DNA of 64,000 bases, taken from a virus. Location of the stretch: the IMG/VR virus record IMGVR_UViG_3300006927_000001, positions 1 to 64,000 of that record; one strand, 5' to 3'. The position numbers and the translations under genes were made by a program. Numbering within the stretch: position 1 is the stretch's first letter; every line of letters begins with the position of its first letter. A model generated the notes under the pieces. The model was not told where the DNA came from. It worked only from the letters and a program-made list of their open reading frames with translations, and did not search any database. Below are positions 1 to 64,000 of the stretch, piece after piece.

Positions 1-2620
1 CTGTACGTTTCTTAAGAATTGCTTCCTCTTTAGCAGCTTCAGCTTCCTTGAATTTAGCATGTTCTCTTTCCATACGAATCTTAAATTCAAGAATATCTAC
101 CCGTGCTTGTTCCAATCTCTTAAATAAAGCAAGAAAAGCTGCTTCTTTTTCAGGATTTCCAACAATGACATCTTTAAGTTTGGTGGTTCTTTTACCTGTT
201 AACGGATTAAATTCCGTTACAAGTTGTTTTTCTGTTTCTTTTGCTGCATCTGCACGAGCTTTGAGAACACGAGCTTGAACATCTTTATGAATACGTTCAG
301 CATGATCCATATATCGATCAAAAGCTTCAATATCCTTTGCTGCAATAGCCTTACGAGCTTCAGTTAAAAGCCGATCACGTAAACCAATATAGGCTTTAAT
401 TTTACCTCCTTCAGCTACGTCAACTTCAATACGTGTCGTTTCACTCTCAACTTTGGAATCCAATAAACGGTCTGCTTCTGTGTCCTTACGTGATTTAATA
501 TCAGAACGTATTTTATCAATTTTACGTTTGGTACCTTCTAATTTGGATTCCAACGCATCAAAAGGTTTTTTCAATCCATCAACAAGATCATCAATAGTTT
601 TCCCAAAAGAATCTTTAAAACCTGCGTCCAAACGATTGATACCAACTTCAAGACTAGCTATGAGGGTTAAGAGTCCACGATTCGCTGATAAAATATCATT
701 AGCAAATTTCTGTGAGGATTCTGCTAATTTATCATTAAAAGTATCTGCTTCAAAAGCTGCAACATGAAGTGAATTTCCAAATCTTGCCGTTGCTGCTGCA
801 GCATCTGCCAATTCAAATGCAATACTTACGGCTACAAATGCAACACTTGCAGTAGTTAATGATTTTAATGAAGCTGTCAAAGCACGTATACCTGTAGTAG
901 CTTTTGAACTACTTGCAAAAAGACTCAAAAAAGATTTACCAAAACCTATATTTGCAACAATTGCTGCACGTACAGCAACAGTATAAGAAACAAAAACTTT
1001 AATACTTGTTTTCAATGTTATTTTAATTTTCTCTAAAATTATGTCAGCACCACCTGCTGCTTCAGCAACACGAACAAACGTTTTGAGAATACTATCACCC
1101 ATTTTTGCAAAGAAAACACGAACCTTCTGCGTTTGGATCTTAGATCGTCGTCCAAGACCTTCCATACTTTCTTCATAAGCTAATCCAAAACCTTTAGCAG
1201 TTTCAGTCAATTCTTTCATTTCATCTTTAAGATCACCAGACGTGGCAACAACACCACCCATCAATCCACGAATACGTCTGAAAAATTTAGTTAATTGACC
1301 TAAACGATTTCCACTTTTTTCAGCTTCTTTACCTAGTTTTGCCATAACTTCTGCATAACCAAAAGTAGCAAATGCATTTTCAGCAGAAGTAACACCCCAT
1401 TCTGTAAAAACAGCTTGCAATTCTTCAGAAGGTTTCAACATAGCAAGAAAAACATTCCTCAAGAATGTCATAGCTTCTGCAGCTGAAACACCACGTTTTG
1501 TTGTCAATGAAATAGTTGCAAGAACTTCTTTAAGTGTAACACCTAATTCAGATGAAAGAATGGTAACACGTCCAAGTGTTTCTGCAATATCTTCCAAACG
1601 TAAGCGACCTTCAACAACAGTTGCAAACAATAATGCATTCACATGTGCAGTAGATGCAGCACTTAATTTATAAGAATTTAAAGCAGCAGTTGTTGCACTA
1701 ACTGAAGTATTTAATTCTGTCGCAGCAACAATAGAGAGTTTAATTTCTTGTCGCAAAAAACCAGTTGTATCACCAGCATCAACAATCTGATTAGACAAAG
1801 ATTGATAAGCTGATTCAGCTGCTGTCAATTGCTCAACACCAAAATCTGTGGATAATCCACGAAGTTCTTTTGACCACTCTCCAACAGATAATGCATTACG
1901 ATCTGCGATCGTACGAATTTCATGAATTCGTATACTAAATTCTTCAGCTGCTTTGGTTGCAGATATCAAAGCTTGTGCTGTTCGTAAAATTGCACGATGA
2001 ACAGCAGTTGCCAGAATGACACCTGAAAAAATTCTCCAGACACGTGTCATATTGTCAATATTCTTGGCACTTCTTTTATAACCTGTATTCTGTTTGTTAA
2101 CAACAGTTTGATTGGCCAAGAGTTGTTTGTTCAACTCAATAAGAGCAGTTGTTGCAATATTAACTTGAGTTGTAAATAATCCTAAACTAGTGACAGCCCG
2201 TTCAATAGCCTTTCTACTTAAAACAAGACTCTTCGAAGCAGCTCTAAATCGTTCAGTAAACTTTTCTGCAGCATCTGCAGCAGTACGTAAACCAGAACGT
2301 GCACGTCCCGCATGATCTGCGATCGCAGACATACGATTAGCTGCTGTTTTAGATACTGTACCAAGATTTCTAATATGTTCAGTGGTTTTAGGCAAACGTG
2401 TATTTAAACCACTCAAAGATGTATTAACATCTTTGAGTTTGGTTCGAAAAGTTCCTAACTTTTCAATTGCTTTTCCTGTAGCCTTAGTTTGAGCACGTGT
2501 AGCTACATTAGAAGCAGCTACTTTTTCTCTCTGCTTATCAATAGCTTTAGCAACTTTATTGATTGAATCAATAGCTTGCTTAGCATCAATAACATATTTC
2601 TGTGTTGACTGTTTACCCAT
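1..2620 (-). CDS. Tail tape measure protein (3' end outside window)
   Basis: Sets tail length and occupies the tail tube lumen. About 873 codons are visible and the C-terminus runs off the left edge. The product is long, helical and rich in Ala, Lys and Glu. The first ~130 residues look like coiled coil. Residues ~180-430 resemble the TP901-type tape-measure core (segments such as LKEVLATISLTTKRG and GVVATSGDLKDEMKEL), followed by alanine-rich hydrophobic stretches and a charged coiled coil. The ATG (2618-2620) overlaps the TAA of the upstream gene by one base. Position after the tail chaperone pair is the standard order. Confident from architecture and context, not from an alignment. Confidence 0.9.
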   Translation of the reverse strand, partial: MGKQSTQKYVIDAKQAIDSINKVAKAIDKQREKVAASNVATRAQTKATGKAIEKLGTFRTKLKDVNTSLSGLNTRLPKTTEHIRNLGTVSKTAANRMSAIADHAGRARSGLRTAADAAEKFTERFRAASKSLVLSRKAIERAVTSLGLFTTQVNIATTALIELNKQLLANQTVVNKQNTGYKRSAKNIDNMTRVWRIFSGVILATAVHRAILRTAQALISATKAAEEFSIRIHEIRTIADRNALSVGEWSKELRGLSTDFGVEQLTAAESAYQSLSNQIVDAGDTTGFLRQEIKLSIVAATELNTSVSATTAALNSYKLSAASTAHVNALLFATVVEGRLRLEDIAETLGRVTILSSELGVTLKEVLATISLTTKRGVSAAEAMTFLRNVFLAMLKPSEELQAVFTEWGVTSAENAFATFGYAEVMAKLGKEAEKSGNRLGQLTKFFRRIRGLMGGVVATSGDLKDEMKELTETAKGFGLAYEESMEGLGRRSKIQTQKVRVFFAKMGDSILKTFVRVAEAAGGADIILEKIKITLKTSIKVFVSYTVAVRAAIVANIGFGKSFLSLFASSSKATTGIRALTASLKSLTTASVAFVAVSIAFELADAAAATARFGNSLHVAAFEADTFNDKLAESSQKFANDILSANRGLLTLIASLEVGINRLDAGFKDSFGKTIDDLVDGLKKPFDALESKLEGTKRKIDKIRSDIKSRKDTEADRLLDSKVESETTRIEVDVAEGGKIKAYIGLRDRLLTEARKAIAAKDIEAFDRYMDHAERIHKDVQARVLKARADAAKETEKQLVTEFNPLTGKRTTKLKDVIVGNPEKEAAFLALFKRLEQARVDILEFKIRMEREHAKFKEAEAAKEEAILKKRT

Positions 2621-3132
2621 TAGACATCCACCACAGTAAGATTAAGAGAAACAGGTAATCTTCTTTCAATAGCTCTATCGACTTGTGCAAAAAACGCGTC
2701 AGTTGCAGGATTATTCAAAGCATCCCGCCCAACCATTGCGGCACCGTTATAAAACTCATGTTCCATATAATGTAATACTGTTGTAGACCATTGAAATTCA
2801 TAAATAAAAGATCCAGGATCAGACTTATCATCCTTGATTTCAAATTCACTTTTTGCTTCACCTGCACCCACGTCTTGTATAGTCTCTTCCAAATGACTGT
2901 AATATGGTTTCCTTATCGGTCGTATATTAACACTGACACGAAGAAAACGTCCTAAAGGTCTAAGTGTCCCTTTTGCCATCCCTGTCTCAACAGGTACACC
3001 TTCAGCAAGCCAAGCTCTTAACCATTTACGTGCAGCCTCACGAATAGTCTGACCTAAAATCCGATCAGTTCTTCGTGAAACATCTACACGATTCATTTGA
3101 ACGGCTTGGAGACCTTTGCCAAATCTAAGCAC
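2620..3132 (-). CDS. Tail-completion/minor tail protein, HK97 gp10-like fold suspected
   Basis: A 170-residue protein with a GTG start (3130-3132), overlapping the end of the frameshifted chaperone extension and ending one base into the tape measure gene. An N-terminal helix (RILGQTIREAARKWLRAWLA) and a mixed beta region with a 'PVETGMAKGTLRPLGRFL' segment recall gp10-like neck or tail-completion proteins, which often carry a V.T..L..S motif after an N-terminal helix. Family assignment is inference from this pattern and from its place among tail genes. It lies between the chaperone and the tape measure gene, a less usual place for gp10. Confidence 0.45.
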   Translation of the reverse strand: MLRFGKGLQAVQMNRVDVSRRTDRILGQTIREAARKWLRAWLAEGVPVETGMAKGTLRPLGRFLRVSVNIRPIRKPYYSHLEETIQDVGAGEAKSEFEIKDDKSDPGSFIYEFQWSTTVLHYMEHEFYNGAAMVGRDALNNPATDAFFAQVDRAIERRLPVSLNLTVVDV

Positions 3133-3259
3133 GTTTAACCCCTGCTAAAACAACACTTTCATGTTCTTTGTATTCTTCATACTCACGACCATGTTCATAT
3201 TGTAACATAGCTTCTTGATACCACCAACTATTATCTTCCCATTTAGAAGCTATGTCTGG
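3125..3259 (-). CDS. Frameshift extension of the tail chaperone (gpGT-like T domain)
   Basis: The -1 frame entered at the C run (3258-3263) stays open for 44 codons to a TAG at 3125-3127, and has no start codon of its own where one would be needed. It reads as real protein: it opens PDIASKWEDNSWWYQEAMLQ and continues charged and aromatic-rich. The expected long product would span 3804 to 3125. This is the classic arrangement of siphophage and myophage tail chaperones, where the extended form binds the tape measure. Confidence 0.65.
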   Translation of the reverse strand, partial: PDIASKWEDNSWWYQEAMLQYEHGREYEEYKEHESVVLAGVKRA

Positions 3260-3804
3260 GGGGAGGATTCCAAATCGCTCACAGGCTCTCCAGATGGTAT
3301 AGAGTTTTGTTCTTCCGTCGGGGATTCGGAAACTTCCTGATCCATTTCCGTCGACGTATCTGTAAAAAGATCAGAAGCTTCTTCTCCTCTTTTTTCTGTT
3401 GGCACATTGGCGTCAAAAACACAAGAAATTATTATATCCACTTCTTGTGCACTAAAACAACTCTCCATCTCTTCACGAAAATTCTTCCAAGTTTCAGGTT
3501 TCTCCATGTCAACAGTATCCCATACAAGATCGGGACTTGAAGACAAAGATGTCAAAACCATCCAATTAGTTTTTCTATCGGCCCAAATATCCAAACTTTT
3601 CAAAAAAGCAGGATCTTCTTTTAATTGTTCCTTTGTTCCTGTTTTCACGTCATAAGATGCAGGAGGTTCAGGTTTTGGACACATATCCGTAAAAGATTGG
3701 AAAGAAAGTACTGGGCCTGCAAGTAGACCTAGATTCTTACCATCACGAAATACGGGGATGGTAAGAGGTTTGGGCGGTTGAATAGTTTTACCTTGCAATT
3801 TCAT
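3250..3804 (-). CDS. Tail assembly chaperone, short form (lambda gpG-like)
   Basis: A 184-residue protein directly between the tail tube gene and the tape measure region, the usual place of the gpG/gpGT chaperone pair. The N-terminal half is globular; the last ~45 residues are acidic and Ser/Pro-rich. Just before its TAG stop (3250-3252) the message contains a run of six C that allows a -1 shift into an open frame (separate entries). Sequence identity to known chaperones was not recognised; the assignment rests on position, length and the shift site. Confidence 0.65.
   Translation of the reverse strand: MKLQGKTIQPPKPLTIPVFRDGKNLGLLAGPVLSFQSFTDMCPKPEPPASYDVKTGTKEQLKEDPAFLKSLDIWADRKTNWMVLTSLSSSPDLVWDTVDMEKPETWKNFREEMESCFSAQEVDIIISCVFDANVPTEKRGEEASDLFTDTSTEMDQEVSESPTEEQNSIPSGEPVSDLESSPQT
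3256..3267 (-). promoter_or_regulatory. Programmed -1 frameshift site
   Basis: The message reads TCC TCC CCC CAG in the chaperone frame, giving six consecutive C. Re-pairing CCC on CCC one base back leads into the extension frame (CCA GAC ATA GCT). The zero frame stops only two codons later. Shift efficiency cannot be judged from sequence. Confidence 0.6.
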
Positions 3805-3815
3805 AATAGACCTTT

Positions 3816-4316
3816 CTATGAGGCCGTTCGGATTGACGTTGGAGAAACAGCCTTACAACGTCCAGAAATATCCAATTGGCCAGCTTGAAAATCACCACCA
3901 ACTTCCTCAACACGAAATTGAGGAAACGTAACGAGTTCATTCAAAACAGTACCACAGTCTGCTGTGATATGTACTTGAATATCAATGCAATACGGTTCAC
4001 ATGCATCACCAGTTGTGACATGTGCAGATGCAGCACCCTCCTTTTTCAAAAATTCACGAATTGATACGAGTTCCCCTGTAGAAGAAATAACTTTGTCAAA
4101 TCTCCCTTGGAACGTAACAGCCATCGGAACATCATCTTCATCTCGAACTGATCCTGTTGCAATATCACCTCGATTTGGAATATACTCACGAGGAGTAGAT
4201 TCTGTCCAAGTGTAATTGCCATCATCCATTTTAAGATCCAAAGTCAACGGTGTTCCAGTACCATCAACAAACGTAACAATTGAGTTCTTAAGTGAGACTT
4301 TTGCCGGTTCGGTCAT
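3816..4316 (-). CDS. Major tail (tube) protein candidate
   Basis: A 166-residue protein. I chose ATG 4314-4316 (MTEPAKVSLKN) rather than the longer frame because AGGAG lies eight bases upstream and the upstream gene then no longer overlaps. Composition is beta-rich with little helix (SIVTFVDGTGTPLTLDLK, then VAVTFQ-type strands), as in tail tube proteins. Two or three cysteines lie in the C-terminal half (DACEPYCIDI, TADCGTV). It lies immediately before the chaperone pair, where tube proteins usually lie. The role is inferred from that order. Confidence 0.55.
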   Translation of the reverse strand: MTEPAKVSLKNSIVTFVDGTGTPLTLDLKMDDGNYTWTESTPREYIPNRGDIATGSVRDEDDVPMAVTFQGRFDKVISSTGELVSIREFLKKEGAASAHVTTGDACEPYCIDIQVHITADCGTVLNELVTFPQFRVEEVGGDFQAGQLDISGRCKAVSPTSIRTAS

Positions 4317-4326
4317 TTGAATTCTC

Positions 4327-4815
4327 CTAGAATGTCCAGAAACCCTGGTAATGACTTTCGACCGATGCCTGTTCGACAGGTGTATCAGGACGAAGTTTAC
4401 CAAAAAATGTAACGTCTATTTCCTCGTCATTTTGCGGGCGTAACTGGAGTTCACCGATTCTAGATCCATCGTTAGCAGCATCATCCGCGACATCTCCATA
4501 ACGAAAAATTTCAACACAAGACACGAATTTCGAGGCAGCTTGACCTGTTAACTCATCCATACCGTAGATAGACGGATTTGAATTATCTTGAAGGTTAACA
4601 ACGAGTATATTAACCTCTGTGTTGATTCTGAATCTACTTTTAGTTACTTCACGTATAAATGGTCCATCAATCCTTAATTCAAACCATTTTTGCTTGTCTT
4701 TCGTTCTTCTTTCTTGTCCTTCAACATGTACATGTTCAATGTCTTTTAAAGCATTGTAAAAATGCTTCACAAGAGATGCACGTACCCAACGATTCAATTG
4801 TGAAGGATAACTCAT
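4327..4815 (-). CDS. Tail terminator / tail-completion protein candidate
   Basis: A 162-residue protein overlapping the upstream gene by four bases. Its opening (LNRWVRASLVKHFYNALKD) forms an N-terminal helix followed by alternating strands with a conserved-looking core (TEVNILVVNLQDN). This resembles the small alpha/beta tail-terminator fold. No recognised signature; called from position between the head-tail joining and tube genes. Confidence 0.4.
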   Translation of the reverse strand: MSYPSQLNRWVRASLVKHFYNALKDIEHVHVEGQERRTKDKQKWFELRIDGPFIREVTKSRFRINTEVNILVVNLQDNSNPSIYGMDELTGQAASKFVSCVEIFRYGDVADDAANDGSRIGELQLRPQNDEEIDVTFFGKLRPDTPVEQASVESHYQGFWTF

Positions 4816-5339
4816 AAAACACCTACAATTGTATCATTGGAAATGACAAGTTGATGTTGAACAGTTCTAGAAATTATTTGATGTGGTAATTGTTCATTTA
4901 TACGACGCAAATACATGATAAAACCAGCTTTATGATCTAGCTGTTCATACTTTTTAATGTTATAGCGAACACCGTCAAGAACGATGTAAAAACTAAGATC
5001 CATTTCAAAGTTATCAGCTAATTTTTCTCCTGGCCAATCAATTATTGCAAAACGATCACCAACTTCAAATAATCCACCATACGTGAAATTTTTGTTTGCA
5101 GCAACATAAGCAAGATCATATTCAAACTTCTCAGAAGTCATCGCAGCCCAAGAAACAAATTTTCTGAGTTTTATCTGCGTACGAGTTGCGACACCAGATT
5201 TTCCTGTTTCTGGATCAAATGTAACACCTTCCTCGTATTTGTATAACTCGGCTTTCACACCATAACGCATACGTAAGCTATACAGAATTTTCCGCATATC
5301 TTGTCGTTTACGTTTTTGCTCTTGAGAAAGTCTGAACAT
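4812..5339 (-). CDS. Head-tail joining (head closure-like) protein candidate
   Basis: A 175-residue protein; the ATG at 5337-5339 follows GGAG (message GTGGAGAAATCATG). It has a basic helical N-terminus (SQEQKRKRQDMRKILYSLRM), then a beta-rich body with LFEVGDRFAIIDWPG and FYIVLDGVRYNIKKYEQ. The latter echoes head-closure proteins, in which a small barrel ends in a 'DG.RY.I...' strand. First gene after the coat protein and its stem-loop. Confidence 0.45.
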   Translation of the reverse strand: MFRLSQEQKRKRQDMRKILYSLRMRYGVKAELYKYEEGVTFDPETGKSGVATRTQIKLRKFVSWAAMTSEKFEYDLAYVAANKNFTYGGLFEVGDRFAIIDWPGEKLADNFEMDLSFYIVLDGVRYNIKKYEQLDHKAGFIMYLRRINEQLPHQIISRTVQHQLVISNDTIVGVL

Positions 5340-5353
5340 GATTTCTCCACTAA

Positions 5354-5377
5354 CCCTGGGGCCAAATAGCCCCAGGG
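5354..5377 (-). terminator. Strong stem-loop after the coat gene
   Basis: A perfect 9-bp stem with a 6-base loop (CCCTGGGGC, CAAATA loop, GCCCCAGGG) begins 12 bases after the coat stop codon. No U-tract follows on the minus strand, so it is more likely an mRNA-stabilising end or attenuator than a full intrinsic terminator. It could allow abundant coat message with reduced transcription of the tail genes. Confidence 0.6.
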
Positions 5378-5389
5378 CGATTCCAGATC

Positions 5390-6910
5390 CTAACCAAGCA
5401 AAACGCCACCACGGGCAACGTCCAATTGCTTGATGCCGAACAGTCCACCAACGTTGACTCGCGTACCTTCCTTCACATCATCGTACGCCATGTTAACACG
5501 CAATGCAATGTTCTCAAACATATCATTGGCAGAACGCACCCCTGTACCTGCCGGTGGCAAAGCCAACGGACGATTCACGAGTGTCAAAGCTTCACGTTGA
5601 TATGCGAAGTTGTAATCACCATCAGGACCAAGGCACACAATGGCATTGTTGTCGATCGCCGCATCAAGAGGACGATCCAAAAGTATCGTTGTTGACGAAG
5701 CTTGAACGATACTGTATTCACCAGGGAGCACAGTACCACCAGAAGTTTTGAAACTGACCAGTTGTCCCTCTTGTGGAACACCTGCATCAATCACAATTTC
5801 CTTCATCCAATTGGCAGGATAACCATCTGATGCCGCCAAGTGAGTCTGACCTACAGCAATGGCAACTGCTTGATTGACAAGACCCGTTGTGTACGCTTGA
5901 AGAACCGCACCACTGGCAACAGCATTCAACAACGGACGATTCAAGGTCAACGTATACGGACCAGTGCCCGCACTAGCAGTCACACGCAAAGGAGTCATAT
6001 CACCAACTATGGTGATATAAGCACCGACTGTAACAGCAGCAGTTGAAGAAACACTTGTTGCTCCTGCCAAAGCAGCTGCAGCAGTCGTGGTAGCAGTTTC
6101 TTTTCCAGCATTTCGAACACTTGGAGTATTCAATTCAAGAAAAGTATTCCATCCTGCCACACGACCCAACATCGCATCACGCAAAGCAGTACCATCATCA
6201 CCAATCTTCTCAGCCGACTTGAACAAATCAGTCTTCTGCATCATTGTTTCTGACCGTGAAGCCAGACCCAACCAACGATTTTGAAGACCAACTTTGTTCG
6301 TGTTGAATACTTCACGCATATCCAACAGATAGTCATGCGAGTTGGTTTTGGAAAGAGTTCCAAGACCACCTGCACGATTGCCAAGAAATTGATAAACTTG
6401 ACCACCCAAGCACTAATCCAAAAGACGGGAGTTTCCTCGCATCGCCGGAACCAAATACTCATCCAGAAGATCAACAAACGACTTGCTTTGCTCACCATCA
6501 CCAATGATAAATGAGCAGTAAACTCGTTGATTGAGCTTTACTTCAATGTCCGTCGCAGCAACGTCTTGATCCTCAACGTCATCAAGATCATTTTGCTTTC
6601 GTTTTCCGGTCAATTCTGCCGGTTTGCGAGTGTGAATCGTTTCACCGAATTGTGCCACCAACGGATCAAAATCTCGATGTACTGTTGCACCATAAATCAT
6701 TTGTTCCGACAGAACACGTACGGATTCACGGGCCCACACTTCCGGGATGAATGCATCCGTATCATTCGCATGAAAGCGACTAATACCGAGAACGCAATTG
6801 CGTCGATTGTAACGTTTGCTACTCCGACTGATTTTCCAACCACGATCTCTTGAACCACGAGATTCACATTGACCACGGCTATGCGGACGAGAAATGCTTT
6901 TCGCTGACAT
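5390..6910 (-). CDS. Major capsid protein, P22 coat family, interrupted by an in-frame TAG
   Basis: Forms the capsid shell. One reading frame of 506 sense-equivalent codons runs from ATG 6908-6910 (AGAGGTG five bases upstream) to TAG 5390-5392. It is broken only by a TAG at codon 166 (6413-6415). Upstream of it lie FIPEVWARESVRVLSEQMI, VKLNQRVYCSFIIGDGEQSK and FVDLLDEYLVPAMRGNSRLL. Downstream the same frame continues CLGGQVYQFLGNRAGGLGT and later DYNFAYQREALTLVNRPL. These are P22 coat-type (gene 5) segments and they appear continuous across the stop. The next possible start in frame is a TTG (6407-6409). P22 coat has 430 residues; the excess lies in an Ala/Thr/Val-rich insertion in the C-terminal half and a basic N-terminus. 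The protein may be made by readthrough or as two chains, or the TAG may be a mutation. Confidence 0.88.
6413..6415 (-). other. In-frame amber codon in the coat gene
   Basis: Context in the message is CTT TTG GAT TAG TGC TTG GGT. A CAG-to-TAG transition would give a Gln here. The flanking frame is open on both sides. TAG is used as a normal stop elsewhere, for example at the end of this same gene (5390), at 12106 and at 13604, so a genome-wide recoding is not supported. Confidence 0.85.
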
Positions 6911-6913
6911 ATT

Positions 6914-7792
6914 TCACCTCTGTTGAAATTTGGATTTACCTTCTTGACTCTTTTTCCTCCACGCATCATAAGCAGTAGCCCATTCCTCTTGAGTGGAGTA
7001 ATCCTTCCGTTCTGGGGGTTTGTTTGGGTTAAATTGACCTTCTACACCACCAGCTCCACCCTTTGGTGGATCTCCTGTACCTGATTTGGACTTATGCTTG
7101 AACAAATTTGAGTTCAAACCATCTTCCCGGATTTTAGCAAGAGCTTCTTTCACGGGAAGTGAAAAAGATTCTTGTTTCTTTTCCGCATTCAAACCAGTAA
7201 ACGTTAATGTTGGAACAAAATCTTCCGTGGGGTTCCCTTGTTCATCTTTCCCTTGAACATTTTCAGTCGCACCGCTGAACATCATTTGGATCTGTGAAAC
7301 ATTTTCAGCACCATGCTCGACAGCAGCGTCTGCCAAGGCTTGAGTGATACTAGATCCATGAAAACGTTTTTTCCAAAGATCACGATCTTCGGTCAACATT
7401 TTTGTATCCTTGTCATATTTCTGCGTAGCTGCTTTTGTTGCTTTTACTGTTTGCTCTTTTTCTGTCAACATTGACGTTTCAAGAGCTTCGATTTGTTGGG
7501 CAAGGGAATCTTTTGCAGCAATTGTTAGATCAGAATTACTCTTAAGAGTACCAAGTTGATCAATCAACTTCTGTTTCTCAAGTTTCTCTCCCTTAACACG
7601 TTTTTGAACAATATCATTCACTTGGGCTTGAGTAAATGTCTTTTCACTTTCGCCTGCTGGAGAATCGCCTGCTGGAGAATCGCCTGCTGGAGAATCGTCT
7701 GCTGGAGAATCGTCTGCTGGAGAATCGCCTTCCATGTACTGAAGAAGACGCCACCTCGGTAAAAAATACTTTTTTGCGGGCAAACTTTTCAT
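6914..7792 (-). CDS. Capsid scaffolding protein
   Basis: A 292-residue, highly charged, mostly helical protein directly before the coat gene, the classic scaffold position. Near the N-terminus are five tandem copies of a GDSPA-type pentapeptide. Residues ~60-150 form a predicted coiled coil (KRVKGEKLEKQKLIDQLGTL, then ALETSMLTEKEQTVKATKAA). The C-terminus is basic and glutamine-rich (KKSQEGKSKFQQR), as in P22-type scaffolds where the basic tail binds coat. AGGAA precedes the ATG. It ends four bases before the coat start. Confidence 0.8.
   Translation of the reverse strand: MKSLPAKKYFLPRWRLLQYMEGDSPADDSPADDSPAGDSPAGDSPAGESEKTFTQAQVNDIVQKRVKGEKLEKQKLIDQLGTLKSNSDLTIAAKDSLAQQIEALETSMLTEKEQTVKATKAATQKYDKDTKMLTEDRDLWKKRFHGSSITQALADAAVEHGAENVSQIQMMFSGATENVQGKDEQGNPTEDFVPTLTFTGLNAEKKQESFSLPVKEALAKIREDGLNSNLFKHKSKSGTGDPPKGGAGGVEGQFNPNKPPERKDYSTQEEWATAYDAWRKKSQEGKSKFQQR
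7656..7732. repeat. 15-bp tandem repeat within the scaffold gene
   Basis: About five copies of a 15-bp unit (GGAGAATCGCCTGCT with C/T variants) encode the GDSPA(D/G) repeats of the scaffold N-terminus. Copy number is probably variable between related phages because the units are almost identical. Confidence 0.85.
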
Positions 7793-7800
7793 AATTCTTC

Positions 7801-8256
7801 CTAACTAACGCGACTCAATTTTACTTCATCGCCTGGCAAAAGATAAGGGACAAGATGCCGCCAAGCTACGGCACTAGGAATTAAATGAGCCTTGGCAATC
7901 TGTGCCATATCAGGATCTTTTCGCAAACGGCCAGCACCGAAGGAGGTCGCTACTTCTCCGATTTGTTCCGCCTCTAATTCCACATCCCTACCATGTACTA
8001 CTAATTGGTATGCAATTTCATATGTTGCCAGTTCGATTGCCTCAGGAACAGTTGTATCTGTCCCACGAGGAAATTCAAGAACTTGAGCAGCATCATTCTT
8101 TGCACCAACAAAATTAAGATTTTCGATCAAAGCTGTTGCTTTTTTCAAGCCTTTTGTTTTTGTATCTGAATCATATTCATTCCAACCTTCATCCTCAATA
8201 CGATCATTGAGGACGTAAGTATCAGCGGCGGCAACTGTTCCATAAAATGTACTCAT
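7801..8256 (-). CDS. Head-tail connector/adaptor
   Basis: A 151-residue protein whose ATG overlaps the portal stop (ATGA). It has a mostly helical body with LKKATALIENLNFVGAKNDA, a PRGTD turn, and PEAIELATYEIAYQLVVHGR. This is the pattern I know from phage head-tail adaptor proteins often annotated as 'DnaT-like ssDNA-binding' domain proteins located right after portal. It probably forms the ring under the portal. Confidence 0.65.
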   Translation of the reverse strand: MSTFYGTVAAADTYVLNDRIEDEGWNEYDSDTKTKGLKKATALIENLNFVGAKNDAAQVLEFPRGTDTTVPEAIELATYEIAYQLVVHGRDVELEAEQIGEVATSFGAGRLRKDPDMAQIAKAHLIPSAVAWRHLVPYLLPGDEVKLSRVS

Positions 8257-9965
8257 TCTTGATTCTCCGCACCTTCACCACGTGTCTTTTTACCATCTTT
8301 TTCATCTGGTTTCTCTTTATCAAACTCAGGTGCACCACGGTCCCCATCAGCATTTTCTGGACCACCTTGTGCTTCTAAAGTAAGTTTGATACGTTCAGCA
8401 CGATCTTTCTTAGCTTGATTTACAACATCTTTCTTGAAACCAATGGCAACTGCCGCCGTTTTATCGTCGACAAGCCCAGCTTCATGAGACGAAAGAATGA
8501 TTTGTGGATCGGATGTAAGTGTGTCCGCAGTATCAATTTCTTTATGAATTGTTTTCAAGGTATCTTCTGGAATATCTCCACCCACAAGAATTGTGGCAAT
8601 TTTCTTGGAAATTGTTTTGCGAAATTCAGCAGAAGGAACTTTATTTTGTAATTCCTCCAACTCTCCAGCTTCATCCCTTCGATCTTTATCATTTTTAAGA
8701 TTATACGTTTTTGGATAGGTTACTTGGATCTCAGATCCTTCACCCTCAAAAGCACGCCAATGTACGCCTATCTCTCGTTCTAGACGCTGTAGCAAGAGTC
8801 CAATGAAAGATAATGATGATTCCAAACTACGACTATCAAATTCTTGTGAAGAAGCTGATTGTCGTCTGGGACTCATACTTTGAAGATTGAGGTTGAGAAG
8901 ATTGCGTATGTCTTTTTTAAGTTGCTCACCCTTTTCCATACTTACACGAAGTGTATCAGGATCAGGAGAGATGAATCCTGGTTTTTCTAGACCTTTACCA
9001 ATTCTTCGACCTTGACCTTGACCCAATTTAATTTCTTTTGGTGCAGATGTCTTTGCCTCTGCTTCTGTTCCTGTGTCATTAGGTAAAGCTGTTTTTGCAA
9101 ATGTTTGTTCTGTTCGTGGATCAAAAAACTCGTAATAAAATGTAAAATTAGCTTTCGTTGCAAAAGATACGTCAGATGATTCAAGATTCAAAAGTGAAAT
9201 TTGATAATCTGCAACATCGATAAGTAGACTATTATCCACTTCTGCCATTGCAAACGGAATTTTTTCAATATCCAACATTACATCATTTAAGATATGACCA
9301 TCAGGATCAAAACGACGAAAACGTACACCGTCTGCTACTTTGTTATAAAGACGGTAATTGGTTATCGGTGTACTAGGAAGTCCCCATTCATCATCAACAG
9401 TTACAGTTTCTTTTAACAATAAAGCTGTGAATCCATTTATTGGACGAACAGGAGCCCAATTCAAAATATCTTCTGCAACAAAACGTACAAGATAAGGTCG
9501 TTTTGTACTTTTATCTCGTAAAGTTGATCCAAGATCAGTAAAATTGTCTACAAGCACACCAACACGTTGCATTATTAACATTTCTGCAAGTAATTGTGTA
9601 CCTACAAACTCACCCATAGATGAAGTTTCAAAATCAACTCCACCTTCAAGTCCCAAAATTGCATTTTGATAACTTTTTGGTCCACCAACTCTATGAACAT
9701 CGCCCACACGTTGAAAAACTGAATTTTTAATATCATTGATTGCTGCCTTCCCAAAAGAAGGTGCAAATGCAATTGTTTTTCTAGCTAGTAATTCAGGATC
9801 GGATTCACGATCACTAAGTTTTACAAGATATTTATTGACAAAATCTTTTCCACCTTTGAATGCTAATCGCCATTTTACCCAATCTGTCGACATCCTAATA
9901 TAAGACGCATGACGTTTAGCAATTATAGTGGCTGTTTCTAAAGGATTTACTGCTCTTTGTACCAT
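8253..9965 (-). CDS. Portal protein
   Basis: A 570-residue protein (portals are usually 450-750) between the large terminase and the connector. The twelve-subunit portal is the DNA entry vertex. The N-terminal region (YLVKLSDRESDPELLARKTI) and the central block with FVGTQLLAEMLIMQRVGVLV and YLVRFVAEDILNWAPVRPIN fit the DUF4055-type portal group as I recall it. A long central helix region (LNLQSMSPRRQSASSQEFDS) and a charged, disordered C-terminus follow. It overlaps TerL by one base. Confidence 0.8.
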   Translation of the reverse strand: MVQRAVNPLETATIIAKRHASYIRMSTDWVKWRLAFKGGKDFVNKYLVKLSDRESDPELLARKTIAFAPSFGKAAINDIKNSVFQRVGDVHRVGGPKSYQNAILGLEGGVDFETSSMGEFVGTQLLAEMLIMQRVGVLVDNFTDLGSTLRDKSTKRPYLVRFVAEDILNWAPVRPINGFTALLLKETVTVDDEWGLPSTPITNYRLYNKVADGVRFRRFDPDGHILNDVMLDIEKIPFAMAEVDNSLLIDVADYQISLLNLESSDVSFATKANFTFYYEFFDPRTEQTFAKTALPNDTGTEAEAKTSAPKEIKLGQGQGRRIGKGLEKPGFISPDPDTLRVSMEKGEQLKKDIRNLLNLNLQSMSPRRQSASSQEFDSRSLESSLSFIGLLLQRLEREIGVHWRAFEGEGSEIQVTYPKTYNLKNDKDRRDEAGELEELQNKVPSAEFRKTISKKIATILVGGDIPEDTLKTIHKEIDTADTLTSDPQIILSSHEAGLVDDKTAAVAIGFKKDVVNQAKKDRAERIKLTLEAQGGPENADGDRGAPEFDKEKPDEKDGKKTRGEGAENQE

Positions 9966-11671
9966 TAGTATAGATCCGTTATGGTTGAACTTTGAGCGAT
10001 ACTTGTTGCCAATGGTAGAGCGATCTCAGCATAAGTGTCAGCATGTGCAAAGTGATCTGGCTTCACATTTTTGTAGACACCGTACTTATTTCCCCATTTA
10101 TCTTCTTGAAACACACGAACGGGTTCACGTATGTGACTTTTGAATTCAAGACTAATGTCAACAGGTATCTGAACACTTCCATTCTTATAACGTCCAAGTG
10201 AAATGTCCATCCAAGCAGTTCGGTTGACTTTTATGCTGGCGGCATCTTCATCAATGATTGCTTCACGTCCTGACTGAGAAAATAAATAGTCACAAAGTAA
10301 AGCACGTCCCCAAATCTTTTGTACAAATCTCAAAGCTGATCGTCGTTCCGGTTCTGCATCAATTACAACACCAAGACATCCATATTTTTTAAACCATTCA
10401 AGAGCTTCTTCAAAATCATCTTCACCATTTGAAACATTTCCACTGGTTGTCTTTGCTTGAAGAATTCTAGCTGATGCTAAATCATTGATTGCCATTGCTG
10501 GCATCCAACCTTCAAGTGTAAATTCCTTGATAACTGTATGTAAAACTGCACCGACATCAATTCCCATTGTTGGAATAACTTCACGTGCAGATGATGGACC
10601 ACTGTGATATCCACCTGTGCAATCCATCAAATTTTTCTCAGTTACTCTTGCTCCTTCTGCCTCATAAGTAAGTCCACCTTTTGAGTTCCACCATTCTTGA
10701 GCACGAGTTGGATCACGGTCCGCTAAGAGTTTTGCATATGCTAATTTTACAGGATCTCCGACTCGTGCCATACTGTAAAATTGACTAACATGAAATCCTC
10801 GTACGTCTCTGTTAGAATGTGAAGGAATAAAATGAGCCGTTCCACCTCGATCTCGATGCTTTAACCAAGGTTTATAAATTTCTCCATTTGGACGTTTTTC
10901 AATTGGTAGTTTACCCTTACATTGCATACATTGCAAGTAAGAATTCACTATACCTTTGTCTGTTAGAGACTCAGCAGTAACCACAAGAGAATCAGGAAAT
11001 TCCAACTCAATGATTCTGTTACAGAGAGGGCAGTTGAAATGAAAGTGTTCTTCTGTACTGAGAATGTATTCACCATTGATCCCAAATCCATCAATTGAAG
11101 GTGTACTGAGAAAAATCAAGATTATTTGTACTTGTCCACTTTGTCTTTCTTCAAGTAATGCAATACTTGCTGGTGGCATTTCATCCATTTCATCGACAAC
11201 GATCAAGGGTGTCGGAATGGACTTCAGTTTACTTCGACTATGACTTCCACGTACATATAAAGTATTACTTCCAGCACGCTTCAGTCTGACATTATTGACA
11301 TCTGAGAAAAAACCTCGCAAATGTGGCGATAATTCTAATGCAGGATCAAAACGTCCAGCTGAAAAGTCTCCAGCATCATCAGACGTGGGTAGAATATACA
11401 AGCAATCAAAACTGTTTACATCCATGTTATAAAAAGTTAAATTCATTGCCCATTCGGTATAACCCATTTGAGCAGCTTTTTGACCAACAGTCTTTTCTGC
11501 TTGCGTATCATGCATCTCCAATAGCCAAGGATGATGATCAAAACTCCATGTACCAGGAAAAGGTTTTCCCATTACACGGTATTTCTCTGCCCATTTTGAA
11601 CAACTTTTGACTGTCCTTCTTTGCAATCCTGCTGAAATTTTGGCAGCTATTTCCTCTTGAAGTGTTATCAT
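9965..11671 (-). CDS. terL: Terminase large subunit, lambda gpA-like
   Basis: ATPase-nuclease motor that packages DNA. The protein has 568 residues. The N-terminal ATPase half carries a degenerate Walker A (QKAAQMGYTE, residues 64-73) and a Walker B (LIVVDEMDEM, 156-165). A zinc ribbon follows (CPLC 214-217, CMQC 248-251), typical of the gpA group. The RNase H-like nuclease starts at GIDVG (370-374), with later acidic residues in VVIDAEPE and the C-terminal HADTYAEIAL. gpA-like terminases usually make cohesive ends (cos); no cos site was identified. It is preceded by a tiny helix-turn-helix gene that may be the small subunit. Confidence 0.93.
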   Translation of the reverse strand: MITLQEEIAAKISAGLQRRTVKSCSKWAEKYRVMGKPFPGTWSFDHHPWLLEMHDTQAEKTVGQKAAQMGYTEWAMNLTFYNMDVNSFDCLYILPTSDDAGDFSAGRFDPALELSPHLRGFFSDVNNVRLKRAGSNTLYVRGSHSRSKLKSIPTPLIVVDEMDEMPPASIALLEERQSGQVQIILIFLSTPSIDGFGINGEYILSTEEHFHFNCPLCNRIIELEFPDSLVVTAESLTDKGIVNSYLQCMQCKGKLPIEKRPNGEIYKPWLKHRDRGGTAHFIPSHSNRDVRGFHVSQFYSMARVGDPVKLAYAKLLADRDPTRAQEWWNSKGGLTYEAEGARVTEKNLMDCTGGYHSGPSSAREVIPTMGIDVGAVLHTVIKEFTLEGWMPAMAINDLASARILQAKTTSGNVSNGEDDFEEALEWFKKYGCLGVVIDAEPERRSALRFVQKIWGRALLCDYLFSQSGREAIIDEDAASIKVNRTAWMDISLGRYKNGSVQIPVDISLEFKSHIREPVRVFQEDKWGNKYGVYKNVKPDHFAHADTYAEIALPLATSIAQSSTITDLY

Positions 11672-11856
11672 ATGGCTTTTGGAAATTGTTTTTGAAGAAC
11701 TATTCTTTGATCTGAAATCTCTTCTCGTGTTAAATCATCGTCTATACCAGCTAACTTATCAGCTTGGGTTTTACTATAGCCTTTTGCTTTTAGTCGAACT
11801 GCTTCACTGACTTTTTGACCATGGATTGGTTTTTCTTTCTTTGGTTTCTTTGCCAT
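11668..11856 (-). CDS. Small basic HTH protein, possible small terminase
   Basis: 62 residues from ATG 11854-11856, sharing an ATGA overlap with the upstream stop and overlapping TerL by four bases. A lysine-rich N-terminus (MAKKPKKEKP) precedes a segment (VRLKAKGYSKTQADKLAGI) that looks like the helix-turn-helix of small terminase subunits. Very short for TerS (usually 100-180), so it could be only a DNA-binding accessory. Confidence 0.4.
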   Translation of the reverse strand: MAKKPKKEKPIHGQKVSEAVRLKAKGYSKTQADKLAGIDDDLTREEISDQRIVLQKQFPKAI

Positions 11857-12113
11857 CACACTGGACTCTCTATGATTTCTTCGGACCATGAAACGAAGTA
11901 AGCCGAATCCGCCTCGATCTCGTCGAGTATTTCCTCGCTACATACGATTTCGACAGTGTATTCGTTTGGAGCGGGCGGTATGTTCGCGGCAAGTTGCTGC
12001 GTTACATCCTCACACAAGACATCATGATCGTTCGCAAGTTTAGGATGCCATGATGTCTTGCCGGTTGCATCTGGACCAGAAATCCAGGAGGTAACAACGT
12101 GTGCTCTATACAT
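11856..12113 (-). CDS. Small acidic protein, copy A of a duplicated cassette
   Basis: 85 residues from ATG 12111-12113 overlapping the stop of the appendage gene before it. Its C-terminal half (YTVEIVCSEEILDEIEADSA, ending SWSEEI) is clearly paralogous to the protein at 13604-13864 (AIEIECSDEVLAAIELDSDY, ending LWSEEI). Function unknown; paired each time with a lectin-like appendage gene, so perhaps a chaperone or structural partner. GC content is visibly higher than in copy B. Confidence 0.7.
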   Translation of the reverse strand: MYRAHVVTSWISGPDATGKTSWHPKLANDHDVLCEDVTQQLAANIPPAPNEYTVEIVCSEEILDEIEADSAYFVSWSEEIIESPV

Positions 12114-13338
12114 TGATAATGCTCTCTGACTGATCCACAGCAAAACAAGCCCACTTCAAAACTCGATCTCCCGTCGTGTACAAAGCGAATCCATGCTTGG
12201 TGCTCGTGTTATGTGCCGACGAAGAGTACGTCATCCCTTTGCCGTTTGTTAAGCCGAACAACATGTCATCGCCGTCAAGTTGCCAACTACCATGAGGTGA
12301 AGCGGTCAAGTCAGCATCCACATCTACTGCGTTGCGTTGATACCATATTCCGCCGGTGCATTCGTACAGGTATGCTATACCATTACCGTTGTAAACTTGC
12401 AACTGCCACATATTGTCGGAATCAGTGTACCGAGCAATGAATATCCCATACCCGGATGCTGCGGGAGTCCACTTCATGCTGATGAAGATGTCCGCTTCGC
12501 CGCATTCAACGGCGTGATGCCGATAGGCATCGGAGGCTTCAACCTGTTCAACACCATTGCTCACGATTTCGGTATCCGTGAGTCCAGACTGAATCCATGC
12601 CGTTGCCGTGCCACTTGCCGCGTTCTCCCATCCGGCACCATCTGTCGATCCAAGATCGCTTGAGTCCGCACGATCAAACGTGTCACTTTGCAGCGGTGTC
12701 GGATACCATGTATCTTCAGTGATGAACACTTCACTGAAATCCCCGATGTTGCTATATCCCGTACACGTCCAATGGTATAACCCGTAATTGGCGTAATCCC
12801 GAGCATAGACGAGCTTGGTAACACCCGACTGCTTCAGAAGAAAATAGTGACCAAATGGGTCCGGCCTTGGGATCATGTAAAACTCAAACGGCTCTGATGC
12901 CACGTAGGGAGTTAGGATTGAACCCGTTCCAATTATATTCAGAGCATCTGCTGTGCCCCGTGAGATTCCGTCAGGTGCCCAGCCTGTTATCTTGTTGGCA
13001 CACATTCCAGCATACACATATGTGTCAAATCCGTTCGGAACTTTCATCCCCCATATGCAACCGGGGGAAGCGTTGACTGCATACGTGTCGTCGGTTGCCC
13101 ATACTTGCTTAAACCAACCGACAGCCGATGTGTCATCAGTTAAATTCCCGTCAACAATTGACCATTGAGCACCGTCAATTTGCGTAAGAGCCAGCGTGCC
13201 CGGCCCAGGTTCGCACGTTCGCGGCGATGCGATCGGTGCGGCTTCCGGCGTGGTAAATTGGTCACGTAACAAATATGCAATACCCCCTACAGGATATTCA
13301 CGACTACTCAAACCTAGTCCCATGCCTAAGTCTCTCAT
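12106..13338 (-). CDS. Appendage protein with concanavalin-like domain, copy A
   Basis: 410 residues from ATG 13336-13338 (MRDLGMGLGLS). I rejected the longer frame because the paralogue at 13875-15119 begins at the equivalent MRNLGCGIGLS. The C-terminal ~200 residues begin SDTFDRADSSDLGSTDGAG and contain beta-rich segments with GYGIFIARYTDSDNMWQLQV. This is a jelly-roll (LamG/concanavalin-like) pattern common in phage appendages that bind glycans. It probably acts in receptor recognition at the virion surface. GC content is clearly higher than in its neighbours, suggesting recent exchange. It ends with TAG. Confidence 0.65.
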   Translation of the reverse strand: MRDLGMGLGLSSREYPVGGIAYLLRDQFTTPEAAPIASPRTCEPGPGTLALTQIDGAQWSIVDGNLTDDTSAVGWFKQVWATDDTYAVNASPGCIWGMKVPNGFDTYVYAGMCANKITGWAPDGISRGTADALNIIGTGSILTPYVASEPFEFYMIPRPDPFGHYFLLKQSGVTKLVYARDYANYGLYHWTCTGYSNIGDFSEVFITEDTWYPTPLQSDTFDRADSSDLGSTDGAGWENAASGTATAWIQSGLTDTEIVSNGVEQVEASDAYRHHAVECGEADIFISMKWTPAASGYGIFIARYTDSDNMWQLQVYNGNGIAYLYECTGGIWYQRNAVDVDADLTASPHGSWQLDGDDMLFGLTNGKGMTYSSSAHNTSTKHGFALYTTGDRVLKWACFAVDQSESIINV

Positions 13339-13354
13339 ACGAAGTACATCTCCA
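13333..13354. repeat. 22-bp direct repeat, copy 1 (cassette boundary)
   Basis: Identical to 15114-15135. It covers the end of one gene (EMYFV stop) and the start of the next appendage gene in both places. It marks the unit of duplication or module exchange. Confidence 0.85.
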
Positions 13355-13604
13355 ACGGTAGTCCTTTGATCCATGTAACTCGACGTTTTGAAATTGATTT
13401 ATTGTCGATATCTTCCCCTTCACCTGTAACATAACCTGCGACACTGGCAGAAACTCCCTTACCCATCAATTTTGCTTTGGATTGAGCTTTTTTGATGGAA
13501 TTAGGTTTATATTTCTTTCCTTTGTGTTTTGGTTTCTTTCCAGAGGTGACTGGTTTCTTTTTTGCAACTTTTTTCTTTCCAGGAGTGACTGATTTCTTTG
13601 CCAC
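13335..13604 (-). CDS. Lysine-rich small protein
   Basis: 89 residues from GTG 13602-13604, which overlaps the preceding TAG (TAGTG) and has AGGAG eight bases upstream. The first ~45 residues are extremely basic with VTPGKKKVAKKKPVTSGKK-type repetition. The last codons (EMYFV) and flanking DNA match the end of the gene at 15116-15424, marking a recombination join. Function unknown; may bind DNA or an acidic partner. Confidence 0.6.
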   Translation of the reverse strand: MAKKSVTPGKKKVAKKKPVTSGKKPKHKGKKYKPNSIKKAQSKAKLMGKGVSASVAGYVTGEGEDIDNKSISKRRVTWIKGLPLEMYFV

Positions 13605-13864
13605 TATGTAATCTCCTCTGACCATAAAACTTCGTAGTCTGAATCTAATTCAATTGCTGCCAAAACTTCATCTGAGCATTCAATCTCGATTGCACACTCA
13701 TTGGGAACACAAATTAGATTTTTAGAAGGTTGTTCGGACACATCAACATGTTTGAATATTACATATTCGTCCATAAGTAGTGGATGATTTGTTGGTGCAT
13801 CAGATGGATCATCTTCCATTGCGACCCATGGACTCACGATTAGTGCACGATTACGATCTGGCAT
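13604..13864 (-). CDS. Small acidic protein, copy B of a duplicated cassette
   Basis: 86 residues from ATG 13862-13864 (AAGGA seven to eight bases upstream; the longer TTG start is less likely). Paralogue of the 11856-12113 protein over the C-terminal half. Stops with TAG overlapping the next GTG. Function unknown. Confidence 0.7.
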   Translation of the reverse strand: MPDRNRALIVSPWVAMEDDPSDAPTNHPLLMDEYVIFKHVDVSEQPSKNLICVPNECAIEIECSDEVLAAIELDSDYEVLWSEEIT

Positions 13865-13874
13865 CAAAATATCC

Positions 13875-15119
13875 TTATGGACTCACAGGCGAAATCAATG
13901 TTAATTCTGGATGACGTTTCCAAACATTGATTTCATGTATAAAATTTGTTCCTGACCATTGAACAATACATCCATGTTTTGTAGCTGTTTTATTTGTGAC
14001 AGCACCTGCATACGTAAATTTGTATTCACCCCCGATGTGTACTGAAATCTCTTCATCGTCTGCTGATACTCGAATAGGTTGTACACCAGAATCATATGTT
14101 ACATCATAATCAGAAGCTCGAGTTGTACTACTACCAGCTTCTTTTTCAACTAAACGTAAATATGCATCTGAACGATAAGTCATCCAGTGATTGTCAAAAT
14201 CTGTCCATCGAAATGCTGTTCCACCCCAAACACCATAAGTATCTGATTCAACATCGATTTCAATATTGATGTCAGACTGATTAGTTTCTGCAATTGCGTA
14301 CTGGAAAGTACCGTCATGCCACTCAGCTGTTAGACGATTTGTTGAAATAGAGCATGTTTGGGTACCATGGTCTTCCCAAGCAATACCATCTCCCCCAATT
14401 TCTTCTGCTGCAAGCCCGTCTGTCGAACCAATATTATTTGAATTGGCACGTGTGAACGTATCACTCAATAGTAGCATATCAGACGTGTCAACACTTTCAA
14501 CAATTTCAAAATCATCTACCCAGAAATTATCATTGTACGCAGAAATACCAGCATAAATGTCAGAGTCGTTACCAACAATTGTTTCCCAGACAATTGTCCA
14601 ATCTGTATAGATTCCACCCTTGATTGCGAAAAAACATCCATCTACGCGTACTATGATGACAACTTCATACCACGTATCAGCAGCGATTGTACCAATACGT
14701 GATTGTCCAAGTGAACTGACCCATGCAAGCAAACCCGTTGACCAAAAATACAATTGAGGATCATCAGTAGTTAATGCAAATGCATTGGAACCACTGATTC
14801 CAAGAAATGGGGCAAAAACAGTAGAATCTTTTTTCACTTTGATCAAAAATGCTGTACCAGCTTTACGTGTAAATGTATTCGTGGTACGTAAAACCAAATC
14901 ACCCCACGTAGGTGTCGATTGAGCTGTTGCAACGATTTCATCACCAGTGATTTCAAAATCACCGTCGTTTTGAACAGCCGTCAACGCTCCATGAGGAGAT
15001 GCAATTGGATTAGACTCGTCTCCACCGTCAAATCTTTCTTGCACCAAGTAAGTAGCTTGCTCACCAGAAGTGGCTAAAGCACAATTACTCAATCCGATTC
15101 CACATCCAAGATTTCTCAT
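13875..15119 (-). CDS. Appendage protein with concanavalin-like domain, copy B
   Basis: 414 residues. Its start and module order match copy A, but the sequences have diverged strongly. Two lectin-like stretches are seen. The first half contains AFLIKVKKDSTVFAPFLGIS and a WYEVVIIVRVDGCFFAIKGG strand pair. The second starts SDTFTRANSNNIGSTDG, as in copy A, and includes GGTAFRWTDFDNHWMTYRSD. Probably a baseplate or fibre-associated glycan binder. The ATG overlaps the previous stop (GTATGA). Confidence 0.65.
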   Translation of the reverse strand: MRNLGCGIGLSNCALATSGEQATYLVQERFDGGDESNPIASPHGALTAVQNDGDFEITGDEIVATAQSTPTWGDLVLRTTNTFTRKAGTAFLIKVKKDSTVFAPFLGISGSNAFALTTDDPQLYFWSTGLLAWVSSLGQSRIGTIAADTWYEVVIIVRVDGCFFAIKGGIYTDWTIVWETIVGNDSDIYAGISAYNDNFWVDDFEIVESVDTSDMLLLSDTFTRANSNNIGSTDGLAAEEIGGDGIAWEDHGTQTCSISTNRLTAEWHDGTFQYAIAETNQSDINIEIDVESDTYGVWGGTAFRWTDFDNHWMTYRSDAYLRLVEKEAGSSTTRASDYDVTYDSGVQPIRVSADDEEISVHIGGEYKFTYAGAVTNKTATKHGCIVQWSGTNFIHEINVWKRHPELTLISPVSP

Positions 15120-15135
15120 ACGAAGTACATCTCCA
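15114..15135. repeat. 22-bp direct repeat, copy 2 (cassette boundary)
   Basis: Exact match to 13333-13354, again at a stop/start junction leading into an appendage gene. Confidence 0.85.
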
Positions 15136-15424
15136 CACTGACAACAACAGCATTTTTAATAGCTATTTTTGTCAGTGAACTAACTGGAAAAACAGTTCGA
15201 GTAGACACAGTCATCGTATCCGTTGTCAATGGGTCACCAACTAAGATATCAGCTGCTGGTGTCAATGCAATCTCAACAAGTGTTTCTTCCGGTAAAGCAT
15301 CTGCTGGTGCTGACTTCAAAGCCAAAGCTGTTTCTACCAATTTATCCAAAGACTCAAGTGTTGTTAAACCTGTAACATTGAGTAGACGGTAATTTGTCGC
15401 AATTGTTGGTGCAAATCCACTCAT
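15116..15424 (-). CDS. Small structural-region protein of unknown function
   Basis: 102 residues from ATG 15422-15424 (MSGFAPTIATNYRLL); the longer frame overlaps the upstream gene and lacks a good ribosome site. Amphipathic helix LDKLVETALALKSAPADAL, then Thr/Val-rich strands (MTVSTRTVFPVSSL). Ends EMYFV like the lysine-rich gene at 13335, so its 3' end belongs to the repeated cassette boundary. Confidence 0.6.
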   Translation of the reverse strand: MSGFAPTIATNYRLLNVTGLTTLESLDKLVETALALKSAPADALPEETLVEIALTPAADILVGDPLTTDTMTVSTRTVFPVSSLTKIAIKNAVVVSVEMYFV

Positions 15425-15425
15425 A

Positions 15426-15983
15426 TTACACTCCATCATCCGCAGATGTGTACGTGATGGTGATTTCAAGAATTTCACCATTGTCCAAAGACTTGCTGGA
15501 TGCGAAATCACCAGCAGACCACAATGTTCCAGTTGATCCACCCTTCGTGTTATTTGATGTCAAAAATGCACCGTAAATTACAGTTGCATCTTGATTGATC
15601 GTAAACGATGCTGGGGATGCAGAGTTATCAATCGATTGACTTGCAACAGAACCACCTGTCCAAGCTACACGATTTGCTTGAGAGTAATCCGTAATCTCAG
15701 ACCAACTTGCATGGCTTGACATTGTATCAGCGGCAACAGGAGTACCTGTACCTTTGATACCAACATACCAAGTTGTGATTTGAGATCCAGCATCGAGCAT
15801 AACATCCAAAGTGTGATCAAGACCCACATTGACAATAATATTGTCAAATTCTTCAACCCACTTGATTGAACCATCTGCTCGTTTTCCGACGAGCTTATAA
15901 TGACCTTTCAAACGAATGGTCCTGGACGGTTGACGTGCTCGAATCTTGTTCATGAATCGTTCAACAAACTTGAGTCTTGGCAT
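15426..15983 (-). CDS. Tail appendage / baseplate-like structural protein
   Basis: 185 residues. The pattern ADTMSSHASWSEITDYSQAN ... SIDNSASPASFTI ... GAFLTS..KGGSTGTL followed by LDNGEILEITITY is a family I have met in many phage structural clusters (GNG...DTM.SH..W.E...Y), usually annotated as hypothetical or tail protein. Basic N-terminus, beta-rich remainder. Likely part of the adhesion apparatus, with the lectin-like proteins next door. Confidence 0.6.
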   Translation of the reverse strand: MPRLKFVERFMNKIRARQPSRTIRLKGHYKLVGKRADGSIKWVEEFDNIIVNVGLDHTLDVMLDAGSQITTWYVGIKGTGTPVAADTMSSHASWSEITDYSQANRVAWTGGSVASQSIDNSASPASFTINQDATVIYGAFLTSNNTKGGSTGTLWSAGDFASSKSLDNGEILEITITYTSADDGV

Positions 15984-15999
15984 GATTTTGTATCCTATG

Positions 16000-18150
16000 T
16001 TAGTTGTACCAAATTCGCATCTTAACTGACCCTAAACGTGCTTCTCTGTTTGAAGCATCAGTGTTTTCAACATTGAAAGCAACTCCAAATTGGATGTTAT
16101 GACGTACTTGAGCAGCTGTAGGAGTACTACCCCAAAGATCATCCATATCTCCCATTTGACGCATACCTAATGTTGAAGGTAAAGGAGTTCCAGGTGGCCA
16201 AACCCATTTACTAGCTGTTCTGGCTTTATTATCACCAGTAGCTGATCCACCTATATATAATTGAACACTCTGATCTTTACAATAACTCAAATCAGATGCA
16301 CAAATGTATGCTACTTCAACACCTTTGATCGTTGCTCCAACAGGTACATCATCTTGAAACAAAAACTTATTATACACTCCAGTTCTTGTTCCAGAACCGG
16401 GTATAGTTACTTTTCGTGTGTCACTAACATCAAGTAACCACCAACCAGTAATTTCGTTATTACTTTGTTTCCAAGGTGTCACACTTAAAGGCATCACTGT
16501 TGGAAAAGGCCAATTTTCTGGCTCAGTTTGTGAATAGAAAAATGCTTCACAAACATTTGTAGTTCCAGTCCCAAGAGCTACAGGTAAAAATAACCACATG
16601 TTACTTCCATCTGCATTACCATGACGAATAGCACCTTGAAACATATGATCATCTACAGGCCAATCAATAGGTCCAACTGAAGCTGCATTTCCTTCTGCCA
16701 TTAAAGATCGTTGAGCAAAATTAAAACCTCCCCCTTCGTACCAAATAAATGATTCTCTGTAAGGATTTGAAACAGTATTTGGATCAAGTTCCATGTCAAC
16801 GATTGGTGCAGTAACAAGAATATCCCAAGCTGCGGAAGAATTCAAAATTTTCTTAGAAATTCGCATTCCTGCAGAATGTGTATGAAAAACATCCCATTTA
16901 CCATCTGGTCGTTTGAATCCTGGTATAAGTGCACCGTAACCAGTTGTACGAATATAAATGTAACCTTGATCCCAATCACCAATTGTGCTAAATGGTCTTA
17001 TTCTTTCTCCAACATCATATACATTAACAGTGTGTTTCAGCTTCAAATTACTGCTAACATAGCCAACAGTAGGTGAAAGAGTATCCAAAACTGTAAGAAA
17101 TTTGTCTGCCCAATCAATTCTTGCAGATACTTTTGATGGAGTATACGACCATTGAATTTCATCATCCCACTTACCGTCAGTTTGCTTGAAATTGCCATCT
17201 GTAAGTACTCTTACAAAACTGTCAGAGATAACACCATCTTGAAAACCAAAAGGTTCAGATATTGTGTCACTGATCTTGAATCCTTCACTGATTTGGTAAT
17301 GATTTGAGTTATCTAATTGAGGACTTTGACCCATTTGAACTTCTTCAGTCAAAGATCGTTGAAATTTAGGTACTCCTGGATGAACTGAACCCAAAATCAA
17401 GCCTTCAGTATGTAAAACCTTGATTTTGGACGGTGTATTAGTTTCACCGAGCTTCAAACCTTCAACTTTAAGAGCATTTAACATAAACGATGTAGAATCA
17501 CTGAAAACCAAACCTTCATTCGGCTTAGCAGTTGTTACATGCTTATCAACAGTACCAAAAACTAGACCTTCTGTATGAGAAACATTGATTACAGGATTAT
17601 TTGCACTTCCGAGTACAAATCCTTCAGTTAATTCAACTGCTGCTTTAATTGTATCCCCATCTCCAAGTCGTAAAACTTCATACATATGTTGCTTACGCTT
17701 TATAGTAATTGTTGATCCAAATTTTAGACCTTCAACCAACGTAACTGTGCTTTGATTGTCTACTAAACCGCTGAGAATTAGACCCTCAGTATGTAGTCCC
17801 TTGATGTTGGTTATATAACTCTCACCAAGTTTTAGGCCCTCTGTATATGTAATACCTTTAAAAACGCCAACAACCGTGTCTCCTAATAACAGTCCATCAC
17901 TTTTGGATACAGGATCAACACCTTTGTTTGTTTCACCGAGTATAAGTCCCTCTGTAAGTGATACATGGTAGGTGGCTTTTGAAGATATAGAATCGCCAAG
18001 AGTTATGCCTTCCGCTAAAGATACTGCAAAAGCTGTAATTTGATAAGTTACAGCATCACCTAAGACAAAACCTTCACCCGAGTCAGAAGGAAGTCCAAGT
18101 CCTCCTGATCCAGCACCTCCTATTCGATGTCTACAACGAGCATCAACCAT
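16000..18150 (-). CDS. Large repeat-containing appendage protein
   Basis: 716 residues. From about residue 25 to 300 there are roughly 14 tandem repeats of ~20 residues with a consensus of (T)EGLxLGD/S, for example SLTEGLILGE, HTEGLILGS and KVEGLKLGE. This predicts a repetitive beta fibre or stalk. The C-terminal ~400 residues are globular (DGVISDSFVRVLTDGNF, then jelly-roll-like segments) and end with a domain found in virion proteins. Probably a tail fibre. The ATG overlaps the upstream gene by eight bases. Confidence 0.65.
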   Translation of the reverse strand: MVDARCRHRIGGAGSGGLGLPSDSGEGFVLGDAVTYQITAFAVSLAEGITLGDSISSKATYHVSLTEGLILGETNKGVDPVSKSDGLLLGDTVVGVFKGITYTEGLKLGESYITNIKGLHTEGLILSGLVDNQSTVTLVEGLKFGSTITIKRKQHMYEVLRLGDGDTIKAAVELTEGFVLGSANNPVINVSHTEGLVFGTVDKHVTTAKPNEGLVFSDSTSFMLNALKVEGLKLGETNTPSKIKVLHTEGLILGSVHPGVPKFQRSLTEEVQMGQSPQLDNSNHYQISEGFKISDTISEPFGFQDGVISDSFVRVLTDGNFKQTDGKWDDEIQWSYTPSKVSARIDWADKFLTVLDTLSPTVGYVSSNLKLKHTVNVYDVGERIRPFSTIGDWDQGYIYIRTTGYGALIPGFKRPDGKWDVFHTHSAGMRISKKILNSSAAWDILVTAPIVDMELDPNTVSNPYRESFIWYEGGGFNFAQRSLMAEGNAASVGPIDWPVDDHMFQGAIRHGNADGSNMWLFLPVALGTGTTNVCEAFFYSQTEPENWPFPTVMPLSVTPWKQSNNEITGWWLLDVSDTRKVTIPGSGTRTGVYNKFLFQDDVPVGATIKGVEVAYICASDLSYCKDQSVQLYIGGSATGDNKARTASKWVWPPGTPLPSTLGMRQMGDMDDLWGSTPTAAQVRHNIQFGVAFNVENTDASNREARLGSVKMRIWYN

Positions 18151-18724
18151 TCTGTTTACCTAGGGCATCAATAATTCTTCCACTGATTCGATCAACAACA
18201 TCTGGATCTTCAATTTCACAACTGATAGATTCAATTACCTCACTTGCAAAAGCCAAACCTGCTGTTCGATCCATCATTGATCCAGCACCCTTTTCAAGAC
18301 GTTCAGCAGTTCTGACAAGTTTTTCACAAGAACTAACAAGTTGTTGAATTCTAGCAGACCACATTAATAATTGTTGTGTGTCTTCACATTGATTCAAAAT
18401 CTGTTCAATCATCAATCTTGTGACACCAATTTCACCACGAAGACTTTTTGCTTGCTCACTTTCAGCAAACTCATCCATACGTTCTTGCCAAATGCTCAAA
18501 CGATAATCATGAGTTCTTTCTTTTCGTACAGTTGTTGCTTTCTTTTCACCTCCGTGCCTTGCACATGTATGTGAATTTATATAATCCGTAGGATTTGCAA
18601 CTTCCAATAGATGACGTTCTACACAAGCAGCCATTGAGAGATAAGGACATTGACCATGTTTCCCACCAGATTGACATCGACCAGGATCAGCGTCATGTTC
18701 TATCCGATGTAACTTTTTATCCAT
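18143..18724 (-). CDS. Cys/His-rich helical protein of unknown function
   Basis: 193 residues from ATG 18722-18724 (GAGG five bases upstream; a longer TTG frame exists). An N-terminal zinc-binding-like cluster (GRCQSGGKHGQCPY, ACVERH, CARHGG) is followed by a long helical region (YRLSIWQERMDEFAESEQAK; RIQQLVSSCEKLVRTAERLE). I have seen this kind of protein near terminase genes in other phages, always without a defined role; a packaging accessory is possible. Confidence 0.55.
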   Translation of the reverse strand: MDKKLHRIEHDADPGRCQSGGKHGQCPYLSMAACVERHLLEVANPTDYINSHTCARHGGEKKATTVRKERTHDYRLSIWQERMDEFAESEQAKSLRGEIGVTRLMIEQILNQCEDTQQLLMWSARIQQLVSSCEKLVRTAERLEKGAGSMMDRTAGLAFASEVIESISCEIEDPDVVDRISGRIIDALGKQNG

Positions 18725-18799
18725 AAAATCCTCGGGGTCTTGACCCGCATCGCAACCCCAAGGATCGAGACCCGAAGGTCCACGCCCAAAGGGCAAAAA

Positions 18800-19054
18800 T
18801 TAATTTCCTTGAAGTTCATCCAGAAATTCTTGGATATCTTCAACATCAGCTGCAGCCATTTCTTTCATGGCTAAATCCAACTTCTTACGAAGTTTCTTTC
18901 CTTTGTGACCATCTTTACGTAAAGTTTTACGTAAACGTGCACGTGCAATATTTGGATGTGACTTCATTACAGCAGCACGTTCAGCATTGTTGTTTTCCTG
19001 ACATTTTTCAAAAAGTGTTGTCAGTAAGGGCACGAGTAAAGTAAACCAGTTCAT
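18800..19054 (-). CDS. Small membrane-anchored basic protein, possible holin
   Basis: 84 residues. One short hydrophobic N-terminal helix (WFTLLVPLLTTLFEKC), then a strongly basic stretch (ARLRKTLRKDGHKGKKLRKK) and an acidic tail. Immediately follows a cysteine-peptidase-like gene with a four-base overlap. A holin or spanin-like lysis role is possible but not shown. Confidence 0.45.
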   Translation of the reverse strand: MNWFTLLVPLLTTLFEKCQENNNAERAAVMKSHPNIARARLRKTLRKDGHKGKKLRKKLDLAMKEMAAADVEDIQEFLDELQGN

Positions 19055-19851
19055 AAAGTACCTCCTTTAGGACCTGCGGGTTGACTGGGATCATCAGGTG
19101 CTAAAGTCTCGGCACAACACCAAGCTCCCCCTGTTGACCAATTAGATTCCGAATCATAAAGACGCCCATTGTCGCCTCTAGACTTAGAGTACGAATCACA
19201 ATAACGGACAAGAAAGCGGCGACCATCATGTAAGAGGTCTTCACCGCAAATAGAATGCCCTTTACGTCCATAACAGATCGGCATGTCATGAAGTAAAGCA
19301 GAAGCAAATTCTTCCTTTGAGCCAATAGAAAACCACCCATTTTTAGCAACACGCAAATGACGGGCTGTGTCCCTCCACCCTTGTGGCATATTTCGACTAA
19401 AGGGTGTATTCTCCTGGTAAGTATGCTTAAAATTAGCATGTTTGTCGCTAAAAAGAATACCTACTTCTGTGAGATGTTCCATTGCACCCCAGCACGTTGA
19501 TCCTGAATTACGGCTTCTGGCTACTTGATTATAGCCAGACATAGGAGAAGGAATGAACATGTATTTTTTGCCGTATTGAACAGCATACCGAATCGCATAG
19601 CAGCGACATGCGGCATTATACACGCAACTTGATTCAGGATTCTGGTTATAAACGTAATCAAAAAAGTTTTGAAGAGCATAGTTCTTTGATTTACGATCAT
19701 CAATACGATCTTTCCACTCATTTCGCGGAATGACAAAAGAAGACGGAAAAGATACTCCAAAAGATTCTTCAGAGTGAATTAACCCACCCAGTTCCTGTCC
19801 TGGTTTCCATTCATCTCTAACAATATCAATTAATGCGGGATTTATGTTCAT
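19051..19851 (-). CDS. Papain-fold cysteine peptidase-like protein
   Basis: 266 residues, starting in an ATGA overlap. A candidate nucleophile lies in PESSCVYNAACRCYAIRYA, a histidine in YGRKGHSICGEDLL, and a third catalytic residue in RYCDSYSKSRGDNGRLY. The Cys-His-Asn order and spacing fit the C1 papain fold. It may cut host peptidoglycan cross-links (a lysis role fits its small membrane-protein neighbour) or process virion proteins. No signal peptide seen. Family assignment is by motif order only. Confidence 0.5.
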   Translation of the reverse strand: MNINPALIDIVRDEWKPGQELGGLIHSEESFGVSFPSSFVIPRNEWKDRIDDRKSKNYALQNFFDYVYNQNPESSCVYNAACRCYAIRYAVQYGKKYMFIPSPMSGYNQVARSRNSGSTCWGAMEHLTEVGILFSDKHANFKHTYQENTPFSRNMPQGWRDTARHLRVAKNGWFSIGSKEEFASALLHDMPICYGRKGHSICGEDLLHDGRRFLVRYCDSYSKSRGDNGRLYDSESNWSTGGAWCCAETLAPDDPSQPAGPKGGTL

Positions 19852-20468
19852 TTAGTAATTGCCTCAACTAATGCTTCAGTTGTTTCAGGTAAAGGCATGA
19901 TTTTCAGAACAGTATTATCATTTAACAAAACGAGAATTCGAGAATAGCCAACTCCAGATGCGGCGTCGAGGGCTGGCTTTAGGTCTAAAGGGACTGTACC
20001 TGTTCCTGTTTTTGGAGTTGAATCAGTTATTCTAAGTTCAATTGACCCGATTTCAGATCGTGCTGCAGGAACATGTGGTGAAACAGGACTATCAGCAATC
20101 ACAACAGCTTTGGTTACTTTAAATTCAGGTGGAGGAGGTCTTGCTCCGAGAACCGTTAAATTATAATATTTCTTTTCTTTTCTGCCTTCATCTCCCATTT
20201 TAAATATTAACAGCATCTGAACTTCGTATTCTCCTGGTGCTGCCCAGATAGCGAATGTATTTCCATTATCATATTCACGTCCACGTGCTCTCGGTCCCTG
20301 TGAAATGTTAATAATTTGCCAATCAATCATGAACAACGTGAATCCGTCAGGTTCTTCATATTGTACAGTAAATTCAATTGGTTCATGTTGTTCAAACGTG
20401 AAAATTTGTGGAGTTTCTGCTTTCACTGTATCTAAGAAAATAAGCGTCAAAAATAACAAAGTAGACAT
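19848..20468 (-). CDS. Exported protein of unknown function
   Basis: 206 residues with a clear Sec signal peptide (STLLFLTLIFLDTVKAETP, cleavage after KAE or VKA). The body begins with a small beta domain (FTFEQHEPIEFTVQY; FAIWAAPGEYEVQML, PKD-like) and has a proline hinge (ARPPPPEFK). The C-terminal helix/strand region contains YSRILVLLNDNTVLKIM. It follows the repeat-rich intergenic region, so it may be the first gene of its transcript. Confidence 0.6.
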   Translation of the reverse strand: MSTLLFLTLIFLDTVKAETPQIFTFEQHEPIEFTVQYEEPDGFTLFMIDWQIINISQGPRARGREYDNGNTFAIWAAPGEYEVQMLLIFKMGDEGRKEKKYYNLTVLGARPPPPEFKVTKAVVIADSPVSPHVPAARSEIGSIELRITDSTPKTGTGTVPLDLKPALDAASGVGYSRILVLLNDNTVLKIMPLPETTEALVEAITK

Positions 20469-20531
20469 AATTTTTTCCTGTGCGGGTTGTTTGAGCGTGT
20501 CAATGATTCAAGATCGTTGAATTTTAAATCC

Positions 20532-20560
20532 TTGCAGCGATCTTGTCGAGATCGCTGCAA
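20532..20560. repeat. Hairpin family, copy 1
   Basis: Stem TTGCAGCGATCT, loop TGTCG, stem AGATCGCTGCAA. Opposite orientation of the loop to copy 2. Confidence 0.85.
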
Positions 20561-20607
20561 ACTGAGAATTATCCCGTATATTATACGTGATTCGACCCAA
20601 AATAATT

Positions 20608-20640
20608 CCTTGCAGCGATCTCGACAAGATCGCTGCAAGG
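20608..20640. repeat. Hairpin family, copy 2
   Basis: CC-extended stem with CGACA loop on the plus strand. On the minus strand it is followed by AATTATTTT, so it could terminate the transcript of the 21-23 kb genes. Confidence 0.85.
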
Positions 20641-20774
20641 ATGCTGATTTAGGTAATTTCAGACTTCAAATCAAACCCAGCAACCCAGAATGAAGTTTTA
20701 AAGTTGAGAAAGTCTACGAAAACAGCCCACTTCTCATTTGAGGAGTGGGACTTGTTGAAAGATTCAAGATCAAA

Positions 20775-20935
20775 GGTTCATGGGCGGTAGTTTGATAAGA
20801 ATGTAATTGAAATAAGGATCATGGGCGGTGGGTTGATTTAAATGTAATTGAAATAAGAATCATGGGCGGTGGTTTGATAAGAATGTAATTAAAATAATAA
20901 ATAAGAATCATGGGCGGTGGTTTGATTTAAATGTA
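20775..20935. repeat. Four tandem ~41-bp repeats
   Basis: Each unit has the core ATCATGGGCGGTGGTTTGAT followed by AT-rich DNA (AAATGTAATTGAAATAA). Two spacer variants alternate (GATAAG and GATTTAA). An inverted copy of the core (GGATCATGGGCGG) is at 24491-24503 on the other side of the locus. Iteron-like. Confidence 0.85.
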
Positions 20936-20981
20936 CAGCCTTAGAAAAAATTGACCGTATCAGACCCTACAGAGCGACAGG

Positions 20982-21080
20982 GGTACCCTAGTTTACCTAT
21001 TCGCCCTATTTTACCTATTTGACCCACCCCGCCTAGGTAGCCTGGCCCACCTATCTTGACCAGACTACCTAGCTTGCCTA
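20982..21080 (-). repeat. 9-nt periodic TAGG array
   Basis: On the minus strand, 11 consecutive nonamers begin TAGG (or TGG/CAGG variants): TAGGCAAGC, TAGGTAGTC and so on to TAGGGTACC. The array starts six bases after the stop codon of the 21087 gene. Similar TAGG pairs nine bases apart recur inside that gene and at 22958-22978 and 23263-23293. Confidence 0.8.
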
Positions 21081-21086
21081 GCTTAC

Positions 21087-21593
21087 TTACTTCTCCCAGA
21101 CAGCCAGCGTTGCCCAAACTATGTCCTTTACCACGGCGTACTCAACTTGCCCAAACTGACTAGCCACCTCAGACAGCGTAGCTTCTAGATTCTCCGGAGT
21201 TAACCTACTTGGCCCAACTACCGTAGCTTGCCTAGTCCACGCAGGTTCCCCATCTTCTGTAACCAACTCAGCTTGCTCAGCTTGCTCAGCTAATGCAGCC
21301 TTCGCAAATACCTCATTGTCTTCAAGCTGTGCATTCAACCTATATACCGCACATTCCCAAAGTTCCCTAGCTTGCTTAACCCTATAAAACATCCCATACC
21401 CCTCAGCAAACCTAGCCATCCTATTTTGCAATTCTTGCTTATAGAACTCAGCTTCCCTAGCCAGCCTAGTCGTCACATCTAACCTATTCATTGTAAACCT
21501 CCTATTGTACGTGATTACCGGATACTGTGGAGACTTCGCAGCCAATCTAGATACCGCATCCTGCACATCTTGCCAGCATACTTCAGTCATCAT
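21087..21593 (-). CDS. Helical protein rich in TAGG-embedded AGG codons
   Basis: 168 residues; ATG 21591-21593 with GGAG upstream. Mostly helical (TRLAREAEFYKQELQNRMAR; LEDNEVFAKAALAEQAEQAE). Function not recognised. Most arginines are AGG preceded by T, so the coding sequence carries many TAGG motifs, several nine bases apart. The gene seems to double as a repeat-containing DNA site. Composition differs from the phage average. Confidence 0.6.
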   Translation of the reverse strand: MMTEVCWQDVQDAVSRLAAKSPQYPVITYNRRFTMNRLDVTTRLAREAEFYKQELQNRMARFAEGYGMFYRVKQARELWECAVYRLNAQLEDNEVFAKAALAEQAEQAELVTEDGEPAWTRQATVVGPSRLTPENLEATLSEVASQFGQVEYAVVKDIVWATLAVWEK

Positions 21594-21601
21594 AAACTCC
21601 C

Positions 21602-21655
21602 TATCTTACCAAACGAAAAACCCCCCTGGCCAGGGGACACCTGACCAGGGGGGGG
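21602..21655 (-). terminator. Intrinsic terminator after the 21669 gene
   Basis: On the minus strand, CCCCCCCTGG ... CCAGGGGGG forms a GC-rich stem with an inner TCAGGTGTCCCCTG hairpin, followed by TTTTTCG. It lies between the stop of the 21669 gene and the start of the 21593 gene. Confidence 0.75.
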
Positions 21656-21668
21656 TACGTAGACACCC

Positions 21669-22925
21669 CTACTTGGAGGGGGCTTCTTCCGCGACTCCAT
21701 CAGTCGAGGGGGTAAAACTGAGAGGGGTTTTGTGCCCCAGTTCGTTGAAGAAGGCGAAATCGTTGGCGATAATTGCCGTAAGGCAATCACCCAAAGAGAC
21801 TTGCACATCCCCCAAAAGGAGGGTCCAGTTCTCCATGTTCTTCCGATCGATAACGGGCGGCTTGTAGCCCGAAATCAGGTTTTTGATGACAGCTTCCACC
21901 TGATCGGGGGATGCCGGTTTATCTTGCTTCTCCCCCAAAATGGGAACGTATCGTGCTGGAACTTTGCCGTCTTTTGTCCGACCAAGTAGAACTTGAGCAG
22001 TTTCCTTGTCCAGCTTACCGGCAGGAATCCCCCCGTTTGGGGAATACAACATTTTTCCGCCGTCATCAGTGGCCACCTTGATCTTGATGCGATCAAAAAT
22101 CTTGAGTCCCCCATTGGCGGGGATACTCGCGACCATCGCCCAACGGTGATACTTTTGGCGATTGCCACGATTGGCCTGCGTCATCTTGCCGGAAATCGGA
22201 TCGAAGCGATCAGATAGACCCAATTGTCTACCTAGGTCAAGTTCGGTGATTCCCGGTTGTTCAGCCAAAAAGATGATGGCGTTGCGAAGTAACCCGCAAG
22301 GCGAGTAACCCGCTTTGCTGTTTTGGGCGTTTTCGTCCGCCAACATCTTGTGAGTGACAGCAATTGACGTGAATTCACGCCTTGTGGCATAGAATTCATA
22401 CTCGCGAGGGGCGTCAATGTGCCCCCTCAATTGGGCTAGCACGACCGTTCCGGGTGCGGCATAATTCCGACGTTGCCCGCACAAGGCGAAGTCCGTGGGC
22501 TTGATCCCTTTGACCGATTCCAGCGAATCCGCCAATTGATCGTAAGTAATGGTTTCCGAATCCCCCGATTCCCCTTTTGGGAAATTCAAGGTTTTCTCAC
22601 CCAATTCGCGAAATTCCGCAATCCGTTCTTCACGTTGCAGCATTGCAACCGCGACCGGATCTTCAGCAATTGCCGCGAACAGATCACAGGGGTTCTCCTC
22701 GTTCAAAGCCGCAAACAGCTTCGAGATTTCGTTAACGGTGTACGTTATGATCGTTCCTTTGCTCATATCGTACCCATTGGCCATGTCAGGCGGGATTTGA
22801 CCCAACGGACTTGACCAGGAATCCGAATCGTCGCGTCCAGGATTGTATGCCGGGGATTTAGTCTCGACATTCCAAAACGCCCACAATTGACCGATTGATA
22901 CGGTCTGCACTTTCATTTTTGACAT
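21669..22925 (-). CDS. Possible ParB-like DNA-binding protein
   Basis: 418 residues from ATG 22923-22925 (MSKMKVQTVSIG); the longer frame runs back into the inverted repeat. GC-rich relative to neighbours. Weak ParB-like signs: GQRRNYAAPG (compare the G-x-RR box), HKMLADENAQNSKAGYS (compare the EN box) and a helix-turn-helix-like GITELDLGRQLGLSDR. It lies amid iteron-like repeats, which would suit a partition or origin-binding protein. I do not recognise the family; an abundant unknown protein is equally possible. Confidence 0.45.
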   Translation of the reverse strand: MSKMKVQTVSIGQLWAFWNVETKSPAYNPGRDDSDSWSSPLGQIPPDMANGYDMSKGTIITYTVNEISKLFAALNEENPCDLFAAIAEDPVAVAMLQREERIAEFRELGEKTLNFPKGESGDSETITYDQLADSLESVKGIKPTDFALCGQRRNYAAPGTVVLAQLRGHIDAPREYEFYATRREFTSIAVTHKMLADENAQNSKAGYSPCGLLRNAIIFLAEQPGITELDLGRQLGLSDRFDPISGKMTQANRGNRQKYHRWAMVASIPANGGLKIFDRIKIKVATDDGGKMLYSPNGGIPAGKLDKETAQVLLGRTKDGKVPARYVPILGEKQDKPASPDQVEAVIKNLISGYKPPVIDRKNMENWTLLLGDVQVSLGDCLTAIIANDFAFFNELGHKTPLSFTPSTDGVAEEAPSK

Positions 22926-22957
22926 GATTCTACTTTCATTAGTGAGGTTTGAACTGT

Positions 22958-22978
22958 GCCAGCATAGGCAAGATAGGC
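22958..22978. repeat. 21-bp inverted repeat, left arm
   Basis: Perfect inverted partner of 23273-23293; the two arms flank the 89-residue gene. Each arm contains two TAGG motifs nine bases apart. Confidence 0.9.
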
Positions 22979-22987
22979 CGATTTGAG

Positions 22988-23257
22988 TCATTCTGTGCAT
23001 ACACAACCAAATGCACCAAGTTTGCGATTTTTTGGTTGCGTACACTTCGGACAATATTTGATTCTATCTTCAGCGTGTATTCCATCATTCAAGTATCGTA
23101 GCAAGTCTATTCCGACTGTACCGAATTGTTTTTTTGCGTGTTCGTCAGTGGTCAAACTTTCCACGATTCCAAACAAAAACGCAGAATTAAATTCATTGAG
23201 ATTCTGTATCCTCTGTTTGAATGCTGCTAGTTGGGTTAGTGTTTCCTGTCTTGACAT
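22988..23257 (-). CDS. Small helical protein with C-terminal zinc ribbon half
   Basis: 89 residues. Helical N-terminus (TLTQLAAFKQRIQNL), then a Cys pair (YCPKC) and a second (FGCVC). The start context (AGAATCATGTCAA) matches that of the gene downstream. Flanked by a perfect 21-bp inverted repeat. Function unknown. Confidence 0.55.
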   Translation of the reverse strand: MSRQETLTQLAAFKQRIQNLNEFNSAFLFGIVESLTTDEHAKKQFGTVGIDLLRYLNDGIHAEDRIKYCPKCTQPKNRKLGAFGCVCTE

Positions 23258-23272
23258 GATTCTTTCCTATCT

Positions 23273-23293
23273 AGCCTATCTTGCCTATGCTGG
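23273..23293. repeat. 21-bp inverted repeat, right arm
   Basis: Perfect inverted partner of 22958-22978. Followed directly by a further hairpin (23295-23318, nine-base arms GTACCCCCC/GGGGGGTAC around CACATA). Confidence 0.9.
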
Positions 23294-23328
23294 CGTACCC
23301 CCCCACATAGGGGGGTACACTGGTTGCA

Positions 23329-23487
23329 GGAACCAAGCAACCATGGCTAGATTTAGACGCCCACGTGAATACCGCCCTAGACTGGTTTAACGTCGCCCGA
23401 TAAGCCTCAAGAGTGACTAGTATACTCAATCGGTTTGAATTCAAAGGCCGTTTAACGAGTCTATGCTAGCCATGGCTGCTTGGTTCC
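23329..23487. repeat. 22-bp inverted repeat pair (one mismatch)
   Basis: Arms 23329-23350 (starting GGAACCAAGCAACCATGG) and 23466-23487, separated by 115 bp. Confidence 0.85.
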
Positions 23488-23492
23488 CTATT

Positions 23493-23668
23493 CTGAGTCC
23501 CTCAGTCGTCGTTTGCCAGTGTTGAAGTCTAGTTGGTTAGAAATCTACTGTGTAGCGTGAAAACGTGCTATACGGCCAGTGTGAGGACGTATAACAGCAA
23601 GATTGCCATTGCTGCGAGTAGTTTCATGTTTCACCTATCTTTCCGCAAACGACGACTGAGGGACTCAG
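23493..23668. repeat. 24-bp perfect inverted repeat pair
   Basis: Arms 23493-23516 (starting CTGAGTCCCTCAGTCGTC) and 23645-23668, separated by 128 bp. Lies directly next to the previous pair, so the region could fold into successive large stem-loops as RNA or be extruded as DNA. Confidence 0.85.
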
Positions 23669-24123
23669 AAGATAGTACGCTATCAGCGGGTACAGTTTTT
23701 ATACAGTCTCGGTACGATTGACGACTGCCAGCACGTATGCCGGACTTTAAGTTGTGAGTCTGTTTTGCATTAGCCTTGCGATTCCTAGTTGGTGATTGTT
23801 GCGTCCCTCTACCTATACAGAAATGAGGAAAGGAATAGGGGGACTGCAAAAATCGTCGTAAGTCGTTGCTATCAAAGGACTTAGGTGCCAGGCGTAAATA
23901 AGCATTTTAGTGTACAACTGTTCAGAACACAAAATTTTCATTTTGTTGCAAATATCGACGCAAAGTCTTTGACTGTAAGGCTTTAAAATTACTTTTTTTC
24001 CTGCAGGCTGTACCATACTTTCAAGGGAGCAGCAATTCCGCACATCCCTCCTGCTAGGTAGTTATAAGGACGATATTCGTGAATCAAACGTCCCCACCCG
24101 GTCGAGGGGTGCCAGGTTTCCCG

Positions 24124-24199
24124 CAATTACTTGTATTTGCTACAATTACTTGTATTTGCTACAATTACTTGTATTTGCTACAATTACTTGTATTTGCGA
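24124..24199. repeat. Four exact 19-bp tandem repeats
   Basis: Unit CAATTACTTGTATTTGCTA, four copies with only the last base pair altered. AT-rich iteron-like array. Confidence 0.9.
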
Positions 24200-24210
24200 G
24201 AGATTCACTT

Positions 24211-24298
24211 TGATATGCCAGCGACCAGGTGGCATATCATTTTGAATCAAGCAGCTACCCACCCGAATAGGGGGGTAATTACCAGCGACCAGGTGGCA
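24211..24298. repeat. 17-bp direct repeat with hairpin
   Basis: CCAGCGACCAGGTGGCA occurs at 24218-24234 and 24282-24298. The first copy is inside a 10-bp perfect stem (TGATATGCCA / TGGCATATCA, 24211-24239). Confidence 0.85.
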
Positions 24299-24668
24299 AT
24301 TCAAAAAACTTTTTATACATTAACAGTAAACTTGATAATCCTCAAGCTGAACCAAGCTCAAACAGCCATGATTCTAGATCCACAGGTGTTTTGGCCATGA
24401 AACAGGGTCGGTGGGTTGGTAGAAATAAACATTCAGATTCAAACTCACTTGACCACTTTGTGATTTGATCTCGGCCGTCCTATAAAACCCCCGCCCATGA
24501 TCCTGAATTATTATGTATTTGACCAAGTGAAAATATACAGATCCTAATAACTAGGTAAATCACAAACCTTGCAGCACAGAAACATGATTTAGGATACTTA
24601 TCATCCCAGATCACACAGATCATGGTTGATAGGTTTGAATTAGTTCAACAGATCACCTAAAACACAAT

Positions 24669-24701
24669 CCTTGCAGCGATCTCGTCGAGATCGCTGCAAG
24701 G
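24669..24701. repeat. Hairpin family, copy 3
   Basis: CCTTGCAGCGATCTCG then T then the exact inverted complement: a full palindrome. Shares stem sequence with copies 1, 2 and 4. Confidence 0.85.
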
Positions 24702-24923
24702 AACTTTTCTACCTACAAAAGACACCTATATGCTTTAATATATGTCTGTTTTCACCTTTTTATTTTTTCTGATAAACAGTTTACCTCCCAAAAGTAAGTT
24801 AGAAAGTTAGTCTTTTATTTTCATATCTCACTTTTTTAAGAAGTTTGCAGCATGAAACCACGATCCATGAACCATATTCACGAATATAAGTTGAAAAAGT
24901 AACCGTTTCAGCCTTAAAAAATT

Positions 24924-24956
24924 CCTTGCAGCGATCTCGACAAGATCGCTGCAAGG
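24924..24956 (-). terminator. Hairpin family, copy 4, acting as intrinsic terminator
   Basis: Same stem as the other copies. On the minus strand it is followed by AATTTTTTAAGG, so it is a good intrinsic terminator for the transcript ending with the gene at 25082. Confidence 0.75.
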
Positions 24957-25081
24957 TTCCAGAATAACGTGATTTAGCATCCAAGACCAATGGATTCTAA
25001 CCAAATGGCCTATTATAAAATGGCCTATGAACAAAATCCATCTTATTCATAGACCAAGCAAAAACATAAATGGATCTTGAA

Positions 25082-25543
25082 TCACTCTTTATATGTTGTT
25101 TGCACACCAGCACCAGGCATAGAAGCACCTGCACCCTTTTCAACTGCACCTACCACCTTGTCTGTAGTAGCCTTGTCAGCAGCCTTGTCAGCAGCTGCTT
25201 TTGTCAGCTGCTGCTTTTTGTCAGCTGCTGCTTTGACTGCAAGTTTGGATTCCACCGTCTGGCCTGGAGCAGGAGTCGCATTTTCTGCAGCAGCCTTAGA
25301 AGGCGATCGACGTTTCAGCCATGATGCCAAATCCTCACCATCAGCCATGAACTCGGTTGCTTCAACATCTCCGGTGGTTTTTGTTAAAACTTCACCACCC
25401 TTACCAAGGAACGTGGACCTTTCCATTGAGTACGTGCCAAACGTACCATCAAGAAACCGAAACACCAAGCCAGCTAATGCATCTCCACTTAAATTACCAG
25501 CCAATGAACGAATTTTTTCCAAAACTTCTTCAGGTTGCGTCAT
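25082..25543 (-). CDS. Small protein with Ala/Lys-rich tail
   Basis: 153 residues. The first ~80 form a small globular domain (LEKIRSLAGNLSGDALAGLV, FGTYSMERSTFLGKGGEVL). The rest is low-complexity Ala/Lys/Asp (KAAADKAADKATTDK) reminiscent of histone-like or structural tails. Last gene before the repeat locus. Function unknown. Confidence 0.55.
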   Translation of the reverse strand: MTQPEEVLEKIRSLAGNLSGDALAGLVFRFLDGTFGTYSMERSTFLGKGGEVLTKTTGDVEATEFMADGEDLASWLKRRSPSKAAAENATPAPGQTVESKLAVKAAADKKQQLTKAAADKAADKATTDKVVGAVEKGAGASMPGAGVQTTYKE

Positions 25544-25697
25544 GTGAAATTTCCTTTATGTTAACTAAAAACAAACATCCATTACATTCAGTCCATTCAT
25601 CCTCCAATCTTAATAATTACCACAAACAAAACATTTAGCTTTGAATCTTTTTGACCAAATCTAAATAACTCTAACTGAGCCATCATTGATCTCCACA
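25544..25697 (-). other. Short gap with a decayed-looking micro-ORF
   Basis: A 34-codon frame (25597-25701) starts in an ATGA overlap with the previous stop. In other frames, two zinc-knuckle halves can be read (KCFVCGNY and EWTECNGCLFLVN), separated by a stop and a frame change. This suggests a frameshifted zinc ribbon gene, or chance. Confidence 0.3.
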
Positions 25698-26003
25698 TCA
25701 TGTATGCCATTTTGTCAGATCAGCAACTATCTTTTTTCGCCAAACATGTCCACATGACGGACATTGCCATTCACGAAAATCCTTCGTATCACGTGAACTA
25801 CAAAATCCCGAATCCTTACACTTGGGACACGTTCGTTTGCGATGTGCTAATTTGTCCATTTCAACGACCAATGACTTGTATTTATCTGCTCCCCAAACCA
25901 ACACCCTTGATTCAGGATCAGTGTCTGTTGCTAACAATTGTTCGCCAAATTTTCTTAGAGTCGAGTGTGTTCGTTCAAGAGGCTTCCCAAAAACAAAGAG
26001 CAT
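25698..26003 (-). CDS. Zinc ribbon protein
   Basis: 101 residues from ATG 26001-26003 (AGGAG seven bases upstream). Helical N-terminus with SRVLVWGADKYKSLVVEMDK, then a four-Cys ribbon (TCPKCKDSGFC ... WQCPSCGHVW). Probably nucleic-acid or protein binding. Overlaps the methyltransferase gene by 29 bases. Confidence 0.6.
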   Translation of the reverse strand: MLFVFGKPLERTHSTLRKFGEQLLATDTDPESRVLVWGADKYKSLVVEMDKLAHRKRTCPKCKDSGFCSSRDTKDFREWQCPSCGHVWRKKIVADLTKWHT

Positions 26004-26499
26004 ACTCCTGCTCCTCATGCTTCCATTCAATAACTTTTTGACATCCCAAACGTGAAAATATGTCTTTTACATCCACAAATACTTGTAAATGAGCCACGTA
26101 TTCATGTTGAATTGGTATAGATGCCCAAATTCGCCCTTTGATTGCGTCCAAAATCCCCAAAGGATCTTCCAAATGTTCAATGACATCCCATAGAAACCAG
26201 TCCGTAATGTTCTCAGTATCCAAAACTTCTTGTATTATAGAGTACATGAATCCACAGAGCGGATAACGTGAACGTGCAACATTGATTCGTACAACTGAGT
26301 AATCGATACCAATAGTATGCATTCCACGTTCATTCATATAGTTAACAAACCAGCCGGTCCCGCAACCAAGATCAACACCTTTACCACCAAATTCAAACTC
26401 CAGCAACCCGAGAATAGTTTCAACCGTCGATTCACACATAGGTGAATAATATTCAACATTATGCGGCATCAATTTTTTCTCAGCTTCTGGGAGCATCAT
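25975..26499 (-). CDS. Class I SAM-dependent methyltransferase
   Basis: 174 residues from ATG 26497-26499 (AAGGA eight bases upstream; earlier in-frame starts have poorer spacing). Motif I VDLGCGTGWFVNYM, motif II-like HTIGIDYSVVRI, motif IV-like WFLWDVIEHLEDP. UbiE/COQ5-type small-molecule or sugar O-methyltransferase pattern. Sits directly after a sulfotransferase-like gene, which suggests glycan decoration. Confidence 0.8.
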   Translation of the reverse strand: MMLPEAEKKLMPHNVEYYSPMCESTVETILGLLEFEFGGKGVDLGCGTGWFVNYMNERGMHTIGIDYSVVRINVARSRYPLCGFMYSIIQEVLDTENITDWFLWDVIEHLEDPLGILDAIKGRIWASIPIQHEYVAHLQVFVDVKDIFSRLGCQKVIEWKHEEQEYALCFWEAS

Positions 26500-27073
26500 A
26501 CCCATATTCCTTTGCAATGAAACAAAATTCAGCCCAACGAGTACAACTAGACCAATTTACGGTGGGACGTTCACGACTATTGTACGTCTTAGATACGGAA
26601 TCAAATGCTGGCCTACAATGGCCCGCCCTTATACCTAATCCAAACAGAAAATTAACAAGGAAACCATATGACAAATCCTCAACATGCCATTCTAACAAAC
26701 ATTCTTCCGTACAACGTGCTGTCCATTGTATCCAAAATTCAAGCACTTGATCACGCTTATCTACTAAAGAATCCAAAGTACAATGATTATGTAAAAATGC
26801 CCCATACACACTCAAATCGTTACCAAACGCTCCAGGAACCGCAAACATTGAATCTACAACTAAGAATGGATTCCGTATCAAATGTACTTTCACAGCTTCA
26901 GGAAATTGTCCCAAAGAAGGTACTGCCATCCAAGATGAATCCGCATCCATACCTGACTTAACACCATAAGGTGTGAACACAGATTCATGTCCGCATGGTA
27001 ATCCTAAAGCTGTAATAGCTTTAGCTACGTAACCCGTCCCACAACGTCCTGTTCCTGTCACAATTAATTTCAT
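26480..27073 (-). CDS. Sulfotransferase-family P-loop protein
   Basis: 197 residues. The 5'-PSB loop is at the very N-terminus (IVTGTGRCGTGYVAKAIT) and the 3'-PB-type segment is VHLIRNPFLVVDSMF. This is the PAPS-binding layout of sulfotransferases. Substrate unknown; a glycan or host surface polymer is the natural guess. The ATG follows a 66-bp gap that contains only a 16-codon frame. Confidence 0.75.
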   Translation of the reverse strand: MKLIVTGTGRCGTGYVAKAITALGLPCGHESVFTPYGVKSGMDADSSWMAVPSLGQFPEAVKVHLIRNPFLVVDSMFAVPGAFGNDLSVYGAFLHNHCTLDSLVDKRDQVLEFWIQWTARCTEECLLEWHVEDLSYGFLVNFLFGLGIRAGHCRPAFDSVSKTYNSRERPTVNWSSCTRWAEFCFIAKEYGYDAPRS

Positions 27074-27139
27074 CCCTTTGTTCCTTGTGTTACATTAAAG
27101 AAAAAAACAAATCATTATCGAAGGTTGCACGTTTTGCCA

Positions 27140-27421
27140 TTACATCTCCAATGTTACACGAGTTAAGTGACGGTTTTCTGCTGACATTTTACGCCATTTG
27201 ATCCAACAGCCAAGAACAAGTGATTCAGAAAATGGAAATTCCCATTCCTCAGTCTTTGCATGTACACTCCATTCTGTGATAATGCGTGCAATTAATTTTG
27301 CACACATTACCTTATTTGTGATCCAATGATCAGACCCAGGATTTTCAGTATTTCCATATGTACGAATAATCGCACGAGCTAACGACTTTGGTTCACAAAT
27401 ATTTGTAATGGTTCCTAGCAT
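27140..27421 (-). CDS. Small protein of unknown function
   Basis: 93 residues; Trp-rich helical C-terminal half (RIITEWSVHAKTEEWEFPF; LVLGCWIKWRKMSAENRH). Overlaps the next gene upstream by seven bases. Not recognised. Confidence 0.5.
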   Translation of the reverse strand: MLGTITNICEPKSLARAIIRTYGNTENPGSDHWITNKVMCAKLIARIITEWSVHAKTEEWEFPFSESLVLGCWIKWRKMSAENRHLTRVTLEM

Positions 27422-27612
27422 CCTGGTTTCTCCTCTTTGTTTCGAGTTGCAATTTGACGCAATCGTCCTATTGCAAAATCATGTAATTCTCGTGACCAAG
27501 TAAGAGCATACACAACATCTTGTATCAAACTCACATGTTCTTCTGTCAATTCAGTTTCCTTCATTATGTGCTTGGAAACTGCTTTAGCTACTTTGGCCCG
27601 GTGTGCGGACAT
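27415..27612 (-). CDS. Small helical protein of unknown function
   Basis: 65 residues, amphipathic helices (AVSKHIMKETELTEEHVSLI; RELHDFAIGRLRQIA). Part of the same operon by overlap. Not recognised. A 25-codon frame overlaps the gap upstream (27592-27668) but is weakly supported. Confidence 0.5.
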   Translation of the reverse strand: MSAHRAKVAKAVSKHIMKETELTEEHVSLIQDVVYALTWSRELHDFAIGRLRQIATRNKEEKPGC

Positions 27613-27658
27613 TTTTTTACCTCATTCAATCTAAGTGTTGGACCATCAGGCAAGTGTG

Positions 27659-27934
27659 TTACCATAGAATTACTCCCCAATAAAAACCATGCCAACCATC
27701 ATAATAGTACGCATCAGGTGCAACATACAGATAGTTACGTTGATGCATGATCCTGGTATCATTGTTGTATGACTGAATTTGACGTTCAACTTCCAGCCAA
27801 GGATTAACAGGCTTGTATGCACGCTTTGCCAAACGTGCAGCATAACGTGTTTCCTGTTTCGCTTTCCAGGATACACGATCACCGAAACAAGCACCCGTTA
27901 ATAGTAACCAAACAACCAAGATTCTAAGTATCAT
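27659..27934 (-). CDS. Small secreted protein
   Basis: 91 residues with a signal peptide (ILRILVVWLLLTGACFGD, either cleaved after CFG or with the Cys as a lipid site). The mature part is rich in Tyr, Arg and Trp (YAARLAKRAYKPVNPW; APDAYYYDGWHGFYWG), a composition I associate with planctomycete exported proteins. Preceded by GGGAG. Confidence 0.6.
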   Translation of the reverse strand: MILRILVVWLLLTGACFGDRVSWKAKQETRYAARLAKRAYKPVNPWLEVERQIQSYNNDTRIMHQRNYLYVAPDAYYYDGWHGFYWGVILW

Positions 27935-28070
27935 CGAACCTACTCCCTTTTAAAGTATCAAAAGTTTGTCAATTCCTGTTTCATCTTTAGCAGGTACAAC
28001 TTCCCAATATGGATCTTTCAAATCCACTTCTGTAGGTTTCGGCCATTTAAAATCATAATAACAAAATAAA

Positions 28071-28295
28071 TCATCTGAATTCTCCCAGACATCTTTCTAC
28101 ACCAAAAACCTTGGTCCCCATTTCATGTTCAAGTACAAAGTCTTGAGGATGATGAATCTGTAAGCCACATGCAACACGTATTGCCATAATTTCAATTTTT
28201 GCACGCGAACCTGGCCTTGCATTTGTTTTTTTACTTGGACCAAAAGGTATAAAATCTTCTGAATCCAACCCAGCTTCAATTGAATTATTGTACAT
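28071..28295 (-). CDS. Small protein, possibly frameshifted at its 3' end
   Basis: 74 residues; AGGAG six bases before the ATG. Contains NARPGSRAKIEIMAIRVACG. The +1 frame entered near VFGVE continues with convincing protein (DVWENSDDLF, then KWPKPTEVDLKDPYWEVV) to a TAA at 27950-27952, with no start codon of its own. Either a single-base deletion, a shift site, or a decayed longer gene. Confidence 0.55.
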   Translation of the reverse strand: MYNNSIEAGLDSEDFIPFGPSKKTNARPGSRAKIEIMAIRVACGLQIHHPQDFVLEHEMGTKVFGVERCLGEFR

Positions 28296-28298
28296 TTG

Positions 28299-28808
28299 TC
28301 ACTCCTTGTAATTGTACAACTCAAAATCCTCGGCACCCCACCGACGAACTTGCTCCTTTATGCATCCATCTACATACCAATCTTGATCATCAACATCACC
28401 AATATTCAAATGTGGAATGTTAATAGGTAAACCAGCATTCACCAAACATGTTTCTATATTTTCTACTTGCCAATAATCACACGGAGGTTCAAAACCACGC
28501 ATCATTTCAGAAATTGTAATGTTGAAAAGACCACTACGTAAATGTTCAAAGACAAAAACGTCCCAAGTACATCCATTATGATATTTGACCCAATGAGCAA
28601 ATAAAGAACGAGCACGATCATAGGGATTTCGAACAGTTACACAAAAATTACCTTTAAATCCAAAAGGAATGGATGTAGTATGTTTGTCAATTTGACCATC
28701 TAACTGTGGACCCAATACTAAAACACCTGGCGGACATAAATGACGATGCAAGGACGTCGTATATGTCTTTGGTGGACCAATGATACAATGATTTCGGATC
28801 AATATCAT
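28299..28808 (-). CDS. Sulfotransferase-family protein, paralogue 1
   Basis: 169 residues, similar along its whole length to 39340-39864. Shared blocks: TSLHRHLCPPG, LVLGPQLDGQIDKH and a 3'-PB motif VTVRNPYDRARSLF. The N-terminal P-loop-like segment (GPPKTYTTSLHRHL) is the PAPS site candidate. Acceptor unknown. Confidence 0.72.
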   Translation of the reverse strand: MILIRNHCIIGPPKTYTTSLHRHLCPPGVLVLGPQLDGQIDKHTTSIPFGFKGNFCVTVRNPYDRARSLFAHWVKYHNGCTWDVFVFEHLRSGLFNITISEMMRGFEPPCDYWQVENIETCLVNAGLPINIPHLNIGDVDDQDWYVDGCIKEQVRRWGAEDFELYNYKE

Positions 28809-28811
28809 AAT

Positions 28812-29003
28812 TTACTCTTTTGGCATTATTATAAATCTAAATTTGTAAATTTCAGAGAGTGATTGAAGTAATTCAATCGTTGGATTCCCTTTATCATTTT
28901 CAATGTACCATAAATGTTGTCGACCAATACCAGCCCTCTGTGCAGCTTCATGTCGGGACAGTTTCGCTTTTGCCCGTGCAGCTTTTAATTGATTTCCGAT
29001 CAT
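28812..29003 (-). CDS. XRE-family helix-turn-helix regulator
   Basis: 63 residues from ATG 29001-29003 (GGGAG six bases upstream; a longer GTG start is poorer). Typical Cro/C1 HTH: LKAARAKAKLSRHEAAQRAG, then IGRQHLWYIENDKGNPTIEL. Likely a transcription regulator, or antitoxin-like; no toxin partner is evident next door. Confidence 0.8.
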   Translation of the reverse strand: MIGNQLKAARAKAKLSRHEAAQRAGIGRQHLWYIENDKGNPTIELLQSLSEIYKFRFIIMPKE

Positions 29004-29033
29004 CCGTTTCTCCCTTTCATTTACCACAGATCA

Positions 29034-29708
29034 TCATTCAACAATTCCTGACCAGTAATTCATACATTCAGTAAGTTCTTTAAATGTGGGACGTGTATCT
29101 AGCACACGGTTTAATGTACAAAAATCCATACATTCTATGACACGAAAAACAATTGTAGTTCCTACACGTACAATTGGTTTGATATTTTGTCGTAATCTGT
29201 AATACCACAAAATACAAAATTCGTATATTCCTTGTTGCATTCCCCACATGAAATCTTGATCCAAAATCAACCCACCATGATTCATGTACATAAACCAGTT
29301 TTTGATAACATGAGAAGCTGTAGCTTTACATTTAAAAGCATCGATGAACATCAAACGTATGCCACAACCATTCCACTTGTATTTTTGAATGTCTCCTTCT
29401 TGAACATGTAAGCGTACACATTCTTCAGTATTTTTGAGGAATAATTCACGAAAAGATTCACCAACGGTGCCACCTTTCATCCATTCTTCCCAAATGAAAC
29501 GATCATAACAAAAATGATTCTCATTTCTTCGTAAATGTTGATTTAACAAGTCTGTTGAAAGACCTAAATATGTGCCAAATTCAATTATTTCACCATGTGT
29601 GTCACCAAGATCACGTGGAAGACCTTTTCTTAAATAACTAATTTCTGTAGGTGACAATGCCCCTTTAATATCAGAGAACTCTCGTTGTTTCCAGAAAAGT
29701 ATGGCCAC
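29034..29708 (-). CDS. TylF-like (macrocin O-methyltransferase family) methyltransferase
   Basis: 224 residues. Motif I equivalent EIIEFGTYLGLSTDLLNQ; a second acidic site at LMFIDAFKCKATASHVI, and GGLILDQDFMWGMQQGI. This order is that of the TylF/MycF sugar O-methyltransferases, which use a metal-binding D..D pair. Substrate probably a sugar on a surface glycan. It belongs to the 26-33 kb modification cluster. Confidence 0.65.
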   Translation of the reverse strand: MAILFWKQREFSDIKGALSPTEISYLRKGLPRDLGDTHGEIIEFGTYLGLSTDLLNQHLRRNENHFCYDRFIWEEWMKGGTVGESFRELFLKNTEECVRLHVQEGDIQKYKWNGCGIRLMFIDAFKCKATASHVIKNWFMYMNHGGLILDQDFMWGMQQGIYEFCILWYYRLRQNIKPIVRVGTTIVFRVIECMDFCTLNRVLDTRPTFKELTECMNYWSGIVE

Positions 29709-29895
29709 AATTTTTGCACTCCCATTTTACCAATTCTAATAGACCCACTAACCCTGATTCACATTCAGGGCATGAAGGAATCTTCAATGTCGTCAATGTC
29801 TTCAAATCCTTCAGGAGGTTTGCTGGCTCTTGTACGACCTGCTGCGGAAACATGCAAGTATTGTTCCAACGCGTATTCAAGGTTTCTTCGCTCAT
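29671..29895 (-). CDS. Zinc ribbon protein overlapping two neighbours
   Basis: 74 residues. Strong AAGGAG site six bases before ATG 29893-29895. The ribbon SCPECESGLVGLLELVKWEC plus KNCGHTF lies beyond the overlap, while the first ~40 residues are encoded out of frame within the end of the 29765-30097 gene. It also overlaps the methyltransferase start. Confidence 0.55.
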   Translation of the reverse strand: MSEETLNTRWNNTCMFPQQVVQEPANLLKDLKTLTTLKIPSCPECESGLVGLLELVKWECKNCGHTFLETTRVL

Positions 29896-30097
29896 GTTTC
29901 ACTCCTTCTTTGTCCACTACCAATTTATTGGTCTGAATTTCCACGCTATTTTCTTGCCAATCCTCTCCTGCAAGTTTAGTTTCATGAGTTTGTGTGATCC
30001 CATTCCCAGATGTTGCGATCCAAGAAGCAATGATATGGGAAATGTTTGCACAATGTCCTTCATAGTTAGGAACTTGTGGATTCAAAATCACTTTCAT
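29765..30097 (-). CDS. Small protein with acidic tail
   Basis: 110 residues. Body HCANISHIIASWIATSGNG, KLAGEDWQENSVEI; acidic end FEDIDDIEDSFMP. The start overlaps the previous stop (ATGA). Overlaps the zinc ribbon gene by 131 bases in another frame. Function unknown. Confidence 0.55.
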   Translation of the reverse strand: MKVILNPQVPNYEGHCANISHIIASWIATSGNGITQTHETKLAGEDWQENSVEIQTNKLVVDKEGVKHERRNLEYALEQYLHVSAAGRTRASKPPEGFEDIDDIEDSFMP

Positions 30098-30291
30098 TGA
30101 TAGACTCTTTCATAATAGTAAATATTAGTGTTAGGTACCCGTCTGTATACATGCACAGGGATAGAACTTGTAGGTTTTTCAATAAAATCAACAGGTACAG
30201 GTACCCTACATTGATACAAAAAAGTGTTGCGATAGTTGCAAACTTTTATTTGCATACCATCTGCAGGTCCGCGTTTTAGTACAATGATCAT
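30094..30291 (-). CDS. Small GPxDG-type phage protein
   Basis: 65 residues beginning MIIVLKRGPADGMQIKV and ending VHVYRRVPNTNIYYYERVY. This matches a widespread small phage family that starts with L..GP.DG and ends with a Y-rich strand; role unknown. Confidence 0.6.
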   Translation of the reverse strand: MIIVLKRGPADGMQIKVCNYRNTFLYQCRVPVPVDFIEKPTSSIPVHVYRRVPNTNIYYYERVYQ

Positions 30292-30295
30292 TAGC

Positions 30296-30733
30296 TCACT
30301 CCAATTGTTGTATGGCCCTTCTCATCATGTTAATTGTTACTCGACCATCACCTTGGGCGGCTATTTCTTTTGCTTTTTCCATGATTCGGAAACGTCGTTC
30401 GTCTTGCTGTTTTCTTAACCATTCAAAAGTTTCTGGCTCGTAAGTGATTTTTATTTCTGGTTGAGTCAATCTTCGTGTATGTGCTTCTACTATTTCTCTG
30501 ATTTCTTCAAGTAAACGTTTATTATCCGCACGTTCCCGTTCAAGATTTTTGAAATGAGGAAAGTAATCCACCACTCTTGATTCAGTTATCGAAATACAAC
30601 CCAAGGCATCAAATGTAGATTTCTCCCAAGGAATACTTGAATCATGTTCAACTGCAATACTAATAGCAGATGTAATATCAGGAGCAATAACTGTCATACT
30701 GTGACCTTTATGGTCAAGCTTATACAAATTCAT
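30296..30733 (-). CDS. Helical protein of unknown function
   Basis: 145 residues from ATG 30731-30733 (the longer frame overlaps the glycosyltransferase by about 100 bases). N-terminal small domain (YKLDHKGHSMTVIAPDI), then a long helix (FKNLERERADNKRLLEEIRE) and a C-terminal helical unit (RIMEKAKEIAAQGDGRVTIN). Confidence 0.55.
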   Translation of the reverse strand: MNLYKLDHKGHSMTVIAPDITSAISIAVEHDSSIPWEKSTFDALGCISITESRVVDYFPHFKNLERERADNKRLLEEIREIVEAHTRRLTQPEIKITYEPETFEWLRKQQDERRFRIMEKAKEIAAQGDGRVTINMMRRAIQQLE

Positions 30734-30734
30734 A

Positions 30735-31331
30735 CTACCATCCCCATTCTTGACGATTTGACATGTAACCCAGCGTCGAACACCCATCACCCAAATGTTT
30801 GACAAGTGTAGGACTGTGACAAAATAACGCAATATTCAACTTTTCCAAAGCTAAACTTAAATAACCATCTATGTGTTTGTTTTCTGGTACACATGTCGGC
30901 ATAACTTCAAATAATTGTTTGGCTACATCAACATGCATACAAAAGAACAAAGCACCACACAAACCAAAACCAGCTTCTACCTGAAACCAACCTTGAATTT
31001 CTGATCTATGATGTACAGTAGACAAATATGGACTGTACACATGATCAGGATACAAATTAGAAAGGACATTACGTAAAACAGGTTTTACAATGAGATCATC
31101 TTGAACAATTCCAAACCAATCTGTACAATTGTCACAAGCATACGATAATGCTCGCCTCCAATTAGTGTATGCACCTAAAGTTGTTTGATTCTGAATCACT
31201 TGACAATCAGGTTCAACAGAATCAGGTTCACAAAAAACTGTAATATTTGTAAAATCCGCAGTTTTCAAACTTGATACAGTATTATGTATTACCACCTTTG
31301 ATCTAGGTGCAGTTGTCATCATCAATTGCAT
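30735..31331 (-). CDS. Glycosyltransferase-like protein (GT-A), paralogue 1
   Basis: 198 residues. N-terminal nucleotide-sugar part, acidic DxD-like site FGIVQDDLIVKP, acceptor-side block GFGLCGALFFCMH, and C-terminal HIDGYLSLAL ... FCHSPTLVKHLGD. Similar layout to 61616-62311 (MMCEDDIEF; HSPTLVDHKGE). Probably adds a sugar to a surface polymer or DNA base; the neighbouring sulfo- and methyltransferases favour a glycan. Confidence 0.65.
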   Translation of the reverse strand: MQLMMTTAPRSKVVIHNTVSSLKTADFTNITVFCEPDSVEPDCQVIQNQTTLGAYTNWRRALSYACDNCTDWFGIVQDDLIVKPVLRNVLSNLYPDHVYSPYLSTVHHRSEIQGWFQVEAGFGLCGALFFCMHVDVAKQLFEVMPTCVPENKHIDGYLSLALEKLNIALFCHSPTLVKHLGDGCSTLGYMSNRQEWGW

Positions 31332-32170
31332 AACATTTCATCCATTTCAATTGAAAGAACAGGTTTTTGTGACACTTGATGAATCTTTATTGCCTGTAAA
31401 TGACAACTTTCTACAAATAATACAGCAGTTGATTGTGCGTATACTTGACCTTTCCATTTACCATACGGTCCTGCAGTTTTTCTACGTTCAGCTGCAATTT
31501 TTGCTGGGTACATTTGTATAGAAGTTGCACGTATGTTATGATTCTGTAACCATGCTTCCGTGATTGGACGAAAACGTTCCAGACGATGAGTACAAATACT
31601 TTGAAAAGATCTTGGACAAAATAAAGGTCTGAGACGACGAATTTCCTCTATGTATGCTTCTTGATCATCATCAAAGATTGATGGATCTTCACAAATAACA
31701 CCATCCATGTCTATCATCATACTCGTTGTCAACCAAGATTGATGCCAATTCCAAGCAAAGATCCTTGGATTTGGGATCACTCGCTCATAAAGTAAAGGTC
31801 TATTCAGTATCGAAGCATACAAACATGCAGGCAAGATCGTGTGACCATTAAAATTTTTAAATTTCACATTTGCACGACCTTGTGTCAATGTATTAAGTGT
31901 TAAAAGAGACTGAACACTGTCATCTAATAGTAATAGTGTAGCTCCTTTTGGTATTTCACTGTCGATCCTACTACCGCCGGATTCAAAACCCGCATTAGTG
32001 TAATGACTTATGGTGGTAAAAGGTACATTCAAGTGTGTAGCAAGATGAGCAGCAGGAATCACACCACTACGAGGAATACCTATGACTCCATCAATTTTGG
32101 GCAGCTTGCTCGCAAAGGATACTACATCCTTATGCATTTGGGCCCAAGATACATAATTTATTCTTTCCAT
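31322..32170 (-). CDS. Phosphoribosyltransferase-HAD hydrolase fusion
   Basis: 282 residues. The N-terminal half is a type I PRTase: IDGVIGIPRSGVIPAAHLAT and the ribose-phosphate/PP site TLLLLDDSVQSLLTL. The C-terminal half starts with a HAD motif I (MMIDMDGVICEDPS), has a DD pair (FDDDQEAYIEE), and further HAD-like segments. Such fusions could make or salvage a modified nucleotide or a nucleotide-sugar precursor. The order of domains is clear; the substrate is not. Confidence 0.8.
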   Translation of the reverse strand: MERINYVSWAQMHKDVVSFASKLPKIDGVIGIPRSGVIPAAHLATHLNVPFTTISHYTNAGFESGGSRIDSEIPKGATLLLLDDSVQSLLTLNTLTQGRANVKFKNFNGHTILPACLYASILNRPLLYERVIPNPRIFAWNWHQSWLTTSMMIDMDGVICEDPSIFDDDQEAYIEEIRRLRPLFCPRSFQSICTHRLERFRPITEAWLQNHNIRATSIQMYPAKIAAERRKTAGPYGKWKGQVYAQSTAVLFVESCHLQAIKIHQVSQKPVLSIEMDEMLCN

Positions 32171-32694
32171 GCCGCAACTCCTAAATTAACAGGTCCATGA
32201 TCTATGCCTCGTGGCTTGAAAATACTTATTGGTTCTTTGAAACCTACATCCTGTAACAATTTAACCAAAGATTGGAAAGTGAAACAAGACTTGTGAAAAT
32301 TTAGACCAGTACCTTCTGTCTCATAAGCAAATAAACGACCATTGATCCATGTCATGAAATCATCATGAGGATTCATACGTCGCCAATCATCAGGTATTTC
32401 TTCCTGAATAAATGCCGAAGTCACAACACGAAAATTCACGGTCCATACTTCAAATGATCCACCAGGTTTTAGAATCCTATATACCTCTTTCAAAGCAGCA
32501 TGTACCCTATACCAAGGAACGTGTTCAATGACATGACTTGCATACACAAGATCATATGTTTCATCTTCAATGGGAAGAAGATCGTTACCCCAGAAACAAT
32601 GATACGTGGCTGGTTGATTCAGGTCCGCTGTTAAACTGTCAAAGCCAGCAACAGGATATTCTCCGGGACCGATCTCAAGACTTTTCATGTTCAT
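32158..32694 (-). CDS. SAM-dependent methyltransferase
   Basis: 178 residues. Motif I LEIGPGEYPVAGFDS, motif IV region ETYDLVYASHVIEHVPWYRV, post-motif EVYRILKPGGSFEVW. Methyltransferase type 11-like. LEIGPG..P... is typical of enzymes in surface polysaccharide clusters. Confidence 0.8.
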   Translation of the reverse strand: MNMKSLEIGPGEYPVAGFDSLTADLNQPATYHCFWGNDLLPIEDETYDLVYASHVIEHVPWYRVHAALKEVYRILKPGGSFEVWTVNFRVVTSAFIQEEIPDDWRRMNPHDDFMTWINGRLFAYETEGTGLNFHKSCFTFQSLVKLLQDVGFKEPISIFKPRGIDHGPVNLGVAAWKE

Positions 32695-32840
32695 ACTCCG
32701 AGTGAATTAATGTAATCAATAAAATCAGATACATAGTTTTCATGGAAAATATGACCGAAAGGAAATTTTTCCAACCAAGCATCCACGGATTGTGATGTAA
32801 ATAAAATTATCAATTTTTCACGAACTATCGCCTTATTCAT
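32691..32840 (-). CDS. 49-residue protein of unknown function
   Basis: ATG 32838-32840 with AAGGA nine bases upstream. Reads MNKAIVREKLIILFTSQSV, then DAWLEKFPFGHIFHENYVSD. Its TGA is followed three bases later by the methyltransferase ATG. Small but convincing by coupling and composition. Confidence 0.6.
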   Translation of the reverse strand: MNKAIVREKLIILFTSQSVDAWLEKFPFGHIFHENYVSDFIDYINSLGV

Positions 32841-32843
32841 ACC

Positions 32844-33110
32844 TCAAGTTCCTTCAAGTGGGTAATCACAATCTTGTATCCATGTATCAAATGAATAACA
32901 CCAAGATCGCCCAGTGTGTCCTAACACACATTTGTAGCTTTTAAATTTAATACAAATTTCGTGGGTAGATCGTTCAAAACCTGGGATATGTCCTTTCGCA
33001 TCTACATGAAATGTGTTAATCATTGCAGTCTTATTGGCTGCGTCACATGCTTTGTCAAAGTTGGTGTTTGTGCGATATATTCGAATTTCGATTTTTTCGT
33101 TCAATTTCAT
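32844..33110 (-). CDS. Small protein of unknown function
   Basis: 88 residues; N-terminal strand-rich (EKIEIRIYRTNTNFDKA) with four cysteines, ending SFDTWIQDCDYPLEGT. ATGA-type overlap with thymidylate synthase. Confidence 0.55.
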   Translation of the reverse strand: MKLNEKIEIRIYRTNTNFDKACDAANKTAMINTFHVDAKGHIPGFERSTHEICIKFKSYKCVLGHTGRSWCYSFDTWIQDCDYPLEGT

Positions 33111-33940
33111 ACTTCCAGTTCTCCAAAATCAATTGCGGGATGATACTTATACAGAGACAAGTACGCTGTCCAGGATTCAAAATCCTGATCATCTTTAAAC
33201 TCTACGTGAACCATTGGTAACTTGTGAGGTGAACGTGAGAGTTGTGTAACAATACCCTCATGTTGGTTCTCATAAATGTGAGCATCAGCAAAATTAGCAG
33301 ACAATCCACCGACACTCAATCCTGACCACTTAGCCAAGAGATGCGTTAACAAAGCATATGATGCAATGTTCGTTGGAACACCAACAGGAAAGTCACATGA
33401 ACGTTGATGCCAATGCATATGGATTTTACCACCATATACAACCACGTTCCATAAGACGTGACAAGGTGGTAATGCCATACGCTCATGCTCATCTGGTCGC
33501 CAGGCTGATACAACCATACGACGATCATCGCCACCCCTTTTCAAAGCAGACAATACGTGATCAAGTTGCCCATGAGCATTCCATTGAGCACCGTAGACTG
33601 GTCCAAGATCACCTTTTCGGTAGATTTGTTTGGCTTCAGGATCAAAGATTCCGCGATCATTGAGATTGTTTGCCCATTCTTTCCAAAATGTACAACCATT
33701 TTCCTCAAACTCAGCTTGAGTCATCCTCCCTTCAATAAATGAACGAAGTTCACCAGCCATCCCTTTCCACCACATTTGTCGTGTGGTAATGAACGGGAAT
33801 CCATCAGCCAGGTCATGATCAAACCTGAGATGCGGAAGACCAATCGTTTTGTTCTTTGTTTGACCAGATTCTATACGTGTTGGACGTTTTTCCACACCAC
33901 GTGTATAAATACGACCCAAAAGATCTAAGTAAGCTTTCAT
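33107..33940 (-). CDS. thyA: Thymidylate synthase
   Basis: Methylates dUMP to dTMP with methylene-tetrahydrofolate. 277 residues (E. coli ThyA 264). Nucleophile Cys160 in MALPPCHVLWN; dUMP-binding arginines in DDRRMVVSAWRPDE and HQRSCDFPVGVPTNIA. Asn191 of this block is retained, which favours dUMP over dCMP (hydroxymethylases carry Asp). DAHIYENQHEGI closes the site. Together with the B12 reductase it supplies dNTPs. Confidence 0.93.
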   Translation of the reverse strand: MKAYLDLLGRIYTRGVEKRPTRIESGQTKNKTIGLPHLRFDHDLADGFPFITTRQMWWKGMAGELRSFIEGRMTQAEFEENGCTFWKEWANNLNDRGIFDPEAKQIYRKGDLGPVYGAQWNAHGQLDHVLSALKRGGDDRRMVVSAWRPDEHERMALPPCHVLWNVVVYGGKIHMHWHQRSCDFPVGVPTNIASYALLTHLLAKWSGLSVGGLSANFADAHIYENQHEGIVTQLSRSPHKLPMVHVEFKDDQDFESWTAYLSLYKYHPAIDFGELEV

Positions 33941-34434
33941 TTTAGTACCTCATTGACCCAAGCAGGTGAACGACAAATCTTGTGAGCCAATTCATCGATT
34001 GTCATTTGTGGATTACGAGACAATATCTTTACTAAATGTTTCTTGTATTCTTCAGGTTTCGTTTCAATACGTGGTTGACTTGGAATTAGAACTATCGATT
34101 CAGTATCATCTAATTTTACGATATGAATTACAATAGTTTTCCAACCCAGCAACTTTGCCACATGTACCCGAGCCAAACCATCAATTAAGACGGCATTTGG
34201 ACCCTGAGCACGACACAAGATTGGATTTTGCTGTCCAACTGACTCCATATTATCTTTCAGTTCTTTTGAACCATATTGACAAGATCGAATACTCTCATAA
34301 ACGATCTTGTCAATTGAAATCGTTTGAAGACCAGGTTTTAATTCACTATCATCTTCCGGGGGTGGAAGTTTGCTGACAGGTGCAATTAAGCAAATGCCAC
34401 ATGTCTGCAGAAATGATCTGCGTTCAACTTTCAT
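33937..34434 (-). CDS. ParB-like protein with a twin-arginine-like leader
   Basis: 165 residues from ATG 34432-34434. The first 25 residues (VERRSFLQTCGICLIAPVSK) look like a short Tat signal: RRSFLQ followed by a hydrophobic stretch. The rest is ParB/Srx-like: ISIDKIVYES, LKDNMESVGQQNPILC, NAVLIDGLARVHVAKLLGWK. Then comes an HTH-like end (DELAHKICRSPAWVNEVLK) shared with the protein at the right edge. A ParB-like protein would not be expected to be exported, so the leader may be incidental, or the domain may act as a nuclease/NTPase outside the cytoplasm. Confidence 0.6.
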   Translation of the reverse strand: MKVERRSFLQTCGICLIAPVSKLPPPEDDSELKPGLQTISIDKIVYESIRSCQYGSKELKDNMESVGQQNPILCRAQGPNAVLIDGLARVHVAKLLGWKTIVIHIVKLDDTESIVLIPSQPRIETKPEEYKKHLVKILSRNPQMTIDELAHKICRSPAWVNEVLK

Positions 34435-34648
34435 AATATTTCCATGTTCGCCACGCATCCAAGGATGCTTGATTCCAAAAAATTCTTGCACGTTCAAGTG
34501 AGGATGTACCAGCACATTCCCATAAATTCAATCCACCACATATTCCTACAAATTCACGGAAAAAACGTTTTCGTATTTCGCGATATTTTTGGTTGGTTCG
34601 TTTTGTCTGTTTGTTTGGGGTATCCCCTCCTGTCCAAGCAACTTTCAT
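34424..34648 (-). CDS. Small basic protein of unknown function
   Basis: 74 residues from ATG 34646-34648, with an excellent AGGAGG six bases upstream. Basic N-terminus (PNKQTKRTNQKYREIRKRFF), then Cys/Trp-rich helices (FVGICGGLNLWECAGTSSLE; DAWRTWKYYES). Overlaps the acidic gene by 95 bases. Confidence 0.6.
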   Translation of the reverse strand: MKVAWTGGDTPNKQTKRTNQKYREIRKRFFREFVGICGGLNLWECAGTSSLERARIFWNQASLDAWRTWKYYES

Positions 34649-34781
34649 CCTCAACCTCCTCTTTAGATTCAGAATCTTCTTCGTCCCAATCATCCTCAAA
34701 TTCCTCAAATTCTTCGTCGCCAGCTTCATCTTCATCCTCTTCATCTTCGATCCAGCCATCGTCTTCAAGTTCTTCACTCAT
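34554..34781 (-). CDS. Very acidic small protein
   Basis: 75 residues; the first ~47 are almost only Asp/Glu with Trp and Phe (EEFEEFEDDWDEEDSESKEE). Such acidic phage proteins can be DNA mimics or disordered tails. Overlaps the next gene in another frame, so the C-terminal 30 residues are the less certain part. Confidence 0.5.
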   Translation of the reverse strand: MSEELEDDGWIEDEEDEDEAGDEEFEEFEDDWDEEDSESKEEVEDESCLDRRGYPKQTDKTNQPKISRNTKTFFP

Positions 34782-34938
34782 GTAACCACCATTGTAAAAG
34801 GATTATTCCAACAAGCATACAAGACAAAACACAAAAAATCCAAAAAAGAAGTACATTGAATTTACGTTTGATCCAACAAGTTGTACAAGTATCTTCCTCT
34901 ATCAAAAGAGTTTCTTGATCACATTTTGGACATTTCAT
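34774..34938 (-). CDS. Zinc-knuckle plus transmembrane micro-protein
   Basis: 54 residues from ATG 34936-34938. Two Cys pairs (MKCPKCDQETLLIEEDTC then TTCW) followed by one membrane helix (NVLLFWIFCVLSCMLVGIIL). Start overlaps the previous TGA; the stop overlaps the acidic gene's start. Inner-membrane localisation likely. Confidence 0.65.
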   Translation of the reverse strand: MKCPKCDQETLLIEEDTCTTCWIKRKFNVLLFWIFCVLSCMLVGIILLQWWLHE

Positions 34939-35024
34939 TTTACTATTCTCCCTGTAACATTCGATCCGCTTCTTCCATCTTCCACAATTACACGAAACTT
35001 AACACCTTTTTGTTCAACATTCAT
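34935..35024 (-). CDS. 29-residue micro-protein
   Basis: ATG 35022-35024 with GGAGG seven bases upstream and stop/start overlaps on both sides. Reads MNVEQKGVKFRVIVEDGRSG then SNVTGRIVK. Probably translated; function unknown. Confidence 0.5.
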   Translation of the reverse strand: MNVEQKGVKFRVIVEDGRSGSNVTGRIVK

Positions 35025-35266
35025 TTGAATTCCTCCCAAACAAGTTCAAATGCACGAAACGCAGCAGGACGAAATGCTGTATTCCCGCGAGCAAAATTGT
35101 TCACCAATTTAACAGTCCCTTGTTGATGCTCTTCTTCATACTCAGGATCAAGAACTTCAATTGCCCAAGTATTGATGGCATCAAGTTCTTGTCCAAGTTT
35201 TTTCATTTCAGCTTTGATTGTTTCAACCCGGCGAGCTTTGCGATAGGCAGCAGTCTTAATGTCCAT
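35021..35266 (-). CDS. Small helical protein
   Basis: 81 residues from ATG 35264-35266 (GGAGG eight bases upstream). Helix-rich (YRKARRVETIKAEMKKLGQE), then FARGNTAFRPAAFRAFELVW. Function unknown. Confidence 0.6.
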   Translation of the reverse strand: MDIKTAAYRKARRVETIKAEMKKLGQELDAINTWAIEVLDPEYEEEHQQGTVKLVNNFARGNTAFRPAAFRAFELVWEEFK

Positions 35267-35270
35267 TTTG

Positions 35271-35381
35271 TCATCCTCCATATACGATGTAAATACCAGC
35301 GATCACAGTAAATGATACCAAAATCGCTATAAAACTAACCACACCTGTAAGCATGAAACTATCCAAAGTTTCAGCTTTCAT
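35271..35381 (-). CDS. 36-residue single-span membrane protein
   Basis: ATG 35379-35381 in an ATGA overlap. Short polar start then one long membrane helix (LTGVVSFIAILVSFTVIAGI) ending YIVYGG. Two genes downstream of tatA; could assist it, act in lysis, or be unrelated. Confidence 0.6.
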   Translation of the reverse strand: MKAETLDSFMLTGVVSFIAILVSFTVIAGIYIVYGG

Positions 35382-35473
35382 CTTAGCTGGCCAAGGTTGA
35401 TAAGGGCACCTTCATCACTGATAAATGTATTGTCTTGATCACGTACTAGTCGAATAACGATTTCACTTTTCAT
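35378..35473 (-). CDS. 31-residue micro-protein
   Basis: ATG 35471-35473, overlapping the end of tatA by 11 bases; MKSEIVIRLVRDQDNTFISD then EGALINLGQLR. A longer frame through tatA DNA exists but would start inside it. Confidence 0.5.
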   Translation of the reverse strand: MKSEIVIRLVRDQDNTFISDEGALINLGQLR

Positions 35474-35639
35474 CGTCCAAGCTCTCCTCAATACATTCAC
35501 GTGCTTCTTCAGCACCTTTACGAAGTTCCGAAAAACTACGACCGATGTTCTTTGCAACGCTCGGCAAGCGATTTCCAAAAAACAACAAAGCAATCCCAGC
35601 AATAATGAACAATTCAACGTGGCCCGGCATACCGATCAT
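35463..35639 (-). CDS. tatA: TatA, twin-arginine translocase subunit
   Basis: 58 residues from ATG 35637-35639, overlapping the previous TGA (ATGA); an alternative ATG is three codons in. Standard TatA plan: short periplasmic start with a Glu (MPGHVEL), one membrane helix (FIIAGIALLFFG), hinge (FGNRLPSV), amphipathic helix (AKNIGRSFSELRKGAEEARE) and acidic tail. In bacteria TatA oligomerises to pass folded proteins carrying RR signals, with TatC as receptor. No tatC was seen in the window, so it would act with the host complex or as a stand-alone membrane-active protein. The FGNRLPSV hinge resembles planctomycete TatA (recollection). Confidence 0.85.
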   Translation of the reverse strand: MIGMPGHVELFIIAGIALLFFGNRLPSVAKNIGRSFSELRKGAEEARECIEESLDDEK

Positions 35640-35827
35640 TTGTTAAGCCTTTCAATTTCTTTGTTAGCACATTTCTCATAAAAGTAACCCATTAAAGCAT
35701 TATAAGTGTTGAATACTTTATGAGTTGCACATTCTTTACAAATTTCACATGTGCGTCCCATCTTTGTTTTGTACGCTGGCATGTTCGACCTCTGAATTTG
35801 TACATGATCGTCACTTGAATCAAACAT
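35636..35827 (-). CDS. Small Cys-containing protein
   Basis: 63 residues from ATG 35825-35827 (GAGG seven bases upstream). Contains CEICKECATHKVFNTY and a further Cys (YEKCANKE), a possible metal site. Directly upstream of tatA and translationally coupled to it. Confidence 0.6.
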   Translation of the reverse strand: MFDSSDDHVQIQRSNMPAYKTKMGRTCEICKECATHKVFNTYNALMGYFYEKCANKEIERLNK

Positions 35828-36065
35828 GTTCAATCCTCACCCAACAGGCTAAAAAGGCTTGTTTGCAACCACCACTGACATCTTTACTGAAATGTAATTT
35901 ACGATCCCACCGATCAGCGGCAGCCATACGTATCAATTGATCCTCGATCGATCGCCTAAACTCATGGAATCCTTCTTCAGAACGTGCAATCTGGATTGCG
36001 GCGGCAATGTCTTTCAATGTAAGGGCTTGTGTACCCTCAACATCGATCTCATCCTTGGTCTTCAT
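35820..36065 (-). CDS. Small helical protein of unknown function
   Basis: 81 residues; LTLKDIAAAIQIARSEEGFH, then EFRRSIEDQLIRMAAADRWD. Two cysteines near the end. Not recognised. Confidence 0.55.
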   Translation of the reverse strand: MKTKDEIDVEGTQALTLKDIAAAIQIARSEEGFHEFRRSIEDQLIRMAAADRWDRKLHFSKDVSGGCKQAFLACWVRIEHV

Positions 36066-36085
36066 GCTTTAACCTTTGGTATATT

Positions 36086-36157
36086 CTAAGTAAATTGATG
36101 ATATTGACACGTAATTGATTCCAATCCAATCACCGGTGCATCAGGTCCAGCAATCAT
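36086..36157 (-). CDS. 23-residue micro-ORF, tentative
   Basis: MIAGPDAPVIGLESITCQYH then QFT; the ATG overlaps the previous TGA. Supported only by coupling. Confidence 0.3.
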   Translation of the reverse strand: MIAGPDAPVIGLESITCQYHQFT

Positions 36158-36513
36158 CGCCAATCTTTTCTTTGCTTAATATTGCGACGAATAGTTTCTT
36201 TTTCTGCTACTGTACCAAAAGTACTGTCAAAGTTTTCTTTGTAAGCAAGCATCCAAGCGTCCAACAACCCTCGCCCCATCAACATTTTTCCTTTCTTGCT
36301 TTTAATACTAGACAAATCGATACCTAATTTAATAGCAGTATCACAAACAAAACGACGTGATTCTAGTTTCAGTTTATGTGGTCTAATTTTGGGACCACGT
36401 ATCCTTGCCAATTCTTCACAAAGACGTATTATTAGTAAAACGTCCTGTTTATTTGGCATCCTTTTTGGTTCTAATTTCTCATTCATCAAAAAATTAGCCC
36501 ATTTATCAATCAT
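36154..36513 (-). CDS. Basic protein of unknown function
   Basis: 119 residues, helical and Lys/Arg-rich (LLIIRLCEELARIRGPKIRP; IKSKKGKMLMGRGLLDAWML). Follows the RecB-like nuclease with a four-base overlap, so perhaps a recombination partner. Confidence 0.5.
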   Translation of the reverse strand: MIDKWANFLMNEKLEPKRMPNKQDVLLIIRLCEELARIRGPKIRPHKLKLESRRFVCDTAIKLGIDLSSIKSKKGKMLMGRGLLDAWMLAYKENFDSTFGTVAEKETIRRNIKQRKDWR

Positions 36514-37442
36514 ACTCCCCTTCCGGTCATTTTACGCAGATACTTTGCTTTAGGTGAATCACCTTCAAAGATAGCTGCTTGTGCAGATAAAGTTTCACAA
36601 CGCTCATCTGATTTTTCACGTGTCATCTGACGGAAGATATGTCCACTTTGAATAATATCCCAAAGAGCCTTATATTCGTTGAACACACTTATTTGAAAGT
36701 CTGGAGTGATCTCACATCGATGCTGAGCTACACGTGGCTTATCACCCCATGCAATCTGATCAATAGAAGTCATCATTTTTCCACCAACTGGAACACCAGT
36801 GATCCAACCGTAGGTTGCTAATTGAACAGCCCAAGTATGTTGTTTGACTTCAAGATTTGGAATCGAATTGTATGCAAAGTCACCTTCAAACATGACATAT
36901 GCATCTTTATGAGGACCATTTACACGTCCAGTAATTGCACGTATGTCAATGTATCCACCAACAGGTGAAGCTTTAGAGCAATACCCATTGACTTTCCAAT
37001 CATGTGTTACAGGAAATTGTGGGAGTACATAAGACAAATCAGGTTTTCCAAGCAAAGGAACACCATTGATGTCTTGTTGAGCAGTAAATTCCATTCGTAT
37101 GTCTTTGGCTTTACTAAGTGTTGACATCAATGAACGAAGTGCACCACTTGACGTGTACATTTCCATGACTTCACGACCAGCTTTCCAAGCAAAATCAAGA
37201 TTTTGAGATTCCACTTGTGTCGTCATGAGACTATCAAGATCAAATTGTTCATTTCCTTTTCCAAAGATAGCATCATGAATATAACACTTGACATAGGCAT
37301 CAAATGCAGAACCCACCGACATTGGTTCAGTTTGCGGATAACGTGGAGGACGATTATCTGCTAGATACTGAAGAAAGTATTTCTCAGTGTTAACACGCCA
37401 AACACCAAGAGCAGACGGACTCAAATATTCAGGGATTCTCAT
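36510..37442 (-). CDS. RecB/Cas4-like PD-(D/E)XK exonuclease
   Basis: 310 residues from ATG 37440-37442 (MRIPEYLSPSALGVW); a TTG start at 37521-37523 would add 27 residues including a Cys pair. Nuclease core: GKPDLSYV...VTHDWKVNG (PD ... D-x-K) and the RecB QL..Y motif in WAVQLATYGWITG. Likely the phage recombination exonuclease that resects DNA ends, working with an annealing protein. Confidence 0.75.
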   Translation of the reverse strand: MRIPEYLSPSALGVWRVNTEKYFLQYLADNRPPRYPQTEPMSVGSAFDAYVKCYIHDAIFGKGNEQFDLDSLMTTQVESQNLDFAWKAGREVMEMYTSSGALRSLMSTLSKAKDIRMEFTAQQDINGVPLLGKPDLSYVLPQFPVTHDWKVNGYCSKASPVGGYIDIRAITGRVNGPHKDAYVMFEGDFAYNSIPNLEVKQHTWAVQLATYGWITGVPVGGKMMTSIDQIAWGDKPRVAQHRCEITPDFQISVFNEYKALWDIIQSGHIFRQMTREKSDERCETLSAQAAIFEGDSPKAKYLRKMTGRGV

Positions 37443-37576
37443 TTTTTTCCACGCCTTACAACGGGTACAAACTTTTGGTTCACAAACTTCACCTTGTTGG
37501 TAGTCATGTACAATGAGACACAACCCATGATCCCTGATCCAATCATACTGTCGTAGGGAAAAAGATCAATGAGCAT
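37439..37576 (-). CDS. 45-residue ORF of doubtful reality
   Basis: ATG 37574-37576 overlaps the previous stop; its end overlaps the nuclease ATG. Sequence has poor protein character. The nuclease frame across the same DNA (QYDWIRDHGLCLIVHDYQQG, then CEPKVCTRCKAWKK) reads better, so this may be a shadow. Confidence 0.25.
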   Translation of the reverse strand: MLIDLFPYDSMIGSGIMGCVSLYMTTNKVKFVNQKFVPVVRRGKK

Positions 37577-37715
37577 TTTTGTATCTTTCACATAAAGATC
37601 GATCGGCTGGACCATATACAACTTTCTTACCGTCCCAGACACACCAAACCGGTGACCTATAGACACCGGATCTGTATCTTGGTTGCGGGTTTCTAGCTCT
37701 GACAATCACGAGCAT
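37566..37715 (-). CDS. 49-residue protein
   Basis: ATG 37713-37715 with AAGG eight bases upstream. Contains YRSPVWCVWDGKKVVYGPAD and RSLCERYKNAH. Its TGA (37566-37568) is in frame with the nuclease gene, and the DNA between the two also reads as protein, so a longer ancestral gene may have been split. Confidence 0.5.
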   Translation of the reverse strand: MLVIVRARNPQPRYRSGVYRSPVWCVWDGKKVVYGPADRSLCERYKNAH

Positions 37716-37771
37716 AGCTTTACCTTTCTGTCGTCTGTCATTTCAACAAGTCCTTTGTCAATTAAATCGAT

Positions 37772-37951
37772 CTAATAATCATTCTTCTGCCTTTGATCTT
37801 CAAATTGGATAAAAGGAGATACAACACGTAAAACAGCTACACCGTCAATACAAACCCAGAGCTTATGACCTAATGTTCCAATTTGAACACCCACAACTTT
37901 AGAAGCAGTGTAATCTTGTAAAATGATCTCTTTCCCATTCTTATCCAACAT
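37772..37951 (-). CDS. 59-residue protein
   Basis: AAGGAG eight bases before ATG 37949-37951. Beta-rich: LDKNGKEIILQDYTASKVVG, VQIGTLGHKLWVCIDGVAVL, then RVVSPFIQFED. Function unknown; small SH3-like barrel possible. Confidence 0.6.
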   Translation of the reverse strand: MLDKNGKEIILQDYTASKVVGVQIGTLGHKLWVCIDGVAVLRVVSPFIQFEDQRQKNDY

Positions 37952-38012
37952 TATTCAGACTCCTTACGAACACGGATCGGTCACAACCACATCGTTCACA
38001 TACTTCACTCAT
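37941..38012 (-). CDS. 23-residue Cys-rich micro-ORF
   Basis: ATG overlaps the ligase TGA. MSEVCERCGCDRSVFVRSLN carries a CxxCxC group. Overlaps the next start by 11 bases. Tentative. Confidence 0.35.
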   Translation of the reverse strand: MSEVCERCGCDRSVFVRSLNNVG

Positions 38013-39025
38013 GAGCGTGCATACCTCGCATCACGTGGAACACCATCATCCGTGAGCCCCTTATAAGCAAACCTGATCTGCGATCCAATGGGAAAACGTG
38101 GATTGTGGCATGAAATTACAATTTCCTCAGGATGCATTCGACCTTCATGGAAAGCATCATCATAACTTTCACCACTATGCATCGCACGTTCAGAATCAGT
38201 AAAACCACTGATTCCAAATCTTTCACCCTGGAATTCAACAAGAACTGTCCCCATGAGTCCACAAAGTTTACCTTCACGTCCCCATGTATAGCCAACCACT
38301 TGTCCAACATCAAGCTTGAGCTTGGTCACTTTGAGAAGATGCTTAGATCGAACTGTACCATAAAAGGAATCGGGACTACGAAGCATGAGTCCTTCACCTT
38401 CTTTAGAAGTTTCTTGATACAACATCTCATTTAGAACATTTCGAGCCACAGTTTCATTGTCTGGAAGTCGACTTTGCGAACCACGCATTGGGAGATCACG
38501 AATCATGTATTGAAATTGTTGGACAGCAGAATTGACTTTATTTTGAAGAAAAGTCAAACAATCATCAAGAATAATGATCTTTTCAAAATTTGGATTATTG
38601 ATTCGTCCATTTTGAAACAACATCAATGGTGAAGGTTGTTCAAATGTGACAAATTGGATTTTACTCCAACCTGGACCAGGTAGGAGTGTTGAAACAATTT
38701 TTCTTGTTTGTTGAAAGTTTCCACGACCAGACCATAATTCACCATCCAAAAGCATTCCAGTTGGTAAACCATCTAAAAACCAATCGGGTGCATGGATCAC
38801 ATTACCGTAACGTGACCATAGACCTGTTGCAATTGGACGTTCGAGATAACGCTCATCTTTTTTATTGTTGGCCCAAGGAACTTCAATCTTTGGAATACCA
38901 CGAGAAGCTCCGCCATCCCATATGCAGCGTTGGCCATCATACTTTGTTGATACAAACCAGCCACCAATTTTGTGCTTGCTTGGATTATAAACTTGGGCCA
39001 ACATAACGAATTCACGGTTGATCAT
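38009..39025 (-). CDS. ATP-dependent DNA ligase
   Basis: Seals nicks. 338 residues. Adenylated Lys28 in STKYDGQR (motif I); LLDGELWSGRG (motif III, 92-102); EGLMLRSP (motif IV); LLKVTKLKLD (motif V). The C-terminal OB domain (GLMGTVLVEFQGERFGISG; SQIRFAYKGLTDDGVPR) is complete. Resembles the short ATP ligases of phages such as T7 and of some bacteria. The ATG at M1 or M8 is uncertain. Confidence 0.9.
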   Translation of the reverse strand: MINREFVMLAQVYNPSKHKIGGWFVSTKYDGQRCIWDGGASRGIPKIEVPWANNKKDERYLERPIATGLWSRYGNVIHAPDWFLDGLPTGMLLDGELWSGRGNFQQTRKIVSTLLPGPGWSKIQFVTFEQPSPLMLFQNGRINNPNFEKIIILDDCLTFLQNKVNSAVQQFQYMIRDLPMRGSQSRLPDNETVARNVLNEMLYQETSKEGEGLMLRSPDSFYGTVRSKHLLKVTKLKLDVGQVVGYTWGREGKLCGLMGTVLVEFQGERFGISGFTDSERAMHSGESYDDAFHEGRMHPEEIVISCHNPRFPIGSQIRFAYKGLTDDGVPRDARYARS

Positions 39026-39086
39026 TTAATAATACTCCCTACTCAACGCCAGTAATTTTCACGTGTAACGTAAAAATAGAAAGAAA

Positions 39087-39149
39087 TTACGTCAGTTTGA
39101 TACAAGCAGGTATCAAACCCAACAATCCTAGGAATCCACGTCTTTGCAT
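39087..39149 (-). CDS. 20-residue twin-arginine leader-like peptide
   Basis: Complete frame MQRRGFLGLLGLIPACIKLT then TAA, with AAGGAG about eight bases before ATG 39147-39149 and coupling to the previous gene (two-base gap). RRGFLGLLG is a near-ideal Tat n/h region and PAC could be a lipobox-like end, but no mature protein follows. It may be a decoy or a regulatory or membrane peptide, or the remnant of a Tat substrate. Confidence 0.5.
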   Translation of the reverse strand: MQRRGFLGLLGLIPACIKLT

Positions 39150-39151
39150 GG

Positions 39152-39343
39152 TTATCTCTCCTTGAAGATTTTCAGAATATCGGATTCAGTATCAACGATC
39201 ACGGGTTTTCCTTTAGGTGAATCCATGAAAGTTCTAACATTTGCTCCTGAACCAAGTTCAATGAGTTCGTTAATACACTCATTACATGTATGATCACACA
39301 TAATATTGTCACAAGAATTTCTACTACATTGTAGCATACTCAT
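39152..39343 (-). CDS. Small Cys-rich protein
   Basis: 63 residues; cysteine-rich first half (LQCSRNSCDNIMCDHTCNEC), then VRTFMDSPKGKPVIVDTESD. GGAGG seven bases before the ATG. Probably binds zinc. Confidence 0.55.
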   Translation of the reverse strand: MSMLQCSRNSCDNIMCDHTCNECINELIELGSGANVRTFMDSPKGKPVIVDTESDILKIFKER

Positions 39344-39864
39344 GAGGGCACCTCCAATGAATAATCAAATTGTTTGAAATCTCTATAAGCCCACCGACAA
39401 ACAGCCCCAACATTTGCAAGATCACCATAGTAATCTTCATTAAAAGGTTTTGACACATTCAAGTGTTCCATGTTCATAGGTAGATCAGCATCCTTCAAAC
39501 ATGATTCTATGTACTCAAGTTTCCAATACTGATAAGGGTGTTTGAATTTCTCCATCATTGTACTGATAGAAGAATTCCAAGGATTCTGTATCAAAGATGT
39601 TTGAACAAAATCCTTCCACATGATATCTTCGTAGTTAGCCAACCAATGCAAGTACAAAGAAATCGCACGTGTATAAGGATTACGAACCACAACAAAGTAT
39701 GGTCCTGTTTCTCCGTATGGTAAATGTATACCGTGTTTCTCAATCGTACCATTTAATTGTGGACCTAAGATCACTTGTCCCGGCGGACAAAGGTGACGAT
39801 GAAGAGACGATGAACCCGTTTTACAGGGTGTCAGTATAATTCTACCATCTGGTAATCGAATCAC
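39340..39864 (-). CDS. Sulfotransferase-family protein, paralogue 2
   Basis: 174 residues. P-loop-like LTPCKTGSSSLHRHLCPPGQ is closer to the canonical sulfotransferase PSB loop (K-x-G-S/T-S) than in paralogue 1. 3'-PB site VVVRNPYTRAISLYLHW. Long shared blocks with 28299-28808. PAPS-dependent sulfation inferred; acceptor unknown. Confidence 0.75.
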   Translation of the reverse strand: MIRLPDGRIILTPCKTGSSSLHRHLCPPGQVILGPQLNGTIEKHGIHLPYGETGPYFVVVRNPYTRAISLYLHWLANYEDIMWKDFVQTSLIQNPWNSSISTMMEKFKHPYQYWKLEYIESCLKDADLPMNMEHLNVSKPFNEDYYGDLANVGAVCRWAYRDFKQFDYSLEVPS

Positions 39865-40079
39865 GGCTCTACTGCTCCTGAAAGTTTTTTATTGACTTCC
39901 TGAACAATAGGAAGAAAATTTTTGGTAAATGCTTTACCATACTTGCCCGTTTGCTTATATAGCAAATGCCGTGTGGCTTTTTGATCGTCTTCTGATAAGA
40001 GATCATATTGACGAACTAGATCTGAAATCCCCATCAAAGCAATTTTCAATTTGGCGGCAACATCTATCACTTGTGGCAT
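39861..40079 (-). CDS. Small helical protein
   Basis: 72 residues (AAKLKIALMGISDLVRQYDL; AFTKNFLPIVQEVNKKLSG). Lies between the sigma factor and sulfotransferase. Unknown. Confidence 0.5.
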   Translation of the reverse strand: MPQVIDVAAKLKIALMGISDLVRQYDLLSEDDQKATRHLLYKQTGKYGKAFTKNFLPIVQEVNKKLSGAVEP

Positions 40080-40082
40080 GTT

Positions 40083-40703
40083 TTATTCCTCATAAAAAGT
40101 GCCAATTTTAGCCAAAATCTTGTTACGACGAACACTTGTAAAACGTTCTGAAACTTTAAGTTCAGCTGCAGTTTCTTTATTCGTGTAACCAAGTAACAAA
40201 AAATGAAGAATTCTTTTTTCAACCTCATCCTCAACAGAAAGATCACAAATCTCTCTTACTTCAAGAGGTAAATTTGGAACTTTTAAATCTGTTACATCAT
40301 GTTTCCACCTTTCTGACGCTAGATCAGTAAAACAAACTTCACGATGTTGATCCATGGTTTTTCCTTTAACAGGATTTCCACCGACCAATTCTGTACGCAT
40401 TGCCCAATTTAATCTTACACGAATGTATGCAGTTAAATTGTTATCCCTCGCAATTGAAGGAAATCGAATAACAGCATCCACAAGTGTTATAAAACCAACT
40501 TCAACAAAATCGTCTTCTTTTCTTGGGCAAAATCCCGTAAACAGAGATGCAGTTGAGACTGAAAGACTCATATGTCCAAGAATCAAACGATCTCTTTGTG
40601 TTTCATCTCCTTCTAAATAAGCATCAACGGATTCAAGATATGTGTTTTCATCTAGCCGCGGCGGAATTGTAAAAGGAAGTTTGATCGAGTATCCTCTAGC
40701 CAT
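40083..40703 (-). CDS. RNA polymerase sigma-70-like factor
   Basis: 206 residues from ATG 40701-40703 (GGAG upstream). Region 2-like block: GFITLVDAVIRFPSIARDN, then LTAYIRVRLNWAMRTELVGG. Region 4 HTH: ILHFLLLGYTNKETAAELKV, SERFTSVRRNKIL. Would redirect host polymerase to phage promoters, probably late ones. Coupled to csrA upstream. Confidence 0.8.
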   Translation of the reverse strand: MARGYSIKLPFTIPPRLDENTYLESVDAYLEGDETQRDRLILGHMSLSVSTASLFTGFCPRKEDDFVEVGFITLVDAVIRFPSIARDNNLTAYIRVRLNWAMRTELVGGNPVKGKTMDQHREVCFTDLASERWKHDVTDLKVPNLPLEVREICDLSVEDEVEKRILHFLLLGYTNKETAAELKVSERFTSVRRNKILAKIGTFYEE

Positions 40704-40705
40704 TG

Positions 40706-40876
40706 TCACTCCATTGATTTAGGTTCCTTTTTAATTAACTCAGATCGTAATATTTTAACGTTAGAGGGAGCTTCAATACCTAAACGAATTTTATCACCAG
40801 CGATTCTGACTACAGTGATTACAATATTACCATCAATCACAATAGTTTCTTGTTCCTTGCGTGACAATACTAACAT
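40706..40876 (-). CDS. csrA: CsrA, post-transcriptional regulator
   Basis: 56 residues from ATG 40874-40876. MLVLSRKEQETIVIDGNIVI and VVRIAGDKIRLGIEAPSNVK followed by ILRSEL are the full CsrA/RsmA consensus. The RNA-binding arginine of strand beta-5 is kept (VKILRSEL). The homodimer binds GGA in mRNA leaders and alters translation. Being beside a sigma factor, it probably helps switch host or phage expression. Confidence 0.93.
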   Translation of the reverse strand: MLVLSRKEQETIVIDGNIVITVVRIAGDKIRLGIEAPSNVKILRSELIKKEPKSME

Positions 40877-41127
40877 TATTTACAATCCTTGTAAAAGATT
40901 TTTTCTTCAACTGTGAAATGTTTTTCTGGATTCAATACTTGTTCAACTTTTGCAAGGGCATCCAAACACCCTTTAATCGATCTGAAACCTTTTGGTCGAC
41001 CCATGGCCAATGTCTTACGATTTGAATGCTTCAAGAACCATTGATAGTGTGAAGGTATCTTGTATCCTTCAACTTGTTCATCGTATTGTTCCTCAATAAA
41101 ATGGATCTCGAATCGTGGATTCTTCAT
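40876..41127 (-). CDS. Small protein of unknown function
   Basis: 83 residues: FEIHFIEEQYDEQVEGYKIP, then KTLAMGRPKGFRSIKGCLDA. The latter resembles a DUF1508-like repeat (W.L.a.N.k..a.g..y.s...c..ai). TAATG link to csrA. Confidence 0.5.
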   Translation of the reverse strand: MKNPRFEIHFIEEQYDEQVEGYKIPSHYQWFLKHSNRKTLAMGRPKGFRSIKGCLDALAKVEQVLNPEKHFTVEEKIFYKDCK

Positions 41128-41468
41128 TCTAATGCCTTCATACGTGTGAGTTCGGGATAATTTACATACGGAATCTGACCCAACAATCCTTCATCATCAT
41201 ACAAGGCATATGCACGATCAATCACATCCTTGTCAGAATAGACACTGATAATTTCTGACATCAAACGTGCATATTTAGGATATTTTTTCTCCCAAGGTTC
41301 ACGATTAGTTAAATGTGTACCAATTGTCGTTTTAGGTAGTTGTGTATGACATTGAACACAACAAAATGCCCATGAACTTCCACGACAAGGACGATCCCAC
41401 ACATCTTTCAAGTCTTCTCTACCACACAGATCACAGTCTGGTAAAGGATCTCGCACAATAGTTTTCAT
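41124..41468 (-). CDS. Zinc-binding protein of unknown function
   Basis: 114 residues from ATG 41466-41468 (GGGAG upstream, ATGA overlap). CDLCGREDLKDVWDRPCRGS ... FCCVQCH forms a treble-clef-like metal site; the rest is helical. Confidence 0.6.
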   Translation of the reverse strand: MKTIVRDPLPDCDLCGREDLKDVWDRPCRGSSWAFCCVQCHTQLPKTTIGTHLTNREPWEKKYPKYARLMSEIISVYSDKDVIDRAYALYDDEGLLGQIPYVNYPELTRMKALE

Positions 41469-41731
41469 TCCCATCTCCCATCCCTGTGGATATCAGAGTA
41501 TGATCTAGCGTCTTCTGCTTCAATTTCATCTTCTTGTTCGTCTTGAAAACCCCATCTTTCGTAATCATCATCCCCATTACGCAAACAACTTACACAAAGT
41601 GATGATCTAGAATTAATAGAAACAGTTGCACCACAAATGCATTTCATATTAAGTTGTTGTCCAGATTCATCAAAATCAGGACAAAGACCTCTTTCGTGAC
41701 CACAACAAGGCCAATCTTCACATTGTTTCAT
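41465..41731 (-). CDS. Zinc ribbon protein with acidic tail
   Basis: 88 residues. CCGHERGLCPDFDESGQ, then a ribbon MKCICGATVSINSRSSLCVSC, then acidic YERWGFQDEQEDEIEAEDA. Confidence 0.6.
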   Translation of the reverse strand: MKQCEDWPCCGHERGLCPDFDESGQQLNMKCICGATVSINSRSSLCVSCLRNGDDDYERWGFQDEQEDEIEAEDARSYSDIHRDGRWE

Positions 41732-41810
41732 CGTTCTTCTCCTTATAAAAGTACAGACTCCAGACGGCTACGACACCGACTAGATTGATCGTGATGATGA
41801 AAGCTTCCAT
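41718..41810 (-). CDS. 30-residue single-span membrane protein
   Basis: AAGGAG eight bases before ATG 41808-41810. MEAFIITINLVGVVAVWSLY then FYKEKNDETM: one membrane helix, charged cytoplasmic tail. Overlaps the next gene by 14 bases. Confidence 0.6.
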   Translation of the reverse strand: MEAFIITINLVGVVAVWSLYFYKEKNDETM

Positions 41811-41853
41811 GTTTTAGACTCCTTAGTCGGACACGATAACTTGGATTCCGAGG

Positions 41854-42381
41854 TTACTCCTCGATCAGAAAGACGGATGCAGCTTCAATCGCTCCTTGGG
41901 CATCCGTCAACAATGCAGGACCGACTCGGAGAAAGTTTTCGCCGTCGAGACGAGCCCAGCCAGTTCCGCTGACGATGTTTCGGCAGACCGAAAGCGGAGA
42001 TCGGTTCTCGCCAATGACCGCCACAATCACCAGTTCGGCACCGGCATCGGCTGCAGCCTGGGCTTTTGTGAATTCCTCGGTATCGTTCTTGACGTCGTTG
42101 TCGGCGAGATAGTCTGCCATAGTGTAGCAAAGCAGACTCTGTTTGGCATATTCGGCGTTGTTGTTCTCAACCAAGGCGTGGGCAGTAGCCCGGCTGACGG
42201 TCGGGATGAAGGCATCGCGGTGATGCTTCATCACCGCTGCAAACGTCAGGTTAGTTTCGATCACCTTGACCTGTCGCGGTGGAAACATGCTAGGCGGAAT
42301 CGGGGTGGCACCGGGGGCAGCGAGTGCCGCAAGTTCGTTGGTGATTTCGACGCGACAAACGTTGGAGATATGTGGTTTCAT
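41854..42381 (-). CDS. GC-rich acquired gene, function unknown
   Basis: 175 residues from ATG 42379-42381 (GAGG five bases upstream). The frame extends to a GTG at 42481-42483, but that part is AT-rich and looks like a different gene's DNA. From 42381 downward GC content jumps well above the neighbours. Alpha/beta protein: VKVIETNLTFAAVMKHHRDA, AHALVENNNAEYAKQSLLCY, AGAELVIVAVIGENRSPLSV. A recent acquisition, or a gene under a different codon regime. Confidence 0.6.
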   Translation of the reverse strand: MKPHISNVCRVEITNELAALAAPGATPIPPSMFPPRQVKVIETNLTFAAVMKHHRDAFIPTVSRATAHALVENNNAEYAKQSLLCYTMADYLADNDVKNDTEEFTKAQAAADAGAELVIVAVIGENRSPLSVCRNIVSGTGWARLDGENFLRVGPALLTDAQGAIEAASVFLIEE

Positions 42382-42475
42382 GTGGGCCTCGTGGGATTGG
42401 TTCGTTCTACTGAGAGTGTCTAAAGTTCTCTTCATTTCAAGAGCATAACTAAGTAAACGTAAACGAAGAATAATT

Positions 42476-42730
42476 TTATCCACTCTCCATGATCATCATA
42501 CATCTTTCAAAATCATCGGCTGTAGCATCTTGGCCAGACTCACGAAGATCTGGAATCAAACACTTTTCCAAATAATCGATCATCAATTGTCTACACTCTT
42601 GCCAATTTTGCCATTGCCATGTTTCATTACATTGAGGACAAGTAATCTTATCAGAAGGTCCAGGTGTTTGACCATCTTCTAATTCAGGTTCCTCAATACC
42701 TTGACCACATCCTGGACAATTATTCGACAT
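42476..42730 (-). CDS. Zinc ribbon protein
   Basis: 84 residues from ATG 42728-42730. NCPGCGQGIEEPELEDGQT ... ITCPQCNETWQWQNWQECRQ, then helical end. The longer frame overlaps the gene upstream. Confidence 0.6.
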   Translation of the reverse strand: MSNNCPGCGQGIEEPELEDGQTPGPSDKITCPQCNETWQWQNWQECRQLMIDYLEKCLIPDLRESGQDATADDFERCMMIMESG

Positions 42731-42977
42731 GGTGACGTGTCTCCAGTGTTTGAAGTCCTCGACGGCTATTTTCCCAAAGAACACGTATCATTGTTACTTC
42801 ATGTAACTTGTTACAAACGGCTTCGATGTCCATGTCTTCCAGCCCTGCTTTTCGCATTACTGAACAAAGATCATGAACTAAATCACGATTTTCTTCAACT
42901 TCCATACGGATCGTAATAACACCATCTTGTTCTTTAACAAAATTTGCAACAAATGAAAAGTCACGTTCAGTTTTCAT
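42720..42977 (-). CDS. Small protein of unknown function
   Basis: 85 residues from ATG 42975-42977 (AAGGA eight bases upstream). VANFVKEQDGVITIRMEVEE, then helices with VHDLCSVMRKAGLEDMDIEA. Confidence 0.5.
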   Translation of the reverse strand: MKTERDFSFVANFVKEQDGVITIRMEVEENRDLVHDLCSVMRKAGLEDMDIEAVCNKLHEVTMIRVLWENSRRGLQTLETRHHVE

Positions 42978-43059
42978 CTTCATATCCTTTGGCTGCTGTT
43001 TCAAAAGCCCGGCGAGCTTGATCAACATTTTCACATTTTTCAATAAACCACATGTCCAT
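42967..43059 (-). CDS. 30-residue micro-protein
   Basis: ATG 43057-43059; MDMWFIEKCENVDQARRAFE then TAAKGYEDEN. Reads as a compact helix; overlaps the next start by 11 bases. Confidence 0.45.
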   Translation of the reverse strand: MDMWFIEKCENVDQARRAFETAAKGYEDEN

Positions 43060-43064
43060 ACTAC

Positions 43065-43313
43065 TTAGCCATAAAGATTTCGTTTCGGGAATACTTTTAC
43101 ACAATCTTCCCTAGCTGTCTTTCTGTCAATGTGTTTCCAATAATCAACTCCCATGTGTCGTTGTTCAAGATACGGGATCATATGTTCAGCAAGATCGATG
43201 TCAACCCACTTCCAACCCAGAATTGACACAATTGTGACTGCTAAAGGTTGATCAATCTTTGCTTCCAATTTCAGAAGAAGCTGTTTCACTTCTGCCAGTT
43301 CTTCTTTTAACAT
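43065..43313 (-). CDS. Small coiled-coil protein
   Basis: 82 residues from ATG 43311-43313 (AAAGGAG five bases upstream). Opens with LKEELAEVKQLLLKLEAKI, then TIVSILGWKWVDIDLAEHMI. Overlaps the upstream gene by 62 bases. Confidence 0.55.
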   Translation of the reverse strand: MLKEELAEVKQLLLKLEAKIDQPLAVTIVSILGWKWVDIDLAEHMIPYLEQRHMGVDYWKHIDRKTAREDCVKVFPKRNLYG

Positions 43314-43542
43314 CAAGTCTCCTTTGCCAATCTGCACGTGTATCAATAACACGTAAAGGTTTCCAACTGAATAATTCACTTAAACGAAAATCATTTTGAT
43401 GTGGTAAACTATGTGATGGATTCCACATCGTGACTACTCCGACATCAAGTCGAAAATTTGTAAAAATGCACGTGTGTTCAACGTCACCAGAATAACGTTT
43501 AATTTCACAAAGAACCCAATCAGTATCCTTGAATTCAATCAT
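43252..43542 (-). CDS. Small protein of unknown function
   Basis: 96 residues: FKDTDWVLCEIKRYSGDVEH, NFRLDVGVVTMWNPSHSLPH, then a basic tail that overlaps the next gene. Confidence 0.5.
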   Translation of the reverse strand: MIEFKDTDWVLCEIKRYSGDVEHTCIFTNFRLDVGVVTMWNPSHSLPHQNDFRLSELFSWKPLRVIDTRADWQRRLDVKRRTGRSETASSEIGSKD

Positions 43543-43997
43543 ACTTCAACTTCTTCCATAGGTTCAATCACAACACTAGAAGGTACATAATTTTCACGTA
43601 CTTTATCTTCCACAATCAAAGGTGCAACATATTTGATAGGTGCTAAGATTTTATCTATCATTTTCTTTTCAGCAGATGAAGCAAAATGACGTATATTTTC
43701 CAAAACTCTGCACCAATGATCAGTGATCTTGGAATCAACTTCTCGTTCACGTACCATAGTACACAAGCCAGGCCATTTTAAGTCCCAAACTTTGTGACTA
43801 ATCTGTTCAACCCAAATAGACCAAGTTTCACCATTTGGATGTTCGATCACAAATTGTGTAGCATTACGTTCTTGAATGAAACCACGTTTTCGTTCTTTGT
43901 GGTGATCCTTGAACTCAACCATCTCACCAATTGTGTATTTGTCTGCCATACGCATACGACGACGTTTCTTTTCGGCTGTTGTTTCTTTCTTACTCAT
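43539..43997 (-). CDS. Protein with basic N-terminus, unknown function
   Basis: 152 residues. Basic start (TAEKKRRRMRMADKYTIGEM), a small beta domain (VEFKDHHKERKRGFIQERNA; TWSIWVEQISHKVWDLKW), then helices. Confidence 0.55.
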   Translation of the reverse strand: MSKKETTAEKKRRRMRMADKYTIGEMVEFKDHHKERKRGFIQERNATQFVIEHPNGETWSIWVEQISHKVWDLKWPGLCTMVREREVDSKITDHWCRVLENIRHFASSAEKKMIDKILAPIKYVAPLIVEDKVRENYVPSSVVIEPMEEVEV

Positions 43998-44374
43998 ATT
44001 CTATCCAATACATGTGAAGAAATATCCATATATCTACCAGTATGTACATTGACATACCATGTACGACCATCAATATAGCAGCACAAAACTGTCATACCAG
44101 TACCACGTACAGTGAAATAAGTTCCCCAATCATCATTGTCCCAATCATCGTACCAATCATCGTACCAATCATCGTACCAATCGTTTTCTTCCCATTCTTG
44201 AGTTTGACTGTATTCTAATTGGTCTTCCCAATCATCTTCCCAATCATCTTCCAAAGGTTCAACGATCATGGGTTCAACGATCATGGGTTGATAATACTCA
44301 TCAATTGCTTGATTGTGATACTTTTCTAACAAAACACTCACACGAGTATGTGCATTTTTTGATCCACTAGCCAT
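43994..44374 (-). CDS. Asp/Trp-repeat protein
   Basis: 126 residues. The middle has acidic aromatic repeats (DDWEDDWED; DDWYDDWYDDWYDDW, three identical 12-bp units) and MIVEPMIVEP. The C-terminal 45 residues are globular (YFTVRGTGMTVLCCYIDGRT). Unknown; the repeat may bind cations or a basic partner. Confidence 0.55.
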   Translation of the reverse strand: MASGSKNAHTRVSVLLEKYHNQAIDEYYQPMIVEPMIVEPLEDDWEDDWEDQLEYSQTQEWEENDWYDDWYDDWYDDWDNDDWGTYFTVRGTGMTVLCCYIDGRTWYVNVHTGRYMDISSHVLDRI

Positions 44375-44438
44375 TCTTATGTTCCTTCAAAGGATCGATT
44401 TCACATCTGTGTAAAACACAACTAACATGACCAAACTC

Positions 44439-44681
44439 CTATAACTGGCATAACATTTCCGCCTCTTTAAGACTAATGACTTCTTGATGACTGAAACAAG
44501 CTTTTATTGCCTCAGATCGTCTTGACCATTTACGAGCAGATTCCAGATCATGTGATACATTCGACTTTTTACATTTGAACCAACGAACACCACAATGCAC
44601 CCACGTAATGACATACAGTTGTTGACTCACATGTCGATGGTGCTTGGGTTTCATACTACGTTCATCTTTACGACGGATCAT
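44439..44681 (-). CDS. Small basic protein
   Basis: 80 residues; VHCGVRWFKCKKSNVSHDLE and a helical end with HQEVISLKEAEMLCQL. GAGGG eight bases before the ATG. Confidence 0.5.
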   Translation of the reverse strand: MIRRKDERSMKPKHHRHVSQQLYVITWVHCGVRWFKCKKSNVSHDLESARKWSRRSEAIKACFSHQEVISLKEAEMLCQL

Positions 44682-45010
44682 TTTAATACCCTCGCTCGAA
44701 TTTCTTCTTCGGTGGGTAATACTTCCTCAGATGGAAATGTAATATCTCCAGCATAGGGAACAAGAAGACCTTTTTCCGTTAAGTAACTCATGACCCTTGA
44801 TGCCAGATCCTTGTCACATCGTTCATGATTTTCACGAACAGTGTGCTCGATCATCCTTGAAATTGGCGACCTCCATCCCGGTGGAATAGAAGATGGATTT
44901 TCCTTCCGATCTTCTTCATGTTGTTTGCGATAATGTTCAAGTTTCTTGACTACTTGGCGATACGTTTTCTTACTTAGAAGCAATGTTTCGCTTGCTTGAT
45001 AATCAATCAT
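44678..45010 (-). CDS. Protein sharing the ERCDKDLA block
   Basis: 110 residues. YRQVVKKLEHYRKQHEEDRK, then HERCDKDLASRVMSYLTEKG. The block is encoded by a 26-bp sequence that is repeated exactly in the gene at 46013. Unknown function. Confidence 0.55.
   Translation of the reverse strand: MIDYQASETLLLSKKTYRQVVKKLEHYRKQHEEDRKENPSSIPPGWRSPISRMIEHTVRENHERCDKDLASRVMSYLTEKGLLVPYAGDITFPSEEVLPTEEEIRARVLK
44801..44826. repeat. 26-bp exact repeat, copy 1
   Basis: Plus-strand TGCCAGATCCTTGTCACATC followed by GTTCAT, identical to 46215-46240. Confidence 0.85.
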
Positions 45011-45234
45011 GTCAACCCTTTCAATCGAACGAAATCCTCATGAGTATGATAATCAACGATCTTCACATCTTCCAGGGGTTTAGCAATAATAAAAACACGT
45101 AGATGATCCAGCGGCAATGGATCTTCATTTCTAATATGAAATCCAGTATCTCTTGTTTTGGATACAGCACCATCTTTGTATTCTGTAATTTCAAAGAGTT
45201 TTTGATACTCTACAACAGCTTTGTGAGCTTCCAT
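45007..45234 (-). CDS. Small protein of unknown function
   Basis: 75 residues from ATG 45232-45234 (AGGAG seven bases upstream). AHKAVVEYQKLFEITEYKDG, then LDHLRVFIIAKPLEDVKIVD. Confidence 0.5.
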   Translation of the reverse strand: MEAHKAVVEYQKLFEITEYKDGAVSKTRDTGFHIRNEDPLPLDHLRVFIIAKPLEDVKIVDYHTHEDFVRLKGLT

Positions 45235-45247
45235 CAAATCTCTCCTT

Positions 45248-45631
45248 TCAATACGTCCAGTATGTTGTGAAATCTTCATTCTTTTTGTTCTCTGCCCACG
45301 TAGGACAACTCAAAGATGCTTGACGATGATTGGATTCTCGTTCAACAAAACCTCTTTTTTGTGCCATCAAATCCATATGGCTAATTGGAACATCACTATT
45401 GGGCTGATAACCACGATCCAAGGTATAAAAATCCTTAGAAGGTTCATGTACAATGAGTACATATACGTCAGCCATTGAATGTACATAAAGTAAACGATCT
45501 GCCATCCATTGACCATCTTCAAAGTGATAGCCACGATCGCAATATGGACAATCCACGTACATTTGATTTTTACATGTACGCTTTACAACAGCATGGAATC
45601 TTTCAATATGTTTGTCACACCTGGCTATCAT
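45248..45631 (-). CDS. Protein with zinc-finger-like start
   Basis: 127 residues. CDKHIERFHAVVKRTCKNQM ... VDCPYCDRGYHFEDGQ, then beta segments with MADVYVLIVHEPSKDFYTL. Confidence 0.5.
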   Translation of the reverse strand: MIARCDKHIERFHAVVKRTCKNQMYVDCPYCDRGYHFEDGQWMADRLLYVHSMADVYVLIVHEPSKDFYTLDRGYQPNSDVPISHMDLMAQKRGFVERESNHRQASLSCPTWAENKKNEDFTTYWTY

Positions 45632-45995
45632 CTGATACTCCTTGTACAGCGGCTTTGAGACATGCCCCTATAATACATTTGTCAACTATAGGGTGATGTA
45701 TGCTTTCACTATTTTCAGGAAACACGAAAGCACTCCATTTACCCTCAACCCAGTTAACACGGAGAACGTAACCATGTTCTTTCAACCAAGGAACCAAGAT
45801 CATTTCAACTTGTTGCCAAGTTCCGACATTTGGAACTTCACCTAATGGGGGCATTTCAAATGTATGCGGTGAACCACAGGCTTCCCATACTTTCATCATA
45901 CCTTCCATAGCCTTTCGTGGAAATCCAGCATAATTAATTTTTACTGCACGTAACCAATCAATAAAGTCACGTTGATCTTGCATCGACGACAACAT
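45615..45995 (-). CDS. Protein of unknown function
   Basis: 126 residues from ATG 45993-45995 (AAGGA eight bases upstream). Shares a WxACGSP segment (KVWEACGSPHTFEMPP) with the 46013 protein, so the two may be distant relatives. Confidence 0.5.
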   Translation of the reverse strand: MLSSMQDQRDFIDWLRAVKINYAGFPRKAMEGMMKVWEACGSPHTFEMPPLGEVPNVGTWQQVEMILVPWLKEHGYVLRVNWVEGKWSAFVFPENSESIHHPIVDKCIIGACLKAAVQGVSDDSQV

Positions 45996-46012
45996 AGCAA
46001 ATTCCTTTCGAT

Positions 46013-46777
46013 CTAAGGTTCGTTTGAGCATGATTCACCATCCACATCTGCAACGAAACCTTTCAAGAACGTCTGACGAAAACTAATACGTTTAGTGACA
46101 GACATCGTAGACAACTGAGCATAACGACTTTCACCACCAAGAAACGTTTTTGTATCCATACGAATACGATTCATTTTGGCAGCTAATCTGTTAGCCAAGT
46201 TTGACATCCATTTTGCCAGATCCTTGTCACATCGTTCATTTGATCTTTCAGGAATATGCTCAGTCATACAGCGTAACTGACCAATTACACCGTTAATTGC
46301 ATCGGCGGCATTGGACAACTGATGCATGGCGTAGGCTTCTTGAGTTGTCACTTCACCTTCATCCGTCGGTGAGCCACAAGCTTTCCATATATCAAATGTC
46401 CAATGAATATTGTGTTCAAGACCTATTTCTTTTGATCTTGCCCATGCAAAGAAACGATTTTCAACTTCCATGTCTCTGAGATCATTGTCCGTGAGTTCGG
46501 TGTCATCGTCAACGAAATCAGTGTCTTCAAAGATAGCCTCAGCTTGTTCTTCGTTGGGTTCCCTTAAAATTTTAGTTATGTCGAACATAACTATCCCATC
46601 CATGGCAATCTGTTCAATCAATAGAAGTGTATCTTCTCCTGATTCAAGATCAAACTTTTGACCATTACACTCAACAATTGGATTAGTATGAATGTACCCT
46701 CTAGCAAGTACCATTATTTGGTCTAATGGTTTATTAGGCCATTCACATTCTTCTAGTCCTTTGTAAAGTAACATCAC
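46013..46777 (-). CDS. Tandem paralogue pair, member 2
   Basis: 254 residues. The N-terminal 70 match the next gene upstream (MLLYKGLEECEW vs MLMFNGEETCEW; FDLESGEDTLLLIEQIA vs FDLESDEETLLAIEQIA). The central and C-terminal parts carry WKACGSPTDEG and ERCDKDLAKWMSNLANRL. Looks like a recombinant of several small neighbours. Unknown. Confidence 0.6.
   Translation of the reverse strand: MMLLYKGLEECEWPNKPLDQIMVLARGYIHTNPIVECNGQKFDLESGEDTLLLIEQIAMDGIVMFDITKILREPNEEQAEAIFEDTDFVDDDTELTDNDLRDMEVENRFFAWARSKEIGLEHNIHWTFDIWKACGSPTDEGEVTTQEAYAMHQLSNAADAINGVIGQLRCMTEHIPERSNERCDKDLAKWMSNLANRLAAKMNRIRMDTKTFLGGESRYAQLSTMSVTKRISFRQTFLKGFVADVDGESCSNEP
46215..46240. repeat. 26-bp exact repeat, copy 2
   Basis: Partner of 44801-44826; in both places it encodes RCDKDLA. 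Confidence 0.85.
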
Positions 46778-47196
46778 TCACCATCCTTTCGGAGTTCGTT
46801 CCTGAATGCTTGATGAAGCCAGTCGAGAGCTGGTTCAAGATCCTTCAATTCGGTGAGTGTAGTGTCCACGTCATCAGGAAGTGAACCTTCATAACCATCT
46901 GCAAATTCATCAAGCACACGATGAGCCAGGTTCAATGAACGTGACACAGATGCCCAATGTCGAAGTCTCTTTACGTAAGGACATTCAGAGATGTCAATGA
47001 TCACTGAATCTTTGATACTAATGGCAATTTGCTCAATAGCTAAGAGAGTTTCTTCATCAGATTCAAGATCAAATACTTGACCCTGAATATGAATAACATT
47101 ATCTTCTGTTGAATAACCACGAGCCAACAATGTAATTTGTTGAACAGGATCATCAGACCATTCACAAGTTTCTTCTCCGTTGAACATTAACATCAT
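46774..47196 (-). CDS. Tandem paralogue pair, member 1
   Basis: 140 residues, N-terminal domain as in the 46013 gene, then helices with LNLAHRVLDEFADGYEGSLP. ATGA-type overlap with its paralogue. Confidence 0.6.
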   Translation of the reverse strand: MMLMFNGEETCEWSDDPVQQITLLARGYSTEDNVIHIQGQVFDLESDEETLLAIEQIAISIKDSVIIDISECPYVKRLRHWASVSRSLNLAHRVLDEFADGYEGSLPDDVDTTLTELKDLEPALDWLHQAFRNELRKDGE

Positions 47197-47459
47197 GATA
47201 CTGAATCCTTCCGGGAAAGTGGGGGAACATCTGCACAGCTAGTGCAGGCATAGAAGGTGCCGCGATACTCACGTATCGTTTCGAGCACACATAATACCCA
47301 TCCGCGTCGCAACTCCCAGGTTGCACGACGCATGTCTTGTGGACGAGCATGTCTCAATTGTTGTTTTATCGATGTCATGCAATGGATATTTCCAAGCCGT
47401 TGCCGCACCATACCTCTGTTAGAACCAGATAGCCTTGTAACTGGTCTCACGATCTTCAT
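47193..47459 (-). CDS. Arginine-rich small protein
   Basis: 88 residues; RPQDMRRATWELRRGWVLCV and a CTSC pair near the end. Somewhat GC-richer than its neighbours. Confidence 0.5.
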   Translation of the reverse strand: MKIVRPVTRLSGSNRGMVRQRLGNIHCMTSIKQQLRHARPQDMRRATWELRRGWVLCVLETIREYRGTFYACTSCADVPPLSRKDSVS

Positions 47460-47653
47460 TAGACTCTCCTTTTGATCTCCAGTTCACATTGACGAGCTAT
47501 ACTTTTAGCTTCTTCTTCAACTTCATCATCCACAGCAACAACCTTGCTTCTTGTCTGCAGGATTTTCAATAACAGTTCCAAGGTTTTTGTGTCAATGGTC
47601 GTGTAGTGGTAGGCAGGGAGGGGTAAGACTCCAAGCCAGAAAATACTCAGCAT
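47459..47653 (-). CDS. Small protein with doubtful N-terminus
   Basis: 64 residues. The C-terminal half (TLELLLKILQTRSKVVAVDD, EEAKSIARQCELEI) is protein-like; the first 20 residues overlap the next gene and may be untranslated. Confidence 0.4.
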   Translation of the reverse strand: MLSIFWLGVLPLPAYHYTTIDTKTLELLLKILQTRSKVVAVDDEVEEEAKSIARQCELEIKRRV

Positions 47654-47831
47654 CCTCAGCTCTAGCTACTTCCTCTCTCCAGAAGGGTATAAACCCTCCT
47701 ACTCCATTCACCTGGGGAGTACTCCAGGGGCCATGCCATGGCCTAGGCCACCAGCAACTCATGGTAACTTTCTTCTCGGCCTTGATCTGAGCAGTCAGCT
47801 TCTTGAAACGTCGTTTCTTTGTAGCAATCAT
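47592..47831 (-). CDS. Small basic, Trp-rich protein
   Basis: 79 residues from ATG 47829-47831 (AAAGGAG eight bases upstream). Basic start (TKKRRFKKLTAQIKAEKKV), then SCWWPRPWHGPWSTPQ and FWREEVARAEDAEYFLAW. Confidence 0.45.
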   Translation of the reverse strand: MIATKKRRFKKLTAQIKAEKKVTMSCWWPRPWHGPWSTPQVNGVGGFIPFWREEVARAEDAEYFLAWSLTPPCLPLHDH

Positions 47832-47928
47832 GCTTCTTTCTCCTTTGTAATAAAAGGTGACCCGCCCGTAGACGGGCACCCACAACTCATTCTCCCACCT
47901 GCCTAGATAGAATCACGCTTTCTCCTTC

Positions 47929-56133: not shown

Positions 56134-57098
56134 GGTACTAACTGTGCCTGTGAAAACTTAGGAATGTTGTAATACAAACCAACAACTTTGGCTGCTTCCT
56201 GAATATCCTTGTGAATTTCATACGTGGTTATGACACCACAAGCCCAAGCTAAGACACGTGTACAAAGCATATTTCCTTGAGGTGAAATCCATTCTTCAGC
56301 TAAGATAGCTTTCTCACCATTAACTTGTTTGAAAAGATTTTGTATCAATTCAAGCATATCTTCCATGTCACGTTTTGAACGAATTTTTCGACTGTCAGCA
56401 CGATCTGTTTTCTTAATCCTATCCAAAACACCGCGACCTTGACCAGCTGCACGTCGATCACGAAGAACACCTGCCATTTTCAATAATTCATTTGGATCTG
56501 ATGAGAACCTGGAAAGTTCAGCCATGTCACTAGGTAAGATATAACCTTGTGAAGCAGCAGTTTGAACTTCTTCAGGCATTTCAAGCAAGCGAATACGTTG
56601 CTGGACCCAACCAGCAGATTTTGTAACACGTTGAGCAATGTCTATACGTGTCCAACCACAAATCCAATAATGCTTAATTGCTTGAGCCTCTTGTGCAAAA
56701 TTTAATTCTTTTCGTTGAAGATTCTCAATCGCATTAAGATCACGTTGCTCAAAAATCGGCATATTCTCAGCTTTAATAATAGCTGGAATATGTTTTGCTT
56801 CATTGATCTTGTAAGATGTATATCGACGGTGCCCCACAATAAGATGATACTTGAAACCTTTATCAAGAAGATCACCTTCACGTTTCAATTCAGCATAATC
56901 TTTTGTTCGCAATGGTCGAATAGTGATCGGTTGTTGAAGACCACGAAGTGCAATGTCTTTTGCAAGATCAATGCAATCTGTAGGAGAAAACCAACCACGA
57001 CAATTGAATTCATGATCAATATAAATTTGTTCAATTGGTACTAACGGGATACCAATTGTTTGATCATTTTGCAAGGCTTCTGGTATCATACGTGTCAT
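56130..57098 (-). CDS. ParB-like protein
   Basis: 322 residues. ParB N-domain: PIEQIYIDHEFNCRGWF, LAKDIALRGLQQPITIRPL, VGHRRYTSYKINEAKHIPAI, LNAIENLQRKELNFAQEAQA. HTH: TRIDIAQRVTKSAGWVQQRI. C-terminal ~120 residues are unlike chromosomal ParB. May act in genome partition, as a nuclease, or in gene control; no ParA is present in the window. Confidence 0.8.
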   Translation of the reverse strand: MTRMIPEALQNDQTIGIPLVPIEQIYIDHEFNCRGWFSPTDCIDLAKDIALRGLQQPITIRPLRTKDYAELKREGDLLDKGFKYHLIVGHRRYTSYKINEAKHIPAIIKAENMPIFEQRDLNAIENLQRKELNFAQEAQAIKHYWICGWTRIDIAQRVTKSAGWVQQRIRLLEMPEEVQTAASQGYILPSDMAELSRFSSDPNELLKMAGVLRDRRAAGQGRGVLDRIKKTDRADSRKIRSKRDMEDMLELIQNLFKQVNGEKAILAEEWISPQGNMLCTRVLAWACGVITTYEIHKDIQEAAKVVGLYYNIPKFSQAQLVP

Positions 57099-57721
57099 GG
57101 ATTACTCCTGCAGAATGCTTCTGCAAATGCTGGGGGTGTAATAGAACGATTTGCTTGACTACGAATATTTTCAGACATTTTGGAACCATCAAAAGCAGGT
57201 ATAAATTTTTCTTCAGGGATTTCAAATCTTCCCCAAAGAAGAGTTTGTTTAGTATAAGGATCACCAAACCAGTTAGGTTGAAACTTGTAAGTAGGTTCAC
57301 CTAACCAACGTTGCATTTTACCAATTGGATTCTCCAATGCCCACCATTTAGGTTTTAATACATACACTAAACGTATGCAAGCATCCATGACCGAGATAGC
57401 TTGTTTCATATCTTTGTCAGTTCGTCCAATCCTTGCTCCAGCCGCACTGAAGCATGTACAAGGTGGAGCGGCGAGTACTCCATGTATATGACCCACAAAC
57501 TTACGAATATCACCAAAATCATTTGGCAATCGTCCCATGTTAGAAGGAGCAGATGGCCAAAGACAAATATCGTAATCAGGTAAAGTAACTCGAAGAACTC
57601 TGTAGTTTCGATCAACATATGGTTGACTCCATGAACCAGAACCGGCACATAGATCCAAAATCGTTGGACCATATGTACCAATTGCTTTTGGACCTTCTAT
57701 AAGTATGTCAAGATCATCCAT
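57095..57721 (-). CDS. Cytosine-C5 methyltransferase-like protein
   Basis: 208 residues. Motif I LDLCAGSGSWSQPYVDRNY, catalytic-loop-like VLAAPPCTCFSAAGARIG (the PPC of m5C enzymes), ENV-equivalent WWALENPIGKMQRWLG. Much shorter than usual m5C methyltransferases (~330+) and lacks a clear target-recognition domain, so it may be a divergent or inactive family member. Confidence 0.65.
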   Translation of the reverse strand: MDDLDILIEGPKAIGTYGPTILDLCAGSGSWSQPYVDRNYRVLRVTLPDYDICLWPSAPSNMGRLPNDFGDIRKFVGHIHGVLAAPPCTCFSAAGARIGRTDKDMKQAISVMDACIRLVYVLKPKWWALENPIGKMQRWLGEPTYKFQPNWFGDPYTKQTLLWGRFEIPEEKFIPAFDGSKMSENIRSQANRSITPPAFAEAFCRSNP

Positions 57722-57726
57722 TTAAA

Positions 57727-57800
57727 TGCCTTTGGCCGGATTCGAACCGACACTTCAAGAAGTAACCAGAAATCATGTCTTGACACAAATTCACAAAGGC
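57727..57800 (-). tRNA. tRNA-like element, anticodon not assignable
   Basis: Length is 74 nt. Perfect 7-bp acceptor stem (GCCTTTG with CAAAGGC), unpaired discriminator A, and a good T-arm (GTCGG, loop TTCGAAT, CCGGC). No CCA encoded. The centre does not form normal D and anticodon arms; instead TCAAGA pairs with TCTTGA around a 17-base loop. Either a degenerate tRNA gene or a tRNA mimic. It lies between two genes, with no overlap. Confidence 0.5.
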
Positions 57801-57805
57801 TACCA

Positions 57806-58129
57806 TTATCGCCAGGATTTCACACGAAAATTACCTGCTTGTGCATCACCTGTGAGTGTCATTCTTCCCCTAGGAACACAAGTAGCACAACCAGGACCAC
57901 CCCAACCAACTCCTTCATAATGGCCAATCAATCCCCAAATATGCCCACGAATACCATGAGCATTCATGTATGCAGCTTCAAGTTCACATTTTCTTTGATC
58001 ACTACAGTTGTAATACTCTGCCGGTGGAGAACTAACTCTTCTTTGTCTCCATCGTCTTCTGCCAAAAGCATCAGCATCTGAACAAAGCAATGAACCAAGC
58101 AGAAAAACAACAATCAGTAACTTCTTCAT
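57806..58129 (-). CDS. Small secreted protein of planctomycete type
   Basis: 107 residues from ATG 58127-58129 (GGAG six bases upstream). Signal peptide (KKLLIVVFLLGSLLCSDADA), basic GRRRWRQRR patch, then CELEAAYMNAHGIRGHIWGL, GCATCVPRGRMTLTGDAQAG and VKSWR. I recall this Cys-containing HGIRGH...MTLTGD family from planctomycete genomes. Role unknown. Confidence 0.65.
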   Translation of the reverse strand: MKKLLIVVFLLGSLLCSDADAFGRRRWRQRRVSSPPAEYYNCSDQRKCELEAAYMNAHGIRGHIWGLIGHYEGVGWGGPGCATCVPRGRMTLTGDAQAGNFRVKSWR

Positions 58130-58142
58130 AATTTTCTCCATG

Positions 58143-58973
58143 TTACAATAAAACATCACTTTTGAAACCAGCAGCCTTGGCATGTCCTCCACCGTCATGC
58201 ATTTTTGCAATTGCACTCACATCTATTTCCCCTCGGGATCTGAGTGAATAAACGTAGTAACCGTCTCCATGAACAAAGTAAGTTCCACCTACACCTGTCT
58301 CTTCAGCCAATTGTCCAGCAAGATCTGAGATCACGTCTCGCATAGTACAATTGACTACGGGAACTGGAACATCACAATGTGGAATATTGATCATGACTGC
58401 ATTTTCTTTAGCACCTTCAACAATGAGTTCCAAGTAACGTGAAAGAATGATACCTGCTTCAAATACATCATCTGAATACAATTCATTCCAAATTTTGAAA
58501 TCAAATGGGTATGTACGTAGACCATCATTGACCTCACGACTGCCTGGTAACTCCCACTTCCAAAGATCACGATCCTCTGTATAAAGAACTTGCCATGGTG
58601 GGACAGCTTCATTTTGAAAATGTTCCCAGGTCAAACGAGCACCGCTCTTGGTCATGTCAAAAACCAAAGTAAGATTGTCAAAAGACGTTCTTTCTTGTCC
58701 TGTTTCAATATTTTCAAGTTCAGCCTCGGCTGTTTTGTGGTGATCAAGACAAATAACTTGTCTTGCACGATCGCAGATCCTGTGCATTGTTTCCTTGTTG
58801 TACGAAAAATCAAGAATATAGACGACTGCATCCTCTAAATCCAATGGAACTGGTTGACTATATTGAACAGGGATAAATTGAATGTCGTCACCAGTAAGAT
58901 GATTCCATGCAACCCAAGCAGCACAGAAACCATCAAAACAAGACGCATGATACAGAACTCTGATCTTACTCAT
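58143..58973 (-). CDS. DHH-family phosphoesterase
   Basis: 276 residues. HASCFDGFCAAWVAW (motif I, D14), VVYILDFSYNKETMH (motif II), VICLDHHKTAEAEL (DHH), YTEDRDLWKW (motif IV), and C-terminal DHHA1 glycine site KMHDGGGHAKAAGFK. Hydrolyses oligonucleotides, pAp or cyclic dinucleotides. Removing pAp would suit PAPS-dependent sulfotransferases; degrading cyclic-nucleotide alarm signals is another option. Confidence 0.85.
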   Translation of the reverse strand: MSKIRVLYHASCFDGFCAAWVAWNHLTGDDIQFIPVQYSQPVPLDLEDAVVYILDFSYNKETMHRICDRARQVICLDHHKTAEAELENIETGQERTSFDNLTLVFDMTKSGARLTWEHFQNEAVPPWQVLYTEDRDLWKWELPGSREVNDGLRTYPFDFKIWNELYSDDVFEAGIILSRYLELIVEGAKENAVMINIPHCDVPVPVVNCTMRDVISDLAGQLAEETGVGGTYFVHGDGYYVYSLRSRGEIDVSAIAKMHDGGGHAKAAGFKSDVLL

Positions 58974-59053
58974 ACTACAAATACCTTTTTATCATATTCA
59001 TCGGGACGAATCAAACGAACAAACACATGCCCTTGTATCTCTGGAACATCCAT
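58970..59053 (-). CDS. 27-residue micro-protein
   Basis: ATG 59051-59053 overlaps the helicase TAA (TAATG); its TGA overlaps the phosphoesterase ATG. MDVPEIQGHVFVRLIRPDEY then DKKVFVV. Coupled on both sides. Confidence 0.5.
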   Translation of the reverse strand: MDVPEIQGHVFVRLIRPDEYDKKVFVV

Positions 59054-61176
59054 TAGGCCGCGACTCCATACATCTGTTTCAAAGCCCCAAGAGCCATAAG
59101 TTCCAAACGACGTGAATTCATCAAGGAATCATATACACGTTTATCAGAAGGCAGATGAAAACAGTCATAAATCCAACCACCACGCACCATGTCCATCCCA
59201 ATGCGATGCCCGCGATCAACAGCTTGCGTTCTGTTCTCGGGATTGAAGTCATTACTAAAAAAGAATGTCCCAGGAGAAGCAGTAAGAGTAATACCCATCC
59301 CAGCAGACCCTGGGTTGCCAACGAAGCAAACATATGGAAACCTTTCACGTTGTTGATCGTAAATCATTAATAAGTCAGCTTTTGAACCTTGGATCACATC
59401 ACCCTTAGGTGTTTCCATGAACCAACCACGTCCATCACATTTGAACGATGTCCAACCCTGTTGATGACAAATCTTACATATACGATCAATTGAACCTTGA
59501 AAACCTGCATATACATTAAAGCGACCAATCTCTTGGTGCATTTCAAGCAAGTCTGTAAGAACCTTATCTTTAGGACAAGGAACTTCATCCATTGTTCGAT
59601 GCATTTCTTGTACAAGTTTTTGTCCTGCACAATTAAAGCATTCAATTTCACGTGTTCCAAGATTGATAGATTCTTCACCTACGATTTCAGGTATAAATTC
59701 CAAAGGATCTTCATCTTCTGGAAGTTTTTCCCAAAGATACCTCACACCTTTCTGAATTTCATCTGGTAATAAAAAATGATCAGGATCATTTGTGTCGAAA
59801 TATTCAAGTTGAAAACCTTTTGCTTCACAACCAGGACAATCAATTTTCTTTCCAGTTGGTGTATCTTTGTAGATAAAACCATCGCTCAAAGTTCGTAACT
59901 TACTAAGAGCATCAACAGTCCTAACTTCGTTTGCAACGATTAATTTAGCGGCACGAAGAATTTCTTCTGTAGGTTCAACTTCAAAGATTTTGTATCGTTT
60001 TTCAGGAAGGTCTAAACAGTCCTTCTTAAATTTAACAAGGACTAATCCTTCTGTTCGATCATTCAACTTTTCAATTTCATTGACACCTTTAACATACTTG
60101 TGAAGTTTTTCCAAATTGGCAAGATTAACAAAATTCAATGTAGAATCATGAATAGGATTATCTTCTAACTTTCCACATAATTTACATTTTTCTTCATCAT
60201 CTCGCCACACTTCTAATTTCTTGTATTTACCTCCAGCGGCACCTTCGTATTCCGCAAGTATACCTAATCGCTCGCGAAAAAGATACCAATTTGCTTCTGA
60301 CAAGAAACCTGGTGCTACAATTTCACATTGTTTCCAAATATCTGCTGGTGTTTTTGGTGAAGGTGAACCTGATAATTCTGCTATGATACACTCAGTTCCC
60401 CAATGCTTACGCATTGCATCCGCAATCATTTGAGCAGCAATTGATCTTTGTGTTTCTGGTGTTTTACAACGTGAAGATTCATCCAGAACCAAAATACGTG
60501 GTGGCGGTCTATTCGGGTCCCAAGTATTAACAACCTTAACTAAACCTTGATAACTATGAAGTTGTGGAGCAATAGGTGTATTCCATTTCATGAAATCTAC
60601 TTGAGCCGCAGCAATAGCTGATAAAGGTGCAGCCCAAACTATATCTGTCCACTTAAAATCCCAAATCTTCTGTAGCATTTCAACCATGATAATGGCAGCA
60701 AGAGTTTTGCCTGTACCCATTTCACATGCCCAAAGAAAATGACGTACAGAAAAACCATGTTGAATCATGTCAATTTGATGATCATAAGGTTCAAGAGTTT
60801 TGAATACTCTGTTAGCACAATATTCCTTTATTTCTTCTGGTAAAATCAAATTCCTTTCCCATTGTGTATAAGGAGAAGGTCCAAATTTCCCCATAAAAGC
60901 TTCAAGTTGAAAGATATTTCTTTGAGTTATAGGTGCAGACCATACCTTTGTTGGCTCTGTGTATGGAGCCATATTATCAGGAAAACCATGATACCTTCGT
61001 TTTTCAAACGATGATTTTATATCATCTATCAATTCACGCACGTAACCGAAATGAAAAGCCATTCGATCACCTTCAATTCTTTTAATACGTACAGGTGTAT
61101 ATTGTCCACCTGCAAGAAAATGCGTATCAAAATGATCTTGTTCTAATAATTCTAGTGTTGACTTCGCAGCGACCAT
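59053..61176 (-). CDS. SNF2-family helicase with zinc-ribbon insertions
   Basis: 707 residues from ATG 61174-61176. Walker A CEMGTGKTLAA (from residue 152), DESS box ILVLDESSRCK (232-235), SGSP motif III, and motif VI RTQAVDRGHRIGM. Between the two RecA lobes it carries Cys pairs (CKLC, CPGC, CFNC) and later CKIC. Likely a replication or recombination ATPase that moves on duplex DNA. Confidence 0.88.
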   Translation of the reverse strand: MVAAKSTLELLEQDHFDTHFLAGGQYTPVRIKRIEGDRMAFHFGYVRELIDDIKSSFEKRRYHGFPDNMAPYTEPTKVWSAPITQRNIFQLEAFMGKFGPSPYTQWERNLILPEEIKEYCANRVFKTLEPYDHQIDMIQHGFSVRHFLWACEMGTGKTLAAIIMVEMLQKIWDFKWTDIVWAAPLSAIAAAQVDFMKWNTPIAPQLHSYQGLVKVVNTWDPNRPPPRILVLDESSRCKTPETQRSIAAQMIADAMRKHWGTECIIAELSGSPSPKTPADIWKQCEIVAPGFLSEANWYLFRERLGILAEYEGAAGGKYKKLEVWRDDEEKCKLCGKLEDNPIHDSTLNFVNLANLEKLHKYVKGVNEIEKLNDRTEGLVLVKFKKDCLDLPEKRYKIFEVEPTEEILRAAKLIVANEVRTVDALSKLRTLSDGFIYKDTPTGKKIDCPGCEAKGFQLEYFDTNDPDHFLLPDEIQKGVRYLWEKLPEDEDPLEFIPEIVGEESINLGTREIECFNCAGQKLVQEMHRTMDEVPCPKDKVLTDLLEMHQEIGRFNVYAGFQGSIDRICKICHQQGWTSFKCDGRGWFMETPKGDVIQGSKADLLMIYDQQRERFPYVCFVGNPGSAGMGITLTASPGTFFFSNDFNPENRTQAVDRGHRIGMDMVRGGWIYDCFHLPSDKRVYDSLMNSRRLELMALGALKQMYGVAA

Positions 61177-61619
61177 GTGCCATCTTTCTCTGATATTTTG
61201 GACCATCCTTTGAATACTGTGATAAATCCAGCATGTTCAAGATGATTTTGAATCTGATTGGATATATGACGCATTTCTATTTCTTCAAAAAACATTTTAC
61301 AGAAATACGACCACGTAAAAACAGAACCTGTTGCAAGAGTTACAAACATATTCTTATGCTTTTTCGCTTCCTGTACAGTAAATTTTACTCCAGGAGTAAA
61401 TGTAAATAAGTGATGTAAATCTTCCCAAGGACACAGAATAATGAATCCTAAATTAAAATGACTCAATATATTATCATCAAACATACCTAGACAAACAAAT
61501 GCTTCACTTGCATCTTTTTCTTGTGTAGAAAGATTGATACCTGATGCTGCATCTACAACTTGACGTAAAGTTGAAAGATCAAATTCACATTGACTCAAAC
61601 CAAATACATTTTGTTTCAT
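61152..61619 (-). CDS. Protein of unknown function
   Basis: 155 residues, hydrophobic-rich (LSHFNLGFIILCPWEDLHHL; VTLATGSVFTWSYFCKMFFE). No signal peptide. Shares overlaps with the helicase and glycosyltransferase genes. Confidence 0.5.
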   Translation of the reverse strand: MKQNVFGLSQCEFDLSTLRQVVDAASGINLSTQEKDASEAFVCLGMFDDNILSHFNLGFIILCPWEDLHHLFTFTPGVKFTVQEAKKHKNMFVTLATGSVFTWSYFCKMFFEEIEMRHISNQIQNHLEHAGFITVFKGWSKISEKDGTWSLRSQH

Positions 61620-62311
61620 TGAAAAAACTCCGGTGTCCGTGCATCCCCAAGAATTTGACCTTCCTGGTTATTCACTTCAGTTGTACTTATTTCACCTTTA
61701 TGATCTACAAGTGTTGGTGAATGTGTTAAAAGTTTCTTTCCACAAAAAGTTAATACATGACCTATAGCACAGTCTAAATGTACAGCTGAAGAATGTGGTC
61801 CTTGTGCAGCGAGTTTGAAATTTGCTTCATGAACATTTACAATTAAATTGAGATGTTCACGTGGAAATAACAAACAACACGCACCACACCAAGACATATC
61901 ACCAGGCATTTGGGGTTTGTGCCAATTACCTTTTTCAAACATAGCTGAATTGTGCTTAGAACAATAAGGTGAAATGAAACCAGGAAGATCATCTTCAAGA
62001 TCGAGGATCAACTTCCTAGTTTCACGTGAACATCCTTGCATGAATTCAATATCATCCTCACACATCATGATCCATGGACTAGCATTTACCTCTAATATTC
62101 TTTTGGCCGCATACAACCAATTATGAACAATACCAAGTTGATTAGGACTTTCATAATAGAGAACACGATCTTTATACAAGAACGGTGGAGTCTGTGGTTC
62201 TGCGAAGACAAATGGGACAATATCCCATTCAGTTAAGAAAGACCTCAACATAGACGTGATGTAATTCACGTTATCGGGTCTTGGAGAAGTTATGATCCCG
62301 GCGGCGATCAT
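61616..62311 (-). CDS. Glycosyltransferase-like protein (GT-A), paralogue 2
   Basis: 231 residues. TSPRPDNVNYITSMLRSFLT at the N-terminus, metal site IMMCEDDIEFMQG, acceptor region MSWCGACCLLFPREH, and HLDCAIGHVLTF ... THSPTLVDHKGE. Same plan as 30735-31331 and closer to known GT families with an EDD motif. Confidence 0.7.
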   Translation of the reverse strand: MIAAGIITSPRPDNVNYITSMLRSFLTEWDIVPFVFAEPQTPPFLYKDRVLYYESPNQLGIVHNWLYAAKRILEVNASPWIMMCEDDIEFMQGCSRETRKLILDLEDDLPGFISPYCSKHNSAMFEKGNWHKPQMPGDMSWCGACCLLFPREHLNLIVNVHEANFKLAAQGPHSSAVHLDCAIGHVLTFCGKKLLTHSPTLVDHKGEISTTEVNNQEGQILGDARTPEFFQ

Positions 62312-62331
62312 ACATCAGTCCTTTCAAATAA

Positions 62332-62360
62332 ACTCCGGGAGAGAAATTCTCTCCCGGAGT
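62332..62360 (-). terminator. Perfect 14-bp hairpin, probable terminator
   Basis: ACTCCGGGAGAGAA, one base, then its exact inverted complement. Directly downstream of the 62376 gene and followed by TTTATTTG on the minus strand. Confidence 0.7.
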
Positions 62361-62375
62361 CCACCACCATCATCC

Positions 62376-63107
62376 CTATCGACGTGACTCACCTTCTGCT
62401 GCTGTTTCCACAGCCCCTTCCGGTGCATTCTCATCCTTTTCCGGTTCTATCTTGGCTGGAGGATTATTGAACTTGTTAACTTCCTCCACCAATTGTGCTT
62501 TTTCAGGCATGTCAATCACAAGATCGTAAAAGGCTGTCCGTGGACCATGCCAAATGTTTGTACCTTTCTCAATCAAATGTGCCGTTTGTGTAGCAAACCA
62601 TTTTTTGCTATCCACAATCGCCACCAAGTTAGGTGCTTCATTTCGACCAGTTGCATTGCCCATGAAATACCCTGCAAAACACTTTTGCTCAGGCAACCAA
62701 ACCAAAAATTCGACTCCATGTCCAAAACCACCTTTGATATTTTTGTCCTCAGCTTTGGTAAGACAATCTTGAAATTCTTCGGATTCAGGATCAAAGAACG
62801 AAGTTGGAGGTGGACCAAAAACCATGGCCTTCGGTCGCCATGCAAAGAATCCTGCGGCAAATTCTTCACTGAGGTCTGTCACATTGCGTCCACGAACCAA
62901 ACCAAAATGACCAATGGGAAATTCCCCCTTTTTTACTGGTTTGGATTCACCACCCATCAACTGGATATACGGGAGCCAGTCACCAACTTTTGTTGCGGCT
63001 GCAAGAGCTTTGTCTGTACTATACCTGCTAGGCTCAGTGCCTGCAAGTAAATTGTCGTCTGGTACTGCTAAAGTATTTTCTTCCGTTGTAGCGATTTCAT
63101 TACTCAT
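62376..63107 (-). CDS. Protein with acidic tail; possible ssDNA-binding or annealing protein
   Basis: 243 residues. Central beta-rich domain (LPYIQLMGGESKPVKKGEFP; HFGLVRGRNVTDL; FLVWLPEQKCFAGYFMGNAT), helix (VEEVNKFNN) and a disordered acidic C-terminus (DENAPEGAVETAAEGESRR), as is common in SSBs. Bounded by terminators, so likely transcribed strongly as a single gene. Family not recognised. Confidence 0.5.
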   Translation of the reverse strand: MSNEIATTEENTLAVPDDNLLAGTEPSRYSTDKALAAATKVGDWLPYIQLMGGESKPVKKGEFPIGHFGLVRGRNVTDLSEEFAAGFFAWRPKAMVFGPPPTSFFDPESEEFQDCLTKAEDKNIKGGFGHGVEFLVWLPEQKCFAGYFMGNATGRNEAPNLVAIVDSKKWFATQTAHLIEKGTNIWHGPRTAFYDLVIDMPEKAQLVEEVNKFNNPPAKIEPEKDENAPEGAVETAAEGESRR

Positions 63108-63162
63108 TTTTTTCTCGTTTCAAAATCAAAGATCAAAGATCAAAGAACAAATAAAAATAGAT

Positions 63163-63216
63163 GGCAGCCCGCCCTTACATGACGGACCACCACCGCACTT
63201 GCCGCCGGGCAATGTT
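63163..63216 (-). terminator. GC-rich stem, probable terminator
   Basis: Minus strand GCCCGGCGGCAAGTGCGGTG ... GGGCGGGC pairs GCCCG with CGGGC and is followed by a T-rich run (CTATTTTTATTTG). It lies between the ParB-like gene and the 63107 gene. Confidence 0.55.
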
Positions 63217-63219
63217 TCA

Positions 63220-64000
63220 CTACATGTTCACAATGTTGGCAGCATCTTTCGCAGCAGCATCTTGCTTGGCATCTTCTCGCTCTTTCTTCTTGCGTTCAAC
63301 CTCGTCCTTTTTCTTCTGTTTACGGACGATATCCGCCTCACGTTGAGCTTGCTGCGAAGCCTCATCGAAATTGAGAGTCCAAGCTAATGCCAAAGATACG
63401 ATATCACTCGGACTTGTGAGTCCACCATCTGTGACCAAAGCCAAGATGGCACCGCTACCTTCAGCCACAGCTTCAAACTCTTCCTTCAACACCGTAATCT
63501 TGCGAAGATGCATTGCGGGCTGAAATTCAGCCGGTGCTGCATCTTTGCCAGCTTTCTTTGCGTCTCGAATTTCCTTGACGCGTGCCTTCATACGTGGCAC
63601 AAACGTTTGAGGCTGTTCCGTTTGAGCAGCATCCACGTGCTCTGCCTGTTCTTCTTCGGGAAGCTTGGATAGAGCATAAGCGTTGGTAAGATGGATCTTG
63701 CCAGCATCGACAAGTTCTTGAATTCCATCCTGCAACTTGTTGAGTGAAAGTCTTTGTTCCACCCACGTCTTGGATTGACACACTTTCTGTGCCAATTGTG
63801 TCACAGTCATGAAAGGATTCCGCGAAAGAATGCGGAGAAGGTGGCGACTGTACTCGGCGGGTCGTGTAACAACACGTGTTGCATTGGTGATGATCTGAGC
63901 TTCAAGCAACTCACCATCATCCATTGAAACGACGAATGCAGGAATTTCAAATCGACCTGCATCCGTTGATGCCGTGAATCGTTGCAAACCATCAATCAGT
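63220..64000 (-). CDS. ParB-like protein (5' end outside window)
   Basis: At least 259 residues. The frame is open to the right edge with LIDGLQRF, the conserved ParB-type box also seen at 33937 (LIDGLARV). Then AEYSRHLLRILSRNPFMTVT, HTH-like QLAQKVCQSKTWVEQRLSLN, and a charged coiled-coil tail (DIVRKQKKKDEVERKKKERE). Shares RILSRNP.MT with the Tat-leader ParB. Likely DNA binding. Confidence 0.75.
   Translation of the reverse strand, partial: LIDGLQRFTASTDAGRFEIPAFVVSMDDGELLEAQIITNATRVVTRPAEYSRHLLRILSRNPFMTVTQLAQKVCQSKTWVEQRLSLNKLQDGIQELVDAGKIHLTNAYALSKLPEEEQAEHVDAAQTEQPQTFVPRMKARVKEIRDAKKAGKDAAPAEFQPAMHLRKITVLKEEFEAVAEGSGAILALVTDGGLTSPSDIVSLALAWTLNFDEASQQAQREADIVRKQKKKDEVERKKKEREDAKQDAAAKDAANIVNM

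What the first reader, a model, noticed from the sequence alone, without database searches (positions are those of the whole stretch)
35463..35639. Phage-encoded TatA
A complete 58-residue TatA lies in a run of micro-genes: Glu in the N-terminus, one membrane helix, the FG-hinge (FGNRLPSV) and an amphipathic helix ending in an acidic tail. I know of no established role for a phage TatA. Possible roles: helping export a phage protein through host TatBC, blocking or flooding the host Tat pathway, or acting alone as a holin-like pore, since TatA naturally thins membranes. The seen part is the sequence; the roles are inference.
Basis: partly seen in the sequence, partly recalled or inferred. Interest (0 to 1): 0.92.

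Follow-up and report, generated by a model that had tools for sequence, protein, structure and literature searches.

The report
Phage TatA paired with Tat-signal proteins
This phage of an uncultured, probably planctomycete, bacterium carries its own copy of TatA, a part of the bacterial machine that exports folded proteins, and the same gene turns up in other uncultured phages right beside genes for phage proteins bearing the matching export signal, suggesting that some phages boost the host export machine to send their own proteins out of the cytoplasm.

Summary
In detail: window 35463-35639, minus strand, encodes a 58-aa TatA-family protein (PF02416, 30.3 bits, over cut-off), stop-start coupled to its neighbours in a phage genome without TatC. 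Its nearest relatives are planctomycete TatA proteins. INPHARED isolate phages and PHROGs hold no convincing homologue, but profile scans of IMG/VR gave 17 more TatA+ viral contigs in about eight further lineages.

The informative result is what lies beside these genes. In 5 of 9 lineages a canonical twin-arginine leader (RRxF plus uncharged hydrophobic stretch) starts a gene within 2 kb of tatA on the same strand (random positions as good: 17 of 20,000; none in 369 kb of tatA-lacking phage DNA). In the window it is MKVERRSFLQTCGICLIAP on a ParB-like protein about 1 kb downstream. The second contig set was found with TatA alone, after the pattern had been noticed.

Holin-like or Tat-blocking roles are less likely. 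Linkage, and purifying selection in one related clade (dN/dS 0.08-0.34), are shown; transport and the cargo's function are inferred.

The parts
35463..35639 (-). tatA, 58 aa; one membrane helix (about residues 7-21), FFG hinge, amphipathic helix, acidic tail
33937..34434 (-). Tat-leader protein, 165 aa: MKVERRSFLQTCGICLIAPVSKLPPP then a ParB-like domain (residues ~36-114) and a helix-turn-helix-like C-terminal end; about 1.0 kb downstream of tatA, same strand
   Evidence: Leader; ParB-like: phrog_3264 E 6.3e-9 and phrog_3951 E 2e-6, which begin to match only at residues 36 and 31
34360..34434 (-). predicted twin-arginine leader (residues 1-25); RR codons CGC AGA, so not an in-frame Shine-Dalgarno sequence
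35636..35833 (-). micro-gene directly upstream; its TGA overlaps the tatA ATG (ATGA)
35378..35473 (-). 31-aa micro-gene whose ATG lies within the end of tatA
35271..35381 (-). 36-aa single-membrane-helix micro-protein, ATGA-coupled to the gene before it
34774..34938 (-). 54-aa protein with two CxxC pairs followed by one membrane helix, same gene run

Best explanation
The gene encodes a genuine TatA, most likely captured from a planctomycete host, that works as a TatA during infection. It inserts into the cytoplasmic membrane, associates with the host TatC (the phage has none), and raises or retunes Tat capacity so that phage-encoded proteins with twin-arginine leaders can be exported folded. 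In this phage the predicted cargo is the leader-bearing ParB-like protein at 33937-34434. Shown: TatA sequence and architecture, phage location, no TatC, and physical linkage to Tat-leader genes across several TatA+ phage lineages. Inferred: membrane assembly with host TatC, actual transport, and what the exported protein does.
For: Above-cut-off PF02416 match. E9, F21, G22, L25, P26, G33 and the E-[FL]-[KR]-[KR]-G segment are kept across phage and bacterial TatAs; the matching Glu in TatB contacts TatC (PMC13323110). No TatC over cut-off in any of 17 TatA+ records. Linkage: with RRxF leaders only, 5 of 9 lineages have a same-strand leader gene within 2 kb of tatA; 17 of 20,000 random placements do as well; 0 in 369 kb of tatA-lacking phage DNA, two high-GC phages included. 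Over 15 contigs, 16 leader starts (two doubtful, in G012) lie within 2 kb, and every strict hit in those pieces is on the tatA strand. The second contig set was found with TatA alone after the pattern was seen in the first. In one clade of eight TatAs dN/dS is 0.08-0.34 and the hinge-amphipathic core is almost invariant. In G010 the leader ORF opens 13 bases after the tatA stop. Precedent: B. subtilis PhoD with TatAd/TatCd forms an autonomous Tat system (Pop et al. 2002, in the reference list of PMC9527704).
Against: Leaders were called by motif, not by a trained predictor or experiment; Pfam TAT_signal hits on these proteins lie below its cut-off. The window's own leader sits on a ParB-like domain, odd cargo for export, and that protein has no homologue in the searched collections. 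Three TatA+ lineages (G009, G012, L115) show no convincing leader gene nearby, and L118's is 9.8 kb away. Most phages with a strong Tat leader carry no tatA (1 of 36 contigs has one), so TatA is not required for phage Tat export. The lineage grouping, the 2-kb limit and the motif forms were my choices, tried in several versions; the TatA tree weakly joins five of the nine lineages (84/81).
Confidence: 0.62

Rival explanations
1. The phage TatA interferes with the host Tat machine: by competing for TatC or flooding the membrane it blocks export of host proteins during takeover.
For: It keeps the polar residue expected to contact TatC; small phage proteins that inhibit host machines are common (general knowledge); many phage Tat-leader genes do without tatA.
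Against: An inhibitor needs neither the conserved amphipathic helix nor linkage to Tat-leader genes.
Confidence: 0.12
2. It is a holin-like or membrane-weakening protein acting alone, for lysis or killing.
For: TatA and the small TpeE/BhlA holins share one short membrane helix plus an amphipathic helix and may weaken membranes alike (PMC9527704).
Against: TpeE is described as unrelated in sequence, with a conserved T-Q-G motif; the window protein lacks it and keeps the TatA positions instead. It sits in a run of micro-genes with no recognised lysis gene beside it, and a holin role does not predict linked Tat leaders.
Confidence: 0.08
3. It is a recently captured host gene with no selected function, or it serves a host-like trait unrelated to phage cargo.
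For: The tree suggests more than one capture and places this TatA with a planctomycete one, weakly (86/88); no near relative shows conservation in this phage group.
Against: Intact and translationally coupled; purifying selection in a phage TatA clade; non-random neighbourhood.
Confidence: 0.13
4. Host contamination or misassembly: a bacterial tatA joined to a phage contig.
For: The record comes from a metagenome collection and is linear.
Against: tatA lies in a long co-directional phage gene run, overlaps its neighbours at both ends and has no tatC beside it, and TatA recurs in other phages beside comparable genes.
Confidence: 0.02

Closest known systems
Bacterial TatA (PF02416; planctomycete tandem TatA paralogues)
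   Same: Sequence, Glu at the start of the membrane helix, FG hinge, amphipathic helix; best matches are planctomycete LFFGNRLP-type TatAs at 42-59%
   Different: Encoded by a phage without tatC; shorter tail; sits among phage micro-genes
Bacillus subtilis PhoD with TatAd/TatCd
   Same: A Tat component genetically tied to a particular cargo
   Different: The phage supplies only TatA, relies on host TatC, and the cargo differs from phage to phage
TpeE/BhlA small holins
   Same: Short membrane helix followed by an amphipathic helix
   Different: Unrelated sequence; T-Q-G motif absent here; TatA-specific positions present
Host genes carried by phages (morons, auxiliary genes)
   Same: A host-derived gene retained by phages
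   Different: A protein-export component; no TatA family in PHROGs and no description found in the held papers

Membership tests
TatA/B/E family (PF02416) | Match above the curated Pfam cut-off | tested here: met
   30.3 bits against cut-off 21
TatA/B/E family (PF02416) | Polar/acidic residue at the start of the membrane helix | tested here: met
   Glu9, nearly invariant in A4
TatA/B/E family (PF02416) | Membrane helix, hinge, long second helix | tested here: met
   AlphaFold2 helices 7-21 and 25-57; TatA chains are the best PDB sequence hits of the phage-plus-bacterial profile A4. Foldseek returned no match, uninformative for two helices
TatA rather than TatB | TatA/E model scores above TatB; FG hinge | tested here: inconclusive
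   TIGR01411 tatAE 32.7 bits against TIGR01410 tatB 29.4; both under their cut-offs of 53.9 and 56.5. FFG hinge favours TatA. None of ten phage TatAs reaches the tatAE cut-off
TatA rather than TatB | Forms large oligomers and supports transport with TatC | not testable with these tools
   Needs complementation and cross-linking
Complete Tat translocase | Own TatC | tested here: not met
   No PF00902 match over cut-off in 17 TatA+ records
Tat cargo (33937-34434) | RR motif near the N-terminus followed by a moderately hydrophobic uncharged stretch | tested here: met
   VERRSFLQ with TCGICLIAPVS, h 1.78
Tat cargo (33937-34434) | Export depends on Tat | not testable with these tools
   Reporter assay needed
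TpeE/BhlA holin | T-Q-G motif before the membrane helix | tested here: not met
   Absent from the 58 residues; motif as described in PMC9527704

The most novel reading that the evidence does not exclude
Several uncultured phage lineages carry a dedicated export module: their own TatA plus a changing set of small phage proteins in which a twin-arginine leader is grafted onto pieces of normally internal phage proteins (ParB-like here; capsid/portal-like and possibly terminase-like in other TatA+ loci), placing them in the periplasm or on the membrane, for instance to exclude competing phages.
Probability: 0.25. Interest if true: 0.88.

Novelty: new variant of a known kind. Interest (0 to 1): 0.72.

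Why it matters
Phages are known to use host export routes and to bring holins, but a phage supplying a component of the host's folded-protein export machine next to its own Tat-signal proteins is, as far as the searched databases and papers show, undescribed. It points to a class of phage proteins meant to work outside the cytoplasm during infection and gives a simple genetic marker (tatA) for finding them. It is directly testable in Tat mutants of laboratory strains.

Tried and rejected
tblastn of the window TatA against INPHARED: no match. Queries with other phage TatAs hit only unannotated Listeria/Staphylococcus records and one faecal contig, all weak. Phages related by terminase, polymerase or nuclease lacked TatA above cut-off, but most are fragments. 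I tested whether phages with a strong Tat leader (MKRRNF[LF]K) generally carry tatA: 1 of 36, so the rule runs one way only. I considered that 'RR' might be an in-frame Shine-Dalgarno AGGAGG; the RR codons vary (CGC AGA, AGA AGA, CGT CGC), so rejected. G012 'leaders' (MHQEIETENKRRSLI, VNSRRELMM) passed looser rules but look spurious and are not counted among the five lineages. The TatA tree has too few columns to settle the number of captures. Homologues of the ParB-like protein were not found. An alignment of eight TatAs was too diverse for a collection scan. Paper searches gave no phage-encoded TatA; the hits opened were TATA boxes, promoter motifs, a primer and a plant name.

Full report
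What was checked. The frame at 35463-35639 is real and complete but runs on the minus strand. It is the only PF02416 match in its 81,873-bp record and scores 30.3 bits, above the Pfam cut-off of 21. PHROGs has no family for it. It begins in an ATGA overlap with the upstream micro-gene, and the next gene's ATG lies inside its end, an overlap of 11 bases, as expected for a translated member of an operon. The record is a tailed phage: terminase, portal, major head protein, DNA polymerase, helicase and ligase families were found.

What the protein is. Relatives in bacterial genomes are TatA proteins; 14 of 15 loci are planctomycete, the best at 58-59% identity. In three such host genomes two TatA-like genes stand in tandem, and the phage protein resembles the LFFGNRLP-type member. 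The residues that mark TatA are kept: Glu9, Phe21-Gly22, Leu25-Pro26, Gly33 and the Glu-Leu-Arg-Lys-Gly segment. AlphaFold2 predicts a short helix, a hinge and a long helix, and the best PDB sequence hits of the profile are TatA chains. TatA against TatB is not settled by NCBIfam score (32.7 against 29.4 bits, both below cut-off); the FFG hinge points to TatA.

Other phages. A first profile scan of IMG/VR gave five TatA+ contigs, a second twelve more: 17 besides the window, of which L124 carries the same TatA as L123 and L031 the same as L030. I group them, with the window, into nine lineages; eight GC-rich contigs (L117, L119-L123, L125, L126) form one. The TatA tree weakly joins five of the nine (84/81), so they may not be nine independent captures. 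Seventeen records including the window were searched for TatC and none has one over cut-off. Helicases, PhoH, primase, an integrase and an RtcB-like ligase on some of these contigs match phage families, so a bacterial tat operon on a mis-sorted contig is unlikely for those.

The neighbourhood. In the first set I noticed twin-arginine leaders at the start of genes near tatA: in G010 the gene directly after it, in G011 two flanking genes, and in the window the ParB-like gene about 1 kb downstream. I took this as a prediction for the second set, which was retrieved with TatA alone. Eight of its twelve contigs (seven of the one GC-rich group, plus L127) have a leader gene within about 1.5 kb, commonly abutting tatA; L123/L124 have one 4.5 kb away and L118 one 9.8 kb away. 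With one representative per lineage and only RRxF leaders, 5 of 9 have a same-strand leader gene within 2 kb; random positions in the same DNA do as well in 17 of 20,000 trials; 369 kb of tatA-lacking phage DNA, including two high-GC isolate phages, gives none. A looser rule gives 16 leader starts near tatA in ten of 15 contigs, two of them doubtful, all on the tatA strand, against one in the control. The RR codons differ from case to case, so this is not a ribosome-binding site read as protein.

Selection. Within the largest phage clade, pairwise dN/dS is 0.08-0.34 and the hinge and amphipathic core are almost unchanged while the tail varies. That is what TatA function predicts and is hard to explain by passive carriage. 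It was measured on that clade, not on the window's own gene, for which no close relative was found.

Mechanism. In the current view TatC-containing complexes recognise the twin-arginine leader, then many TatA copies are recruited and the membrane is locally perturbed for the folded cargo to cross (PMC13323110; PMC9527704); TatA can also bind cargo independently of TatBC, which improves transport (PMC4361764). A phage TatA made in quantity could raise capacity, favour phage cargo, or replace host TatA as host synthesis stops. Which of these holds is not shown. Three lineages lack a visible nearby cargo, and most phages with a Tat leader lack tatA, so the phage TatA is an aid, not a need, for phage Tat export.

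The cargo. The proteins behind the leaders are diverse. The window's is ParB-like, and its family matches begin only after residue 30, so the leader looks added. One in L119 carries stretches matching Phage_capsid (E 4e-7) and Phage_portal (E 2e-4). What such pieces would do outside the cytoplasm is unknown; shielding the cell from other phages is a guess.

Verdict. I rate it a new variant of a known kind: an ordinary TatA in an unreported setting, with a repeated genomic association that makes a specific mechanism testable.

Noticed in passing
L119:9314-9952, L120:9290-9913, L078:6050 (-), L104:3046: Phage Tat-leader proteins look modular: leader followed by capsid/portal-like segments in L119, and by eye by terminase-like, LamG-like and tail-propeller-like pieces in the others.
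   Followed up: partly
L075-L110: Of 36 IMG/VR contigs with an ATG start encoding MKRRNF[LF]K, most (about 26) have a plausible Tat leader on a small phage protein, and all but one lack a phage tatA.
   Followed up: partly
window 40706-40876 (-): Phage-encoded CsrA, PF02599 E 2.8e-22.
   Followed up: no
window 49952-52120 (-): Ribonucleotide reductase matching the B12-dependent insertion domain family.
   Followed up: no
window 28299-28808, 39340-39864 and 26480-27073 (-): Two similar proteins sharing LHRHLCPPG...LGPQL, which by eye resemble sulfotransferase-type P-loop proteins, plus a third possible one.
   Followed up: no
window 35271-35381 and 34774-34938 (-): Two further single-membrane-helix micro-proteins (36 and 54 aa, the second with two CxxC pairs) in the same gene run as tatA.
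   Followed up: no
L129, L130, L131: Three planctomycete genomes carry two tandem TatA-like genes of different type (LFFGNRLP and LLFGKRLP or similar), perhaps dividing TatA and TatB roles.
   Followed up: partly
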